This document shows, in pieces, positions 1 to 64,000 of a stretch of DNA of 64,000 bases. The DNA comes from Devosia sp. (lineage in GTDB: Bacteria; Pseudomonadota; Alphaproteobacteria; Rhizobiales; Devosiaceae): contig NZ_JAQGJM010000030.1 of assembly GCF_028290625.1 (NCBI RefSeq), positions 1 through 64,000 of the forward strand, read 5' to 3'. A program made the translations under genes and the position numbers. The first letter of the stretch is position 1, and each line of letters opens with the position of its first letter. The notes beneath the pieces are model-generated. The model was not told the origin of the DNA. It ran no database searches and worked only from the letters and a program-made list of their open reading frames with translations.

Positions 1-1
1 T

Positions 2-115
2 GAGTGGCAGAGCCCCGTAGTGGGCCCGGACGGTGATCCCCGGCCTCCCGAGTGCAGGGCTGCGAACCCCGCCCGCAGGCGCCGCATCCTGCTCCGCTAC
101 CAGAACGCCTCATGA
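2..115 (+). CDS. possible C-terminal end of an unidentified protein (partial)
   Basis: An open frame enters from the left edge and runs 37 codons to TGA at 113-115. The translation ends with an arginine run followed by ILLRYQNAS and matches no family I know. Only the lack of stops over this short GC-rich stretch supports it, so it may be chance. The following 116-348 holds an AT-richer patch (about 145-195) that could carry the promoter of the ABC transporter genes; I see no clear hexamers or gene there. Confidence 0.25.
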   Translation, partial: EWQSPVVGPDGDPRPPECRAANPARRRRILLRYQNAS

Positions 116-348
116 CAGCGCCCCCTCGCGAACAAGACGGAGTGGCTTATAGTCCTATGTAGGATTTAAGTCAATAGCGAAAATTGGAATTTGCAGGATG
201 GGTTTCGCGAAGGGCTCAACCCATCCTGCGATGGTCCGATGCGATATGATGCCGCGTATCGATGACCGTTGCGTCACCGGCGGCGAATTGACTTTGAACT
301 TCAATCCATGGTGCCATGCAATATCAAATGGGCCACGGGGGATTTGTC

Positions 349-1296
349 ATGAAGTTGATCGGAATTTCGGCTGCCGCGATGATCGCGGCGCTGACCGCGA
401 CGCCGGTGCTTGCAGCCGACACCAAGGTGACCATCGCCATCTCCGGCTGGACCGGCTTCGCGCCGCTGACGCTGGCCAAGGAGGCCGGCATTTTTGCCAA
501 GAACGGTCTCGACGTCACCATCAAGAAGGTGCCGCAGGCCAGCCGCCATCTCGCTATCGCCTCGGGCGACGTGCAGTGTGCTGCGACGACCGTGGAAACC
601 TGGGTGGTGTGGAACGCCAACGGCGTCACCACGACGCAGTTGTTCCAACTCGACAAGTCCTACGGCGCCGACGGCATGGTGGTGCGCTCCGGCACTGCTG
701 GTATCAAGGACATCAAGGGCAAGACCGTCGCTGCTTCTGCGCCAGGGACCTCGCCGTATTTCGCGCTGGCCTGGATGCTGAAGAAGAACGGCATGTCGGT
801 GAAGGACGTCACTGTGGTCAACATGGAGCCGGGCGCCGCGGCGCAGGCTTTCATCGCGGGCCAGAACGACGCGGCCATGACCTATGAGCCGTATCTCTCC
901 GCGGTGCGCGAGAAGCCGGAATCCGGCAAGATCATCGCCACCACGCTGGACTATCCGATGGTGATGGACACCTTTGGCTGCACGCCGAAATTCATTGCAG
1001 AGAATCCGGACGCGGTGAAGGCGCTGACCAAAAGCTATTTTGACGCCGTCGACATGATCAAGGCCGACCAGGCGAAATCCTACGAGATCATGGGCGCGGA
1101 CGTGAAGCAGACCGGCGAGAAGTTCGGCGCCTCGGCGCAATACCTGCGCTGGCAGGGCAGGGAGGAGAACAAAAAATTCTTCGCCGGCGACTTCCAGGCG
1201 TTTTCCAAGGAAGCCGCCGACCTGCTGCTGGAAATCGGCGTGATCAAGGAAATCCCGGATCTCACAAAGATCGTCGATACGCGCTTTATTCAGTGA
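349..1296 (+). CDS. ABC transporter periplasmic substrate-binding protein (NitT/SsuA/TauA type)
   Basis: 315 residues. The start at 349 is chosen because it opens directly on a signal peptide (MKLIGISAAAMIAAL..., probable cleavage after PVLA near residue 22); an upstream in-frame ATG at 316 would bury it, and a GGGGGA ribosome site precedes 349. The mature part has the NMT1/THI5-like binding fold: an early GWTGFAPLTLAKEAGIF segment, then a VASGDVQ-like stretch (here IASGDVQ) and a central PGTSPYFAL phosphate/sulfonate-binding-like loop. It would bind the solute in the periplasm and deliver it to the permease and ATPase encoded next. The ligand cannot be told from sequence; nitrate, sulfonate, taurine or pyrimidine-like compounds are all possible. 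Family call is firm, substrate open. Confidence 0.85.
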   Translation: MKLIGISAAAMIAALTATPVLAADTKVTIAISGWTGFAPLTLAKEAGIFAKNGLDVTIKKVPQASRHLAIASGDVQCAATTVETWVVWNANGVTTTQLFQLDKSYGADGMVVRSGTAGIKDIKGKTVAASAPGTSPYFALAWMLKKNGMSVKDVTVVNMEPGAAAQAFIAGQNDAAMTYEPYLSAVREKPESGKIIATTLDYPMVMDTFGCTPKFIAENPDAVKALTKSYFDAVDMIKADQAKSYEIMGADVKQTGEKFGASAQYLRWQGREENKKFFAGDFQAFSKEAADLLLEIGVIKEIPDLTKIVDTRFIQ

Positions 1297-1313
1297 CGCT
1301 CCACGATCGCCTT

Positions 1314-1397
1314 CGTCATTGCGAGGAGCAGTTGCGACGAAGCAATCCAGTCTTCGCTTGTAGCTTTCTGGATTGCTTCGCTTCGCTCGCAATGACG
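1314..1397. repeat. dispersed inverted repeat (REP-like hairpin), Bradyrhizobiaceae-type
   Basis: The ends are a perfect 12-bp inverted repeat, CGTCATTGCGAG (1314-1325) against CTCGCAATGACG (1386-1397). Inside is a second perfect 13-bp pair, CGAAGCAATCCAG (1338-1350) against CTGGATTGCTTCG (1368-1380). It lies between the binding-protein and permease genes and would fold into a long hairpin in the mRNA, possibly setting the differential expression common in ABC operons. From memory this motif is scattered through Bradyrhizobium, Rhodopseudomonas and Nitrobacter genomes. The other repeats in this window are of different families. Confidence 0.8.
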
Positions 1398-1414
1398 ACC
1401 ATTGGCAACGTCAC

Positions 1415-2188
1415 ATGAAACCGCTCGCCCCGATCTCATCTTCCGCGCGGATCACGCTGGGCATCGCGTTCTTCGTGCTGTTCGTGGCGGCGTGGTCCTA
1501 TGCCACATTCGGCGGCTTCGTCTCGAAAACCTTCCTGGCCAATCCGCTGACCATGCTGAACGACGGCTGGGACCTGCTGACAAAGCAGGGTTTCCTCACC
1601 GACATCGGCATGACCATCTGGCGGGTGATCGGCGGCTTCGTGCTGGCGGCGGTGTTCGCGGTGCCGATCGGCATCCTGATGGGCGCTTACAAGCCGGTGG
1701 AGGCGTTCCTCGAGCCGTTCGTGTCGTTCGCGCGCTATCTGCCGGCCTCCGCCTTCATTCCGCTGCTGATCCTGTGGGCCGGCATCGGCGAGCTGCAGAA
1801 ATTGCTGGTGATCTTCATCGGCTCGGTGTTCCAGCTGATCCTGATGGTGGCCGTCACCGTCGGCAGCGTGCGCCGCGACTTGGTGGAGGCGTCATTGACG
1901 CTGGGCGCGCGTGATGCCGGCGTGCTCAAGCGGGTGCTGGTGCCGGCGGCAGCGCCGGGTATCGCGGAAATCCTGCGGCTGGTGCTGGGCTGGGCCTGGA
2001 CTTACGTGATCGTCGCCGAACTGATCGGCTCGTCGTCGGGCATCGGCCACATGATCATCGACAGCCAGGCGCTGCTGGCCACCGGGCAGATCATCTTCGG
2101 CATCATCGTCATCGGCGTGATCGGGCTGATCTCCGACTATGCGTTCAAGGCTTTGAACCGGGCGCTGTTCCCGTGGAGCATCCTGTGA
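1415..2188 (+). CDS. ABC transporter permease (SsuC/TauC/NrtB family)
   Basis: 257 residues, inner-membrane subunit of the importer. Six hydrophobic segments are visible, the first just after the N terminus (ITLGIAFFVLFVAAWSY). The BPD permease EAA loop, which contacts the ATPase, reads EASLTLGARDAGVLKRVLVPAAAPGI around residues 155-180 (only part quoted), the usual E-A-x-x-x-G-A pattern. The start at 1415 follows the inverted repeat closely; the frame is open further upstream, but that would translate the repeat. The stop overlaps the ATPase start (GTGA), so the two are translationally coupled. Confidence 0.88.
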   Translation: MKPLAPISSSARITLGIAFFVLFVAAWSYATFGGFVSKTFLANPLTMLNDGWDLLTKQGFLTDIGMTIWRVIGGFVLAAVFAVPIGILMGAYKPVEAFLEPFVSFARYLPASAFIPLLILWAGIGELQKLLVIFIGSVFQLILMVAVTVGSVRRDLVEASLTLGARDAGVLKRVLVPAAAPGIAEILRLVLGWAWTYVIVAELIGSSSGIGHMIIDSQALLATGQIIFGIIVIGVIGLISDYAFKALNRALFPWSIL

Positions 2189-2970
2189 GCAAGCTGGTCA
2201 TCGAGAACGTCTCCCGGGTTTTTCCGGCGGTGCGCGGCGGCGCGCCGACGCGGGCGCTGGAGCCGACCAGCCTGTCGGTCGCCGACAACGACTTCGTCAC
2301 CATTCTGGGCCCGTCGGGCTGCGGGAAATCCACGCTGCTGCGGATGATCGCCGGGTTGGACACGCCGACCACGGGCACCCTGATGCTCGACGGCAAGCCG
2401 ATCACCGGGCCGGGCGCCGATCGCGGCATGGTGTTCCAGTCCTACACACTGTTTCCCTGGCTGACGGTGTCGGAAAACATTTCGTTCGGTCTGCGCGAAC
2501 GTGGCATGGCTCCGCGCGAATGCGCAGCTATTGCCGGTGCGTGGCTGGAGAAGGTTGGCCTGACCAGCTTTGCCAACCATTTTCCCAAGCAGTTGTCCGG
2601 CGGCATGCAACAGCGGACCGCCATCGCCCGCGCGCTGGCCAACGATCCAAAAATCCTGCTGCTCGACGAACCCTTTGGCGCGCTGGACAACCAGACCCGC
2701 GGGCTGATGCAGGAATTGCTGCTCGGCATCTGGGAGCGCGAGCGCAAGACGGTGATCTTCGTCACGCACGATATCGAGGAGGCGGCGTTTCTGGCCTCCC
2801 GCGTCGTGGTGATGACGGCGCGGCCGGGGCGCATCAAGGCCGACATCGCCGTCGACCTGCCGCATCCGCGGCTGTACACGCTGAAAACCAGCCCGGAATT
2901 CGCGGTACTGAAAGCGCGGCTGACCGAAGAGATTCGCGCCGAGGCGGTGCTCGCGGCGGAAGCGCATTAG
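2185..2970 (+). CDS. ABC transporter ATP-binding protein (SsuB/TauB/NrtD family)
   Basis: 261 residues from a GTG at 2185 that overlaps the permease stop; a GTG at 2173 would add four residues. Walker A is GPSGCGKST, the Q-loop sits in MVFQSYTLFPWLTV, the signature is LSGGM, Walker B is ILLLDEPFGALD and the H-loop is VTHDIEEA. The FPWLTV stretch after the Q-loop is characteristic of the nitrate/sulfonate/taurine importers. It powers uptake of the ligand held by the binding protein. No transcription regulator or metabolic gene lies next to the trio, so context does not reveal the substrate. Confidence 0.9.
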   Translation: MSKLVIENVSRVFPAVRGGAPTRALEPTSLSVADNDFVTILGPSGCGKSTLLRMIAGLDTPTTGTLMLDGKPITGPGADRGMVFQSYTLFPWLTVSENISFGLRERGMAPRECAAIAGAWLEKVGLTSFANHFPKQLSGGMQQRTAIARALANDPKILLLDEPFGALDNQTRGLMQELLLGIWERERKTVIFVTHDIEEAAFLASRVVVMTARPGRIKADIAVDLPHPRLYTLKTSPEFAVLKARLTEEIRAEAVLAAEAH

Positions 2971-3324
2971 AGTTTGAGTCGTTCCAGGCTCAGGATCGCT
3001 CTTGCCGAAGTGCTCTCATAAGTTGTATTTAATTATAAAACAACCTTATCCGCGCGGTCATGGCATCTTTTCAAGATGACATCCGCGAGGCTTCGCGTTT
3101 TCAGGGCGGCTCACAGAATGTTGTTTGCGCAGGGGGCGCCGATGATCGACGCAGACCGCACCGATGCCGTTCGACAAAGCGGCGCGGGACATTTCGTGGC
3201 GCCATTCCGGCAGGTCTGAGGCAGCATTGCGCGTCTTGCGCCCCTTGTTGCGCTGCGCTAAGCCTCGAACAATTCCAATGTCTTCGAATCTGCGGGGCGA
3301 CGCCGCAGCGAAAAGGGATCGCCG
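2971..3324. other. intergenic region upstream of nuoA
   Basis: No convincing gene in 354 bases. An AT-rich imperfect inverted repeat (GTTGT 3022-3026 with ACAAC 3040-3044) and a short hairpin CGCGA/TCGCG followed by TTTT (3084-3101) are visible; the latter could end the ABC transcript but is weak. The promoter of the nuo operon should be here; I could not fix its hexamers. A ribosome site, AAAAGGGAT, lies just before the nuoA ATG. Confidence 0.5.
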
Positions 3325-3690
3325 ATGAACGGCATCTTGCAGAATTATCTTCCACTTGTGGTCTTTATCGGCATCGCGACCGTGATCGGCGCGGCGCTAC
3401 TGATCGCCCCCTTTATCGTCGCCTACCAGAGTCCGGACCCGGAAAAGCTGTCCGCTTATGAATGCGGATTCAACGCTTTCGACGATGCCCGCATGAAGTT
3501 CGATGTGCGGTTCTACCTGGTCGCCATCCTGTTCATTATCTTCGATCTCGAAGTCGCCTTCCTGTTCCCGTGGGCGGTCGCATTCGGCAAGCTGGGCGTC
3601 ACCGGCTTCTGGTCGATGATCGTGTTTCTCGGCGTCCTCACCATCGGCTTCGCCTATGAATGGAAGAAAGGCGCACTCGAATGGGATTGA
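3325..3690 (+). CDS. nuoA: NADH-quinone oxidoreductase subunit A
   Basis: 121 residues, three membrane spans. The highly conserved loop [20 protein letters not shown] (residues about 46-65) contains the cysteine that lies near the quinone site in complex I. The second and third spans follow ([25 protein letters not shown] and a [15 protein letters not shown] segment), and the C terminus is the typical [10 protein letters not shown]. It sits in the inner membrane beside NuoH and NuoJ. First gene of the operon; its last ten bases overlap nuoB. The N terminus and C terminus read to me as close to Bradyrhizobiaceae NuoA. Confidence 0.97.
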
Positions 3691-4295
3691 GCCCCATGAC
3701 CACCTCCATGCAGCCGTCGCAGCCGCTGGTCGCCAACCCTTTGGTAGCAAAGGCGCCGACCGGCATCATCGATCCGAACACCGGCAAGCCCGTGGGCGCC
3801 AACGACCCTTATTTCCTCGAGGTCAATCATGAGCTGTCCGACAAGGGTTTCTTCATCACCGCCACCGACGACCTGATCACCTGGGCGCGGACGGGCTCGC
3901 TGATGTGGATGACTTTCGGTCTGGCCTGCTGTGCCGTCGAAATGATGCAGGTGTCGATGCCGCGCTACGATGTGGAGCGCTTCGGTTTCGCGCCGCGCGC
4001 CTCGCCGCGGCAGTCCGACGTGATGATCGTGGCGGGAACGCTGACCAACAAGATGGCCCCGGCGCTGCGCAAGGTCTACGATCAGATGCCGGAGCCGCGC
4101 TACGTCATCTCCATGGGCTCCTGCGCCAATGGCGGCGGCTATTATCACTATTCCTATTCGGTGGTGCGCGGCTGCGACCGCATCGTGCCCATCGACATTT
4201 ACGTGCCGGGCTGCCCGCCGACTGCTGAAGCGCTGCTGTACGGTGTGCTGCTGCTGCAGAAGAAGATTCGTCGTACCGGAACGATTGAGCGTTAA
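3681..4295 (+). CDS. nuoB: NADH-quinone oxidoreductase subunit B (N2 cluster subunit)
   Basis: 204 residues from ATG 3681, which overlaps the nuoA end; ATG 3696 is an alternative. It carries the 4Fe-4S cluster N2 that passes electrons to quinone. The ligands are visible as the tandem cysteines in [10 protein letters not shown], the cysteine in [17 protein letters not shown] and the one in [15 protein letters not shown]. The N-terminal 40 residues are a variable, proline-rich tail. The C terminus RRTGTIER is standard. Next comes a cupin gene rather than nuoC. Confidence 0.97.
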
Positions 4296-4298
4296 ACG

Positions 4299-4628
4299 AT
4301 GCGCATGACCGGCATCCCGTTTGAGACCACCGACTGGTCGGTCGTCGCGCCGACGCTGCATCCCGGCGACGCCGGGGTTGCGACCTGGCGGACGCGGCAG
4401 TTCGGCGACATCCGGGTCCGGATGGTGGATTACTCGCCGGGTTATGTTGCGGACCATTGGTGCGACAAGGGCCATGTGATTTTCTGCGTTGACGGCGAAT
4501 TGAACACCGACCTCGCCGATGGGCGAAAATTTACGCTAACGCCGGGCATGAGCTACCAGGTTGCCGACGGCAGCGATTCCCATCGTTCGCATACCGCGAA
4601 GGGTGCCCGACTTTTTATCGTGGATTGA
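4299..4628 (+). CDS. small cupin-fold protein of the DHCW-motif type, within the nuo operon
   Basis: 109 residues, three bases after nuoB and five before nuoC, so it is certainly co-transcribed with complex I. It is predicted to be a cytoplasmic single-domain beta-barrel: the DHWC motif is at residues 52-55, followed by [12 protein letters not shown] and the second cupin half [20 protein letters not shown]. The histidines (H53, H59, H92, H95) could bind a metal. It is not a complex I subunit in any structure I know. A role in cofactor supply or assembly is a guess from position only. I recall the same insertion in Bradyrhizobiaceae nuo operons. Confidence 0.75.
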
Positions 4629-4633
4629 TCGAG

Positions 4634-5236
4634 ATGGACGAGAAGCTGCAAAAGCTCGGAGAGACGATCGTCGCAGCGCTCCCGGGTGCGGCGACCGCAC
4701 ATTCGGTGGCGTTCGGCGATCTCACCGTGATGGTTGAGGCGGCGAAGATCGTCGACGTGGTGCGCTTCCTGCGCGACGATCCCGGCTGCCGCTTCGTCAA
4801 CTTCATCGACGTCACCGCGGTGGACTATCCCGGTCGTGAAAAGCGTTTCGAGGTGGTCTATCACCTGTTGTCGCCGACCCTGAATGCCCGGATCCGACTG
4901 AAGGCCGAAGCGTCCGAGGCCACCCAGGTGCCGTCGATCATCACCGTGTTTCCCGGGGCCGACTGGTTCGAGCGCGAGTGTTACGATCTCTACGGCGTGA
5001 TTTTCACAGGGCATCCCGATATGCGCCGGCTGTTGACCGATTATGGTTTTGACGGCCATCCGCTGCGCAAGGACTTTCCACTCTCCGGCTTCGTCGAGGT
5101 CCGCTACGACGACCAGGAGAAGCGCGTCGTTTACGAGCCTGTCCGGCTCAACCAGGAATTCCGCAAGTTCGACTTTCTGTCACCCTGGGAAGGCGCGGAC
5201 TATCTGCTGCCGGGCGACGAAAAGGCGGGAAGCTAG
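4634..5236 (+). CDS. nuoC: NADH-quinone oxidoreductase subunit C
   Basis: 200 residues, the 30-kDa peripheral-arm subunit without cofactors. The signature [20 protein letters not shown] is present near residue 115-135, followed by the usual [18 protein letters not shown] and a C-terminal [21 protein letters not shown]. The start at 4634 (MDEKLQ) is preceded by a GATCGAG stretch close to the cupin stop; an upstream TTG would add only three residues. It packs against NuoD at the base of the hydrophilic arm. Length and motifs are standard for alphaproteobacteria; NuoC is separate from NuoD here, unlike in E. coli. Confidence 0.97.
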
Positions 5237-5239
5237 ACC

Positions 5240-6433
5240 ATGACCGAACAACCCGCCCTCCGCAATTTTACGATCAACTTCGGCCCGCAGCATCCGGCGG
5301 CGCACGGCGTGCTGCGGCTGGTGCTGGAGCTTGACGGCGAAGTGGTCGAGCGCGTCGATCCGCATATCGGCCTGCTGCATCGCGGCACCGAGAAGCTGAT
5401 CGAGCAGAAGACCTATCTGCAGGCGATTCCCTATTTCGACCGGCTCGATTACGTCGCGCCGATGAATCAGGAGCACGCGTTCTGCCTCGCAGCCGAAAAG
5501 CTGCTGGGCATCACCGTGCCGCGCCGCGCGCAACTGATCCGCGTGCTGTATTGCGAGATCGGCCGCATCCTGTCGCACATGCTCAACGTCACCACCCAGG
5601 CCATGGACGTCGGCGCGCTGACGCCGCCGCTGTGGGGCTTCGAGCAGCGCGAAAAGCTGATGGTGTTCTACGAGCGCGCTTCGGGCGCCCGCATGCATGC
5701 CTCGTATTTCCGCCCGGGCGGCGTCCACCAGGACCTGCCGCAGGCACTGGTCGACGATATCGACACTTTCTGCACGACCTTCCCCAAGGCGCTGGCCGAC
5801 ATCGACAGCCTGCTGACCAACAACCGCATCTTCAAGCAGCGCAACGTCGATATCGGCGTGGTCGACCTGGACGATGCGTGGAACTGGGGTTTTTCGGGCG
5901 TCATGGTGCGCGGTTCGGGCGCTGCCTGGGACCTGCGCAAGAGCCAGCCCTACGAATGCTATGACGAGATGGAATTCGACATTCCGATCGGCAAGAACGG
6001 CGATTGCTATGATCGCTACCTGATCCGCATGGAAGAGATGCGCCAGTCCACGCGCATCATGAAGCAGTGCGTCGACAAGCTGAACGCCCCCGACGGCAAG
6101 GGCCCTGTGTCCTCGCTCGACGGCAAGGTCGTGCCGCCCAGTCGCAGCGAGATGAAGCGCTCGATGGAAGGGCTGATCCACCACTTCAAGCTCTATACCG
6201 AGGGCTACAAGGTGCCGGCCGGCGAAGTTTACGCCTGCGTCGAAGCCCCTAAGGGCGAGTTCGGCGTCTATCTGGTGTCCGATGGCACCAACAAGCCCTA
6301 TCGCTGCAAGATTCGTGCGCCGGGCTTTGCGCATCTGCAAGCCATGGATTTCCTGTGCCGCGGCCATATGCTGGCTGACGTCTCGGCCATCCTGGGGTCC
6401 CTTGATATCGTGTTCGGAGAGGTTGACCGCTAA
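5240..6433 (+). CDS. nuoD: NADH-quinone oxidoreductase subunit D
   Basis: 397 residues, the 49-kDa subunit that forms the quinone pocket with NuoB. The N-terminal [20 protein letters not shown] loop, with the quinone-head histidine, and [11 protein letters not shown] are intact. The family region [22 protein letters not shown] follows, and the C terminus is the invariant DIVFGEVDR. Two bases of its stop are reused by the nuoE start region (TAATG). Between about residues 170 and 300 the sequence departs from the Bradyrhizobium proteins I remember while the first 170 residues do not, which is the weak basis for placing a possible recombination boundary here. Confidence 0.97.
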
Positions 6434-7764
6434 TGGTTTCGCGTCGCCTTGCAGACGATTCGGTTCAGCCGGCATCGTTCGCGTTTAGCAATGACAACGC
6501 CAAGTGGGCGGAATGGAAGATCGGTCTGTACCCAGCCGGTCGGCAGCAGTCCGCCGTTATTCCGCTGTTGATGCGCGCCCAGGATCAGGACGGCTGGATC
6601 AGCCGCGCCACCATCGAGACCATCGCCGACATGCTCGGCATGGCCTATATCCGCGTGCTGGAAGTGGCGACGTTCTATACGCAGTTCCAGCTCAAGCCGG
6701 TTGGCACGCGCGCCCATATCCAGGTGTGCGGCACGACGCCATGCATGCTGCGCGGGGCAGGTGACCTGATCGAGATTTGCCAGCACAAAATCCACCACGA
6801 CCCGCATACGACCAATGCCGAAGGCACGATGAGCTGGGAAGAGGTCGAGTGCCTGGGCGCCTGCGTGAACGCGCCCATGGTGGCGATTTTCCACGACACC
6901 TATGAAGACCTGACCGCCGAAACGTTCGAGACGCTGGTCGATGCCTTCGCCGCCGGCAAGGGCGACACCATCAAGCCGGGTCCCCAGATCGACCGCGTGA
7001 CTTCGGCTGCCGCCGGTGGCCGCACCACGCTGCTGGAAGCTCCAACCGCCACACGCGAAAAGTTCATTCCGCCGGTTCCGCCAGAGGCGCCAGCCGCTGC
7101 TGCGGTAGCACCAGCCGCTGCTGCCCCGGCTCCCGCCGCTACGCAGGCACCCACGACTGCCGCCAAGCCCAAGGACGTGAGCGAAGAATCCGCTCCGGCC
7201 CTCAAGGGACCCGCGCCCCAGGGCAAGGTTTCCCAAGCCAAGGCCGAGGGCGAGCGCAAGGCCGCCAATGCTTCGGCCAAGGCCAATGGCGAGCCCAATG
7301 CCGCGATGCGTCCCACCGCAACTGGCGCTGAATCACCGGCCGGCAAGATTGACGGCGGCAAAGCTCCGGGCAAGAAGACCAAGTCGGCTCCCGCCGAGGG
7401 CGCGACGCCAGCCGGTACCGCTGCTGCCCCCGCGGTCGTGGCACCTGCCGCGCCCGCAACGCAGGTCAACCCTGTTGCAGAAAAGGGCGGCGAGGCGCCG
7501 CTGTTCGTGGCGCCCGCTGGGGCTCCGGATGATCTAAAGCTGATCTCGGGCGTCGGCCCGGTGCTCGAAGGCCGGCTCAATGGTCTTGGCATCACCAAGT
7601 GGAGCCAGGTCGCCGCTTTCGGTCCCGACGATATCACCAAGGTTGAGGCAAGCCTGAACTTCAAGGGTCGGGTGACCCGCGATAACTGGCTGGCTCAGGC
7701 TGCTGCGCTCGCCAAGGGCGGCGAAGCTGAATATGTCCGCGTCTTCGGCAAGAAGCCGCGGTAG
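6433..7764 (+). CDS. nuoE: NADH-quinone oxidoreductase subunit E with long C-terminal extension
   Basis: 443 residues, about twice the length of E. coli NuoE. Residues 20-170 are the thioredoxin-like 24-kDa domain; its 2Fe-2S cluster N1a ligands are C99, C104, C140 and C144. Residues about 195-355 are an alanine/proline/lysine-rich linker of low complexity. Residues about 360-443 form a compact domain beginning DDLKLISGVGPVLEGRL, with the helix-hairpin-helix-like G-V-G-P turn seen in many alphaproteobacterial proteins. Long NuoE tails occur in several Hyphomicrobiales. The function of the tail is unknown. The start overlaps the nuoD stop. Confidence 0.95.
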   Translation: MVSRRLADDSVQPASFAFSNDNAKWAEWKIGLYPAGRQQSAVIPLLMRAQDQDGWISRATIETIADMLGMAYIRVLEVATFYTQFQLKPVGTRAHIQVCGTTPCMLRGAGDLIEICQHKIHHDPHTTNAEGTMSWEEVECLGACVNAPMVAIFHDTYEDLTAETFETLVDAFAAGKGDTIKPGPQIDRVTSAAAGGRTTLLEAPTATREKFIPPVPPEAPAAAAVAPAAAAPAPAATQAPTTAAKPKDVSEESAPALKGPAPQGKVSQAKAEGERKAANASAKANGEPNAAMRPTATGAESPAGKIDGGKAPGKKTKSAPAEGATPAGTAAAPAVVAPAAPATQVNPVAEKGGEAPLFVAPAGAPDDLKLISGVGPVLEGRLNGLGITKWSQVAAFGPDDITKVEASLNFKGRVTRDNWLAQAAALAKGGEAEYVRVFGKKPR

Positions 7765-7773
7765 GAGTGAACG

Positions 7774-9081
7774 ATGCTCGCTGATAAAGACCGCATTTTC
7801 ACCAATCTCTATGGCCAGGGCGACTGGGGCCTTGCTGGCGCGCGTTCGCGCGGCGCCTGGGCCGGCACCAAGGAGTTCATCGACTCCGGGCGCGACTGGA
7901 TCACCAACGAGGTCAAGGCTTCGGGCCTTCGCGGCCGCGGCGGGGCAGGGTTCCCGACCGCGCTCAAGTGGACCTTCATGCCCAAGGTCAATGATGGCCG
8001 CCCGCATTATCTGCTGGTCAATGCCGACGAGTCCGAGCCGGGCACCTGCAAGGACCGCGAAATCCTGCGCCACGATCCGCACCATCTGGTCGAGGGTTGC
8101 CTGTTGGCCGCTCGCGCCATGGATGCGCACCTGGCTTTCATCTATGTACGCGGTGAATTCATCCGCGAGCGCCAGCACCTGGAACGCGCCGTCGAGGAGG
8201 CCTATGAGGCCAAGCTGATCGGCAAGGACAATATCCACGGCTGGGACCTGGACATCATCGTCCATCACGGCGCCGGCGCTTACATCTGCGGCGAAGAGAC
8301 CGCGCTGATGGAGAGCCTAGAGGGCAAGAAGGGCCAACCGCGCCTCAAGCCACCATTCCCGGCCGGCATGGGCGTCTATGGCAACCCGACGACCGTCAAC
8401 AACGTCGAGTCGATTGCCGTCGTCCCGGAAATCCTGCGCCGCTCCGGCGCCTGGTTCGCCAGCTTCGGCCGCCCGAACAATACCGGCACCAAGTTGATGT
8501 GCGTGTCGGGCCACGTGAACACGCCCGCCACCTTCGAAGAGGAGATGGGCATCCCGTTCGACGTGATGATCGAAAAGCATTGCGGCGGCATTCGCGGCGG
8601 CTGGGATAACCTGCTGGCCGTGATCCCCGGCGGCGCCTCGGTGCCGTGCGTGCCCGGCGAAAAGATTCGCCACGCGCTGATGGATTTTGATGGCCTGCGC
8701 GAAGTCGGCTCTTCGCTCGGCACTGCGGCCGTGATCGTCATGGACAAGCAGACCGACATCATCAAGGCAATCTGGCGCCTTTCGGCTTTCTACAAGCATG
8801 AGAGCTGCGGGCAGTGCACGCCGTGCCGCGAAGGCACCGGCTGGATGATGCGCGTGATGGAACGCATGGTCGAAGGTCGCGCCCAGAAGCGCGAAATCGA
8901 CATGCTGTTCGAGGTCACAAAGCAGATCGAAGGCCACACCATCTGTGCGCTGGGCGATGCCGCGGCCTGGCCGATCCAGGGCCTGATCAAGAATTTCCGC
9001 CCCGTCATCGAAGCGCGGATCGATCAATATACCTGGTCCTCGACCAGCGACGGCGCCGTGCCGTCGATCGCGGCGGAGTAG
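7774..9081 (+). CDS. nuoF: NADH-quinone oxidoreductase subunit F (NADH/FMN subunit)
   Basis: 435 residues, the NADH dehydrogenase catalytic subunit. The nucleotide-binding glycine-rich stretch [16 protein letters not shown] (about 47-62) and the FMN-contacting [15 protein letters not shown] are present. The N3 cluster ligands are in [12 protein letters not shown] (about 345-355) and [13 protein letters not shown] (about 388-400). It accepts hydride from NADH to FMN and passes electrons to N3 and the NuoG clusters, in the cytoplasmic arm. A ribosome site AGGAGTGA precedes the start. Next gene is an intruding pentapeptide protein, five bases away. Confidence 0.98.
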
Positions 9082-9086
9082 CGGTG

Positions 9087-9449
9087 ATGGATATCCTCGA
9101 TCAGACTGATCGGTTGAACGTCACTGGCAGCGTGCTTGCCCGCTCGGCTTTCGTGGGGACCAATCTGTCGGAGAGCCGCTTCGATGGGTGCAACTTGAGC
9201 CACGTTCATATCGAGATGGTCAATATTACCCACGCGTCGGTTCTGAACGTCGACATGAGCGGGATGGCGTTCAAGGATGTGAACGCCTCCGGCGCGACAT
9301 TTGAAGACGCCAATATGTCCAACGTGAAAATCAAAGACGTCAATCTCAGCAATGTCGAGATTACCGACGCCAATTTGTCGGGCATGCGCATCCAGGGCGT
9401 GCTTGTGAGCGATCTTTTCGCTGCCTACGACCGGCAGAAGGGGGCCTGA
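9087..9449 (+). CDS. pentapeptide-repeat protein inside the nuo operon
   Basis: 120 residues from ATG 9087. Almost the whole chain, residues about 14-108, is made of five-residue A(N/D)(L/M)xx-type repeats: SRFDG CNLSH VHIEM, then AVS-like turns, ANMSN VKIKD VNLSN VEITD ANLSG. These build a right-handed quadrilateral beta-helix. There is no signal peptide or membrane span, so it should be cytoplasmic. Spacing of five bases from nuoF and three to nuoG means it is made with complex I. Codon use looks more AT-rich than its neighbours. It is not a known complex I subunit; a role in assembly of the NADH module, or no role in it, cannot be decided. Confidence 0.85.
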   Translation: MDILDQTDRLNVTGSVLARSAFVGTNLSESRFDGCNLSHVHIEMVNITHASVLNVDMSGMAFKDVNASGATFEDANMSNVKIKDVNLSNVEITDANLSGMRIQGVLVSDLFAAYDRQKGA

Positions 9450-9452
9450 AGC

Positions 9453-11555
9453 ATGGCCAATATCAAAGTCGACGGCACGCTTGTCGAGGTCCCGGACTAC
9501 TACACGCTGATGCAGGCGGCTGAGGCTGCGGGCGCAGAGATTCCGCGCTTCTGCTACCACGAGCGCCTGTCGGTCGCCGGCAATTGCCGCATGTGTCTGG
9601 TCGAGGTCAAAGGTGGCCCGCCCAAGCCGACGGCGTCCTGCGCCATGTCGGTCAAGGACCTGCGGCCCGGCCCGAATGGCGAGCCACCCGAAATGTTCAC
9701 CAACTCGCCGATGGTCAAGAAGGCCCGCGAAGGCGTGATGGAATTCTTGCTGATCAACCACCCACTGGATTGCCCGATCTGCGACCAGGGCGGCGAGTGC
9801 GACTTGCAGGACCAGGCCATGGCCTATGGCGTGGACAAGAACCGCTTCGCCGAGAACAAGCGCGCCGTCGAGGACAAGTACATTGGCCCGCTGGTCAAGA
9901 CCTCGATGAACCGCTGCATTCACTGCACACGCTGCGTTCGCTTCACCACCGAAGTTGCCGGCATCGCCGAGATGGGTCTGCTGGGTCGCGGCGAAGATGC
10001 CGAGATCACGACCTATCTAGAAAAGGCGCTGACCAGCGAACTGCAGGGCAATGTCATTGATCTGTGCCCGGTTGGCGCGCTGACCTCCAAGCCCTACGCT
10101 TTCAATGCCCGCCCGTGGGAGCTGAACAAGACCGAATCCATCGACGTGATGGACGCCGTCGGCTCCAACATCCGCGTCGATAGCCGTGGCAATGAAGTGA
10201 TGCGCGTGCTGCCGCGCATCAACGAAGCCATCAACGAAGAGTGGATTTCCGACAAGACCCGCTTCATCTGGGACGGCCTCAAGAGCCAGCGCCTGGACCG
10301 CCCCTATGTGCGCAAGGCCGGCAAGCTGCAGGCCGCGAGCTGGGACGAGGCACTCGCCGCCGTCGCCGCGCGCATGAAGAAGGCCGGTAACAAGGTCGGC
10401 GCCATTGCCGGTGACCTGGCTGCGGTCGAAGAAATGTATGCGCTCAAGGCTTTGCTGGCCTCGGTGGGCTCGGGCATGACCGACGTTCGCCCGGCCATGT
10501 CGGGCATCGATCCATCGATGCCGCGCTCGGCCTACCTGTTCAACCCGACCATTGCCGGCATCGAGCAGGCCGACGCCATTCTCATCATCGGCGCCAATCC
10601 GCGCAAGGAAGCGGCGCTGATCAATGCCCGTATCCGCAAGACTTGGCGCGCCAAGGGCCTGCCGATTGCTGTCATCGGTGAGCGGGCCGACCTGACCTAC
10701 AGCTATTCCTATCTCGGCGAAGGCTTCGAAACCCTGGCCGAGCTGGCTGCGGGCAAGGGCGAATTTGCCGAAGTCCTGGCCAAGGCCAAGAACCCGCTGA
10801 TCATCGTCGGTGAGGGCGCTGTCTCGCATGCCAAGCTGGGCAAGCAGGTTGGCCGCGACACCATCGCACTGGCCGCCAAGCTGGCGACTGGCACGGAAGT
10901 GGCCGAAGGTTGGAACGGCTTTGCGCTGCTGCACAATGCGGCCAGCCGCATTGGTGGCATCGATATCGGCTTCGTGCCCCATGATGGCGGCGTCTGCTCG
11001 GCCGATCAGATCGCGCTGGCCGGCAAGGGCGAACTCGACGTGCTGTTCCTGCTCGGGGCCGACGAATACGACACCTCTGCCATGGGCAAGGCCTTCGTCG
11101 TCTATATCGGCAGCCACGGCGATGCCGGCGCACACCGCGCCGACGTCATCCTGCCGGGCGCGACCTATACCGAAAAGTCCGGCACTTATGTGAATACCGA
11201 GGGCCGCGTGCAGATGACCAACCGCGCCGTTTTCCCACCGGGCGACGGCAAGGAAGACTGGGCGATCATCCGGGCGCTGTCCGGCGCCATCGGTAAGCCG
11301 CTGCCGTTCAACTCGCTGACGCAGCTTCGCGCCGCGATCTACGCCGAATTCCCGCACCTTGCGCGGATCGATCAGATCGCCCCGGGCGCTGTGGCAGACG
11401 TTGCCAAGCTGGCCAAGGCCGGCATCAAGACCAAGTCGGCTCCGTATGGTTCGGCCGTTGCCGAATTTTATCTGAGCAATCCGATCGCGCGTGCCTCGGC
11501 CGTCATGGGCGAATGCGCCGCCATGGCTGCCGGCCTGCGGCAAGCGGCGGAGTAG
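9453..11555 (+). CDS. nuoG: NADH-quinone oxidoreductase subunit G (75-kDa iron-sulfur subunit)
   Basis: 700 residues. The N-terminal ferredoxin-like domain has cysteines in RFCYHERLSVAGNCRMC and TASCAMS (cluster N1b). The H-x3-C-x2-C-x5-C motif HPLDCPICDQGGEC serves N5, and CIHCTRC with DLCPVGAL serves N4. The remaining 480 residues are the molybdopterin-oxidoreductase-like domain, without a cofactor in complex I, as in the family. It relays electrons from NuoF to NuoI. Length is normal for alphaproteobacteria (about 690). ATG 9453 is three bases after the pentapeptide gene. Confidence 0.98.
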   Translation: MANIKVDGTLVEVPDYYTLMQAAEAAGAEIPRFCYHERLSVAGNCRMCLVEVKGGPPKPTASCAMSVKDLRPGPNGEPPEMFTNSPMVKKAREGVMEFLLINHPLDCPICDQGGECDLQDQAMAYGVDKNRFAENKRAVEDKYIGPLVKTSMNRCIHCTRCVRFTTEVAGIAEMGLLGRGEDAEITTYLEKALTSELQGNVIDLCPVGALTSKPYAFNARPWELNKTESIDVMDAVGSNIRVDSRGNEVMRVLPRINEAINEEWISDKTRFIWDGLKSQRLDRPYVRKAGKLQAASWDEALAAVAARMKKAGNKVGAIAGDLAAVEEMYALKALLASVGSGMTDVRPAMSGIDPSMPRSAYLFNPTIAGIEQADAILIIGANPRKEAALINARIRKTWRAKGLPIAVIGERADLTYSYSYLGEGFETLAELAAGKGEFAEVLAKAKNPLIIVGEGAVSHAKLGKQVGRDTIALAAKLATGTEVAEGWNGFALLHNAASRIGGIDIGFVPHDGGVCSADQIALAGKGELDVLFLLGADEYDTSAMGKAFVVYIGSHGDAGAHRADVILPGATYTEKSGTYVNTEGRVQMTNRAVFPPGDGKEDWAIIRALSGAIGKPLPFNSLTQLRAAIYAEFPHLARIDQIAPGAVADVAKLAKAGIKTKSAPYGSAVAEFYLSNPIARASAVMGECAAMAAGLRQAAE

Positions 11556-11564
11556 GGGAGCACA

Positions 11565-12662
11565 ATGGACTTCGTACTCTCCGCCCTCGATTACCTGCTC
11601 GGCATCCCCTTCCTCGGTTGGGGCATGCAGATCGGTTTCGTCTATAAGGCCCTGGCTCTGCTGGTTGGCCTGCTAATTTTCACCGCCTTCATCCTGCTCG
11701 CCGATCGCAAGATCTGGGCGGCCGTGCAGATCCGCCGTGGCCCCAACGTGGTCGGCCCGTTCGGCCTGCTGCAGAGCTTTGCCGACTTGCTCAAGTTCGC
11801 GCTCAAGGAAGCCATCATCCCGGCCGGCGCCGACAAGCTGCTGTTCCTGTTCGCTCCGCTGCTGACCGCCACGCTGGCGCTTGCTGGCTGGGCCGTCATC
11901 CCCGTCAACGACGGCTGGGCGATGGGCAACCTGAACATCGGCATTCTCTATGTTCTCGGCATCTCCTCGCTGGGCGTCTATGGCGTCATCATCGGCGGCT
12001 GGGCCTCGAACTCGAAGTATCCGTTCCTCGGCTCGCTCCGCTCCGCTGCGCAGATGGTGTCCTACGAAGTCTCCATCGGCCTCGTCATCATCACGGTGCT
12101 GCTCTGCGTCGGCTCGCTGAACCTCAATGACATCGTGCTGGCGCAGCGCGACATGGGCCTGGCCCATATGATCGGCCTGCCGCAGTTGACGTTCCTCAAC
12201 TGGTTCTGGTTGCCGCTGTTCCCGATGTTCGTGGTGTTCTACATCTCGGCCCTGGCGGAAACCAACCGCCCGCCATTCGATCTGGCGGAAGGCGAATCCG
12301 AGCTCGTCGCCGGCTTCATGACCGAGTATTCCTCGACCCCGTACCTGCTGTTCATGCTGGGCGAGTACATTTCGATCCTGCTGATGTGCGCCATGACCAC
12401 CATCCTGTTCCTGGGTGGCTGGACCAGCCCGATCGACCTGCCGCCCTTCACCTGGGTGCCCGGCCTGATCTGGTTCTTCCTCAAGGTCAGCGCGGTGTTC
12501 TTCATGTTCGCCATGGCCAAGGCCATCGTTCCGCGCTACCGCTATGACCAGTTAATGCGCATCGGCTGGAAGCTGTTCCTGCCGCTGTCGCTGGTGTGCG
12601 TCGTGGTTGTCGCTTTCATTCTTCAGCTCACCGGCTGGGGCTGGCACGGAGGGATTGCCTGA
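11565..12662 (+). CDS. nuoH: NADH-quinone oxidoreductase subunit H
   Basis: 365 residues with eight or more membrane spans, the subunit that joins the membrane arm to the quinone site. Typical motifs are [22 protein letters not shown] near residue 47, [21 protein letters not shown] near residue 230 with its conserved acidic residues, and VRYDQLM-like [14 protein letters not shown] near the C terminus. A GGAGCACA ribosome site precedes ATG 11565. The stop overlaps the nuoI start (TGATG). Confidence 0.98.
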
Positions 12663-13141
12663 TGCAATTCGTCAACACGCTGCTGCTGCGCGAGTTCGTC
12701 TCGACCTTCTTCATGGCGATGCGGTACTTCTTTGCGCCCAAGCCGACCATCAATTATCCCTTCGAAAAAGGGCATGTGTCTCCGCGTTTCCGCGGTGAGC
12801 ATGCGCTGCGCCGCTATCCCAATGGGGAAGAGCGTTGCATCGCCTGCAAGTTGTGCGAGGCGATCTGCCCGGCCCAGGCCATCACCATCGAGGCCGGTCC
12901 TCGTCAGAACGACGGCACGCGCCGCACGGTGCGCTACGACATCGACATGGTGAAGTGCATCTATTGCGGCTTCTGCCAGGAAGCCTGCCCGGTCGACGCC
13001 ATCGTCGAGGGCCCGAATTTCGAATTTGCCACCGAGACCCGCGAAGAGCTGTATTTCTCGAAAGAGAAGCTGCTCGAGAACGGCGACCGGTGGGAGCGCG
13101 CCATCGCGGCCAATCTCAGCGCCGACGCGCCGTACCGTTGA
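12662..13141 (+). CDS. nuoI: NADH-quinone oxidoreductase subunit I (two 4Fe-4S clusters)
   Basis: 159 residues. Two ferredoxin motifs hold clusters N6a and N6b: [12 protein letters not shown] and [16 protein letters not shown]. The N-terminal helix [26 protein letters not shown] is the usual amphipathic membrane-surface segment. It connects NuoG to NuoB in the electron path. The start at 12662 overlaps the nuoH stop; the frame is open upstream, but starts there would fall within nuoH and add unconserved residues. Confidence 0.98.
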
Positions 13142-13151
13142 AAGGAAGAGC

Positions 13152-13760
13152 ATGACCCTTCCACTGTTCTTCTTCTATTTGTTCTCGATCATCGCGGTCG
13201 CTTCGGCGTTCATGGTGATCTCGGCGCGCAATCCGGTGCACGCCGTACTGTTCCTCATCCTGGTGTTCGTCAACGCTGCCGGGCTGTTCATGCTGGCGGG
13301 TGCCGAATTCCTCGCGCTGATCCTGATCGTGGTTTATGTCGGCGCCGTGGCGGTGCTGTTCCTGTTCGTCGTCATGATGCTCGACGTCGACTTCGCGCAA
13401 CTGCGCCAGGGCCTGCTGCAATATGCCCCAATCGGCGTCGTGGTTGGGCTGGTACTGTTGCTGGAGCTGCTGCTGGTCGCAGGCAGCTTCGTGGTATCGC
13501 CGGATGTGGCGAGCACGGCGGCGCTGCCGATCGATGGCGCCATCGACAATACACGGGCGCTGGGGCAGGTGCTCTATACGCGCTACGTCTTCCTGTTCCA
13601 GGGGGCGGCCGCGGTGCTGCTGGTCGCCATGATCGGGGCCATCGTGTTGACGCTGCGGCACAAGCCGAACGTCAAGCGGCAGGACCCCAATGTTCAGGTG
13701 GGTCGCAAGGTTTCCGAAACGCTGGAAGTCGTCAAAGTCAAAAGCGGTCAAGGGTTATAG
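13152..13760 (+). CDS. nuoJ: NADH-quinone oxidoreductase subunit J
   Basis: 202 residues, five membrane spans. The first helices (FFFYLFSIIAVASAFMVI) and the conserved third helix with the pi-bulge region, EFLALILIVVYVGAVAVLFLFVVMML, are clear; that helix moves during coupling of quinone reduction to proton pumping. A hydrophilic C-terminal tail of about 30 residues follows. The start at 13152 has an AAGGAAGAG ribosome site and fits the family; the open frame before it lies within nuoI. Confidence 0.97.
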   Translation: MTLPLFFFYLFSIIAVASAFMVISARNPVHAVLFLILVFVNAAGLFMLAGAEFLALILIVVYVGAVAVLFLFVVMMLDVDFAQLRQGLLQYAPIGVVVGLVLLLELLLVAGSFVVSPDVASTAALPIDGAIDNTRALGQVLYTRYVFLFQGAAAVLLVAMIGAIVLTLRHKPNVKRQDPNVQVGRKVSETLEVVKVKSGQGL

Positions 13761-13769
13761 GGGTCGAAC

Positions 13770-14084
13770 ATGGGCGCAGGTATCGGGCTCAGTCACTACC
13801 TGACTGTAGCGGCAATTCTGTTCACGCTGGGCGTGTTCGGCATTTTCCTCAATCGCAAGAACGTCATCGTCATTCTGATGTCGGTGGAATTGATCCTTCT
13901 CGCGGTCAATCTCAATTTCGTGGCGTTCTCCGCCCAGCTCAACGATCTGCAGGGGCAGGTCTTCGCGCTGCTGATCCTCACCGTGGCTGCCGCCGAGGCC
14001 GCCATCGGCCTCGCGATCCTGGTTATTTTCTACCGCAACCGCGGCTCGATCGCGGTTGAAGACGTCAACATGATGAAGGGCTAA
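13770..14084 (+). CDS. nuoK: NADH-quinone oxidoreductase subunit K
   Basis: 104 residues, three membrane spans, MrpC-like. The two conserved membrane glutamates are in [13 protein letters not shown] and [13 protein letters not shown]. It forms part of the proton path between NuoJ and NuoN. Length is normal (about 102). It starts nine bases after nuoJ and is followed by nuoL after eleven. Confidence 0.97.
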
Positions 14085-14095
14085 GAACCACCGCT

Positions 14096-16210
14096 ATGAT
14101 CCAGGCGATTGTTTTCCTGCCCCTCATAGGCGCCCTTATTGCAGGGCTGCTCGGGCGCACCATCGGGCATCGGCCCAGCGAATACCTGACCACGGGGCTG
14201 CTGATCATCGCAGCCGTGCTGAGCTGGATCGTGTTCCTGCCAATCGCCTTCGGCGGCGGCCTCTCAGGCGCTGAAGTGGCCGAAGGCTCCCACGAAGCGG
14301 CCGTGCTCAAGGTCGAAGTCATGCGCTGGATCCAGGTCGGCGACATGGACCTGCGCTGGATTTTACGCGTCGATACGCTGACCGCCATCATGTTGGTCGT
14401 GGTCAACACTGTCTCGAGCCTCGTGCACGTCTATTCCATCGGCTACATGGCCGACGATCCGCACCGCTCGCGCTTCTTCGCGTACCTGTCGCTGTTCACC
14501 TTCGCCATGCTGATGCTGGTGACGGCGGACAATTTCCTGCAGATGTTCTTCGGCTGGGAAGGCGTGGGCCTCGCGTCCTATCTGCTGATCGGCTTCTGGT
14601 ACACCCGTCCCTCGGCCACTGCAGCGGCAATGAAGGCATTTATTGTCAACCGCGTCGGTGACTTCGGCTTCGCGCTGGGCATTTTCGGCGCCTTCATGGT
14701 GCTGGGCCATATCGACTTCGACGGCGCATTCCATGCTGTGGCGGCGCTTGATCCAGCGGCAATGCCGGTCATGCACTTCCTGTCATGGGATTTGGATGCC
14801 ATGACCGTGGTCTGCCTGCTGCTGTTCATGGGCGCCATGGGCAAGTCGGCGCAGTTTCTGCTGCACACCTGGCTGCCGGACGCCATGGAAGGCCCGACCC
14901 CGGTGTCGGCGCTGATCCATGCCGCAACCATGGTGACCGCCGGCGTGTTCATGGTCGCGCGGCTGTCGCCGCTGTTCCAGACCTCGCCGACTGCCATGAC
15001 CTTCGTGCTGATCATCGGTGCCATCACCGCGTTCTTCGCGGCGACGGTTGGCCTGGTGCAGAACGACATCAAGCGCGTGATCGCCTATTCGACCTGCTCG
15101 CAGCTCGGCTACATGTTCGTGGCGCTCGGGGCAGGGGCCTACTCGGCCGGCGTGTTCCACCTGTTCACCCACGCCTTCTTCAAGGCGCTGCTGTTCCTGG
15201 GGGCCGGCGCGGTGATCCACGCCATGCACCACGAACAGGACATGCGCAACATGGGCGGCCTGCGCAAGAAGATCCCGATGACCTATTACATGATGGTCAT
15301 CGGCACGCTGGCGCTGACCGGCGTCGGCATCCCGGGTACGGAAATCGGCTTTGCCGGCTTCTTCTCCAAGGATTCGATCATCGAGTCGGCCTATGCGGTC
15401 GGCGGCAATGCGGGCACCTTCGCCTTCTGGTCGCTGGTCATCGGCGCGCTGTTCACCAGCTTCTACTCCTGGCGCCTGATCCACCTGACCTTCCACGGCA
15501 CGCCGCGCGATGCCCAGCATGGTCATGCCCATGTCGATGCGCACGATGGCTCAAGCCATGACGAGCCGATCGCCGATGACCATGGTCACGACGACCATGC
15601 GCATGACGATCACGGCCACGCCCACGGCTCAGCCTATGACAATGCGCACGAAGCGCCCAATGTCATGATGGTGCCCCTATACGTCCTGGCTGCCGGTGCG
15701 ATCCTGGCAGGCGTGGTGTTCTACGGCATGTTCTTCCACGATGTGGAGCATATCGAACACTTCTTTGCCGGCTCGCTGGTCGTCAACGAAGAGTTCATGG
15801 AAGCCGCCCATGCCGTGCCGCTCTGGGTCAAGTGGTCCTCGACCATTGCCATGCTGATCGGCTTCGTCACCGCCTGGTACATGTATATCCGCTCGCCCGA
15901 CATGCCCAGGCGCCTGGCCGAGACCAATCCGGGCCTCTACCAGTTCCTCTTGAACAAGTGGTACTTCGACGAGCTCTACAACGTCATTTTCGTCAAGCCT
16001 GCGCTATGGGTTGGACGGGCGTTCTGGAAGGGCTTCGATGACCAGCTGGTCGACCAGACGCTCACCGAGGGCCTCGCCCGCCGGGTGCAGAATGTCACCT
16101 CCTGGGTCACCAAGCTGCAGTCGGGCTACCTCTATCATTATGCCTTCGCCATGCTGATCGGCATCGCGGCTCTCCTGACCTGGGCCATCGCGGCCGGGGG
16201 ACTGATCTGA
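14096..16210 (+). CDS. nuoL: NADH-quinone oxidoreductase subunit L, with histidine-rich loop
   Basis: 704 residues, the distal antiporter-like proton pump with the long lateral helix at its C terminus. The pump core is typical: [19 protein letters not shown], the lysine helix [35 protein letters not shown] (part quoted) and [18 protein letters not shown]. Residues about 471-522 are an unusual hydrophilic insert rich in His and Asp (repeats such as [17 protein letters not shown]) between late helices. It may bind divalent metal or simply be a surface loop. The stop overlaps the nuoM start. Confidence 0.97.
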
Positions 16211-17718
16211 TGACCTTCGCCAATACCATCCTGACGATCCTGACTTTCCTGCCCATTCTGGGGGCGGCAATCATCCTGATCACGCCCAAGGGCTCGCTTG
16301 AGGCTATCCGCTGGACGGCCTTCATCACCACGGTGGTGACCCTGGTGCTGTCGCTGTGGATGTGGAGCCAGTTCAATCCAAGCGACGCGGGCTTCCAGTT
16401 CGTCGTCAACTATGCCTGGATCGGCGACACCATCGGCTACCGTGTCGGGGTCGACGGCATTTCGGTGCTGTTCGTGGTGCTCTCGGCCCTGCTGATGCCC
16501 TTCGCCATTCTCACCTCGTGGGAGTCGGTCGAAAAGCGCGTCAAGGAATACATGATCGTCTTCCTGATCCTGGAAACCCTGATGATCGGCGTGTTCACCA
16601 CGCTCGATCTGGCGATGTTCTACGTGTTCTTCGAAGGCACGCTGCTGCCGATGTTCCTGATCATCGGCATCTGGGGCGGCTCGGCTCGCATCCAGGCCAG
16701 CTACAAGTTCTTCTTTTATACCTTCACCGGCTCGGTGCTGATGCTGCTGGCCATCATGGCCATGTACTGGGATGCCGGCACCACCGACATCGCCAAGTTG
16801 CTGACGCACGATTTCCCCGAAAGCATGCAGCCCTGGCTGTGGTGGGCGTTCTTCGCCTCGCTCGCCGTCAAGATGCCGATGTGGCCATTCCATCGCTGGC
16901 TGCCCGAAGCCCACGTGCAGGCGCCGACCGCCGGCTCGGTGATCCTGGCCGCCATCCTGCTCAAGCTCGGCGGCTACGGCTTCCTGCGCTTCAGCCTGCC
17001 CATGTTCCCGGACGCTTCGGCGCAGTTCGCTAATGTGATCTTCTTCCTGTCGGTCGCCGCCATCATCATCACCTCGCTGGTGGCGCTGGTGCAGACCGAT
17101 ATGAAGAAGCTGATCGCCTATTCGTCGGTCGCCCATATGGGTTTCGTGACCATGGGCATCTTCGCTGGCAATGCCCTGGGCATCCAGGGCGCCATGTTCC
17201 AGATGATCTCGCATGGTATTGTTTCTGGTGCGCTTTTTCTGTGTGTGGGCGTCATCTATGACCGCATGCATACTCGCGATATCGAAGCCTATGGCGGCCT
17301 GGTCGAGCGCATGCCGCGTTATGCCTTCGCCTTTATGGTGTTCACCATGGCGAACGTCGGCTTGCCGGGCACGTCCGGGTTTGTCGGCGAATTCCTGACC
17401 ATGATCGGCGTGTTTCAGGTTAACACCTGGGTAGCATTTGGCGCCGCATTCGGCGTGATTTTCTCGGCCGGCTATGCGCTCTGGCTCTATCGTCGGATCA
17501 TCTTCGGCGCCCTGACGAAGGACAGCCTCAAAGCCATCCTCGATCTCAATCTGCGCGAGAAGGTCATTCTCTATCCGCTGATCATCATGACGATCGTCTT
17601 CGGCTTCTATCCGGCGCCCATTCTTGACACCACGGCCGCGGCCGTGAATGCGCTGGTTGCCCAATATTCTGCTTCGGTTGGCATTGCTGCGCCTGCCGAA
17701 GCTGTCGTAGCCCACTAG
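16210..17718 (+). CDS. nuoM: NADH-quinone oxidoreductase subunit M
   Basis: 502 residues, about 14 membrane spans, antiporter-like proton pump. Key parts are the glutamate helix [22 protein letters not shown], the lysine helix [26 protein letters not shown], the family motif [16 protein letters not shown], and a late [12 protein letters not shown]. Overlaps the nuoL stop by one base (TGATG). Standard length. Confidence 0.97.
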
Positions 17719-17728
17719 GAGGGGACAA

Positions 17729-19174
17729 GTGGTTTCCGACATTACCGATTTCGCCAGCCTGGCCCCCGCCTATCCCGAAATGGTCGTCGCCATCGGCGCC
17801 GTCATCCTGCTGCTGCTCGGCGTCGTGCTGAACAAGGAACGCTCGAGCCTGGTCGCGATCCTTTCCATCGTTCTGCTGCTCGGCACGGCCGTTCTGGTCA
17901 TGGCGCAGCCTGTCGATGGCGTGATCTTCAACGGCACCTTCATTGCCGACGGCTTTGCCCGTTACATGAAGGTACTGGTGCTGGGCGGCTCGGCGTTCTC
18001 GCTGATGCTGGCGCTGCCCCATGCCGTCGAGAATGGCACCCATAAATGGGAATATTCCATCCTCGTGCTGCTGGCGACGCTGGGCATGATGGCAATGGTT
18101 TCGGCCAACGACCTGATGAGCCTTTATGTCGGGCTCGAATTGCAGTCGCTGGCGCTCTATGTGCTCGCCGCCATCAAGCGCGACGATCCGAAGGCGACCG
18201 AAGCCGGCCTCAAGTATTTCGTGCTCGGCGCGCTGTCGTCCGGAATGCTGCTCTATGGCGCATCCTTGATCTATGGCTTTACCGGCCATACCAATCTGCA
18301 GGAAATCGTCATCGCCATCGCTAATCAGGGCCGCTCGATCGGGCTGATCTTCGGCGTGGTGTTCCTGCTCGCCGGTGTCGCCTTCAAGATCTCGGCGGTG
18401 CCGTTCCACATGTGGACGCCCGACGTGTACGAAGGCGCGCCGACCCCGGTGACTGCGCTGTTCGCCACCGCTCCCAAGGTCGCCGCCATGGCGCTGATGG
18501 TGCGGCTGGTGATGGATACGTTCCAGCCGATCGCCCATGACTGGCAGCAGATCGTCATCTTCCTGTCGATCGCCTCGATGGTGCTGGCCGCCTTCGCCGC
18601 TATCGGCCAGAAGTCGATCAAGCGACTGATCGCCTATTCGTCGATCGGCCATGTCGGCTTCGCGCTGGTCGGCCTGTCCTCGGGCACCGAAGGCGGCATC
18701 GAAGGCGTGGCGATCTACATGGCGATCTATGTGGCCATGACCGTTGGCCTGTTCGCCTGCCTGCTGTCGCTGCGCACCTCCGATGGCTATGTCGAGAATA
18801 TCTCCGACATGGCTGGCGCCGCCCAGAAGCGCCCCTTCGTCGCCGCGATCATGGCGGTGATGATGTTCTCGCTGATCGGCATGCCGCCGCTGGCCGGGTT
18901 CTTCGCCAAATGGCACGTGTTCCTTGCGGCCATCGACTCTCATCTCTACGTGCTGGCGGTGATCGGCGTGCTCGCTTCGGCGGTCAGCGCGTTCTATTAC
19001 CTGCGCGTGGTCAAGACGATGTATTTCGACGAGCCGGTGCGCGACTTCGTCGCGGTGCCGAACGAGCTCAACATCATCATGGCGATCAGCGGCTTCCTGG
19101 TGATCACCTATTACTTCACCGTCGGCAGTCCACTTGCCGGACTGGCTCACATTGCCGCCGGAAGCCTGCTCTAG
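17729..19174 (+). CDS. nuoN: NADH-quinone oxidoreductase subunit N
   Basis: 481 residues from a GTG at 17729, supported by the AGGAGGGGACAA ribosome site just before it. About 14 membrane spans. Pump residues are in MSLYVGLELQSLALYVLAAIKRDD (glutamate), KISAVPFHMWTPDVYEGAPTP (lysine) and KSIKRLIAYSSIGHVGFALVG. Last subunit gene of complex I; biotin ligase begins at the next base after its stop, so birA probably rides on the nuo transcript. Confidence 0.97.
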   Translation: MVSDITDFASLAPAYPEMVVAIGAVILLLLGVVLNKERSSLVAILSIVLLLGTAVLVMAQPVDGVIFNGTFIADGFARYMKVLVLGGSAFSLMLALPHAVENGTHKWEYSILVLLATLGMMAMVSANDLMSLYVGLELQSLALYVLAAIKRDDPKATEAGLKYFVLGALSSGMLLYGASLIYGFTGHTNLQEIVIAIANQGRSIGLIFGVVFLLAGVAFKISAVPFHMWTPDVYEGAPTPVTALFATAPKVAAMALMVRLVMDTFQPIAHDWQQIVIFLSIASMVLAAFAAIGQKSIKRLIAYSSIGHVGFALVGLSSGTEGGIEGVAIYMAIYVAMTVGLFACLLSLRTSDGYVENISDMAGAAQKRPFVAAIMAVMMFSLIGMPPLAGFFAKWHVFLAAIDSHLYVLAVIGVLASAVSAFYYLRVVKTMYFDEPVRDFVAVPNELNIIMAISGFLVITYYFTVGSPLAGLAHIAAGSLL

Positions 19175-20011
19175 GTGAGCAGCTTTTCGCTCGGATCCAA
19201 GGCGCGCGCGGCCGGATATCGGCTGCGCGCCTTTGACACAATCGGCTCGACCAATACGGAAGCATTGGAAGCGGCAGCCGCTGGCAACGCCGGCGGTATC
19301 TGGTTCGTTACCCGGCAACAGACCGCGGGCAGGGGCCGCCGCGGACGGCAATGGACCTCGCCCGTCGGCAATCTGGCGGCCACGCTCTTGATCGTTCCCG
19401 ATAGCGATCCCACATTGGCTGCAACGCTGGGCTTCGTGGCCGGCGTGTCCATGAACCGCGCGCTCTCCTCGATCCTGCCCGGTGGCGTGGTCAAGCTGGG
19501 CATTGATGGTGCGGACGGTCTGTCAGGCGGCAAGCGCGCAAGAATCGCGCTCAAATGGCCCAATGACGTGTTGGCCGATGGCGCCAAGCTCGCGGGAATC
19601 CTGCTCGAAGCCCAAAAGCTCAACGATGGTCGTCACGCGATTGCCATCGGTTTTGGCGTCAACGCGGTTGCGGCGCCGCAGGGTTTGCCGTATCCCGCAA
19701 CCAGCCTTGTCGAACTGGGCACTACGCGCAGCGCCGAAGATATTTTCGAAGCGCTAAGCGATGCCTGGGTCGATACCTTCGCGCTATGGCAGGACGGACG
19801 CGGCATCGCCGACGTGTTGACGCAGTGGCGCGGCGCGGCGGCGGGCATCGGAGCGCCTGTCGCGGTCAACCAGAACGGCGCGACCGTGCGCGGGATTTTT
19901 GAAACCATCGACGATGCCGGACGTCTGATCGTGCGCGTCGATGACGATAGTCGCATCGCCATCACGGCGGGCGACGTACATTTTGGGGCAACGGCCAGCG
20001 CCCGAAGCTGA
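19175..20011 (+). CDS. birA: biotin-[acetyl-CoA-carboxylase] ligase
   Basis: 278 residues from GTG 19175, abutting the nuoN stop. It activates biotin with ATP and attaches it to the carboxyl carrier protein. The substrate loop TAGRGRRGRQWTSP (about 51-64) is the GRGRxGR biotinoyl-AMP motif; KWPNDVLADGAKLAGILLE is the catalytic lysine segment; the SH3-like C-terminal domain follows. No N-terminal helix-turn-helix is present, so it is a monofunctional ligase and not a biotin repressor. coaX, which in several alphaproteobacteria lies between birA and rnj, is missing here. Confidence 0.93.
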   Translation: MSSFSLGSKARAAGYRLRAFDTIGSTNTEALEAAAAGNAGGIWFVTRQQTAGRGRRGRQWTSPVGNLAATLLIVPDSDPTLAATLGFVAGVSMNRALSSILPGGVVKLGIDGADGLSGGKRARIALKWPNDVLADGAKLAGILLEAQKLNDGRHAIAIGFGVNAVAAPQGLPYPATSLVELGTTRSAEDIFEALSDAWVDTFALWQDGRGIADVLTQWRGAAAGIGAPVAVNQNGATVRGIFETIDDAGRLIVRVDDDSRIAITAGDVHFGATASARS

Positions 20012-20090
20012 CCACGAACTTATGGCGCGCTCGACCGGCGGAACAAGGATTCCGCCCGGCGTCGCGTCCGACAAAAGGACTGAAGTACCC

Positions 20091-21764
20091 ATGGCTAAAA
20101 ACCAAAGGGACGAACTCGTCTTCGTGCCGCTCGGCGGCGTTGGCGAGATCGGCATGAATATGGGCGCATACGGGTTTGGCCCGGAGCGCTCGCGTAAATG
20201 GATCGTCGTCGATTGCGGCGTTTCGTTCGGTGGGCCAGACCTGCCGGGGATCGAGCTGATCATGGCCAATCCGGAATTCCTCGAAGAGCGCGCCGATGAT
20301 GTGCTGGCGCTGATCCTCACCCACAGCCACGAAGACCATTACGGTGCCGTGCTGGACCTGTGGCCCGGCTTTGAAAAGCCGGTCTATGCCACCCCGTTCA
20401 CCGCAGCCATGCTGGCGGCGAAGCGGGCAGGGGACGGGATCGTCGAAAACGTCGACGTCACCATCATGACGCCAGGCAAGCCGTTCACGGTTGGCCCGTT
20501 CACCATCGAGGCGATCAACGTCGCCCACTCCATCCCCGAGAGCAATGCGCTGTTGATCACCACCCCGATCGGCCGCGTGCTGCATACCGGCGACTGGAAG
20601 CTCGATCCGACGCCAGTCGGCAACAAGCCAACCGATGTCGCGCGGCTGCAGGCCATCGGCGCCGATACCAGCCTGCCGCTGGCGCTGATCTGCGACAGCA
20701 CCAATGCGATGAAGGACGGCGAAAGCCCGAGCGAAGCCGAAGTTGCCGCCAATCTGGCCGCGATGATTGCCGAATCGCCCAACCGCGTCGCCGTGACGAC
20801 CTTCGCGTCGAACGTCGGCCGGGTGATCTCCATCGCCAAGGCCGCCGAAAAGGCCGGCCGCCATGTGGTGATGTCCGGCCGTTCGCTGCACCGCATCACC
20901 GGCATTGCGCGCGAACTCGGCATGCTCGAAGGCTGCCCGCCGCTGCTGGACCAGGATGCCTACCGCACCATTCCGCGCAACAAGATCGTGCTGCTCTGCA
21001 CCGGCAGCCAGGGCGAAGCTCGCGCCGCCATCGCCCGCATCGCACGCGGCGAGCATCCCGTGATCGACCTCACTGCCGGCGACCGGATGATCTTTTCGTC
21101 CTGGGCCATTCCGGGCAATGAGCGTGAAGTCAACGACATCCAGAACATGCTGATCGACAAGGGCGTCGAGGTCATCACGCAGAAGGATGGTCTAGTCCAC
21201 GTCACCGGCCATCCGCGTCGCGAAGAACTCAAGCGCCTCTATGGCTGGCTGAAGCCAGAGGTGCTGGTGCCGGTGCATGGCGAAGCGATGCATCTGATGG
21301 CCCATGCCAAGCTGGGCCGCGAAGAGGGCATTCCCAACGTGATCGACGCCCGCAATGGCGACATGGTCCGCCTGTTCCCCGAGCCAATGGCCTATCCGGC
21401 CGAAGTGCGCACCGGCGAGCTTTATCTCGATGGGCTGGTACTCTGCACCCCCGACGAAAGCGGCGTCAAAGGCCGGCGTCGCCTGTCGTTTGGCGGCCAC
21501 ATCGTGGTCAGCCTCTGCGTCAATGGCAGTGGCCAGGTGGTCTCGGGTCCCGATCTGGTGATCGAAGGCCTGCCCGAAACCGAAGACGAGTCACTGACTG
21601 AACTGGTGGAAAACACCATCGCGGGCGTGCTCAAGAGCGTGCCGCCCAAGCGCCGCAGCGATACTGAAGTGCTGAACTCCGCCTTGTTCAAGGCTGTGCG
21701 CAACGAGGTCAACGCCTATTGGGGCCGCAAGCCGAACGTCTCGGTGTTCGTGCACCGCGTCTAA
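20091..21764 (+). CDS. rnj: ribonuclease J
   Basis: 557 residues from ATG 20091, preceded by AAAAGGA; the open frame extends upstream over the birA end but those residues are not conserved. It is a metallo-beta-lactamase/beta-CASP ribonuclease with endo- and 5'-3' exonuclease activity on mRNA and rRNA. The zinc motif is LTHSHEDHYGAV, further ligands lie in HTGDWKLD and at the HGEAMHL region, and the N terminus opens with the family FVPLGGVGEIGMN. The beta-CASP part and the C-terminal domain (LNSALFKAVRNEVNAYWGRKP) are complete. The nuo-birA-rnj order is conserved in Hyphomicrobiales. Confidence 0.94.
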   Translation: MAKNQRDELVFVPLGGVGEIGMNMGAYGFGPERSRKWIVVDCGVSFGGPDLPGIELIMANPEFLEERADDVLALILTHSHEDHYGAVLDLWPGFEKPVYATPFTAAMLAAKRAGDGIVENVDVTIMTPGKPFTVGPFTIEAINVAHSIPESNALLITTPIGRVLHTGDWKLDPTPVGNKPTDVARLQAIGADTSLPLALICDSTNAMKDGESPSEAEVAANLAAMIAESPNRVAVTTFASNVGRVISIAKAAEKAGRHVVMSGRSLHRITGIARELGMLEGCPPLLDQDAYRTIPRNKIVLLCTGSQGEARAAIARIARGEHPVIDLTAGDRMIFSSWAIPGNEREVNDIQNMLIDKGVEVITQKDGLVHVTGHPRREELKRLYGWLKPEVLVPVHGEAMHLMAHAKLGREEGIPNVIDARNGDMVRLFPEPMAYPAEVRTGELYLDGLVLCTPDESGVKGRRRLSFGGHIVVSLCVNGSGQVVSGPDLVIEGLPETEDESLTELVENTIAGVLKSVPPKRRSDTEVLNSALFKAVRNEVNAYWGRKPNVSVFVHRV

Positions 21765-21796
21765 GCTTTGGCGCGCCGCGCATCCAAAAACGCAGA

Positions 21797-21876
21797 GTCA
21801 TTCCCGCGCAGGCGGGAACCTCTGTTTGCTTGCTGCGGCAAAGAGCAACAGAGGTCCCCGCTTTCGCGGGGATGAC
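21797..21876. repeat. dispersed inverted repeat, family A copy 1
   Basis: Starts GTCATTCCCGCGCAGGCGGG and ends CCCCGCTTTCGCGGGGATGAC, with the inner pair ACCTCTGTT/AACAGAGGT, so it can fold into one long hairpin. A second copy is at 61147-61231. It sits in the rnj-DUF1467 gap and may also act as a transcription terminator or 3' stabiliser for rnj. Type common in Devosia-like genomes as I recall. Confidence 0.8.
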
Positions 21877-21925
21877 CCGGGCGATAGATTGAACTGGGTG
21901 CCTTCCGCGCCATCGGACATAACAA

Positions 21926-22171
21926 ATGCAGATCGGTTCGCTCCTCGCCGTCTATTTCGTCATCTGGTGGCTGTGCTTCATCCTGGTGCTGCCTATCGGC
22001 TCGCGCAGCCAGGCGGAGGCCGGGGAGATCGTCCGCGGCTCAGACCCCGGGGCGCCGGCAGTCCTGCGCATGTGGCCCAAGCTGCTGGCCACCACGCTGC
22101 TTGCCGCGGCAATGACCGCGCTGCTGTTCTGGGGCCTCAGCAATCCGACGCTCAAGGAATATTGGAACTAG
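21926..22171 (+). CDS. DUF1467 family small membrane protein
   Basis: 81 residues with two membrane spans: IGSLLAVYFVIWWLCFILVLPIG at the N terminus and LLATTLLAAAMTALLFWGL near the C terminus. The IWWLCFILVLPIG segment is the hallmark of DUF1467 proteins, found between rnj and proS in many alphaproteobacteria. Function unknown. Between the two helices is a 30-residue polar loop. Methylmalonyl-CoA epimerase, often between rnj and this gene in rhizobia, is not here. Confidence 0.85.
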   Translation: MQIGSLLAVYFVIWWLCFILVLPIGSRSQAEAGEIVRGSDPGAPAVLRMWPKLLATTLLAAAMTALLFWGLSNPTLKEYWN

Positions 22172-22210
22172 GGGCTCGCTTCTGTTCTCTACGCTTCCCC
22201 ACCCACCGTT

Positions 22211-22289
22211 CTTCCCGCGGGCTTGACCCGCGGGCCACTTTCAGTCCGGCACGTGTGATGAGAGGCCCGCGGATCAAGTCCGCGGGAAG
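22211..22289. repeat. dispersed inverted repeat, family B copy 1
   Basis: Left arm CTTCCCGCGGGCTTGACCCG, right arm CGGATCAAGTCCGCGGGAAG, with GGCCACTTTCAG in the left inner flank. Copy 2 is at 30849-30935. It lies between the DUF1467 gene and the convergent YjbR-like gene and could terminate both transcripts. Confidence 0.75.
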
Positions 22290-22361
22290 ACTGCGTGGGT
22301 GGAGGGCGAGTGCCACAGCCGTGCAAATCACTTTGTGAGGCCGAGACCATAGCGGCAGCGT

Positions 22362-22697
22362 TCACCGCGCCCGCTTGCGCGCCACCACTTTTGGCTCGGC
22401 ATGGCGCCAGGCCATTTCCAGCACGGCGCTGAGATCGGCTTCGGTCGCGGCGGGCAGGTAGATGGTGGTCCAGCCCTGCCGGCCCCAGGCATTGTCGAGC
22501 GGCTTGAATATCTCTTCAGCGACGGTGCATTTGAGTTCCTGCTCATCCGGCGTCAGCTTGAGATTGGCGGTCTGGCCATCGCCGGCTAGCGTCACGTAGA
22601 TTCGTGCAACCTTGAACGCGGCGCGGTCGAAATGCGGCGCCTCGGTCGTGCCGGGCAGGGCCAGGGCTAGTCGTCGCAGATCGGCAGCATTGGCCAT
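22362..22697 (-). CDS. MmcQ/YjbR-family protein
   Basis: 111 residues from ATG at 22697, preceded on its strand by TGGAGG with good spacing; longer in-frame starts lack this. The fold is the small alpha/beta CyaY-like domain: ALPGTTEAPHFDRAAFKVARIYVTL near the N terminus and the family WTTIYLPAATEADLSAVLEMAW near the C terminus. Some members bind DNA in vitro; a biological role is not established. The C terminus is basic (VVARKRAR). Lone gene against the direction of its neighbours. Confidence 0.8.
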   Translation of the reverse strand: MANAADLRRLALALPGTTEAPHFDRAAFKVARIYVTLAGDGQTANLKLTPDEQELKCTVAEEIFKPLDNAWGRQGWTTIYLPAATEADLSAVLEMAWRHAEPKVVARKRAR

Positions 22698-22842
22698 TTG
22701 GCCTCCAGGGATAGTGATCAGATGGGCAAGCAGGGCGAGGCTATAGCCATGCGTGCGGCGCGCAGCGTCGGAACTGCGAAAAGTGTAGTTTTGCACACCC
22801 GGTGGGGAATGCCCAAGCCAGAACGTGTAATCGATTGCACAA

Positions 22843-22871
22843 ACAAAAAAGCAGGGCCCAAAGGCCCTGCT
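22843..22871 (-). terminator. intrinsic terminator of the minus-strand small RNA
   Basis: AGCAGGGCC (22850-22858) pairs perfectly with GGCCCTGCT (22863-22871) over a four-base loop. On the minus strand it is followed by TTTTTTGTTTG. There is no minus-strand protein gene upstream to terminate, which argues for a small RNA. Confidence 0.8.
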
Positions 22872-22986
22872 GAATTGAGTTTGTTCGACAATACGCTGGT
22901 CTTAGGCACGCTACGAAAGCGGCAGCCAACGCTCCTCCCTTGACGTTGTCGACGTCCGGCGGTTTGGAACCACCTTTGCTTTATTG
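22843..22986 (-). ncRNA. probable structured small RNA with intrinsic terminator
   Basis: No plausible gene covers this stretch, yet on the minus strand it is full of designed-looking pairing. In 5'-3' order: a 7-bp stem GGTGGTT/AACCGCC (22974-22958), a stem GACGT/ACGTC (22956-22942), a nested hairpin closed by CGTTGG/CCAGCG with an inner CGCT-ttcgt-AGCG (22931-22894), and a strong GC hairpin followed by T6 (22871-22843). A promoter-like pair lies just upstream. The 5' end is inferred from that promoter. Length about 144 nt. I cannot match it to a named RNA family. It would be transcribed divergently from proS. Confidence 0.5.
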
Positions 22987-22992
22987 AGGCAG

Positions 22993-23021
22993 ACCCTAAC
23001 AACAAGAATCGGCCCTGTCAC
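22993..23021 (-). promoter_or_regulatory. candidate promoter of the small RNA
   Basis: On the minus strand GTGACA (23021-23016) is followed after exactly 17 bases by TAGGGT (22998-22993). The -35 is good, the -10 mediocre. Start of transcription would be near 22986. The remaining 23022-23120 is the proS leader, in which I see no clear hexamers. Confidence 0.35.
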
Positions 23022-23120
23022 GCAGATTCTGCATGGCTTGCATGCTTGCCACGGATGGACTTGTAGGATTTCAGTGGGCACTAACAAAAGCCTTGAGTCG
23101 CCGTCTGTTTTGGAGTCGCC

Positions 23121-24470
23121 ATGCGCCTGTCCCGCTACTTCCTCCCTGTACTGCGCGACGTTCCAAAAGAGGCCGAAATCGTCTCGCATCGCCTGATGCT
23201 GCGCGCCGGCATGATCCGCCAGCAGGCCTCCGGCCTCTATTCCTGGCTGCCGCTCGGCTACAAGGTGCTGATGAAGGTGCAGAAGATCATCGAGGAGGAG
23301 CAGAACCGCTCCGGCGCGATCGAACTGCTGATGCCCACCATCCAGTCGGCCGACCTGTGGCGCGAAAGCGGGCGCTACGACGCCTATGGCAAAGAAATGC
23401 TGCGCATCGAGGACCGGCACGAACGCGAATTCCTCTATGGCCCGACCAATGAGGAGATGATCACCGACATCTTCCGCACTTATGTGAAGTCCTACAAGGA
23501 CTTGCCGCTGAACCTGTACCATGTCCAATGGAAGTTCCGCGACGAGGTGCGTCCCCGTTTCGGCACCATGCGCTCGCGCGAATTTTTGATGAAGGACGCC
23601 TATTCCTTCGACCTGACCAAGGAAGACGCGGTCAAGGCCTATGAGCGCATGTTCGTGGCGTACTTGCGCACCTATTCGCGCATGGGCCTGACGGCCATCC
23701 CGATGCGCGCCGATACCGGCCCCATCGGCGGTGATCTGAGCCATGAGTGGATCGTTCTGGCGGACACCGGTGAAAGCGCCGTGTTCTGCGATCGCCGCCT
23801 GCTCGACAAGCCCATTCCGCCCCAGGACATCGACTTCCGCGGCGACCTCAAGCCGGTCTTCGACGACTGGACCTCGCTCTATGCCGCGACCGAAGACATG
23901 GTCGATATGGCCGAGTTCGAGGCGGCGGTTCCAGAGGAACATCGCGTTTCTGCACGCGGTATCGAAGTCGGCCATATTTTCTACTTCGGCACCAAGTATT
24001 CCGAGCCCATGAAGGCGACCGTGACCGGTCCCGACGGCAAGGAAATCATCGTGCATATGGGCTCTTACGGCGTCGGCCCGACCCGCCTCGTCCCTGCGAT
24101 CATCGAAGCGTTCCACGACGAGGCTGGCATTGTGTGGCCGGTCAGCGTTGCGCCGTTCGAGGCCGTGCTGATCAATCTCAAGGCCGGCGACGCCGAATGC
24201 GACGCGGCCTGCACCAAGCTCTACGAAGAGCTGAACGCGGCCGGCATCGACATGCTCTATGACGACCGCGACCAGGGGGCGGGAGCCAAGTTCACCACGG
24301 CCGACCTGATCGGCATTCCCTATCAGTTGATCCTGGGGCCACGCGGCCTGAAATCGGGCGAAGCCGAAATCAAACATCGCAAGAGCGGCGAGCGCGAAAC
24401 CCTGCCGATCGCCGATGCGGTTGCCCGCATCGTAAGCCTGATCGAGCCGCAAAGGCGGAATGACATTTGA
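23121..24470 (+). CDS. proS: prolyl-tRNA synthetase (short alphaproteobacterial type)
   Basis: 449 residues, class II synthetase charging tRNA-Pro. Motif 2 is [26 protein letters not shown] and motif 3 is [24 protein letters not shown] (parts quoted). The roughly 180-residue editing insertion of E. coli ProRS is absent, as is typical of alphaproteobacteria, so mischarged Ala-tRNA-Pro must be cleared by a separate ProX/YbaK protein, not seen here. The C-terminal anticodon domain is complete ([14 protein letters not shown] onward). The stop overlaps the lolC start. Confidence 0.96.
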
Positions 24471-25840
24471 GCGACGCGGCGGCGCCTGCACTCAATAAGG
24501 GGACGCGCGCGTTTTCGCGTTTCGAATGGATCATCGCCGGCCGCTATCTGCGCGCCCGGCGCAAGGAGGCGTTCATCTCGGTGATCGCCAGCCTGACCAT
24601 GGTGGGCCTCGCCATCGGCGTGGCCACGCTGATCGTCGTCATGTCGGTGATGAACGGCTTTCGCGCCGAGCTGCTGACCAAGATCCTGGGCCTGAACGGG
24701 CACTTCACCGCGTTTCCGATCGAGCGCGAATTCACCGACTACAAGGAAACCATCGCCAATCTGCAAAAGATTCCGGGCGTGGATTTCGCCGTCTATTATG
24801 TCGAAGGTCAGGCGCTGGCTTCGGGCAAGGGCAGTTCCACCGCCCCTGTCTCCGTGCGTGGCATGGATGAGGAAAACCTCAAGAAACTCAAATTGCTTTA
24901 CAACGCCGCCGATCAGGGCGGCTGGGACAACTGGGATACCAGCAAGGGCATCGCCATCGGCTATCGGCTGGCCCAGGCACTGGGTGTGTCGCTCGGCGAC
25001 AGCGTCACCATCATCAATCCCGACGGGGCAATGACGCCGTTCGGCACGACGCCGCAAATCCGCTCCTACCCAGTCAACGTGATCTTCGATCTCGGCATGG
25101 TCGAGTTCGACAGCTTCTACATGTATATGCCGCTGGCGCCGGCGCAGGACTATTTCAAGCTTTACAAGGACGAGCTCAAGCCCGGCCAGAAGCCGCTTGA
25201 TCCGATGGCAACCGACGAGGAAATCGACGCCGCCTACACTCGCGTCGGCCAGGCTTCGGCCGCCGAAATCTTCATCCACGATGCCGACGACATCACCAAT
25301 ATGCGCGCCCGGCTGCAGGCTGATCCGACGACGCGGCCACTGGTGCTGACCGACTGGCAGCAGCGCAACGAGACCTTCTTCTCGGCGCTGCAGGTGGAGC
25401 GGGTGGTGATGTTCACCATCCTCTCGATGATTATCCTGGTGGCGGCGTTCAACATCATTTCCAGCCTGATCATGCTGGTGAAGGACAAAAGCTCCGATAT
25501 CGCCGTGCTGCGCACCATGGGCGCCACGCGTGGCTCGATCATGCGCATCTTCTCCATCACCGGCACCACGATCGGCTTTGTGGGCACGTTGATCGGCGCG
25601 GGACTGGGCCTGCTTATCGCCTCCTACGCCGAGCCGCTGCGCGCATTCCTGTCCAATACGCTGGGTGTGGCGATCTTCCCGCCGGAAATATTCTTCCTGG
25701 CGGAACTGCCCTCCAAGACCGATCCGGTTGAGGTCACCATCGTGATCTGCCTGGCGCTGGGCCTGAGCTTCCTCGCGACGCTGTATCCGGCCTGGCGCGC
25801 CGCCCAATACGACCCCGTCGAGGCCCTGCGTTATGAGTAA
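24467..25840 (+). CDS. lolC: lipoprotein-releasing ABC transporter permease
   Basis: 457 residues from a TTG at 24467 overlapping the proS stop (TTGA). LolC/LolE family: an N-terminal membrane helix with [30 protein letters not shown], a periplasmic MacB-like domain of about 220 residues, then three C-terminal spans ([24 protein letters not shown] and two more). It extracts outer-membrane lipoproteins from the inner membrane and hands them to LolA. A single LolC/E-type gene next to lolD suggests a homodimeric LolF-like transporter, as usual in alphaproteobacteria. Overlaps lolD by eight bases. Confidence 0.94.
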
Positions 25841-26519
25841 ACCGCATCTGGTGCTGACCGACGTACATCGCCATTACGGGCAGGGGGACAAGATGGTCCG
25901 CGTGCTTGAGGCCGCCAATCTGACGGTCGAGAGCGGCGAAATGGTCGCGCTGGTGGCGCCCTCGGGTGCCGGCAAATCGACGCTGCTGCATCTGAGCGGG
26001 CTGCTGGAAAGCCCGCAGGGCGGCGAGATCGAGATCATCGGCATCAAGACCAGCAAGCTTGGCGATCGCGGCCGCACCCAGCTGCGCCGCTCGACAGTGG
26101 GCTACGTCTACCAGTTCCATCACCTGTTGCCCGAATTCACGGCGCTGGAGAACGTTTCCATTCCGCAATTGATCGCCGGCCAGTCGCAGGCAGCGGCCGA
26201 CAAGCGCTCGATGGAACTGCTCGACCTGCTCGGTGTCGCGCCGCGAGCCAGCCATCGCCCGGCCGAACTCTCGGGCGGCGAACAGCAGCGCATCGCCATC
26301 GCCCGCGCTGCCGCCAACCACCCCAAGGTGATTTTGGCCGACGAGCCGACCGGCAATCTCGATCCGGAAACCAGCGACCTGGTGTTCGAGGCACTCGGCA
26401 ATCTGATCAAGAACGAAGGCGCGGCGGCCCTGATCGCCACGCACAATCATGATCTCGCTCGGCGCGCCGACCGGATCGTGACGCTCCGCAGCGGGCTGGT
26501 CATCTCCCACACGCTGTAG
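25833..26519 (+). CDS. lolD: lipoprotein-releasing ABC transporter ATPase
   Basis: 228 residues. Walker A is APSGAGKST, the Q-loop is in [18 protein letters not shown] (the family HHLLPEF), the signature is LSGGEQQR, Walker B is [13 protein letters not shown], and the H-loop is ATHNHDLAR. It energises the lipoprotein release by the membrane subunit encoded just upstream. Length and motifs are standard. The facing minus-strand gene ends three bases after its stop. Confidence 0.95.
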
Positions 26520-26522
26520 ACG

Positions 26523-26861
26523 CTATTCGTCCTGCATGCTGGCCTTGCGAGCCTGTTCGGCGATCACCGCCAATCGTCGCCGGGCGGTCTTCAATTCAGC
26601 CGTCAGCTTCTGGTTTTCCGCCTTGAGCTGGCGCATCCGGGCCTCGGCAGCCTCGTGATGCTCTATGCCGTATTCGTGGATGCGCTTGACCACGACCTTG
26701 CTCGCGCTGGCTTGCGGATGCTCCAGCAATTCACGCCAGGTGACATCCAGCGTTCCGACCAGCTTGTGCGCGGCCAGTGCCGCCGAGGCCCGTTCGCCGG
26801 CATGCTCCGATCCCAGCATGCCCAGGATCCGGGTGAGCTTGGTCAATGTCGTGGCTTTCAC
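26523..26861 (-). CDS. unknown protein with C-terminal coiled coil
   Basis: 112 residues from a GTG at 26861, chosen because AGGAGG lies seven bases before it; an upstream ATG at 26963 lacks that. Residues 1-50 contain KLTRILGMLGSEHAGERASAALAAHKLV, resembling the start of small proteins in phages and rhizobia that I know only as hypothetical; then a helix WRELLEHP. Residues about 68-108 are a heptad-patterned coiled coil (ARMRQLKAENQKLTAELKTARRRL). It is cytoplasmic and probably oligomeric. It faces lolD and is divergent from the SOS peptide gene. Confidence 0.7.
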   Translation of the reverse strand: MKATTLTKLTRILGMLGSEHAGERASAALAAHKLVGTLDVTWRELLEHPQASASKVVVKRIHEYGIEHHEAAEARMRQLKAENQKLTAELKTARRRLAVIAEQARKASMQDE

Positions 26862-27113
26862 AGCGTCCCTCCTGATGCGTGAGCGGTGGAACCTGATCGC
26901 ACCACACCACAAAAACCAGCGAAATTTCAACAAGGCTGCTGCGTGCCTGGCTCTCTTGCTCACAACGGCGGCTTTGATACTGTAGGGCTATTCCAACACA
27001 GCTTTGGCCTGTCCGTGCTGGCGCGCCTTGTCGCCGCAACGGCACCCGCGAGCCATCTCCTAACGAATTCCTAACCAAACGTCGGCAATCCCCGCTGTGC
27101 ACGCAGTTCTCCA
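26862..27113. other. intergenic region between the coiled-coil gene and the SOS peptide
   Basis: No convincing gene. It should hold the promoter of the minus-strand gene that starts at 26861; I found no clear hexamers. Composition is somewhat AT-richer than the surroundings. Confidence 0.4.
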
Positions 27114-27142
27114 TAGACAGGAACAAATAGCGAACTTATAAG
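27114..27142 (+). promoter_or_regulatory. LexA-controlled promoter (SOS box within the spacer)
   Basis: TAGACA (27114-27119, five of six against TTGACA) and TATAAG (27137-27142, five of six against TATAAT) are separated by exactly 17 bases. The spacer contains GAACAAATAGCGAAC at 27121-27135, a perfect GAAC-N7-GAAC, which is the established LexA site of Rhizobiales and other alphaproteobacteria. Bound LexA would fully block RNA polymerase. The transcript would start near 27149, with a 21-base leader to the small gene at 27170. Confidence 0.88.
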
Positions 27143-27169
27143 AACGTATCGGAAACACAGGAGACGGAA

Positions 27170-27268
27170 ATGCTGACTTTCTTCAAGGATTTCGCTGCGT
27201 TCGTTACTCTCGGCGCCTTCACCGTGGGCTCGCTGACCTGGATGGATGTGCTGACCCGACTCGTGTGA
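27170..27268 (+). CDS. SOS-inducible 32-residue single-span membrane peptide (SidA-like architecture)
   Basis: A 33-codon gene with a good ribosome site (GGAGAC, six bases before ATG). The peptide starts MLTFFKDF, has a hydrophobic span AAFVTLGAFTVGSLTW (residues about 9-24) and ends MDVLTRLV. With one short helix and few charges it should insert in the inner membrane. It is the first gene after a LexA-boxed promoter. In Caulobacter the LexA-controlled SidA, 29 residues and one span, inhibits division through FtsW/FtsN; this peptide matches it in size, topology and control, but I cannot assert sequence homology. dnaE begins 77 bases downstream on the same strand. Confidence 0.75.
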   Translation: MLTFFKDFAAFVTLGAFTVGSLTWMDVLTRLV

Positions 27269-27345
27269 CCCTGTGGATTGCGCGTCGATTTGATTTCGCA
27301 TCGGCGCTGAGGCTGTCACAAGGAGAGCTTCGGTAAAGGACGATC

Positions 27346-30300
27346 ATGAGCGGTCCCGGCTTCATCCATCTGCATGTGCATTCGGCGTATTCCCTGCTCG
27401 AGGGAGCGCTGCAGCTCGAAACGATCTTGAAGCTCGCCAAGGACGACCACCAACCGGCCCTGGGCATTGCCGATACCGGCAATCTGTTCGGGGCACTTGA
27501 ATTCTCGGAAAAGGCCGCCAAAAAGGGCATCCAGCCGCTGATCGGGGTGGAGCTGGCCGTCGATTTCGCCGCCACCGAAGAGCGCACCAATGAGCGCGGC
27601 AACCATACCCATTCGGCCAAATCCAGCGTTGTGCTGCTGGCCAGCAGCGAAACCGGCTTCGGCAATCTCTCGCGTCTCGTGTCCAAGGCCTATCTGCTTG
27701 GCGACGGCGGCGCTCCGCGCGCGCAGGTCGACTGGCTGGACCGCGATGGGCTCGATGGCATCATCTGCCTGACCGGCGGACCGGAAGGCGCGATCGACGC
27801 ATGCCTCGCAGCGGGGCAGGATGTCCATGCCTATCAACGGCTGGAGCGGCTGGAAAACCTGTTCGGCGATCGGCTCTATATCGAATTACAGCGCCACGGG
27901 CGGGTGCAGGAGGCCTCGGTCGAGCCGCGCCTGGTCGATTATGCCTACCGGCGCGGCATACCGCTGGTGGCCACCAATGAGCCGTTCTTCAAATCCGCCA
28001 AGGAATTCGAGGCCCACGATGCGCTGCTGGCGATTGCGGGCGGCACCGTGCTGGCGCAGACCGCGCGGCGTAAGCTGAACGACCAGTATTACTTCAAGAC
28101 CCGCGCCGAAATGGTCGAGCTGTTCACCGACCTGCCGGAGGCGCTCGATTCGACCATCGAGATCGCCCAGCGCATTGCCTACCGGCCCAAGACCCGCGCG
28201 CCGATTCTGCCCAAATTCGCTGCTGCGCCGGACCTGACCGACGACGAGGCCGTCGCCGTGGAGGCCGCCGCCCTGCGCAAGATGGCGGAGGAGGGGCTCG
28301 ACATGCGCATCGCCACCGTGGGCACCTCGCCGGGCAAGACCGAACAGGAATACCGCGACCGGCTGGAATTCGAGCTGGGCATCATCCAGTCGATGAAATT
28401 CCCCGGCTATTTCCTGATCGTGGCTGACTTCATCCGCTGGGCCAAGGCGCATGGCATTCCAGTTGGTCCCGGTCGTGGTTCGGGCGCCGGCTCGCTGGTG
28501 GCCTATGCGACGACGATTACCGATCTCGACCCGCTAGCCTACAATCTGTTGTTCGAGCGCTTCCTCAATCCGGAACGCGTGTCGATGCCGGATTTCGACA
28601 TCGACTTCTGCCAGGATCGCCGCGAAGAGGTGATCCAGTACGTCCAGACCAAGTACGGCACCGAGCAGGTCGCCCAGATCATCACTTTCGGAACGCTGCA
28701 GGCCCGCGCTGTGCTGCGCGACGTCGGGCGCGTGCTGCAAATGCCCTATGGGCAGGTCGATCGGCTGTGCAAGCTGGTGCCGGCCAATCCAGCCGATCCC
28801 TATTCGATCGAGCGCACCATGGCGGAGGTGCCGCAGTTCAAGCAGATGGCCGAGGAGGACGAGACCGTCCGCGAACTGGTCGCCATCGCCAAGAACCTCG
28901 AGGGCCTGTTCCGCCACGCCTCGACCCATGCCGCCGGTATCATCATTGGCGATCGGCCGCTGCAGGATCTGGCGCCGCTCTATCGCGATCCGCGTTCGGA
29001 CATGCCGGTCTGCCAATACAATATGAAGTGGAGCGAGGCGGCGGGCCTGGTGAAGTTCGACTTCCTCGGCCTCAAGACGCTGACCACCATCGATTACGCC
29101 GTCAAGATGATCAATCAGGACGGCGGCGACTTCCGTATCGAAGATATCCCGATCGACGACAAGCCCACCTACGACCTCTACGCGCGCGGCGACAGCTTTG
29201 GCGTGTTCCAGGTCGAGGGCGCCGGCATGCGGCGCGCCCTGGTGGACATGAAGCCCGACCGCTTCGAGGACATCATCGCTATCGTGGCGCTCTATCGCCC
29301 CGGTCCGATGGACAATATTCCCTTGTTCTGTGACCGCAAGCACGGGCGCGAGGAGGTGGAATATCCACATCCCGACCTCTCCAAGGTGCTCGACGAGACC
29401 TATGGCGTCATCGTCTACCAGGAACAGGTGATGCAGATCGCCCAGCTCCTGTCGGGCTATTCGCTCGGCGAAGCCGATATGCTGCGCCGCGCCATGGGCA
29501 AGAAGATCAAGGCGGAGATGGACGCGCAACGCGAGCGTTTCCGGGAAGGCTGCATCCGCTATGGCCTGAAACTGGGGCAGGCCGACACGATTTTCGACCT
29601 GCTGGCCAAGTTCGCCAATTACGGCTTCAACAAGAGCCATGCCGCAACTTATGCGCTGGTCTCCTATCAGACGGCCTATCTCAAGGCCCATTACCCCAAC
29701 GAATTCCTGGCGGCGTCGATGACGCTGGATATGGGCAATACCGACAAGCTGGCCGAATTCCGCAGCGAGTCCAAGCGCAACAAAATTGAACTGGTGGCAC
29801 CCAGCGTGAACCGCTCGGAAGCCGTTTTTTCGGTCAAGAACAAGGCCATCCATTATGGCCTCTGCGCGGTGAAAGGTGTTGGCCGGCAGGTGGCCGAGCA
29901 TATCGTCGAGGCTCGCAGCAATACGCCGTTCAAGGACCTGGGCGATTTCGCCCGCAGGGTCGATCCGCGCATTCTCTCCAAGCGTACGCTGGAGACGCTG
30001 GCCAATGCTGGCGCTTTCGACGATATCGTGCCGCGCCGCGAAGTGGCCTTCGGCGCCATCGAGGCCGTCATGGGCATGGCCCAGTCGCTGACCACCGAAC
30101 GCACCGCCGGACAGTGGAACATGTTCGATTCGGGGGAACCTGAGCCCATCAAGCTGCCAGCCGGCGTTGCGGCCTGGAGCACGACCGAGCGCGCCGATCG
30201 CGAACTCTCGGCCATTGGCTTCCACCTCTCCGCCCATCCGCTCGATGCCTATGCCGATCTGTTCGATCGCATGCGAGTGCAGAAATGGACCGATTTCGAA

Positions 30301-30801
30301 CGGGCGGTGAAGGACGGTGCCTCAGCGGGGCGGCTGGCCGGCACCATTTCCGGCCGCCAGGACCGCCGCACCCGCAAGGGCACGCCGATGATGATCCTGA
30401 CGCTCAGCGACCAGAGCGGCAGTTTCGAGGTCATCGCCTTTTCCGAGCAGATCAACGAGTTCGGCGGCATTCTGTCGTCGGGCAAATCGGTGATCCTGCA
30501 GGTCGGTGCCGATGAACGCGCCGAGGGCATCAGCCTGCGCCTGCTCTCGGCTGAGTTGATCGAGGGGGTGGCCGAAAAGGTCGATCGCCGGCTGACGGTG
30601 TTCGCCTCCGACTCCAAGGCTCTCGGCTCGATCAGCGCCCAGCTCAAGCGGGGCGGGGAGGGGTCCGTGAACTTCGTCGTCATCCGCGACGGCGGCGCCC
30701 GCGAATACGAAATCGAACTCCCCGGCAGCTACCGCCTGACCGCCGAAGTCGCCGGCGGCATCAAGGCTTTGGAAGGTGTCATGGACGTACGGTTCCACTG
30801 A
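27346..30801 (+). CDS. dnaE: DNA polymerase III alpha subunit
   Basis: 1151 residues, the replicative polymerase. The N-terminal PHP domain opens HLHVHSAYSLLEGA. The polymerase active-site aspartates are in VSMPDFDIDFCQDRR (near residue 405), with PVGPGRGSGAGSLVAY before it. The fingers, the tandem HhH, and a C-terminal OB domain (about 995-1080, GRLAGTISGRQDRRTRKG) are complete. Length, motif content and position after lolCD identify it as DnaE1, not the SOS mutagenic DnaE2/ImuC. It lies downstream of the LexA-controlled peptide gene, so part of its transcription could rise during SOS. Confidence 0.97.
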   Translation: MSGPGFIHLHVHSAYSLLEGALQLETILKLAKDDHQPALGIADTGNLFGALEFSEKAAKKGIQPLIGVELAVDFAATEERTNERGNHTHSAKSSVVLLASSETGFGNLSRLVSKAYLLGDGGAPRAQVDWLDRDGLDGIICLTGGPEGAIDACLAAGQDVHAYQRLERLENLFGDRLYIELQRHGRVQEASVEPRLVDYAYRRGIPLVATNEPFFKSAKEFEAHDALLAIAGGTVLAQTARRKLNDQYYFKTRAEMVELFTDLPEALDSTIEIAQRIAYRPKTRAPILPKFAAAPDLTDDEAVAVEAAALRKMAEEGLDMRIATVGTSPGKTEQEYRDRLEFELGIIQSMKFPGYFLIVADFIRWAKAHGIPVGPGRGSGAGSLVAYATTITDLDPLAYNLLFERFLNPERVSMPDFDIDFCQDRREEVIQYVQTKYGTEQVAQIITFGTLQARAVLRDVGRVLQMPYGQVDRLCKLVPANPADPYSIERTMAEVPQFKQMAEEDETVRELVAIAKNLEGLFRHASTHAAGIIIGDRPLQDLAPLYRDPRSDMPVCQYNMKWSEAAGLVKFDFLGLKTLTTIDYAVKMINQDGGDFRIEDIPIDDKPTYDLYARGDSFGVFQVEGAGMRRALVDMKPDRFEDIIAIVALYRPGPMDNIPLFCDRKHGREEVEYPHPDLSKVLDETYGVIVYQEQVMQIAQLLSGYSLGEADMLRRAMGKKIKAEMDAQRERFREGCIRYGLKLGQADTIFDLLAKFANYGFNKSHAATYALVSYQTAYLKAHYPNEFLAASMTLDMGNTDKLAEFRSESKRNKIELVAPSVNRSEAVFSVKNKAIHYGLCAVKGVGRQVAEHIVEARSNTPFKDLGDFARRVDPRILSKRTLETLANAGAFDDIVPRREVAFGAIEAVMGMAQSLTTERTAGQWNMFDSGEPEPIKLPAGVAAWSTTERADRELSAIGFHLSAHPLDAYADLFDRMRVQKWTDFERAVKDGASAGRLAGTISGRQDRRTRKGTPMMILTLSDQSGSFEVIAFSEQINEFGGILSSGKSVILQVGADERAEGISLRLLSAELIEGVAEKVDRRLTVFASDSKALGSISAQLKRGGEGSVNFVVIRDGGAREYEIELPGSYRLTAEVAGGIKALEGVMDVRFH

Positions 30802-30848
30802 GACGGCTTGAGACTTTCGCGTCTGCCTGCATGTCCGTTCTCTCTCTA

Positions 30849-30935
30849 GCGCCCTTCCCGGACTTGATCCGGGGGCCTTCTGCCGTTTGCGCCGAATTGA
30901 AAGTGGCCCGCGGATCAAGTCCGCGGGAAGGGCGC
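30849..30935. repeat. dispersed inverted repeat, family B copy 2
   Basis: GCGCCCTTCCCGGACTTGAT at the left and ATCAAGTCCGCGGGAAGGGC at the right, with AAAGTGGCC inside. It is the same family as 22211-22289. It lies 47 bases after dnaE and may serve as its terminator. Confidence 0.75.
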
Positions 30936-31168
30936 TTGGGGATAGGGCTCTGGTCATATCCCGAATCTGAGGACTGGGTGGATCGCAGCCCCCAAAAGCA
31001 GCGCGGGAGAGGTGAGCCGTGGCCCGTCCTCTCCCGCTAGGGGGTTTTCACCCTTGTCCCCACGCTGAAACGCGGGTCGATTGCTGATAGAGGCAGCCTG
31101 ACCGGTTTGGTTCGGCTTGCCAAGATGTCGCCGACATTGAGCTTAACCAGGTCTGAATGCTGCCGGCC
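30936..31168. other. intergenic region between dnaE and rpsB
   Basis: No gene seen. It contains a further perfect 10-bp inverted repeat, GCGGGAGAGG (31003-31012) with CCTCTCCCGC (31028-31037), followed by a short G/T-rich tract; a terminator or structured 3' end is possible. Confidence 0.45.
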
Positions 31169-31197
31169 TTGCGCTTGGGCGCCATTTCCCCTATATG
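31169..31197 (+). promoter_or_regulatory. probable rpsB promoter
   Basis: TTGCGC (31169-31174) and TATATG (31192-31197) with a 17-base spacer. It would give a leader of about 130 bases before rpsB, long enough for the translational autoregulation known for rpsB-tsf operons, though I see no recognised leader motif. Confidence 0.6.
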
Positions 31198-31334
31198 CGC
31201 GTTTGCGTTCGACTGCGTGTCGTCGCGATTTCACACACGAGGCAGGCGATCTGTTCAATCAGATTGCCATCCGGTGGCAGGCAACTGTCGCAAGGCTTCG
31301 TGGAGGCATCAACCGGTAAACAGGAGCAGCCATC

Positions 31335-32126
31335 ATGGCACTGCCCGAATTTTCTATGCGTCAATTGCTTGAAGCTGGCGTTCACTTTGGTCACCAGAAG
31401 CACCGCTGGAACCCCAAGATGGAACGCTACATTTTTGGCGTTCGCAACGACATCCACATTCTCGACCTGAGCCAGACCGTGCCGGCCCTGAGCCGCGCAC
31501 TGCAGCTCATCTCCGACACCGTTGCTGATGGCGGCCGCGTGCTGTTCGTCGGCACCAAGCGCCAGGCCGCTCCGCTGGTCGCCGAAGCTGCCAAGTCGTC
31601 GGCGCAGTACTTCGTCAACTCGCGCTGGCTCGGCGGTACGCTGACCAACTGGCAGACCATTTCGAAGTCGATTTCGCGCCTGCGCGAACTCGAAGCGATG
31701 GGTCCAGATGAGCTCGAAGGCCGCACCAAGAAGGAGCGCCTGATGATGAGCCGCGAGCAGGAGCGTCTTGAGCGCGACCTGGGCGGCATCAAGGACATGG
31801 GCAACCTGCCGTCCTTGCTGTTCATCATCGACACCAACAAGGAAGCCAATGCGATCAAGGAGGCCCGTCGCCTGGGCATCCCGGTGATCGCCATCGTCGA
31901 CACCAATTGCGATCCCGACACCGTCGATTTCGCGATCCCCGGCAATGACGACGCCAGCCGTGCGCTGGAACTCTATGTGTCGCTGGTCTCGCGCGCTGCG
32001 ATCGATGGCATTGGCCGCTCGTCGAGCGCCATGGGCACCGATCTGGGCGCCTCCGAACGCGCTCCCGTCGAGGAAGCGCTGCCGGAAGCCGATGCCGCTG
32101 CCGAGCCCGCACCAACCGTCAACTAA
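31335..32126 (+). CDS. rpsB: 30S ribosomal protein S2
   Basis: 263 residues. Starts [27 protein letters not shown] (part quoted), with the conserved FGHQ and NPKM motifs, then [18 protein letters not shown], a coiled-coil hairpin of about 40 residues and [16 protein letters not shown]. The C-terminal 25 residues are an acidic alanine/proline tail. A CAGGAGCAGC ribosome site precedes it. First gene of the translation/envelope supercluster. Confidence 0.97.
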
Positions 32127-32159
32127 GACGGCTATACGAGCCCCGTTTTATTGAACCAT

Positions 32160-32180
32160 GCGGCCCCGTTGCGGGGCCGC
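32160..32180 (+). promoter_or_regulatory. intercistronic hairpin between rpsB and tsf
   Basis: GCGGCCCC (32160-32167) pairs with GGGGCCGC (32173-32180) and ends four bases before the GAGGTG ribosome site of tsf. There is no T-tract, so it is more likely a stability or expression-tuning element than a full terminator. Confidence 0.6.
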
Positions 32181-32194
32181 CAAGAGGTGAACCT

Positions 32195-33127
32195 ATGGAA
32201 ATCACTGCTGGAATGGTCAAGCAGCTTCGCGACGCCACTGGTGTCGGGATGATGGACTGCAAGAAGGCCCTGGCTGAAACCGCTGGCGACATGGAAGCCG
32301 CGGTCGACTGGCTGCGCACCCGTGGCTTGGCCAAGGCCGCCAAGAAGGCCGACCGCATCGCCGCTGAAGGTCTGGTTGGGGTTGCCACCAATGGCACCAC
32401 GGCTGCCGTGGTCGAAGTCAACTCCGAGACCGATTTCGTGGCGCGGAACGAGCAGTTCCAGGCCATCGTCGGCAATGTTGCCAAGCTGGCGCTCGACGCC
32501 GATGGCGACGTCGTCAAGCTCGGCGAAATGCCCTTCCCTGCATCGGGTCATTCGGTTTCGGCCGAAATCACCGAAGCCATCGCCAAGATCGGCGAGAACA
32601 TGAACCTGCGCCGCACGGCGACCGTTTCGGTCACCGACGGCGTCGTGGAAAGCTATGTCCACTCGGCCGTCAAGCCGGGCCTGGGCAAGATGGGCATCCT
32701 CGTCGGTCTGGAATCGACCGGCGACAAGGCGGCTCTGTCGGCTCTCGGCAAGCAGTTGGCCATGCACATCGCAGCGACCAACCCGCTGTCGATCGATCCT
32801 GCTGATCTGGACCCGACTGTTGTCGCTCGTGAGCGCGCCATCATCCTGGAACAAGTCAAGGAATCGGGCAAGTCGGCTGAAATCGCCGAGAAGATGGTCG
32901 ATGGCCGCATGCGCAAGTACTTCGAAGAAGTCACGCTTTTGGCGCAGACCTTCGTGATCGACGGCGAGACCAAGGTCGGCGTCGCGATCAAGAATGCCGA
33001 AAAGGACGTTGGCGCCCCCATCAAGCTGACCAAGTTCGTGCGCTTCGCGCTCGGCGAGGGCATCGAGAAGGCCGTCACCGACTTTGCCGCCGAAGTGGCC
33101 GCCACTTCGGGCGTCAAGCAGAACTGA
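32195..33127 (+). CDS. tsf: translation elongation factor Ts
   Basis: 310 residues. EF-Ts recycles EF-Tu by GDP release. Its N-terminal UBA-like domain contains [19 protein letters not shown]; the EF-Tu contact motif reads [13 protein letters not shown] (about 75-87). The dimerisation core and C-terminal module follow, ending with [18 protein letters not shown]. Same operon as rpsB, 68 bases apart. Confidence 0.97.
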
Positions 33128-33135
33128 TTGGTGAA

Positions 33136-33158
33136 GGCGGGCCGCGGGCCCGCCTTTT
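33136..33158 (+). terminator. intrinsic terminator after tsf
   Basis: GGCGGGCC (33136-33143) pairs with GGCCCGCC (33147-33154) over three bases and is followed by TTTT. It should end the rpsB-tsf transcript, so pyrH, about 170 bases further on, needs its own promoter in 33159-33324; no clear one was found. Confidence 0.8.
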
Positions 33159-33324
33159 GCTCTCTGCCGAGGGCGGTGCCTAAACCGGTATCGATCGAGC
33201 ACAATGTCTTAAACCTGATGGCAATTCGTACTCGCCGGTGCTTCCCACTGGACGGGCATATGCACTAGGGTCTGCCGGTCGCCGGATTCGGCGCCCCATC
33301 ATCAATTTCCAGAGGGGTTTGCCA

Positions 33325-34044
33325 ATGGCGCCGGTTTTCAAGCGTATTTTGCTCAAGGTCTCGGGCGAAGCGCTGGCCGGTGATCAGTCATTTGGCATCG
33401 AGCCCGAATTTCTGCATTCCGTGGCCGAACAGATCGCCGATGCTTCCAAGGCCGGCGTGCAGATCGCCATCGTCATCGGCGCTGGTAACATTTTCCGCGG
33501 CATGGCCGTGGCTGCCGGCGGCACTGATCGGGTCACCGCCGACCTGATGGGCATGCTCGGCACGGTGATTAACTCGCTGGCGCTGTCGAATGCCATTTCC
33601 CGCCAGGGTGTCAAATCCAAGGTCTTTTCAGCGCTGACCATGCCGTCGGTCGCCGACAGTTTTACCGCGCGCGCCGCCAAGGCCGCGCTGGATGAAGGCT
33701 ATGTGGTGGTGTGTGCCGGGGGCACTGGCAACCCGTTCTTCACCACCGACACGGCGGCGGCGCTGAAGGCGATCGAGCTCGAATGCGACGTGCTGCTCAA
33801 GGGCACCAAGGTCGATGGCGTCTATTCGGACGATCCCAACAAGAACCCCGACGCCGTACGCTATGACACCGTGAGCTATGACGAAGTCATCGGAAAGAAC
33901 CTCAAGGTCATGGATACGGCCGCATTTGCCCTTGCTCGCGACAATTTGTTGCCCATAATTGTCTATGCACTGGGAGATAAAGCAGGCTTGGCCGGCGTAT
34001 TGGCCGGCGAGACGCGCAGTACGCGCGTCGGCCTGCCGCTATAA
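33325..34044 (+). CDS. pyrH: UMP kinase
   Basis: 239 residues from ATG 33325 with an AGAGGGG ribosome site; the frame is open further up but unconserved. Amino-acid-kinase fold: KRILLKVSGEALAG at the N terminus binds phosphate, followed by IGAGNIFRG, ADLMGMLGTVINSLAL, and VCAGGTGNPFFTTDTAAALKA for ATP/GTP regulation. It phosphorylates UMP for pyrimidine nucleotide supply. The following gene frr is 18 bases away. Confidence 0.97.
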   Translation: MAPVFKRILLKVSGEALAGDQSFGIEPEFLHSVAEQIADASKAGVQIAIVIGAGNIFRGMAVAAGGTDRVTADLMGMLGTVINSLALSNAISRQGVKSKVFSALTMPSVADSFTARAAKAALDEGYVVVCAGGTGNPFFTTDTAAALKAIELECDVLLKGTKVDGVYSDDPNKNPDAVRYDTVSYDEVIGKNLKVMDTAAFALARDNLLPIIVYALGDKAGLAGVLAGETRSTRVGLPL

Positions 34045-34062
34045 GATATAAGGAAGACGATA

Positions 34063-34620
34063 ATGGCCGGCTATTCACTGAACGATCTCAAAACCCGCAT
34101 GCAGAAATCGATCGCCTCGCTGCGCGACGAATTGATAGGCCTGCGCACGGGCCGCGCCAGCGCCAGCTTGCTGGAGCCGGTGTCGGTGGAAGCCTATGGC
34201 TCGCGCACCCCGCTGAGCCAGTTGGCCACCATCACCGTGCCGGAGCCGCGCATGCTCAGCGTTCAGGTCTGGGATCGCCAACTCGCCAATGCTGTTGAAA
34301 AAGCCATCCGCGACAGCGGCCTGGGGCTCAACCCGATGGGGGAGGGGCAGGTGATCCGCGTGCCGCTGCCCGAACTGAACGAAGAGCGCCGCCGCGACTT
34401 AACCAAGGTCGCCCACAACTATGCCGAGGCGGCCCGCGTCGCCATCCGCCACATCCGCCGCGACGGCATGGATGCGCTCAAGAAGGCGGAGAAAGATGGC
34501 GATATGAGCCAGGACGATGCGCGTGTACAAACTGACGTGGTCCAGAAGACCACCGACGCACATGTGGCCGAGGTCGATGCGCTGGTAGCGGCCAAAGAAG
34601 CAGAAATCATGCAGGTCTAG
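34063..34620 (+). CDS. frr: ribosome recycling factor
   Basis: 185 residues. Near-tRNA-shaped factor that splits post-termination ribosomes with EF-G. It has the family's opening ([24 protein letters not shown]), the second beta-barrel domain with [13 protein letters not shown], and the long helix ending with [19 protein letters not shown]. Ribosome site AAGGAAGA. Length is standard. Confidence 0.97.
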
Positions 34621-34653
34621 GACCTCATGACCAGCTGCGCCGGGAGGGCGTAG

Positions 34654-35415
34654 ATGTCCAGCGACTCCGCCATCAACGCCGAACCCGCGCAGCGTCCGCG
34701 CCTGCGCATTCCCGCACATATCGGCATGATCATGGACGGCAATGGCCGCTGGGCCAAGGCCCGCGGCAAGCTGCGCACCGAAGGCCATATCGAGGGCGTC
34801 AAGGCGCTGCGCAATCTGGTCGAACTGTGTATCAATTACGGCGTCGCCAACCTGACGGTGTTCAGTTTCTCGTCCGAGAACTGGACCCGTCCGCGCGATG
34901 AAATCGCTTTCATCTTCAATCTGCTGCGCCGGTTTGTTGCATCTGATTTGCAAAAGCTGATTCGCAACAATGTAAAGGTGCGCATCATCGGCTCGCGCGC
35001 CGGCCTTGAGCCCTCGCTGATCCGCCTGATCGACGATGTGGAGGCCAAGACGGCCGCCAATACAGGGCTGACCTTGATCGTTGCCTTCAACTATGGCGGC
35101 AAGGCCGAGATCACCGACGCGACGCGACTGATTGCCCGTGAAGTGGCTGCCGGCCGGCTCAGTCCCGACGATATTACCGAAGCCACCGTCGAGCGCGCGC
35201 TCTATACCTACGGCATTCCCGACCCCGACCTGATCATCCGCACCAGCGGCGAACAGCGGATCTCCAACTTCCTGCTCTGGCAGGCCGCCTATTCGGAATT
35301 CGTCTTCGTGGACGAATATTGGCCCGATTTCGACGAGGCCAGCTTCCTTCGCGTACTCGAAACCTTCTCCCTGCGCGACCGGCGCTATGGTGGCATCGAG
35401 GCGAAATCGCCTTGA
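34654..35415 (+). CDS. uppS: undecaprenyl diphosphate synthase
   Basis: 253 residues. Cis-prenyltransferase that builds the C55 lipid carrier for peptidoglycan and LPS. The first motif IPAHIGMIMDGNGRWAKARG contains the catalytic aspartate; FSFSSENWTRP and the C-terminal DLIIRTSGEQRISNFLLWQ with RTSGE are intact. Ribosome site GGGAGGGCG. The stop overlaps the cdsA start (TTGA). Confidence 0.96.
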   Translation: MSSDSAINAEPAQRPRLRIPAHIGMIMDGNGRWAKARGKLRTEGHIEGVKALRNLVELCINYGVANLTVFSFSSENWTRPRDEIAFIFNLLRRFVASDLQKLIRNNVKVRIIGSRAGLEPSLIRLIDDVEAKTAANTGLTLIVAFNYGGKAEITDATRLIAREVAAGRLSPDDITEATVERALYTYGIPDPDLIIRTSGEQRISNFLLWQAAYSEFVFVDEYWPDFDEASFLRVLETFSLRDRRYGGIEAKSP

Positions 35416-36272
35416 CCAATCCCGGCGATCCCGCTGCCGACCCAACTCCCAATCGTCGCCGTAACTGGGCCGATCTTGGCCCCCGCGTCGGTTCGGCACT
35501 GGTCCTGATCGCCATCACCGCCACGACCCTCTATCTGGGGGGATATCTGTTTGCCCTGGTCGTCGGCATCGTCTTTGCCGGCGTGTATCGCGAGTGGGAG
35601 ACCATGGTCACCCGCAAGCCGCTGACGCCGACCGGCATGGTGTTGATCGCCCTGGTGGCGATTTCGGCGCCCCTCTATCCGCTTTGGGGCATGGCCGGCA
35701 CTGCCTGGGTCATCGCCTTGGCCTGCCTCATCGCGCTGGCGGTTCGAGGGGAAGGCGTCCTCTGGCGCGTTGGCGGCCTGGTGCTTATGGGCGCGATCGT
35801 GGTCGCAGTCCTGGCCATGCGCGGCACCAATCTCAATGGGGTGTGGGCCGGCGTCTATCTCGGCACCGTGGTGTGGGGCACCGATTCGGCGGCGTTCTTC
35901 GCCGGACGCCAGATCGGCGGCGAAAAGCTGGCGCCCGATATCTCGCCCTCCAAGACCTGGTCCGGTGCATTGGGCGGGCTGTCGCTGGGCACCACTGCTG
36001 GCCTGATCGTCTGGATTATCGCCACCGATTCGCCGTGGTGGATCGGCCTGATCATATCCGCCATCATCAGTATTCTCGGCCAGTTGGGCGACCTCAGCGA
36101 GAGCGCGGCAAAGCGCCACTTCCGGATCAAGGACAGCGGCGATATCATTCCCGGACATGGCGGCCTGATGGATCGGCTCGACAGCCTCACATTTGGCGTG
36201 TTGTTCGTGCTGCTGCTGGGCACGCTGCATGCCGGTTTTGGCGCCGTGGCAGAGGGCCTGCTGTTCTGGTGA
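35412..36272 (+). CDS. cdsA: phosphatidate cytidylyltransferase
   Basis: 286 residues from a TTG at 35412 overlapping the uppS stop; this leaves about 20 polar residues before the first helix. Multi-span membrane enzyme making CDP-diacylglycerol for phospholipids. The signature is in the C-terminal half: SESAAKRHFRIKDSGDIIPG, then HGGLMDRLDSL, preceded by the SPSKTWSGALGG motif. rseP follows after 41 bases; dxr, normally located here in related genomes, is absent. Confidence 0.93.
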   Translation: MTNPGDPAADPTPNRRRNWADLGPRVGSALVLIAITATTLYLGGYLFALVVGIVFAGVYREWETMVTRKPLTPTGMVLIALVAISAPLYPLWGMAGTAWVIALACLIALAVRGEGVLWRVGGLVLMGAIVVAVLAMRGTNLNGVWAGVYLGTVVWGTDSAAFFAGRQIGGEKLAPDISPSKTWSGALGGLSLGTTAGLIVWIIATDSPWWIGLIISAIISILGQLGDLSESAAKRHFRIKDSGDIIPGHGGLMDRLDSLTFGVLFVLLLGTLHAGFGAVAEGLLFW

Positions 36273-36313
36273 TACCGCATCCCGCGCGGTGATCACCGCC
36301 GATAAGGAAGACC

Positions 36314-37462
36314 ATGTTCGCTTCAGTGCTCGCCTTCGTTCCCTGGCTCCTGTCCTATGTGCTGCCGTTCCTGGTCGTGCTGACGGTAATCGTCTTCGTC
36401 CATGAAATGGGCCACTACCTGGTGGCACGCTGGAATGGCATCGCCATTGCGACCTTCTCGATCGGCTTCGGCCCCGAACTGGTCGGCTGGGACGACAAGC
36501 ACGGCACCCGCTGGAAAATTTCGGCGATTCCCTTGGGCGGCTATGTCCGCTTCGTCGGTGACATGAATGCCGCCAGCGTGCCGGACCCAGACGCTGTGGA
36601 AAACGCCGATCCGGAATTGGCCCCGCATCTGTTCGTCAACAAGAACGTCTGGCAGCGCATCGCCGTGGTCGTCGCCGGCCCGCTTGCCAATGTGATCCTG
36701 ACTTTCGTCATCCTCTACGCGCTGCTGCTTGGCTATGGCCGCTACACTATTCCGCCGGTGATCACCGCGGTGACCGCTGGCTCTGTGGCGGAGCAGGCTG
36801 GGCTCGAGGCTGGCGACACCATCATCGCCGTCGATGGCTATGTGGTCCGCGGTTTCGAGGATTTTCAACGGTTTGTCGCCACCAGCCCGGCGCGCCAGGT
36901 AAGCCTCGCCATCGAGCGCAACGGCGCCCCCCAAACGCTGACTTTGACGCCCGAGGCGGTCGAAGTGCAGGACCGTTTCGGCAATAACCAGCGAATCGGG
37001 CGCATCGGCGTCAGCCGCGATGTCGCCGATAACGATGTCACCCTCTACCGGCCCGGCCCGGTCGAGGCCATGGGCATGACCGTCGAGGAAATCCGCTTCA
37101 TCGTGCAGCGCACGGGCGCCTTCCTGGGCGATTTCTTTGTCGGCCGCGGCGATGTCGAGCAGCTCGGGGGACCGGTCAAGGTAGCCAAGGTTTCCGGCGA
37201 GGTTGCGACCCTGGGCGTGGTGGCGCTGATCAATCTGACAGCGCTCTTGTCGCTGAATATCGGAATTTTCAACCTTTTACCCGTACCCATGCTCGACGGC
37301 GGGCACTTGCTGTACTACCTGATCGAAGCTGCGCGGCGGAAGCCGCTGAGCATGAAGGTTCAGGAGATCGGATTCCGCTTTGGCTTCGCGCTGGTGCTGG
37401 CGTTGACGGTGTTTACGCTGTTCAACGACACATTGTTCGCGTACCTCAGAACCCTCAGTTAA
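36314..37462 (+). CDS. rseP: RseP-type site-2 intramembrane zinc metalloprotease
   Basis: 382 residues. The HExxH site is in VFVHEMGHYLVARW at the end of the first span (about residues 30-43), and the third zinc ligand is in NLLPVPMLDGGHLLYYLIEA near residue 325. A periplasmic PDZ domain lies between (about 125-200, with VTAGSVAEQAGLEAGDTIIA). It cleaves anti-sigma factors and signal-peptide remnants in the inner membrane. A GGAAGACC ribosome site precedes the start. bamA follows, as in most proteobacteria. Confidence 0.95.
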   Translation: MFASVLAFVPWLLSYVLPFLVVLTVIVFVHEMGHYLVARWNGIAIATFSIGFGPELVGWDDKHGTRWKISAIPLGGYVRFVGDMNAASVPDPDAVENADPELAPHLFVNKNVWQRIAVVVAGPLANVILTFVILYALLLGYGRYTIPPVITAVTAGSVAEQAGLEAGDTIIAVDGYVVRGFEDFQRFVATSPARQVSLAIERNGAPQTLTLTPEAVEVQDRFGNNQRIGRIGVSRDVADNDVTLYRPGPVEAMGMTVEEIRFIVQRTGAFLGDFFVGRGDVEQLGGPVKVAKVSGEVATLGVVALINLTALLSLNIGIFNLLPVPMLDGGHLLYYLIEAARRKPLSMKVQEIGFRFGFALVLALTVFTLFNDTLFAYLRTLS

Positions 37463-37646
37463 GTCATTGTTAACCTTGGTTGGCAAGGTGTTGCACGAAT
37501 ACAAGGCCGCCAATCATTTACTAACCGCGACGAGGCATGCTCCTTGTCTGTGGTTAAAAAAACAGTAAAACAGTTCAATGGAGTTAGCTTGGGGGAGCGC
37601 TGTGCATGGCGATTCCCCGGGCAGGTCGCAGAAGGCAATAAAAACG

Positions 37647-39761
37647 ATGATCCACCCTACCAAGCTGATGCGCGGCGTGTTCTTTGCGCTGGCAATCCTG
37701 GGCGCTGCGCCATTGGCCGGCACCAGTATTCCAGTCCTCGGCACCGCCATGGCGCAAGCGCAGGAGCAGTTGGTCGGCTCGGTGCTGTTCGACGGCAACA
37801 AGCGCTTCTCGGACGCACAGCTCCTGACCATGGTGGATGTCTCTGCATCCGGCATCTTCACCCAGGCGCGTCTGGCCTCCGACATCGAGAGCATCCGTCA
37901 GGCTTATGACAAGGATGGCTATCGCTCCGTTGGCGTCACCGCCAAGACCGAAACCATCCCCGATGGCCGCGTCCGCGTTACCTTCGTCGTCAACGAAGGT
38001 GATCGCGCCGGCATCGCTGCAATCAATTTCACTGGTAACAACGCGGTCAATGCCGGCACCCTCAAGGGCACGCTGCTGACCAAGGAAACCGGTTTCCTGA
38101 GCTGGCTGTTCAAGGACGACGGCTATGACGAGCAGAAGCTCGCGGTCGATCGCGAACGCGTTCGCCTCTACTACGCCACCCATGGCTATCCTGACGCGCA
38201 GGTGACCTCGGTCGGCGAGTACGACGCGGCCCGCAACGACTACTTCATCAATTTCACCGTCAACGAAGGCGAGAAATACGCTTTCGGCAATGTTGGCATC
38301 GAGACCAGCATCAACGGCTTGAACACCAACGTGCTGACCGGCACCGTCCAGACCGGGCAGGGCAGCCGCTATTCGATTGCCGACCTGCAGAAGACCATCG
38401 AGGACATGTCCTACGAGGCCACTTCGCAGGGCTATTCCTTCGCCGACGTCCGGGCTCGCCTCGATCGCGACGTGACCAATCGCAAGTTCAACGTCACCTA
38501 CCTGGTTGACGAGGGCCCGCGCGTCTATGTTGAGCGCATCAACATCACCGGCAATACCAAGACCCGCGATTTCGTGATCCGCCGTGAGCTGGAGTTTGCC
38601 GAAGGCGACCCCTTCAACCGTTCGATGGTCGTTCGTGGTCGTACCTCGATCCAGGACCTCGGCTTCTTCTCCGCTGTCGACATCACCACCCAGGCTGGCT
38701 CTTCGCCCGACAAGGTCGTGATCAACATCGCGGTGACCGAGCAGTCGACCGGCGATTACGGCGCAACCGCCGGCTATTCGACCTCTGACGGCGTCCTGGG
38801 CGAACTGTCGCTGACCGAGCGTAACTTCCTTGGCCGTGGCCAGTATCTGCGTGCCGCTGTCGGTGCCTCGCAGAATGGTCGCACCTTCGACTTCTCGTTC
38901 ACCGATCCTCGCTTCATGGGCCTGAAAGTGTCTGCCGGCGTCGATGCCTATCACCGCATCAACGACGAATCCGACACGAACTTCTACGGCTCGCAGTCGA
39001 CCGGTGGCCAGTTGCGCTTCGGCGTACCGCTTACCCGTGATCTGTCCGCAACCGTCTTTGCCGGTGGCGAACGCAAGGTCATCGTCGACGAGGAAGGTCC
39101 TGCGTCTACCCTGGTTGTGGATGGCCACGAATATTACAAAGCCTTCGTGGGCTACACTTTGACCTGGAATGGCGTCGATAACGTCAAGAAGCCGACCGAA
39201 GGCCTTTATGCGACGTTCACGCAGCAGTATATCGGTTGGGATCACAGCCTGATCAAAACCGAAGCCAAGGGCCGATATTTCATCCCACTGATGGATGACA
39301 GCGGCATCGTGGCGAGCATCCGGGGCCAGGCCGGTGTGATCAACGACCTGAGCGACAATGGCGTCAGCCCAGTGGAAGCCTTCAATCCGGGCGGCTCGCT
39401 GATCCGTGGGTTCCAGGGTCGTGGCCTCGGGCCGCGCCTGACGACCGGCGAATATCTCGGCGCCACCATGTATGCTGGCGTTTCGGCCGAAATCCAGTTC
39501 CCGCTCCCGATCCTGCCGGAAAGCTACGGCCTGAGCGGCGCAATCTGGGCGGATGCCGCCTGGGTGGATGGTCTGCCGGACTTCGGTGCCAACACCGTCG
39601 AGGCGGGCAGCGTGGATACGCCATGGCGGACTTCGATCGGTGCCTCGCTGCTCTGGGACTCGCCATTCGGCCCACTGCGTGGCGACTTCGCCCACGTGCT
39701 TGGCAAGTCGAGCACCGATCGTACCCAGGTGTTCCAGTTGACCCTGTCGACCTTGCTGTAG
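37647..39761 (+). CDS. bamA: outer-membrane protein assembly factor BamA
   Basis: 704 residues from ATG 37647. This start opens the signal peptide (LMRGVFFALAILGAAPLAG, cleavage near AMAQAQ); an upstream start at 37578 would not. Five POTRA domains span about residues 38-375, the first with VLFDGNKRFSDAQLLTMV. The 16-strand barrel follows, with the family loop RGFQGRGLGPR (VRGF/Y-type motif). The C terminus ends in leucine-rich VFQLTLSTLL. It inserts beta-barrel proteins in the outer membrane. The 184-base gap before it holds TTGTCT/TAAAAC hexamers 16 bases apart near 37542-37570, a possible promoter. Confidence 0.96.
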   Translation: MIHPTKLMRGVFFALAILGAAPLAGTSIPVLGTAMAQAQEQLVGSVLFDGNKRFSDAQLLTMVDVSASGIFTQARLASDIESIRQAYDKDGYRSVGVTAKTETIPDGRVRVTFVVNEGDRAGIAAINFTGNNAVNAGTLKGTLLTKETGFLSWLFKDDGYDEQKLAVDRERVRLYYATHGYPDAQVTSVGEYDAARNDYFINFTVNEGEKYAFGNVGIETSINGLNTNVLTGTVQTGQGSRYSIADLQKTIEDMSYEATSQGYSFADVRARLDRDVTNRKFNVTYLVDEGPRVYVERINITGNTKTRDFVIRRELEFAEGDPFNRSMVVRGRTSIQDLGFFSAVDITTQAGSSPDKVVINIAVTEQSTGDYGATAGYSTSDGVLGELSLTERNFLGRGQYLRAAVGASQNGRTFDFSFTDPRFMGLKVSAGVDAYHRINDESDTNFYGSQSTGGQLRFGVPLTRDLSATVFAGGERKVIVDEEGPASTLVVDGHEYYKAFVGYTLTWNGVDNVKKPTEGLYATFTQQYIGWDHSLIKTEAKGRYFIPLMDDSGIVASIRGQAGVINDLSDNGVSPVEAFNPGGSLIRGFQGRGLGPRLTTGEYLGATMYAGVSAEIQFPLPILPESYGLSGAIWADAAWVDGLPDFGANTVEAGSVDTPWRTSIGASLLWDSPFGPLRGDFAHVLGKSSTDRTQVFQLTLSTLL

Positions 39762-39783
39762 ACGCCATTGCGTAAGTAGATTT

Positions 39784-39824
39784 ATCGAGCCGCGGGGCGG
39801 TAGCGCCGCGGCTCGATTGTTTTT
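39784..39824 (+). terminator. intrinsic terminator after bamA
   Basis: ATCGAGCCGCGG (from 39784) pairs with CCGCGGCTCGAT (39806-39817) and is followed by TGTTTTTG. It lies directly before the lpxD start, so read-through, or a promoter within bamA, must feed the lipid A genes. Confidence 0.8.
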
Positions 39825-39834
39825 GAGTGACACC

Positions 39835-40863
39835 ATGGTCGATACCCGTTTTCACCGCTTTGCCGGCCCAGCCAAGCTGAGCATCATTCTGGCCGCGGCC
39901 GGCTGGAGCGAAGCCCTGGCCAGCCTCGGTGGTGAGGATTTCGAAATCCAGGGTGTCGCCGAACTGGACCTCGCCGCGCCCGGCGATCTGGCACTGGCCG
40001 CCCACCTCAACTATGTCGAAGAGCTGCGCGGCACCTCCGCCGGGCTCGTCATCATAGCGGCGGGCCTCGCCGATGCGGTGCCCGCGCAGAGCCGGGCGCT
40101 GGTCGTCGATCGTCCGCACCAGCTGTTTGTCGATATTCTCGACGTTCTCTATCCGGACAGCACCCGCTCGGTGATTGCCGCACAGAGCACCGATCTGGAG
40201 CCACCGCTGCTGGAGCGCGACGTGGTGCTGGGCGCCAATGTGGTGATCGGCGCAGGCGTCGAAATCGGCCGCCAGACCATTATCGGCGCCAATACCGTCA
40301 TCGGCGCCGGCGTCACCATCGGCCGCAACTGCATCATCGCCGCCAATACCACGATCGATTGCGCCCATATCGGCAACGGCGTGACGATCCACTCCGGCGT
40401 GCGGATCGGCACCGAGGGCTTTGGCTGGCTCGACCATGGCCAGTCCAACCGCAAGATTCCCCAGCTCGGCCGCGTCATCGTGCAGGACCGCGTCGAGATC
40501 GGCGCCAATTCGACGATCGACCGTGGCGCGCTGGGCGACACCGTCCTGGGTGAGGGCACCAAGATCGACAACCTGGTCCAGATTGGCCACAATTGCCGCA
40601 TCGGCCGCAATTGCCTGATCGCTGCGATGACTGGCCTCTCAGGCTCAACCATTATCGGCGATGGCGTGCTCATGGGCGGCGGCACCGGCACTTCCGGGCA
40701 CCTGACCATCGGCGCCGGCTCGGTGGTGCATGGCCGCGCTGCCGTGACCAAGAACTGGCCGCCCGGCTCCAAGCTTGCCGGGGCTCCGGCGCAGGATATA
40801 AGAGACTTCTGGCGCGAAATCGCCGCCATGCGAAAACTATCAAAAGGGGACAAGCGGCAATGA
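39835..40863 (+). CDS. lpxD: UDP-3-O-(3-hydroxyacyl)glucosamine N-acyltransferase
   Basis: 342 residues from ATG 39835; a TTG-type upstream start would overlap the terminator T-run. Third step of lipid A synthesis. The N-terminal uridine-binding domain is followed by a left-handed beta-helix of hexapeptide repeats (GANVVIGAGVEIGRQTIIGA and onward). The catalytic histidine is in NLVQIGHNCRIG. The stop overlaps the fabZ start by four bases. Confidence 0.95.
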   Translation: MVDTRFHRFAGPAKLSIILAAAGWSEALASLGGEDFEIQGVAELDLAAPGDLALAAHLNYVEELRGTSAGLVIIAAGLADAVPAQSRALVVDRPHQLFVDILDVLYPDSTRSVIAAQSTDLEPPLLERDVVLGANVVIGAGVEIGRQTIIGANTVIGAGVTIGRNCIIAANTTIDCAHIGNGVTIHSGVRIGTEGFGWLDHGQSNRKIPQLGRVIVQDRVEIGANSTIDRGALGDTVLGEGTKIDNLVQIGHNCRIGRNCLIAAMTGLSGSTIIGDGVLMGGGTGTSGHLTIGAGSVVHGRAAVTKNWPPGSKLAGAPAQDIRDFWREIAAMRKLSKGDKRQ

Positions 40864-41336
40864 CCGATCTATCGACCGCGAGCAAAGAGCTCACAGCGAT
40901 GAGCATCGCCGAGATCCTCAAAAGCCTGCCCCATCGATATCCAATGCTGATGATCGACAAGATCATCGAGATCGACGGCGACGAAACCGCCATCGGCATC
41001 AAGAACGTGACGTTCAACGAGCCTATCTTCCAGGGCCACTTTCCTGAAAACCCGATTTTTCCTGGCGTGCTGATCATCGAAGGCATGGCCCAGACGGCCG
41101 GCGCCATCGTCATCGCCCACGATTCAAGCGGCGACCGCAAGAATATCGTGCTCATGCTGGGCGTGGACAAAGCCAAGTTTCGCAAGCCGGCTGGCCCCGG
41201 CGACAAGATCGAATTCCACATCGCCAAGATTCAGCGCCGGCGCAATGTCGGCCGCTACCAGGCTAAGGCCATTGTCGACGGCATCATCATCGCCGAAGCC
41301 GAGATCACCGCGATGATCGTTGGGGTTCCCCTGTGA
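40860..41336 (+). CDS. fabZ: 3-hydroxyacyl-[acyl-carrier-protein] dehydratase
   Basis: 158 residues from ATG 40860. Hot-dog fold dehydratase of fatty acid elongation. The catalytic pair is in FQGHFPENPIFPGVLIIEGM (His and Glu), and the family start LPHRYPMLMIDKI is present. Coupled to lpxD upstream and lpxA downstream by four-base overlaps, which balances phospholipid and lipid A acyl chain use. Confidence 0.96.
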   Translation: MTDLSTASKELTAMSIAEILKSLPHRYPMLMIDKIIEIDGDETAIGIKNVTFNEPIFQGHFPENPIFPGVLIIEGMAQTAGAIVIAHDSSGDRKNIVLMLGVDKAKFRKPAGPGDKIEFHIAKIQRRRNVGRYQAKAIVDGIIIAEAEITAMIVGVPL

Positions 41337-42142
41337 CGACGGCGACGATTCATCCGACGGCCATCGTCGGATCAGGCGCCAAACTCGGGGCTGGGGTCAA
41401 GGTCGGCCCATTCTGCATCATCGGCGACCATGTCGTGCTGCATGACGATGTGGAACTGGTTTCTCACGTCACTATCGACGGCCATACCGAAATCGGCGCC
41501 GGCTCGCGCATTTTCCCCTTCGCCTCGGTCGGCCACGAGCCGCAGGATCGGAAATATGCCGGCGAGGCCTCGCGGCTGGAAATCGGCGAGCGCTGCATCA
41601 TCCGCGAGGCGGTAACCATCAACCCGGGCACGGCCGGTGGCGGCATGCTGACCAAGATCGGCAATGACTGCCTGCTGATGGCCAGTGCCCACGTGGCCCA
41701 TGACTGCATCATCGGCAACAACGTCATCATGGCCAATTACGTCGGCTTGGCCGGCCACGTCGTGGTCGGTGACAACGTCACTTTTGGCGGCATGGCGGTG
41801 GTGCATCAGTTCACCCGGGTTGGCCCCCATGCCTTTATCGGCGCGCAGTCGATGATCGATGGCGATGTAATCCCCTATGGCATGGCGCTGGGCAATCGGG
41901 CGTCGCTGGCCGGACTCAACCTGGTCGGCCTCAAGCGCCGCAAGTTCGACCGCGAGGCCATTCACCGGCTGCGCGCGGCTTACCGGATGATCTTCGCCAG
42001 CGAGGGCACGTTACGTGAACGGGTCGAGGACGCCGCCGAGCTATTCAAGAACGACGCGCTGGTGCAGGACGTGGTGAAATTCATCGTTGCCGCATCCGAC
42101 CGGCCGATCCTGATTCCGCGCAACGGCCACGCGCCCGAATAA
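41333..42142 (+). CDS. lpxA: UDP-N-acetylglucosamine O-acyltransferase
   Basis: 269 residues from GTG 41333. First step of lipid A synthesis. Opens IHPTAIVGSGAKLGAGVKVG, and the left-handed beta-helix covers about residues 1-185. The catalytic histidine is probably that in AHVAHDCIIGNN. The C-terminal helical domain with KRRKFDREAIHRLRAAYR is complete. lpxI starts at the next base after the stop. Confidence 0.96.
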   Translation: MTTATIHPTAIVGSGAKLGAGVKVGPFCIIGDHVVLHDDVELVSHVTIDGHTEIGAGSRIFPFASVGHEPQDRKYAGEASRLEIGERCIIREAVTINPGTAGGGMLTKIGNDCLLMASAHVAHDCIIGNNVIMANYVGLAGHVVVGDNVTFGGMAVVHQFTRVGPHAFIGAQSMIDGDVIPYGMALGNRASLAGLNLVGLKRRKFDREAIHRLRAAYRMIFASEGTLRERVEDAAELFKNDALVQDVVKFIVAASDRPILIPRNGHAPE

Positions 42143-42991
42143 ATGGCCAAGGCGACGGGACGGCTTTCGATCTTCGCGGGCACCGGAATGCTGGCGCCTT
42201 ATGCGGTCGATGCGGCCCTGGCCGCCGGCTACAAGGTGCAGGTGCTGACGCTGGAGCCGCGCAATGACGTGACCAAGGTCAAGGTCATCGGGGTCGATGT
42301 CGGCAATCCGCTCGCCATCATCTGGTCACTCAAGATTTTCCGTACCACCCACATCATCATGGCCGGCGGCGTCCACCTCTCCGACAAGACCCGCGAGGGC
42401 CTCATCCGCTTCGCCAACAAGGATGCCCCCGCCGGACCGGCCCATGCCGCTCCCGTCGGAGATGCAACCTTGGCCGCATTGGGCAGCGTGCTCAAGAAAA
42501 TGACCGGTGCCGACCTGGTCGGCATCCACGAGATCGCACCCGAATTGCTGGCGCCCGAAGGCGTGATCGCCGGACCGGTCCTGTCCGCCGACGAGATCGG
42601 TTTCGCGCAATTCGCGCTGCGGACCGCCCGCGCCATCGGCGCGCTCGACATCGGCCAGGCGGCCATCGTATCCGGCCACCGCGTGCTAGCCGTCGAGGAC
42701 ATCGGCGGCACCGATGCGCTGATTGCCCGGGCCGGCGAATTGAAACGGCAGGGCCTGGCCGGCGATGGCGACGCGCGGCTGATTCTGGCCAAGGCCGTCA
42801 AACCGCAACAACCTAGCTTCGCCGACATGCCGGCCATCGGCCCGCAGACCGTCGTCAATTGCGCCGAAGCCGGCATTGCGGCGATCTCCGTCGAGGCAGG
42901 CAATAGCCTGTTGCTGCAGCGCACCGACCTCATCGAAGCCGCCCATCGCCTTGGCATCAGCGTTGTCGGCCTGAGGCTCATCGATGGCTGA
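42143..42991 (+). CDS. lpxI: UDP-2,3-diacylglucosamine pyrophosphatase LpxI
   Basis: 282 residues, DUF1009 family. LpxI is the alphaproteobacterial replacement for LpxH, hydrolysing UDP-2,3-diacylglucosamine to lipid X. The N-terminal domain starts RLSIFAGTGMLAPYAVDAA; the C-terminal domain contains SGHRVLAVEDIGGTDALIARAGEL and MPAIGPQTV with the acidic metal-binding residues. Its position between lpxA and lpxB is the usual one and supports the call. Overlaps lpxB by eight bases. Confidence 0.93.
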   Translation: MAKATGRLSIFAGTGMLAPYAVDAALAAGYKVQVLTLEPRNDVTKVKVIGVDVGNPLAIIWSLKIFRTTHIIMAGGVHLSDKTREGLIRFANKDAPAGPAHAAPVGDATLAALGSVLKKMTGADLVGIHEIAPELLAPEGVIAGPVLSADEIGFAQFALRTARAIGALDIGQAAIVSGHRVLAVEDIGGTDALIARAGELKRQGLAGDGDARLILAKAVKPQQPSFADMPAIGPQTVVNCAEAGIAAISVEAGNSLLLQRTDLIEAAHRLGISVVGLRLIDG

Positions 42992-44120
42992 ACCGCTCAA
43001 GCTGTTCATCCTGGCCGGCGAGCCGTCCGGCGACCGCATCGCCGCCGATCTGGTGATGCGCCTGCGTGCCAAAGTCGATGTGACACTGTCCGGTGTCGGT
43101 AGTGATGAATTAATCGGGCAGGGACTGCGCCCGCTATTCCCCATGAGCGACCTGGCCGTCATGGGTCTGACGGACGTGCTGCTGCGCCTGCCGCTATTGC
43201 TGTGGCGCATCGAACAGACGGCGCGCGCAATCGTCGCCAGCAATCCCGATATCGTCGTGCTGGTCGATGCGCAGGATTTCTCGAAGCGCCTAGCCAAGCG
43301 CGCTAAAGCCCTCGGCTTCACCCACCCGATCCTGCTCTATGTCGCCCCGAGCGTCTGGGCCCGTGCCCCGCATCGGGCCAAGGCGCTAGCGCCGCTGTTC
43401 GACGAAGTGCTCGCGGTCCTGCCCTTCGAGCCAGCGGTGATGACGCGGCTCGAAGGCCCGTCGACACACTATGTCGGCCACCCCTCGCTCGCCGAAGGTA
43501 TCCCCACATCGGCCGGCACCGACCGGGGTTTGGTCGCTCTCCTGCCAGGCAGTCGCAATGGCGAACTGCGTCGCCATCTGCCCTTGCTGGGTCAGGTCGC
43601 CGCGCAACTGGCCGGCCATCCCGCCGTCAGTGGCTTCTTCATTCCCACCCTAAGATCGCTGGAGGCACGACTACGCGCGGAGACCGCCAATTTGCCGGTG
43701 CCGGTGACCATCGTCGCCAACCGCGCGGAGCGGCGCGCGCTCTACCAGCAAAGCGTGCTGGCGCTGTCGGTCTCGGGCACCGCGACGTTGGAGCTAGCGC
43801 TGGCGCGGGTCCCCATGGTCGTCGTCTATGTTCTGGACACCCCGCAGGCGCGCGAGTTCGACCGCATCGGCCGCCCGCAGGTCGGCCTGCCCAATATCGT
43901 GCTGGGCCGTATCGTCACCGATGAGTTGATCACCACAGCGCCGGAGCCGGACACGCTCAAGGCCGCGGCGCTGCGCCTGCTCGACAACAAAAAAGCCCGC
44001 CAAGACCAGATTGCGGCCTTTGGCGAGCTTGCGGACTTGATGGAGCGCGGCACTGAAGATGCGCCCCGGCAGGACCCGGCGGACCGGGTCCTCGGTCATT
44101 GGCAGATCAGCGGGCGCTGA
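42984..44120 (+). CDS. lpxB: lipid-A-disaccharide synthase
   Basis: 378 residues. GT-B glycosyltransferase (GT19) joining lipid X and UDP-diacylglucosamine. Motifs are [16 protein letters not shown] at the N terminus, [32 protein letters not shown], and in the nucleotide-binding half [21 protein letters not shown]. Its 3' end overlaps the convergent gltA 3' end by 14 bases. Confidence 0.95.
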
Positions 44121-45396
44121 TCGCTTCGTAGTCGCGGGCCGGCGAGCCATTATAGAGCTGGCGCGGGCGGCCGATCTTCTTCTGCGGATCGGCGATCATT
44201 TCCTTCCACTGCGCGATCCAGCCGACCGTACGGGCGACCGAGAACAGCACGGTGAACATCGATGTGGGGAAGCCGATAGCCTCAAGGATAATGCCCGAAT
44301 AGAAATCGACATTTGGGTAAAGCTTGCGATCGATGAAGTACTGATCCTCGAGCGCGATCTTTTCCAGTTCCTGCGCCACCTGCAGGATTGGATTATTCTC
44401 GACCCCAAGCAGAGCCAGCACTTCCTTGGCCGTCGCCTGCATGACCGTGGCGCGCGGATCGAAGTTCTTGTAGACGCGATGACCGAAGCCCATCAGCTTG
44501 AAGCCGGAATTCTTGTCCTTGGCGCGGGCGATGAATTCAGGAATGCGATCGACGGTGCCGATTTCCTTGAGCATGTTGAGCGCCGCCTCGTTGGCGCCGC
44601 CATGAGCAGGGCCCCAGAGGCACGCCACGCCAGCCGCGATACAGGCAAACGGATTGGCGTCGGACGAACCGGCCAGCCGAACCGTCGAGGTCGAAGCGTT
44701 CTGCTCGTGATCGGCATGCAGGGTGAAGATCAGGTCCATCGCCTTGGCGATGACCGGGTTCACCTTGTACTGCTCGGCCGGCACCGAAAAGCACATGTGC
44801 AGGAAATTGGACGCGTAATCCAGGTCGTTGCGCGGGTAGACGAAGGGCTGGCCCACCGAATACTTGTACGCCATCGCGGCGATCGTCGGCATCTTGGCGA
44901 TCATGCGGATCGAGGCGATTTCGCGCTGCTGCGGATCGTTGATGTCCGTGGAGTCATGATAGAACGCCGCCATGGCGCCGACCACGCCGGTCATGACTGC
45001 CATCGGATGGGCGTCGCGACGGAAGCCGCGATAGAAGTAGTGCATCTGCTCGTGCACCATGGTGTGGTGCGTCACGACTTCTTCGAAGTCCTTGAGCTGC
45101 GTCTTGCTCGGCAGTTCGCCGTACAGCAGCAGGTAGCACACTTCGAGGTAATTGCTCTTGGCGGCCAACTGGTCGATCGGATAGCCGCGATACAGCAGTT
45201 CGCCCTTGTCGCCATCGATATAGGTGATGGAGCTGTCGCAAGCGGCCGTGGAGGTAAATCCGGGGTCGTAGGTGAACATGCCGGTCTTGGCGTAAAGCGA
45301 TCGGATGTCGATGACATCCGGCCCGACGGACCCGGACAGAACCGGAAATTCGTAGGACTGATCCCCGATGACGAGTTTGGCGACTTTGTCGGTCAT
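44107..45396 (-). CDS. gltA: citrate synthase
   Basis: 429 residues, type II hexameric citrate synthase, entry to the TCA cycle. The conserved histidine regions are [19 protein letters not shown] and [17 protein letters not shown]; the catalytic aspartate lies in the later stretch [20 protein letters not shown]. The N-terminal beta-sheet domain ([20 protein letters not shown]) is present. Ribosome site GAGGAGAGC before ATG. Gene order lpxB-gltA-gltX is conserved in rhizobia. Confidence 0.97.
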
Positions 45397-45518
45397 TCAG
45401 CTCTCCTCGATGGCCCGCAACCCAATAGGAAAGGAGTTTCGTTGAGTTGGGCCGGCAAACATGGCTTAGGCATGGGCTGCTCCTGAGGTATCAGCTTTTG
45501 CCCATTCGAAGCAATTGA

Positions 45519-45539
45519 TGGGTAAGCATTCCTTACCCA
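45519..45539. promoter_or_regulatory. perfect palindrome upstream of gltA
   Basis: TGGGTAAG (45519-45526) and CTTACCCA (45532-45539) form a perfect 8-bp inverted repeat over five bases, 123 bases upstream of the gltA start and 12 after the gltX stop. There is no T-tract on either side, so it is a candidate operator or mRNA stability element rather than a terminator. Confidence 0.5.
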
Positions 45540-45550
45540 CCTAACTGTCA

Positions 45551-46969
45551 TTATTTCGTGTCGATCTGGTCCCCCAGGCGGGCCAGGCTTTCGTCCCGGC
45601 CAATCAAAACCATCACCTCGAAAATCCCTGGCGACACTGTGCGTCCGGTCAGCGCCGCGCGCAACGGCTGGGCCAGCTTGCCCAGCTTCAGCCCCTTGGC
45701 CTCGGCCAGGGTGCGCATCGCCGCGTCGATCGCTTCCACGCTCCAATCGTTCAACCCAATCAGCAGGTCCCGCACATCGCCGAGCACGGACCGAGCGTCC
45801 GGCGTCAGCAATGCCGAGGCCGCGCTATCGATAGGCAACGGACGTGACGCATAGATGAATTGTGCCAGGTCGATCAGCTCGAGAATGGTCTTGGCACGCG
45901 GCTGCAGCTCGGGCAGGGCGGCCAGTACCGTCGCCTTGTTGGCGGTCAGCCCCTCCAGGTCCGCCAGCCGGCCAACTTCCTCGGCCAGCGCGATCATCAC
46001 GCCATAGAGGTAGTCCGGCTTTGCCTCGCGGATGTAGTGGCCGTTGATGCTCTCGAGCTTGACGAAGTCGAACCGCGCGGCACCCTTATTGAGGCCGTCG
46101 AGGCTGAACCACTCGATCATCTGGTCACTGGAGAAAATCTCGTCGTCGTCATGCGACCAGCCCAGCCGTGCCAAATAATTGCGCAGGGCCTCGGGCAGGT
46201 AGCCCATCTGGCGATAGGCCTCGACACCCAGTGCACCGTGGCGCTTGGAGAGCTTGGCGCCATCCGGCCCGTGGATCAGCGGAATATGGGCCATCTCGGG
46301 GATGTCCCAACCCATGGCGTTGTAGACCACGATCTGCCGGGCGGCATTGGTCAGGTGATCGTCGCCGCGAATGATGTGGGTGACGCCCATGTCATGGTCG
46401 TCCACGACCACGGCATGCATATAGGTCGGCGTCCCGTCAGAACGCAGGATAATGAAATCGTCGAGATTTTCGGCCTTGAACACCACCTCGCCCTGCACGT
46501 GGTCATGCACAACGATATCGCCGCTCAATGGCGATTTGATGCGGATGACTGGGGCGACGCCGGCGGGTGCCTCGGACTGGTCGCGGTCGCGCCAATAGCC
46601 GTTGTAGCGCGGCGGTTTGCCGGCAGCGCGGGCCTCTTCGCGCATCTGGTCCAGCTCGGCGGGCGAGCAATAGCACTTGTAGGCATGGCCGCGTGCGATC
46701 AGCTCATGGGCAATTTCGGCATGGCGCGAGGCGCGGCCGAACTGGCTGATCGCGTCGCCATCCCAATGCAGGCCGAGCCAGCTCAGGCCGTCCTTGATCG
46801 CCTCGACGGCGGCTTCGGTGGAGCGTTCGCGGTCGGTGTCCTCAATGCGCAGCAGCATCTTGCCGCCCATCTTGCGGGCATAGGCCCAGCTGAACAGCGC
46901 CGTGCGGGCACCGCCGATGTGCAGATAGCCGGTGGGCGAGGGGGCGAAGCGAGTGACGACCTGAGACAT
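45551..46969 (-). CDS. gltX: glutamyl-tRNA synthetase
   Basis: 472 residues from ATG at 46969; upstream in-frame starts give unconserved residues that overlap the comEC start. Class I synthetase: the HIGH motif is in [19 protein letters not shown] and the KMSKS equivalent is [13 protein letters not shown] zinc-like [19 protein letters not shown] stretch is present. It charges tRNA-Glu. Divergent from comEC, 53 bases apart. Confidence 0.96.
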
Positions 46970-47022
46970 AAAAGACCGGAACGGTTGGACGAGTTTCGGT
47001 GCCGTGTGTAGCATAGGGGTGC

Positions 47023-49200
47023 ATGAGCGCAAGGGCGGGGGGCAGGCCGGTGCTGAGCGCGGAAACGCTGGAGACCACCGAGCTGCCGGCACCAGTCAGG
47101 CCGCCGGGTGCGCTTGTCGTGCGTCCGGGGCGATTGCCGGCGGCGACAGTTCCGTTATGGCGTCGCATTGTGCTTTCAGCGCGCGGTGCCGTGGTCGAGG
47201 CCGTCGAGACGCGGCGGCTGTTTGTGCTGCTGCCGTTCTGCGTTATCGGCGGGATGGTGGCCTACAGCCAGGTGGCATTCGAGCCGAATTCATGGGCCTT
47301 GCTCGGCGTGGCAATCCTGCTTGCTGGATTTCTTGTTGGCTCCCTGCCGCAAATAGCGCGGTTTCGCGTCCTGCTGTTGGTTTCGGCGATCTGGGCCGGC
47401 GTGTGCATGCTGCCGATCCACGGCATGCTGTTCGGCACACCGATGCTGAAATTTCCGGTCTATGGACAATACCAGGCGACCGTGGACGAAATCCTGTCGC
47501 AGACGGAAACCCAGCGTCGTATCGTGGTTTCCCATCTGGTCCCGGTCGGCGATACCAAGCCGGCCGGCGTGACGCGGGCACGGCTGCTGATCGGCGCCGA
47601 TCCGCCGTTAGCGCCCGGCGACGTCATTGAGGGTAAGCTGCGGCTCGCGCCTATTCCCGGCCCGGTATTGCCCGGCGCCTTCGATAGTCAGTTCCACGGC
47701 TATTTCGCCGGCATCGGCGCTTACGGAAATGTCACCAGCGGCTTGGCTTTAGTCTCCAGCGGTTCCAGCTTCGATCCCACCCGCGCAATCGAGGGGCTGC
47801 GCCGATCCATCGCCGCTCGTATCGGCCACGTGCTGACCGGCTCATCGGCGGCAATCGGCGACGCCATGGTGATGGGCGATCAAAGCCTGATTTCCGACGA
47901 GACCCGCGATGTCATGGCGACGTCGGGGCTGGCCCATATCTATTCGATTTCGGGCCTGCACCTTTCGCTGGTTGCAGGTGGCGTATTCTTTCTGCTGCGC
48001 TGGGTTTTGGCCGCGATGTCCGGTTGGACACAGCGCCTGCCGATCAAGAAGATCGCTGCTGTCGGCGGTATTCTGGCGGCGTGCTTCTATCTCTTGCTGG
48101 CTGGCGGCCTCGCCAATGTCCCCGCCCTCCGCTCGACCCTGATGCTAGGGCTAATCTTCGGCGCGATCCTGGCCGGACGCCGGGCGCTGACTATGCGCAA
48201 TGTCGCGATTGCGGCCCTGGCGATTATCATTATCGATCCCGCCAGCGTCTTCCGCGCCAGCTTCCAACTGTCGTTCGCGGCCGTGGTGGCGCTGATCGGG
48301 GTGTACGAATTGCCGCGCAAGCCGCCGGTGGAGGGCAGGGGCTGGATCGGCCGGTCGATCAACCATGTCTGGGTCGCTGCACTGACCAGCCTGATCGCCG
48401 GCACCGCCACGCTGCTGTTCTCAGCCTATCACTTCCAGCAGACCGCGCCGCTCGGTGTGCTGAGCAATGTGCTGGTGCTGCCGGTGGTCAGCTTCATCAT
48501 CATGCCGACTGCCATTGCCTCGGTGCTGGCCATGCCGTTTGGAGTCGAACAGCCTTTCCTCATCGCCATGGGCTGGGGGATCGACCGCATGATGGACGTG
48601 GCGACGCTGGTCGCCAACTGGAGCCACGGGCTGGAATCCAACCCGCTACTCACGCCGATCGCGCTGTTTATCGGCCTCCTGGCGATGGCCTGGTTCGCCT
48701 TCATCAAGAACTACTGGCGCTTCGCCGGCCCGGTTCTGGCGATTCCCGCTATTTTGCTGTTCGCGCTCGATACCAGACCGGATGTGCTGATCGCCGACAC
48801 GACCCAAGCCGTGGCGGTGCGCGATGGCGGCGGCATGCGTCTGCTCACCGGCAAGGATGGCACTTTCGCCGTCGATGTGTGGAGCGAGTATTATCAGGAG
48901 GACTTCGCGCCGAACCTTGCCGGCGCGCACTGCGACAGTGTCGCCTGCGTTTACGCCAATGACCGCTTTTCGATATCGGTGATCAAAAGCGTCGAAGCCT
49001 TCGCCGAGGACTGCGAGCGCAACGATCTCGTCATCGCCCGCATTCCCGCGCCCGACTATTGTGGGGCGCAGGTAATCGACTCAAAGACCCTGCGCGACAG
49101 CGGCGTGCAATGGCTGCGCTGGGACGCGGCCGCGGGGGAATTCGCCGTCCGCCCCGCGGTGCCCAATCTCACCCGGCCGTGGCGAGCCGCGCTACAGTGA
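47023..49200 (+). CDS. ComEC/Rec2-family membrane protein
   Basis: 725 residues. It has an N-terminal region with three hydrophobic spans, then an OB-like DUF4131 domain (about 140-235, ending [12 protein letters not shown]). The competence domain (about 265-560) includes [20 protein letters not shown] and [16 protein letters not shown] with many spans. After it come only about 150 residues without a recognisable HxHxDH, so the metallo-beta-lactamase domain of Bacillus ComEC is missing or degenerate, as in many alphaproteobacteria. It would form the DNA channel across the inner membrane. No other competence gene is in the window. The 3' end overlaps the galactosidase gene by 32 bases. Confidence 0.88.
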
Positions 49201-51124
49201 CGCCCGCTCCGGGAATGCTCGCTTCGCCAACCACATAGCCGGCTTCATCAGCCGCCTTGTTGAGCGTTGCGCCGCCTGCACCGTAGTTGACATAGATGCG
49301 GAACCCGCCGCGCACCCGGCAGCGCACGCCGGCCGGCAGGTTCAGTACCGGCAGGTCAGCCTCGGCGATCAGATAATCGACGACGCGCTGCACCAGCGCC
49401 TTGTTACCGCTGGCGGTGAGGTAAAACAGCTTGCCCTGCGATACCAGCACCGGCAGGTCGTCCTCGTCGGCGATAATGACTTCACCGCCGGTCTCGACGC
49501 GCTCGCGCCAGTGGTGCACGGCGCCGCCACCCTTGACCGGGGTCTGATGCACCGGATCGGTCGACGACACGCGGGTGACGCGCAAATCGAGCATATTGCG
49601 CGGCAGGTCGGGTGCCAGCGTCGACGGAATGGCAAAATCCTGCGTCTTCGAACCGCTGCGCGGCCCAATCAACAACTGTCCTTCAAAGGTCTCGATGGCG
49701 GTGCGCAGCGCATCGTTCCAGGCGAATAGCGCCGGAATGGCGACGATATCGTAGCCAGCAAAACTCGTCGTATCGGGCGACAGGATATCAATATCCACGC
49801 CATGCTTGCGGAAAGCCGAATACACCGCACGCACATGCGCGCCATGAGAGAAGCCCTTGGCCTGTGGCTGGATCTCCCATGCCCATTCGCTCTGATAATC
49901 ATAGACGACGGCAACGCGCGCCTTGCCGGCAACCCCGTCAATACCCGTAGCCTTCAGCTCCTGCGCCACCTGCATGGCCTCGCCATGGGCCGGCGCCGGC
50001 TCGCTATCGGGGCGCAGCAGGCCGGCATGCATCTGCTCCTGCGCGAACGGCGCCTGCCGCCAGCGGAAATAGGACACGACTTCCGCACCATGGGCGAACG
50101 CTTCCCAGGCCCAGAGCCGGGCCATGCCGGGCAGGGGATCGGGATTGAAATCGGCCCAGTTCACCGGGCCCGGCTGCTGCTCCATGATCCACCAGCGGCC
50201 ATGGCCGACGGTGCGGTAGAGATCATGGTGGAAGGCGGCATTATCGGGGTCGCCCTGGCGCATATACTGATGCTTGAGCTCTTCGGGCTCATCGCTGACC
50301 GCCAGGTGGCCGAGCGGGTAGCTGTCCCAACTGGCGATATCGAGGGTCTTGGCCACCTCATAATGATCGAAGTCGCTGGTGCGGCTCATGAAATTATGGA
50401 TCACCGGCAGATCGGCCCGCCGCGCCTTGAGGATATCGAACTGCACTTTGTTGAAGGCCGCGACCTGAGCTGACGCATAGCGGCGGAAGTCCAGCGAATG
50501 GGCCGGCGCGGCTTCGGTCACCAGCAGGTTGGGCAATTCGACCTGGTCGAAGCGGTTGTATTCCATCGACCAGAAGATATTGCCCCAGGCCGCGTTGAGC
50601 GCGTCGACCGTGCCGTATTTCTCGGCCAGCCATGCCTGGAAACCGGCCTTGGCGGCCGGCGAATAAGAATACGTCGTGTCGTGGCAGCCATATTCATTGT
50701 CGGTCTGCCAGCCAGCCAAAGCCGGGTGGTCGCCCACGGCATCCGCCAGGAGGCGGGTAATCCTGCCGGCTTCCTCGCGATAACCGAGGTGGGAAAAATC
50801 ATAGTGGCGGCGCGAGCCGAAACCGCGCTGCCGGCCCTCTTTGTCCACCGACAGCATGTCGGGGTGCTTGTCGATCATCCAGCGTGGCGGCGTCGCTGTC
50901 GGCGTGCCGACGATCACCTGCAGACCATGCCGGCCCAGCACATCCATGGCGCGGATGATCCAGCCGAATTGCAGGTCACCCGGCGTGGGTTCGAACTTTG
51001 ACCAGGCGAACTCCCCGATCCGCACGAACTTGATGCCGACTTCGGCCATGCGCGCAGCATCGCTCTCCCACCACGCCTCGGGCCAATGTTCGGGATAGTA
51101 GCAAACGCCGAGGGCAAGGGTCAT
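49169..51124 (-). CDS. GH42 beta-galactosidase
   Basis: 651 residues, no signal peptide, so cytoplasmic. TIM-barrel N-terminal domain opening LALGVCYYPEHWPEAWWESD, typical of family GH42. The acid/base is E144 in WQTDNEYGCHDT and the nucleophile E315 in WWIMEQQPGPVNW. A trimerisation domain (about 385-590) and a small beta C-terminal domain follow. It would release galactose from beta-galactosides or oligosaccharides brought in by an unseen transporter. First of four minus-strand genes arranged from this gene back to dgoK; it is the last in transcription order. Confidence 0.93.
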   Translation of the reverse strand: MTLALGVCYYPEHWPEAWWESDAARMAEVGIKFVRIGEFAWSKFEPTPGDLQFGWIIRAMDVLGRHGLQVIVGTPTATPPRWMIDKHPDMLSVDKEGRQRGFGSRRHYDFSHLGYREEAGRITRLLADAVGDHPALAGWQTDNEYGCHDTTYSYSPAAKAGFQAWLAEKYGTVDALNAAWGNIFWSMEYNRFDQVELPNLLVTEAAPAHSLDFRRYASAQVAAFNKVQFDILKARRADLPVIHNFMSRTSDFDHYEVAKTLDIASWDSYPLGHLAVSDEPEELKHQYMRQGDPDNAAFHHDLYRTVGHGRWWIMEQQPGPVNWADFNPDPLPGMARLWAWEAFAHGAEVVSYFRWRQAPFAQEQMHAGLLRPDSEPAPAHGEAMQVAQELKATGIDGVAGKARVAVVYDYQSEWAWEIQPQAKGFSHGAHVRAVYSAFRKHGVDIDILSPDTTSFAGYDIVAIPALFAWNDALRTAIETFEGQLLIGPRSGSKTQDFAIPSTLAPDLPRNMLDLRVTRVSSTDPVHQTPVKGGGAVHHWRERVETGGEVIIADEDDLPVLVSQGKLFYLTASGNKALVQRVVDYLIAEADLPVLNLPAGVRCRVRGGFRIYVNYGAGGATLNKAADEAGYVVGEASIPGAGVTVARLATAG

Positions 51125-51135
51125 TGCGAGGACTC

Positions 51136-52011
51136 TTAGAGGGTGATGAGGGGTTCAGGCTGGCCGGCGATATCGAGTTCGATGGCGAACACGCCGCCCG
51201 CCACTTTCTCGGCGGCGAGCTGGTCGGCGCTGAGGGTCTTGGCTGCGGTGGTCAGGAACAGCGTCTTGAGGCCGGGGCCGCCAAAGGCCGGGCAACTCAC
51301 CTGGCTGACCGGCACCTCGATCACGCGATCAATCGAGCCATTCGGCGCGTGGCGGACCACGCATTTGCCACCCCATTTGGCGTTCCACAGATAGCCTTGG
51401 CTGTCGACGACCGCGCCGTCGGGATAGCCACGGCCATCCGACACATCGGCAAATAGCGACCATTCGCCAATCGGCAGCCCGGTGGCAGGATCGGTGGCGC
51501 ATTTGAGGATCTGCTTGGTCGGCGTATCGCTCCAATAGGCGGTGCGTCCGTCCGGCGAAAAGCAGGTCGCATTGGGGATTTTGGCCTGTGTGCGGATGGT
51601 GGTCAGCTTGCCGGCGCGATAGTGATAAACGGCGCCGCCCGGCTCGTCTTCTTCCTTGCGCATGGTGCCGATCCAGAACCCGCCGGAGGGATGTACCCGG
51701 CTGTCATTGGTGCGCGTGCCGGCGTCATCGGCCTCGATCGGCACGATCAGGCTGGTCTCGCCGGTGATCAGATCATAGCGCTTGAGCCCGGTTTCGGTGG
51801 CAAGTGCCAGCGCGTCATGGTCAATCACCGCCGCAGCGGCGACGATCTCATCGAACGACCAGATATTGGCGACCGCGCCGTCCGCCTCGGCGGCGAACAG
51901 CTTGTGGTTGTTGATATCGAAGAAGAACAATTGCTGGCGCAGCGGATGCCAGAACGGACCCTCGCCCAGCGCGCACTGGCTATCGATCAGCAGGTGGGCC
52001 GTTTGGCTCAT
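51136..52011 (-). CDS. SMP-30/gluconolactonase-family sugar lactonase
   Basis: 291 residues, six-bladed beta-propeller. The metal-binding residues appear in ALGEGPFWHP (Glu near 17), TNDSRVHPSGGFWIGTM (Asn/Asp near 101), and the later RGYPDGAVVDSQGYLWNAKWGG (Asp near 199). It would hydrolyse a sugar lactone, in this context galactono- or fucono/arabinonolactone, to the acid. Start overlaps the end of the aldolase gene by four bases, so the two are coupled. No sugar dehydrogenase is nearby to make the lactone. Confidence 0.9.
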   Translation of the reverse strand: MSQTAHLLIDSQCALGEGPFWHPLRQQLFFFDINNHKLFAAEADGAVANIWSFDEIVAAAAVIDHDALALATETGLKRYDLITGETSLIVPIEADDAGTRTNDSRVHPSGGFWIGTMRKEEDEPGGAVYHYRAGKLTTIRTQAKIPNATCFSPDGRTAYWSDTPTKQILKCATDPATGLPIGEWSLFADVSDGRGYPDGAVVDSQGYLWNAKWGGKCVVRHAPNGSIDRVIEVPVSQVSCPAFGGPGLKTLFLTTAAKTLSADQLAAEKVAGGVFAIELDIAGQPEPLITL

Positions 52012-52622
52012 TGGGCTTGGCCCCGGTCATAGGCGGCAACGGCCAACGCCGCGTGTTCGGCGGTCTGCGATAGCTCCATGCCCGGCTTGTAGAGATAGGT
52101 GCCCAGCCCGAAGCCTACGCAGCCGGCGGCGAAGAATTCGGCGAAATTGCCCGGGTTGGCACCACCCACGGCATAAAGCGGAAGCTCGGGCGGGAGCACC
52201 GCCTTGATCGCCTTGATGCCCTTGGGGCCCAGCACTTCGGCGGGGAAAAACTTGAGCCCCGTGGCACCCGCCCGGATGGCGCGGAACGCGTCAGTCGGCG
52301 TGAACACGCCGGGATAGGACGCGAGCTGGAGGCGCGCCGTCTCCTCGATCACCGCCTTATTGGTGTCGGGCGATACGATGAACGTGCCGCCGGCATCGGC
52401 GACCGCCAGGACCTGCTTCTTGGTCAGCACCGTGCCGGCACCGATCATGGCGGTGTCACCAAACGTGTTGGAGGCGAGCGAGATGCTGGTCAGCGCGTCG
52501 GGCGAATTGAGCGGCACTTCGATCATGGTGATGCCGGCATCGATCAGCGCCTTGCAGACGTCGATGATCTCGGCCGGCGTGATGCCGCGCAGAATGGCGA
52601 TGATGTGGCGAGGGGTATCCAT
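52008..52622 (-). CDS. dgoA: 2-dehydro-3-deoxy-6-phosphogalactonate aldolase
   Basis: 204 residues, class I KDPG/KDPGal aldolase TIM barrel. The catalytic residues are the glutamate in GITMIEVPLNSPDAL (near 37) and the Schiff-base lysine in GATGLKFFPAEVLGPKGIKA (near 126). IPLNSP-type VPLNSP is the KDPGal hallmark rather than the LRTP seen in KDPG aldolases. It splits KDPGal into pyruvate and glyceraldehyde-3-phosphate. Adjacent to the matching kinase gene. Confidence 0.92.
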   Translation of the reverse strand: MDTPRHIIAILRGITPAEIIDVCKALIDAGITMIEVPLNSPDALTSISLASNTFGDTAMIGAGTVLTKKQVLAVADAGGTFIVSPDTNKAVIEETARLQLASYPGVFTPTDAFRAIRAGATGLKFFPAEVLGPKGIKAIKAVLPPELPLYAVGGANPGNFAEFFAAGCVGFGLGTYLYKPGMELSQTAEHAALAVAAYDRGQAQ

Positions 52623-52634
52623 GAGGTCCGTCCG

Positions 52635-53570
52635 CTAAGAGGAAAATTGGCGCGCGGCCTTGAGGCCGGCCAGCACCGCTTCGGTAGCATCCACCAGCCG
52701 CGAACGCACGCCGATCCGCGTCAAAGCCTGGCCATAAAGCGCACAAAGCGCCGCCGAGCCAATCAGCGGCACCTCGGCATCGCCGATCCACTCGCGATTG
52801 GCGCCGATTTCGCTGCCGATCAACAGGCCCGACAGATAGCCCGCACACCAGCCCGGCTGGCGGCCAGATAGGAGCGAACCGGCCCGCACTTCGAACAATT
52901 GGCCCAGGAGCCGCTCTGGATGATCGAGACCGGCCTCGACGCCGGCGGCGAAACCCTCGTCGCGTCCCGGCCCCTCAAGGTCCCCGCCCAGCGAATGTCG
53001 CAATACCGAATGGGTTCGCAGGACTTCGAACATTTCGCCGGTCATCGCCGTGGCGAAGCGCTCGATGCGGGTGCCCGACAATTGCGCCCATTTCGAATGC
53101 GTGCCCGGCATGCAGACGACGCCGGAAAACCCCGGATTGAGCGCCGCGAGGCCCAGCAACTGGGTTTCCTCCCCGCGCATGACGTTGTCCGAACCGGGAA
53201 TTTTCTGACACACGCCGGGGAGGATCGATGGCGCCAGCCGTGCGTTGGGCATATCAGGGCGCACAGCGCCGTCGAGCAGGCCGCGCAGGTCGGTCGGCGC
53301 CTGCAGGTAAGGGGCTTCGAGCCAGCCCTGCCGCGCGCCGGCCATTCCGCAGATCAGCACTTGGATAGCTTGGCCGGATTGGCCTTCGATACCACCCAGC
53401 AACTCGGTCAACGCGCCGGGAAATTGTTCGCGCGTCAGCTTGCCCATGCCATTGGGTGAAGTGCGCGAAACCGCGACGGCCCCGGCGCCATCGATGCCCC
53501 AGGCGCGCAGGTTGGAGGTGCCCCAATCGACGGCAACCCAGTCCACTGTATCAGTCACGGCAAAACTCAC
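52635..53570 (-). CDS. dgoK: 2-dehydro-3-deoxygalactonokinase
   Basis: 311 residues. DgoK family: [19 protein letters not shown] at the N terminus is the phosphate loop, then [16 protein letters not shown], and the family [10 protein letters not shown] and [12 protein letters not shown]. It phosphorylates 2-keto-3-deoxygalactonate before the aldolase acts. It is the first gene of the minus-strand sugar operon; the spacing to the aldolase gene is 12 bases. Its start faces the divergent dehydratase gene. Confidence 0.92.
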
Positions 53571-53869
53571 CCCTCATGCGCGACCATCGGGCCGCAATCG
53601 GGCCGAACGCTACCGCCTGCATTGGATTCCAGCTAGCCTCAATCGACGTCGCCGCATTGCTGCTTCTATCGGCGCAGACGTTGGCTCCGTCCCGTCATTT
53701 GGTAAGGCGTTTCAGGCGTCTGGAAATATGTCACCAGCAGATTTTGCGACCGCTCAAGCTGGCGAAATTTCGACAGAATCCCGTTCCCTCTTGCCCCTGT
53801 CGTGGTACAGATGGCAAAATGTTGAGGCACGTAACCGCGGCGTCATATCGCGGACATGAGGAACAGAAA
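53571..53869. other. divergent promoter region of the sugar-acid genes
   Basis: 299 bases between the dgoK and dehydratase starts, so it must hold both promoters. TTGCCC and CAAAAT 18 bases apart (near 53796-53825) could serve the dehydratase. Short inverted repeats (CCGCG/CGCGG near 53836-53854) are present; no regulator gene is adjacent. No gene is seen within it. Confidence 0.45.
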
Positions 53870-55696
53870 ATGACGGCAGATACCAGCGGCGGTCCGGGCA
53901 ACGGGCAGGGCGCAGCCAAGAAGTTGCGCTCGCGCGCCTGGTTCGACAATCCGGATAATCCAGACATGACAGCGCTTTATCTCGAGCGCTACATGAATTT
54001 CGGCGTCTCGCGCGAAGAGCTGCAGTCCGACAAGCCGATCATCGGCATCGCCCAGACCGGCTCCGACCTGTCGCCGTGCAACCGGCACCATATCGTGCTG
54101 GCCGAACGCGTTCGCGAAGGCATCCGCGAAGCTGGCGGCATCGCCATTGAATTCCCCGTGCATCCGATCCAGGAAACCGGCAAGCGCCCGACCGCCGGCC
54201 TCGACCGGAACCTGGCCTATCTCGGCCTCGTCGAAGTGCTCTACGGCTACCCGCTCGACGGCGTAGTGCTGACCATCGGCTGCGACAAGACCACACCCGC
54301 CATGCTGATGGGCGCCGCTACCGTCAATATTCCGGCCATCGCGCTGTCGGTCGGCCCGATGCTGAATGGCTGGCACAAGGGCGAGCGCACCGGCTCGGGC
54401 ACCATCGTGTGGAAGGCCCGCCAGATGATGGCGGCCGGCGAAATCGACTATGCGCAGTTCATCGAACTAGTCGCGTCCTCGGCGCCGTCGACAGGCTATT
54501 GCAACACCATGGGCACGGCTTCGACCATGAATTCATTGGCTGAATCGCTGGGCATGCAATTGCCGGGTTCGGCCGCCATTCCGGCGCCGTATCGCGATCG
54601 CCAGGAAATGGCCTACCGCACCGGCAAGCGCATCGTCGACATGGTGCGCGAGGACCTCAAGCCCTCGGACATCCTGACCAAGGACAATTTCATCAACACC
54701 ATCGTGGTCAATTCGGCCATCGGCGGTTCGACCAATGCGCCGATCCACATCCAGGCCATCGCCAAGCATATCGGCGTCGAGCTGGAACTGCAGGATTTCC
54801 AGACCTATGGCCACAAGGTGCCGCTGCTGGTCAATCTGCAGCCGGCCGGCGAATATCTGGGCGAGGACTTCTACCATGCCGGCGGCGTGCCGGCGGTGGT
54901 CAATGAGTTGATGAGCCAGGGCCTCATTCGCGAGAACGCGCCGACCGTCAACGGCAAGTCCATCGGCGACAACTGCCGCGCCACGACGATCCAGGACGAC
55001 AAGGTCATCCGGCGCTTCGACAATCCGCTCAAGACCGAGGCCGGTTTCCTCGTGCTGCGTGGCAACCTGTTCGACAACGCCATCATGAAGACCAGCGTGA
55101 TCTCCACCGAGTTCCGCGATCGTTACCTGAACAACCCGGAACATCCCGGCATGTTCGAGGGCAAGGCCGTGGTATTCGATGGACCGGAAGACTATCACCA
55201 CCGCATCGATGATCCCTCGCTCGAGATCGACGAGCACACGCTGCTATTCATGCGCGGCGCTGGCCCCATCGGCTATCCGGGCGCAGCCGAAGTCGTCAAC
55301 ATGCGGCCGCCGAACTACCTGATCAAGAAGGGCATTACTGCCCTGGCCTGTATCGGCGACGGACGCCAATCCGGTACGTCGGGTTCGCCCTCGATTCTCA
55401 ATGCCTCTCCTGAAGCGGCGGCTGGCGGTAATCTCGCCATCCTGCGCACCGGCGACCGCGTGCGGATCGATCTGAACAAGGGCAGCGCCAACATCCTGAT
55501 TGCCGACGAGGAAATCGCCAAGCGTCGCGCCGATCTGGAGTCCATGGGTGGCTACAAGTACCCCAAGCACCAGACCCCGTGGCAGGAAATCCAGCGCGGC
55601 ATCGTCGGCCAGCTCGGCGACGGCGCCATTCTCAAGCCCGCCGAAAAGTACCAGCGCATCGCCCAGAGCGAAGGTATCCCGCGCGACAATCACTAA
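53870..55696 (+). CDS. IlvD/Edd-family sugar-acid dehydratase
   Basis: 608 residues from ATG 53870 with a GAGGAAC ribosome site; upstream starts would run through the promoter region. Iron-sulfur dehydratase: cluster cysteines in [14 protein letters not shown] and [14 protein letters not shown], and the base serine region [10 protein letters not shown]-like (here [19 protein letters not shown]). Its length and the N-terminal [26 protein letters not shown] are those of the sugar-acid clade (L-arabonate, D-xylonate, galactonate), not of dihydroxyacid dehydratase. With dgoK and dgoA beside it, conversion of galactonate to 2-keto-3-deoxygalactonate is the likely job. L-arabonate or D-fuconate cannot be excluded. 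Confidence 0.88.
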
Positions 55697-55712
55697 GCCA
55701 ATAACGAAATGC

Positions 55713-55745
55713 AAAAGGCCCGCCAATCTGGCGGGCCTTTTCTTT
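55713..55745 (+). terminator. intrinsic terminator after the dehydratase gene
   Basis: AAAAGGCCCGCC (55713-55724) pairs with GGCGGGCCTTTT over five bases and runs into TTTTCTTT. The A-tract on the other side lets it also end the minus-strand lexA transcript. Confidence 0.85.
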
Positions 55746-55801
55746 AGCGGTAGCCTCGCGAGCCAGACCGTTACCCGACCAAGAGAGGTCCGGCCCAAAC
55801 C

Positions 55802-56137
55802 TCATTCCTTGGCAGCCGTCTCGATCGTTACCCAGCGGCCGGTGACGTCGCACTGCAGCAGCATGGTGTCGTTGTTGCGGATACCCACGATTGCCCCAGC
55901 AGACGACAATTTGCCCTCGAGCAGGCAGCCAGCGACTGGCGTATCGGCTTTCGCCTCGGCCCAGCCGGTTCCCGCATTGCAGACGGCAGTGCCATTGCCC
56001 GCATTGATGCCCACGCCTGCCGAAAACGTCACGTTACCGACCCAGCAGCGGGTCTCCTTGATGCTTGCTTCCTGAGCGAATGCCGGGATGCCGCCGACCG
56101 ACAAAAGGCCAAGCGCGACAAGCAGGGTGAACCGCAT
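55802..56137 (-). CDS. small secreted four-cysteine protein coupled to lexA
   Basis: 111 residues from ATG at 56137, which shares one base with the lexA stop (TGATG) and has TGAGGA before it. Signal peptide [16 protein letters not shown]...AFA, cleavage near residue 21. The mature 90 residues contain C31, C53, C71 and C96, probably two periplasmic disulfides, with glycine- and alanine-rich beta-type stretches (VTFSAGVGINAGNGTAVC). No family recognised. Because no promoter separates it from lexA, it should be expressed with lexA and thus rise in SOS. Confidence 0.72.
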   Translation of the reverse strand: MRFTLLVALGLLSVGGIPAFAQEASIKETRCWVGNVTFSAGVGINAGNGTAVCNAGTGWAEAKADTPVAGCLLEGKLSSAGAIVGIRNNDTMLLQCDVTGRWVTIETAAKE

Positions 56138-56847
56138 CAATATTTCCTCAGCAGGCCCACCAGACGGCCCTGCACCTTGACGCGATCGGGTCCGAAGATG
56201 CGGGTTTCATAGGCGGGGTTGGCGGCTTCCAGCGCGATGGTATTACCCTTGCGACGCAACCGCTTGAGGGTGGCTTCCTCGTCATCGACCAGAGCCACGA
56301 TGATCTCGCCGGTTCCCGCCGAGTCCTGCTTACGGATCAAGACGGTATCCCCATCGAAAATGCCGGCCTCGATCATCGAATCGCCGCGCACTTCGAGAGC
56401 GTAATGCTCGCCGGCACCCAGCATTTCCGGTGGCACCGAGATGGTGTGTGAATGGGTCTGGATCGCCTCGATCGGCGTACCGGCCGCGATGCGCCCCATG
56501 ACCGGCACCGAAATGGGCCGCGCATAATCCTCGACCGAACCGCGCATCGGCGGTGAGGCCACCTTGCCCAGATTGCCCTCGATCACACTCGGCTCGAAGC
56601 GCGACTTGCGTCCGCCCAGCGATGGGTTCATCGAATCGGGCAGCTTGACCACTTCCAGCGCGCGCGCCCGGTTCGGCAGGCGGCGGATAAAGCCGCGCTC
56701 CTCCAGCGCCGTGATCAACCGATGGATGCCCGACTTGGATGCGAGGTCGAGCGCATCCTTCATCTCGTCGAACGACGGCGGAATGCCGCTTTCCTTCATC
56801 CGCTCATGGATGAACATAAGCAGCTCGTGTTGTTTGCGCGTTAGCAT
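56137..56847 (-). CDS. lexA: LexA repressor
   Basis: 236 residues, standard for alphaproteobacteria. The winged helix-turn-helix is at residues 1-65 ([33 protein letters not shown] region). The autocleavage site is A122-G123 in GRIAAGTP; the catalytic dyad is S157 in RGDSMIEAG and K195 in EATLKRL. It represses the SOS regulon until RecA-ssDNA triggers self-cleavage. Two GAAC-N7-GAAC boxes lie in its promoter. The downstream secreted-protein gene is translationally coupled. Confidence 0.97.
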
Positions 56848-56869
56848 GGGGCCCCTCGGTCGGGAATCG

Positions 56870-56914
56870 GAACAAAGACTGAACGATGATACGTGTTCCA
56901 GTTATGTTCCGCAA
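56870..56914 (-). promoter_or_regulatory. lexA promoter with two LexA boxes
   Basis: On the minus strand TTGCGG (56914-56909) and TATCAT (56891-56886) stand 17 bases apart. Box 1, GAAC-N7-GAAC on the minus strand (GTTCCAGTTATGTTC on the plus strand, 56895-56909), fills the spacer. Box 2, at 56870-56884 (GAACAAAGACTGAAC on the plus strand), lies just downstream around the transcription start. Both are perfect matches to the alphaproteobacterial motif, and the pair gives autoregulation. The moeA stop is upstream at 56998. Confidence 0.9.
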
Positions 56915-56997
56915 TATGCCAATGCATTGCTCGCGCAATTTCCGCCCTTGCAAGCAAACCAGGCTTCGTCGCGCGAATTTTGAGAGTTTATTTCAGC

Positions 56998-58206
56998 CTA
57001 GAAGGCGTCGATACTGATGGCACCGACCACCGTACCGGCTGGCTGGCCCGGATCATGTTCGGGCTGCACGATGAGCATGTCGGCCTGTGCCAGCGACGAG
57101 GTATGGCCGCTGTCGACCTCGGAAATCGGCATCACGGCCATCCCGCTGATGCCATGCACCACATGCGCCCGCATGAAATGGCGCCGCGCGGTATTGGGCG
57201 GGGTCGGTCCGGCCAGCGGCAGATGCCAGAGCTGGCCTGCAGGGTCGGCATGGCCTTGCCACAGCCGTAGCGCCGGCTTGATGAATATAGTGGCCGTGAC
57301 CAGCGCCGAAACGGGATTTCCGGGTAATCCGAAAATCAGGGTCTTGCCGCGCGTGCCGAACATCAGCGGCTTGCCGGGGCGCATATTGATGCGCCAGAAA
57401 TCCAGCGTCACGCCGAGCGACAAGAGGATTTCCTGGACAATGTCGTGGTCGCCGACGCTGGCGCCGCCGGTGGTGACGACGATATCGGGTTCGCTGGCGA
57501 AGATGGCTTCCAGCGTCGCCGTCAGCGCTGCCCGGTCGTCGCCGACAATACCGTGGTCGGCGACGGTTTCGGCGTAGGGCGCCAACAGCGGACCGAGGCC
57601 GTAGCTGTTTGAGGAAACGATCTGGTCGGGCCCGAGCGGTGTGCCCGGCACGACCAGCTCGTCGCCAGTCGCCAGCAATGCGACCTTCGGCCGGCGATTG
57701 ACCACGAGAGCAGGCACGTTCGCCGCTGCCGTCACGGCTAGTTGCAGGGCGCCGAGGCGCGTGCCGGCGGCGACCAGAACCTGCCCGGCGGAAAAGTCAT
57801 TGCCGATCGGACGAATGCTGCGGCCGGGCTTGGGCTGCTCCGCAAACTGAACGGTGCTCCCGTTTACCGTCGCCTCTTCCTGCATGATCACCGCGTTGGC
57901 GCCGGTCGGAACCGGCGCGCCGGTAAAGATGCGTACGCATTGGCCTTCGTCAACCGGGCCGGCAAAGCCCGCGCCGGCCTGCGACATGCCGATAATGGCG
58001 AGACTGCGTCCCGGCACCGCGTCCTGTGCACGCACCGCATAGCCATCCATGGCGCTGGCGTTGAACGGCGGCTGGTCGTGGCTGGCGACGACGGGTTCGG
58101 CCAATACCCGGCCCGCCGCCTCGCGCAGGGGCACGATCTCGGGCTGCGCCTCGGGCACGCGCTTCAGAATTGCGGCAATGGCGTCTTCGACGGGCAACAG
58201 GCTCAT
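56998..58206 (-). CDS. moeA: molybdopterin molybdenumtransferase
   Basis: 402 residues. MoeA inserts molybdate into adenylylated molybdopterin. Domain motifs are PPFNASAMDGYAVRAQD near residue 43, the central LATGDELVVPGTPL, TGGASVGDHDIVQEIL, and the late KPLMFGTRGKTLIFGLPGNPVSAL. C-terminal beta domain is complete. The start overlaps the moaC stop by four bases, and the pair probably follows the trp genes on one transcript. Confidence 0.95.
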   Translation of the reverse strand: MSLLPVEDAIAAILKRVPEAQPEIVPLREAAGRVLAEPVVASHDQPPFNASAMDGYAVRAQDAVPGRSLAIIGMSQAGAGFAGPVDEGQCVRIFTGAPVPTGANAVIMQEEATVNGSTVQFAEQPKPGRSIRPIGNDFSAGQVLVAAGTRLGALQLAVTAAANVPALVVNRRPKVALLATGDELVVPGTPLGPDQIVSSNSYGLGPLLAPYAETVADHGIVGDDRAALTATLEAIFASEPDIVVTTGGASVGDHDIVQEILLSLGVTLDFWRINMRPGKPLMFGTRGKTLIFGLPGNPVSALVTATIFIKPALRLWQGHADPAGQLWHLPLAGPTPPNTARRHFMRAHVVHGISGMAVMPISEVDSGHTSSLAQADMLIVQPEHDPGQPAGTVVGAISIDAF

Positions 58207-58685
58207 GGCGTGCGCACGAAGTCGCCGGACTTGCCGCCCGATTTTTCCAGCACGCAGATATCGGTGACCACCATGGCGCGGTCGATCGCCTTGGCCATGT
58301 CGTAGAGCGTCAGCGCGGCGGTGGAGGCAGCTACCAGCGCCTCCATTTCCACGCCGGTCTGGGCGGTGGTCTCGGCGGTGGCGTGGACGACAATTGCCGT
58401 AGCGCTTTCGGCCTCGATCTCGACGCTGATCTTGGTCAGCGGAATCGGATGACAGAGTGGAATGAGATCCGAGGTCTTCTTGGCGGCCATGATGCCGGCA
58501 ATGCGGGCTACGGCCAGCGCATCGCCCTTCTTGAGCGAACCACCCATGATCGCGGTCACCGTCGCCGACTCTGCGATGATCCGAGCCTGCGCTACCGCCC
58601 GGCGCCGCGTGACCGCCTTGTCGCCGATATCGACGATATGGGCTTCGCCCTTGGCGTTGAGGTGGGTCAGGCCGCCTTGTGCCAT
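58203..58685 (-). CDS. moaC: cyclic pyranopterin monophosphate synthase
   Basis: 160 residues. With MoaA it forms cPMP in molybdenum cofactor synthesis. Conserved motifs are LTHLNAKGEAHIVDIGDKAVTRR, KKTSDLIPLCHPIPLTKISVE with the catalytic lysine and histidine region, and GVEMEALVAASTAALTLYDMAKA. Length is typical. It begins two bases after the trpC stop; the trpC-moaC-moeA-lexA order is conserved in rhizobia. Confidence 0.96.
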   Translation of the reverse strand: MAQGGLTHLNAKGEAHIVDIGDKAVTRRRAVAQARIIAESATVTAIMGGSLKKGDALAVARIAGIMAAKKTSDLIPLCHPIPLTKISVEIEAESATAIVVHATAETTAQTGVEMEALVAASTAALTLYDMAKAIDRAMVVTDICVLEKSGGKSGDFVRTP

Positions 58686-58687
58686 GC

Positions 58688-59494
58688 CTATGCGCTCACA
58701 GTGCCCATAAGCAGGGCGCGCGTGGCGGCGACAACATCGTCTTGGCGCATCAGGCTTTCGCCGACGAGGAACGAGCCGATGCCGGATGCCTCGTCCAGCT
58801 TGCGCACATCGTCGTGGCTGAGGATGCCGCTTTCGCTGACCAGCACCTTGCCGGCCGGCACACCAGCGGCCAAGTCGATCGATGTTTCGAGGCGCGTCTC
58901 AAACGTACGCAGATTGCGATTGTTGATGCCGATGAATTCCGCGTCAAGCGCCAGCGCGCGGTCGAGCTCCAGTTGGTCGTGCACTTCTACCAGCGCGTCC
59001 ATGTGCCATTCCTCGGCGGCATCGAGCAGGTAGCGCGCCACGTCGTCGCCGACGGCCGCTAGGATGATCAGGATGCAGTCGGCACCCCAGGCGCGCGCCT
59101 CTGCGACCTGATAGGTTTCGAACAGGAAGTCCTTGCGCAGGACCGGCAACGTCACGGCCGCACGCGCCTCGATCAGGTAGCTCGGCGAGCCTTGGAACGA
59201 AGGCCGGTCGGTCAGCACGGAGAGGCAAGTCGCGCCACCGGTCTGGTAAGCGCGAGCGATCTCGGCGGGGTTGAAGTCTTGCCGGATCAGGCCCTTGGAG
59301 GGGCTGGCCTTTTTCACCTCGGCGATCAGCGCATATTGCTTGGCCGCGCGCTTGGCTTTGATGGCCTTGAGGAAGCCGCGCGGCGCTGGCTGGTCATGAG
59401 CCATAGCCACGACTTCGGCCCAGGGTCGCATGGCCTTGGCCGCTGCGATTTCCTCGCGTTTGTACGCTTCGATCTGTTTGAGAATATCAGTCAT
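58688..59494 (-). CDS. trpC: indole-3-glycerol phosphate synthase
   Basis: 268 residues from ATG at 59494; the frame is open upstream but would overlap trpD fully. TIM barrel with [15 protein letters not shown] (phosphate and catalytic lysine), [36 protein letters not shown], and [11 protein letters not shown]. Ring closure of CdRP to indoleglycerol phosphate in tryptophan synthesis. Monofunctional, with no trpF fused. Overlaps trpD by eight bases. Confidence 0.96.
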
Positions 59495-60509
59495 GATCTC
59501 GCCCGTTGGACACCGCGATGAGCCGCGCCAGCGTCTCCTTCGCCTTGCCGCTGTCGATGATGTCGGCGGCCAGTTCGGCGCCGGTTTTGAGGTCTTGCAC
59601 GCGGTCGGCGACAATCAGCGCGGCCGCCGAATTGAGTAGCACGATATCGCGATAGGCGCCGGGCTTGCGGTCGAACAATTCATGGACCGCTGCAGCGTTA
59701 TATTCAGGATCGCCACCGAGCAAATCCTTGGGATCGCTGCGCTCGAGGCCCGCATCCTCTGGCGTCACTTCAAAGCTGCGCAAATCTCCACCGGATATCT
59801 GGGCCACGAAGCTGGGGCCGGTGACGGTGAGTTCGTCCAACCCATCACTGCCATGGAAAACCCAGGCCTTGATGGCACGGTTGGCGAGAAGGGCGGCAGC
59901 GACCGGCTCCACCCATTCCTGCGCATAGACGCCCAGCACATAGCGGCGCACGCCGGCAGGGTTGGATTGCGGACCGAGCAGATTGAACATGGTCCGCACG
60001 CCCATTTCGGCGCGCGCGGGGCCGACATGGCGCATAGCCGGATGGTGCGAGGGCGCGAACATGAAACCGATCCCGGCTTCATTGATGCAGTGTGAAATCT
60101 CGGCGGGGGTCAAATCCAGCTTGATCCCCAGCGCTTCGAGTACCTGCGATGCTCCAGACTTCGATGACAAAGCCCGATTGCCGTGCTTGGCCACTGGCAC
60201 GCCCGCCGCTGCTACGACAAAAGCGCTGGCGGTGGAAATGTTGAGCGTACCGCCGCCATCGCCGCCGGTGCCGACGATATCGATGGCGTGTTCGGGGGCG
60301 TCGACCGTTACCATCTTCTCGCGCAGGATCGAGACGGCCGCGGCGATTTCGCCGACGGTCTCGCCCTTGACGCGCATGCCCATGAGGAACGCACCGATCT
60401 GGCTGGGCGTGGCATTGCCCTCCATGATCGTGGTCATCACGCCGCGCATTTCTTCGCCGGTGAGGTCGCGGTTGGCCGCGATCTTGTTGAGAGCTGCCTT
60501 GATATCCAT
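59487..60509 (-). CDS. trpD: anthranilate phosphoribosyltransferase
   Basis: 340 residues from ATG 60509, one base overlapping the trpG stop (TGATG). Binds PRPP through [17 protein letters not shown] and adds it to anthranilate; the [21 protein letters not shown] segment and [20 protein letters not shown] are intact. Separate from trpG, as in alphaproteobacteria. Confidence 0.96.
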
Positions 60510-61108
60510 CACGCGGCCTTCTTCTGGTTGAAGTCGCGGGCCAGGTTCAGGAAATTCTGCAGCAGGGCATGGCCGTTTTCGCTAGCGATGCTCTCGGGAT
60601 GAAACTGCACACCGTGCACGGGCAGGGTCTTGTGCTGCATGCCCATGATGAGGCCATCATCGGTCGTCGCGGTGATTTCTAGTGTGTCCGGCAGGGTCTC
60701 TGGCTTGACGATCAGCGAGTGATAGCGCGTGGCTTCGAAGCCGGAATTGAGGCCGCGGAACAGGCCCTTGCCAGTGTGGTTGATCTTGCTGGTCTTGCCG
60801 TGCACCAGATGCGGGGCGCGAATCACGTCGCCGCCGAGGGCCTGGCCGATGGCCTGATGGCCGAGGCAGACGCCCAGGATGGGCATTTCGCCCTTGAACC
60901 GGTCGATCAGCGCCAGGCAAATGCCCGCTTCATTGGGCGTGCAGGGGCCGGGCGACAGCACGATAGCCTCGGGCGCCATGGCGGCGATTTCGTCGAGCGT
61001 GATCTTGTCGTTGCGCACGACGGTGATGTCAGCGCCGAGTTCGCCCAGGAAGTGGACGAGGTTGTAGGTAAAGCTGTCGTAGTTATCGATGACGAGGGTC
61101 TTGGTCAT
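60509..61108 (-). CDS. trpG: anthranilate synthase glutamine amidotransferase component
   Basis: 199 residues from ATG 61108. Class I amidotransferase: [12 protein letters not shown], the nucleophile in [13 protein letters not shown] and the histidine/glutamate of [11 protein letters not shown]. It feeds ammonia to TrpE. It could also serve as PabA. A family A repeat in the 152-base gap separates it from trpE. Confidence 0.95.
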
Positions 61109-61146
61109 TTCTGAACTTTCCACTTGGACGTTTTCCAAACCACCGG

Positions 61147-61231
61147 GTCATTCCCGCGCAGGCGGGAAACCCTGTTTTCAGAACTCGCCCCGCCATCGCA
61201 AAACAGAGGTTCCCGCCCGCGCGGGAATGAC
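61147..61231. repeat. dispersed inverted repeat, family A copy 2
   Basis: Opens GTCATTCCCGCGCAGGCGGG and closes CGCGCGGGAATGAC, with CCCTGTTTT/AAAACAGAGG inside. It matches 21797-21876 at both ends. It lies between trpE and trpG, so the hairpin would be in the operon mRNA. Confidence 0.8.
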
Positions 61232-61260
61232 GCCGTGAGTGTGGATGCTTCTCAAACCGC

Positions 61261-62775
61261 TCATTGCCCTATCCTGGCTTCGCCAGCATAGCGTAGCGCT
61301 TCCTCGGCGGCGCTGAAAAGGGCACGCGCCTTGTTTTCGCATTCGGCCTGTTCGAGTTCCGGCTGGCTGTCGGCGACGATGCCGGCACCGGCCTGCACGA
61401 ACAGCTTGCCGTCCTTGAGGATGGCGGTGCGCAGCACGATGCAGGTGTCCATGGTGCCGTCGGCGCCGAAATAGCCGACGCAGCCGCCATAAATGCCACG
61501 GCGCGAGGATTCCAACTCGTCGATGATTTCCATGGCGCGCACTTTTGGCGCACCGGACACCGTGCCGGCCGGAAAGCCCGCCGCTAGCGCATCGACGAAG
61601 TCATATTTCGGATCGAGCACGCCCACCACATTGGAGACGATGTGCATGACGTGGGAATAATATTCGAGGAAGAACTTGTCGGTGACCCTGACCGTGCCGG
61701 TCTTGGCAACCCGGCCCACATCGTTGCGGCCCAGATCGAGTAGCATTAGGTGCTCGGCCAGCTCCTTCGGATCCGACAGCAGCTCAGCCGCCAGCTCCTG
61801 GTCGCGTGTCGGCGTGGCGCCGCGCTTGCGGGTGCCGGCGATGGGGCGGATGGTGACCTCGCCATCTTGCACCTTGACCAGGATTTCCGGGCTCGATCCG
61901 GCGACCGAGAAGTCGCCGAAATCGAGGAAATACATATAGGGCGATGGGTTGGTGCGGCGCAGGGCGCGGTAGAGCGCTGTCGGGGGCAGGGTGAATTCCG
62001 CCTCGAAGCGCTGGCTTAGCACCACCTGGAAGATATCCCCGGCGGTGATGTAGTCCTTGGCCCGGGCCACCATGGCAAAATACTCGTCTTTCGACGTGTT
62101 GCTGGTAACGGCGATCTTTTCCAGATCGGGAAGGGCAGGGGTCGTCGGCAGGGCCTGACCCAGCCGCTGGATGGCATCGTCGATATGCGACTGCGCCGAT
62201 TCATAGGCCTGGCGGGCCGTGACCCCATCGCGGACATAGACCGGCGCGGTGAGATAGAGCTCATCCTTGAGCGTATCGAAGATCGCCAGCATGGCCGGGC
62301 GCATCAGGATGGCCTCGGGCAGGTTCAGGTGGTCCGGATTGCTGTCGGGCAGCTTTTCCATATAGCGGACCATTTCGTAGCCCAGAAAGCCGTAGATGCC
62401 GGCCGATTGCGGCGGCAGGCCTTCGGGCACTTCGATCTTGGAGCTGGCCACCAGATTGCGCAGCGCATCCAGTGGCGCCTCGGCCAGCGGCTCGAAGCGG
62501 TCGACGTCGATATGGGCGGCGCGGTTGATCGAGGCGGCGCCATGCTCGACTTTGAGGATCACGTCCGGCGCGAGGCCGACGATCGAATACCGGCCGCGAA
62601 TGGCGCCGTCCTGCACGGATTCGAGCAAGAAGGTGTTCTTGCGGCCGGCCGCCAGCTTCATATAGGTGCCGATCGGCGTTTCGAGATCGGCGACTACGCG
62701 ACGCCAGACGATCTGGGACTGACCAGCATCGTATTGCACCGCGAAACGCCCAAAGACCTCGTCGCCCATAGTCAT
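61261..62775 (-). CDS. trpE: anthranilate synthase component I
   Basis: 504 residues; ATG at 62775, or MGDEV six bases later. Chorismate-using enzyme of tryptophan synthesis. N-terminal feedback domain includes LLESVQDGAIRGRYSIVG (LLES tryptophan-binding motif). The C-terminal catalytic part contains IRPIAGTRKRGATPTRDQEL, LLDLGRNDVGRVAKTGTV, and FPAGTVSGAPKVRAMEII. Separate trpE, not the fused trpE(G) of Sinorhizobium. No leader peptide or attenuator fits in the 22 bases before it, so it is probably transcribed with ppiD. Confidence 0.96.
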   Translation of the reverse strand: MTMGDEVFGRFAVQYDAGQSQIVWRRVVADLETPIGTYMKLAAGRKNTFLLESVQDGAIRGRYSIVGLAPDVILKVEHGAASINRAAHIDVDRFEPLAEAPLDALRNLVASSKIEVPEGLPPQSAGIYGFLGYEMVRYMEKLPDSNPDHLNLPEAILMRPAMLAIFDTLKDELYLTAPVYVRDGVTARQAYESAQSHIDDAIQRLGQALPTTPALPDLEKIAVTSNTSKDEYFAMVARAKDYITAGDIFQVVLSQRFEAEFTLPPTALYRALRRTNPSPYMYFLDFGDFSVAGSSPEILVKVQDGEVTIRPIAGTRKRGATPTRDQELAAELLSDPKELAEHLMLLDLGRNDVGRVAKTGTVRVTDKFFLEYYSHVMHIVSNVVGVLDPKYDFVDALAAGFPAGTVSGAPKVRAMEIIDELESSRRGIYGGCVGYFGADGTMDTCIVLRTAILKDGKLFVQAGAGIVADSQPELEQAECENKARALFSAAEEALRYAGEARIGQ

Positions 62776-62797
62776 TATCCGATTATAGAAGTTGCCG

Positions 62798-64000
62798 TTA
62801 TTGCTGGACGCCGAGTTGCAGAGTCTGCGTCAGTGCCTGCTGGTTGATCCGCAACCCGGCTTCGTCGCGCACCGCGGTGACGAAATCGCCGTAAAGACCG
62901 ATGCGGGCTTCGTTTTCCAGCGAAGCGTTCTGCTGGGTGGCCAGCGGGCCATCAGCCGGGGTCACGGCGCTGACCTGGAACACGATGTGATCGCCTTCCG
63001 TGTTCACCGCCGAGCCGTGATGATCCGGACCGCCAGCAAACGCCGCTGCGGCAACCGGGCCGTCGATCGACGTATTGGCTTCGCCAAACCGGGTGAAGGG
63101 CAGGCTGGCCTGCGGAACGAGGCCCAGCGCGGACGCCACGTCGATCAGGTCCTCGCCGCTATCCAGGCGTTTGACGATGCTGGCGGTCTCGGCGTCGACC
63201 GCCGCATTGACCTTCTCGGTCGTCCAGGCGGTGGCAACCGCATCGCGGACTTCATCCAAGGTCTGGTCGCGCGCCGGGTCGACCTTTTCCAGGTCGAACC
63301 ACACATTGCTGTTGCCGTTCAGCGTGATCGACGGCGTCAGCTTGCCCTCGGTGGCTTTGAAAATCGCCTGCACGGCCTTGGGACGGTCGGCTTCCGCCAG
63401 CGAGGGGATCACAGCCAGTTCGGCGCCGCCCTGCGTTACAGCAGCGTTGTAAAGCGGCAAGCCGAACCGCTTGGCGATTTCGTCGAGCGGCTTGAACGCC
63501 GCGCGCAGTTCCTCGACCTGGTCGAGCACGTCAGCATATTCGGTCTTGGCCTGCGCCAGCGCCAGGCTGTGCGCGATCTCGTCATGGGCCTCCGCCGCCG
63601 TCTTGGTGTGACCAGCCTCGATTGCCGAAACATGGATCGCCCGCTTGCCGGTAACGCCGTCGATCACCGCATAGCCACCCTGGGCCAGGCCGAACGCGGC
63701 CGTCGCCAGGTTCGCATCGGTGATGTCGCGCTGGGCCAGCGTGCCGATATCGGTTGCCGTCAGGCCGTTTTCGGTGACAAGCGCTTCAAATGTTTTGCCC
63801 GCAGCCGCGCCGCCTTCGAACGCCGCGATCTGCTCGGGCGTGGCCAACGGCACTTGCTGGATGGTGCGGCGCTCCAGCGTGGTCATAGTGGCCTTGGTGC
63901 GCTCATACTCAGCGGCAATGGCCGCCTCATCGATGGTCTTGGTGGCCGCCAGCGTTTCCGGCGACAGCGCCATCAGCCGCACGGTGCGGGTCTCAACGGT
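62798..64000 (-). CDS. ppiD: peptidyl-prolyl isomerase PpiD/SurA-like periplasmic folding factor (partial, N terminus outside)
   Basis: The frame continues through the right edge, so about 400 C-terminal residues are present and the N terminus with its membrane anchor is cut off. A parvulin-like region with low motif conservation (about the first 120 residues seen, RRTIQQVPLATPEQIAAFEGG) is followed by helical and beta segments rich in Ala and Glu. Lies directly upstream of trpE, the usual place for ppiD in rhizobia, and that context carries much of the call. Chaperone for outer-membrane proteins at the inner membrane surface. Confidence 0.75.
   Translation of the reverse strand, partial: TVETRTVRLMALSPETLAATKTIDEAAIAAEYERTKATMTTLERRTIQQVPLATPEQIAAFEGGAAAGKTFEALVTENGLTATDIGTLAQRDITDANLATAAFGLAQGGYAVIDGVTGKRAIHVSAIEAGHTKTAAEAHDEIAHSLALAQAKTEYADVLDQVEELRAAFKPLDEIAKRFGLPLYNAAVTQGGAELAVIPSLAEADRPKAVQAIFKATEGKLTPSITLNGNSNVWFDLEKVDPARDQTLDEVRDAVATAWTTEKVNAAVDAETASIVKRLDSGEDLIDVASALGLVPQASLPFTRFGEANTSIDGPVAAAAFAGGPDHHGSAVNTEGDHIVFQVSAVTPADGPLATQQNASLENEARIGLYGDFVTAVRDEAGLRINQQALTQTLQLGVQQ

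Follow-up and report, generated by a model that had tools for sequence, protein, structure and literature searches.

The small gene between lolD and dnaE

The window, i.e. the whole stretch of 64,000 nucleotides analysed here, holds a 33-codon frame placed between lolD and dnaE, with a promoter and a LexA-type operator ahead of it. The features at the locus are given below; the -35 element, the spacer, the first operator and the -10 element were read directly in the sequence.

25833..26519, + strand: lolD, ABC ATPase (best family LolD, 242 bits, below the cut-off of 308)
27114..27119, + strand: -35 element TAGACA
27120-27136, + strand: spacer of 17 bases between the -35 and -10 elements
27121..27135, + strand: putative LexA operator GAAC-N7-GAAC, GAACAAATAGCGAAC, inside the spacer
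27137..27142, + strand: -10 element TATAAG
27142..27156, + strand: degenerate second operator GAAC-N7-AAAC, 21 bases after the first
27160..27165, + strand: Shine-Dalgarno-like GGAGAC, its GGAG six bases ahead of the ATG
27170..27268, + strand: sidA-like gene for a predicted 32-residue single-span membrane peptide, MLTFFKDFAAFVTLGAFTVGSLTWMDVLTRLV (ATG at 27170, stop TGA at 27266-27268)
27346..30801, + strand: dnaE, DNA polymerase III alpha subunit (NF004226, 1422 bits, cut-off 1002)

Searching with the peptide gave matches in all 37 genomes of the genus (own genome included) at E <= 1.2e-8, and in a wider draw 74 of 75 genomes matched, the sole miss (G450) being 85% complete. Start, frame and stop are kept in 36 of the 37 genus loci read, with a length of 32-33 residues. 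The initial annotation had proposed a small gene with one hydrophobic span and made its case depend on conservation of the reading frame. In the genus loci the substitutions are not random by codon position (variation of 0.119, 0.031 and 0.265 at positions 1, 2 and 3), and pN/pS is 0.228 in frame versus 1.10 and 4.71 in the shifted frames. Judged from these sequence patterns, 27170-27268 is a protein-coding gene under purifying selection. Short frames are common here, as 75 of at least 25 residues overlap 24500-31500, and one could suppose that there is no gene, only a hydrophobic frame arisen by chance downstream of some conserved promoter or RNA. Chance is excluded, however, because the frame is conserved across the genus genomes, and with the codon-position pattern, the pN/pS values and the retained start and stop we give this reading practically no weight. 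It should be noted that many relatives have a second in-frame ATG two codons upstream, and hence the exact start in these is a choice.

The predicted structure is one helix over residues 2-31 (mean pLDDT 92.7), and from this hydrophobic helix the peptide would be expected to span the membrane; the prediction does not discriminate among the readings discussed below. Residues K6, D7, T13, W24 and D26 are invariant in 17 aligned genus peptides. A Pfam search with four peptides gave no relevant match, the sole one being weak, to MrpF_PhaF (0.028), and below the cut-off.

Some further observations were made around the gene. In one genus locus (L036, genome G024) the start and the box are absent and the frame from about residue 7 onward remains; this is the sole such case among the 37. 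An uncharacterised frame of 146 aa lies between lolD and the peptide gene (26523-26963, - strand), and four genomes of genus g145 likewise have relatives with 37-50% identity upstream of this locus (L075, L076, L078 and L083). The sequence TGTGGATTG, which resembles a DnaA box by consensus, is found at 27272-27280 and lies within 40 bases past the peptide stop in 29 of 36 genus loci; it may belong to the dnaE promoter. Relaxing the TGTGGATTG pattern slightly gives sites no more than 300 bases from dnaE in 8 of 70 loci of the order, versus 0 in the reversed control.

Promoter and LexA operator

On re-reading, the promoter had the layout given in the initial annotation, with TAGACA, 17 bases and TATAAG, the GAAC-N7-GAAC box in the spacer and GGAGAC downstream. 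Among 36 genus loci the -35 element varies (TGGACA in 10, TGGACG in 9, TAGACA in 7 and TCGACA in 4), and the -10 element is TATAAG in 26. The operator is exact in 29 of these loci and present with at most one mismatch in all 36; GGAG or AGGA likewise stands ahead of the start in 36/36. The spacing from box to start is nearly constant, -47 to -51 in 33 of the 36. A generic sigma-70 scan, which requires T as the last -10 base, did not report the promoter. No terminator-like site was found in 26900-27400, and an Rfam scan of 26500-27500 gave no matches.

The second operator is exact in only one of the 36 genus loci, whereas at this 21-base spacing four loci of the family (L048, L050, L051 and L085) have a second box that is exact. 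We read the copy at 27142-27156 as a possible weak or relic tandem site.

The box by itself is weak evidence, because the window count of four GAAC-N7-GAAC copies (1.57 expected) is reached or exceeded in 10 of 100 shuffles. Two of the other three copies in the window lie directly ahead of lexA, as found by a motif scan:

56137..56847, - strand: lexA (TIGR00498, 179 bits, cut-off 111)
56870-56884, + strand, and 56895-56909, - strand: two GAAC-N7-GAAC operators ahead of lexA

Genome-wide, the tighter pattern GAACANANNNNGAAC has 19 matches versus 2 for the reversed pattern. Neighbours were assigned for 8 of the 19, the window gene included; the other seven sites adjoin lexA (2), uvrA, ssb, imuA, dnaE2 and radA, the imuA call being of 47.8 bits and thus below the model cut-off of 150. 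The box at radA (L379, own genome C7:222005-222019) is the very 15-mer GAACAAATAGCGAAC of the window gene. As two copies precede lexA and others precede SOS genes, we take GAAC-N7-GAAC to be the LexA operator of this genome, as the initial annotation had it. It is also the published Caulobacter LexA box GTTC-N7-GTTC, in the excerpted text of PMC9578287 and PMC12700426, read on the opposite strand. Two more of the genome-wide boxes stand beside genes not known for SOS: L380 and L387 are near an RNA 2',3'-cyclic phosphodiesterase-like gene (below cut-off) and near aspartate carbamoyltransferase, which are possibly unexpected SOS genes.

SidA at the same locus and its probable relatives in the class

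In three genomes of the class with box and peptide, MipZ was compared with PDB, where we take the solved MipZ to be the Caulobacter protein; G574 gave 366 bits and the others 235 and 251. The G574 peptide has 29 residues. In its family dnaE was matched in 55 of 60 genomes. Fifty loci were read, and in 47 of them dnaE is preceded by a short hydrophobic frame, typically of 29 residues, together with a box (at most one mismatch). NCBIfam NF033228 identifies this 29-residue peptide of the Caulobacteraceae as SidA (70.8 bits, cut-off 35), and 19 of 22 aligned members match the model at 0.001. When NF033228 was run on 385 genomes of the class it gave a single match (G652), ending 63 bases before the dnaE match, and none in the order genomes of that draw; among 14 control genomes only Caulobacter vibrioides matched. 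A further set of 80 named loci was retained out of 148 confirmed ones, with Caulobacter vibrioides T5M6 and OR37, C. segnis FS and Phenylobacterium among the sources. In 79 of the 80 dnaE lies within 400 bases, and 79 carry a box with no more than one mismatch, which is exact in 51. Because the peptide served to find these loci, they tell where it stands but not how frequently it is missing.

The gene sidA is presumably CC1927. That the dnaE-adjacent peptide is sidA of C. crescentus NA1000 rests on the NF033228 match in Caulobacter vibrioides, the length of 29 aa, and the locus numbers CCNA_02004 for sidA (excerpt of PMC10769358) and CC1926 for dnaE (a table of PMC1839093). The sidA gene occupies the very place where the window gene stands, directly before dnaE and behind the same operator. 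The accessible part of PMC4211646 describes SidA as an inner-membrane protein of 29 aa with which FtsW and FtsN interact.

One could also read the LexA box as serving dnaE, giving an SOS-inducible replicative polymerase with the short frame as a leader peptide or passenger. The dnaE start lies 77 bases past the peptide stop (about 27-324 bases for the order peptides), and read-through is possible since no terminator-like site was found in 26900-27400. Against this stand the peptide's own ribosome site, the strong purifying selection on its amino acids and the nearly fixed distance from start to box. Moreover, the peptide found at dnaE in the Caulobacteraceae is SidA, and the filamentation of a lexA mutant is relieved by sidA deletion, as stated in the excerpt of PMC12700426. 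We find this reading quite unlikely.

The window peptide itself gave no match to NF033228 at E <= 1 (cut-off 35 bits), and it is hence placed as a divergent homologue outside that model. Among 41 order peptides the model matched one, at 0.067 and below the cut-off. There was no relevant NCBIfam match over cut-off for the window peptide and nearly all of the 41; NF041484 YmiC, a small membrane protein family, matched 4 of them weakly (best 9e-4), and the window peptide at 0.095 (12.3 bits, cut-off 42).

The window stretch MLTFFKDFAAFVTLGAF aligns with SidA gap-free. It should be noted that the peptide sets and starts were picked by hand (49 order, 9 class and 34 Caulobacteraceae peptides; ATG starts except GTG in L294 and L131, the latter being outside the order set and the hhalign tests). 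Against an HMM of Caulobacteraceae SidA only, the 49 order peptides average 8.0 bits, versus a mean of 0.67 and a maximum of 1.75 for 200 shuffle sets that keep the hydrophobic pattern. The window peptide is among those beating 95% of their own shuffles, which are 31 of 49 with pattern-keeping and 34 of 49 with full shuffles; 18 and 15, respectively, fail this mark. Its own score of 8.8 bits, versus a maximum of 8.0 for 298 hydrophobic control 32-mers from the window's six frames, gives modest single-sequence support for homology. For the nine class peptides, 5/9 score above 95% of full and 4/9 above 95% of pattern-keeping shuffles.

With hhalign, all 49 order and 34 Caulobacteraceae peptides gave 95.4%, and the value was 95.6% without the window's own family and 89.5% for this family alone. 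Reduced sets gave 94.5%; for these, 8 order peptides with an odd length or a weak motif had been removed from the 49, and 12 peptides from the 34 of the Caulobacteraceae. The scores were 31.4 for the order and 26.0 for the own family, versus at most 13.9 and 15.5 in 100 permutations of the SidA columns. The initial annotation had compared the peptide with SidA, and this comparison turns out closer than claimed, with the same place, the same operator and profile scores above permuted controls. The relation to sidA is probably one of orthology rather than analogy.

The likeness of the own-family peptides to SidA is confined to 18 N-terminal columns, and the C-terminal halves differ, with FVWMxC in SidA versus SLTWMDVL here. 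This would suit a SidA ancestor and locus with another target in the window's order, e.g. polar growth, which extracts of the literature report for Rhizobiales (the window's order if the genus name Devosia holds), or another envelope machine. Nothing positive points to such a target, however, and the window peptide has its N-terminal half, its place and its control in common with SidA; we hold a change of target to be unlikely. Another alternative is a membrane peptide under LexA control that, in the manner of TisB/DinQ, causes membrane disturbance and dormancy instead of a divisome block. It too would be hydrophobic, have a single span and follow a LexA operator, and the SOS-linked membrane peptides DinQ and TisB are described in extracts of the literature. 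Place and profile similarity nevertheless favour SidA, and the invariant charged or polar residues suit a protein partner; as to an antisense partner, the one Rfam scan gave no hits. We regard this reading as very improbable.

Within the family, searching with a profile built on 17 genus peptides gave matches at E <= 1 in 126 of 136 genomes, of which the weakest are no better than chance. Among 25 family loci read outside the genus, 21 have the exact box and 24 have dnaE next. Seven of eight further order loci have the peptide between lolD and dnaE, and six have the exact box. The single-protein search outside the own family reached 3 of 24 order genomes at E 0.21-0.69, not separable from chance.

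We also surveyed the sequence ahead of dnaE, with dnaE starts extrapolated from tblastn. In the order 70 loci were read of 128 genomes with a match (130 searched, own genome left out), and in the rest of the class 68 of 103 matches; the loci were selected on score, genome size and completeness and are not random. An exact coding-strand box within 600 bases before dnaE is present in 40 of the 70 order loci, with 5 in the opposite orientation and 1 and 1 in the reversed controls. Outside the own family the count is 38 of 66, versus a Markov null with mean 0.68 and maximum 3. Downstream of most order boxes there is a frame of some 30 residues with one span. The exact box near dnaE is absent in 30 of the 70, four of which keep a clear peptide with a one-mismatch box. 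An order HMM scored at least 12 in 41/70 loci forward and 0/70 in reverse, a result that is partly circular as the HMM was built from peptides of the same loci; the SidA-HMM tests and the hhalign comparison of the full sets are free of this circularity. In other orders the exact box is found in 10 of 68 loci forward, hardly more than the 7 of 68 in reverse, with 0 and 2 in the reversed controls (null mean 0.74, maximum 4); a candidate one-span frame comes after each of the 10 forward boxes, and one of these loci (L181) is in a Caulobacter relative.

We lean towards regarding the SidA checkpoint as no peculiarity of the Caulobacteraceae but as an SOS module of old standing in the alphaproteobacteria, located at dnaE, found in much of the window's order and scattered over other orders. 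It would have been missed because the peptides have about 30 residues and are too diverged for the only model, and its contact on the divisome may differ in the window's order.

Proposed role and comparison with known systems

The gene, its operator, its locus, the selection on it and its profile similarity to SidA were all obtained by computation. We consider it likely that the gene is a divergent sidA orthologue encoding a LexA-controlled division inhibitor that acts on FtsW/FtsN. The operator suggests repression and induction by LexA; a division block after DNA damage would be the most likely role of the window peptide, because place, operator and N-terminal profile are common with SidA, and FtsW/FtsN would be its target by analogy with SidA. 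In the undamaged cell LexA on the operator between the -35 and -10 elements would exclude RNA polymerase. Upon damage, RecA-triggered cleavage of LexA would free the promoter, and the 32-residue inner-membrane peptide would then be produced. The peptide would keep the septal-wall complex FtsW/FtsI/FtsN inactive and delay division until repair; SidA and DidA are thought to keep the FtsW/I/N complex inactive, in the excerpted text of PMC4211646.

The place between lolD and dnaE, the operator and the N-terminal motif offer a direct route by which the inhibitor could be located and tested in numerous species of this order. Comparison of very divergent peptides can reveal the residues touching FtsW/FtsN, and the DNA-damage brake on division may be far more widespread than the current family model shows. 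In the open-licence literature we found neither a named alphaproteobacterial SOS division inhibitor besides Caulobacter SidA nor work on the SidA-like branch of the window's order, most subscription papers being outside this literature; an earlier in-silico study of LexA may have recorded the box, as an operator of dnaE.

Among known systems, YneA, SosA and ChiZ of Gram-positives and mycobacteria can be likened by description as small membrane SOS division inhibitors; the phyla differ, and YneA and ChiZ contain a LysM domain. AlphaFold 3 models, not of high confidence, have these three bound to FtsW, as SidA, according to the excerpt of PMC13396833. DidA of Caulobacter, also set beside the window peptide by description, is a small one-span division inhibitor induced by DNA damage with FtsN as partner (excerpt of PMC4211646). 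It differs in having 71 residues and in being SOS-independent (gene CCNA03212). The peptides TisB and DinQ of E. coli are described in literature extracts as short, hydrophobic and SOS-linked, and are likened by description only. Unlike the proposed division inhibitor, they are membrane-acting and antisense-controlled, as is the case for TisB.

The closest system is SidA of Caulobacter (NF033228; CCNA_02004). Both are one-span peptides of 29-32 residues directly before dnaE, with one or more GAAC-N7-GAAC-type operators about 30-60 bases ahead of the start, and the N-terminal pattern [KR][DE]xxA[FL]x[ST][LV]xxF is common to both. On the other hand, the letters are only distantly similar and the window peptide is unmatched by the SidA model; it is three residues longer, and its C-terminal half has W-x-D and lacks the FVWM-x-C of SidA. 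An SOS division inhibitor of the SidA kind is already known, and the apparent branch in the window's order, in which nearly all peptides tested have no relevant family-model match over cut-off, would be new.
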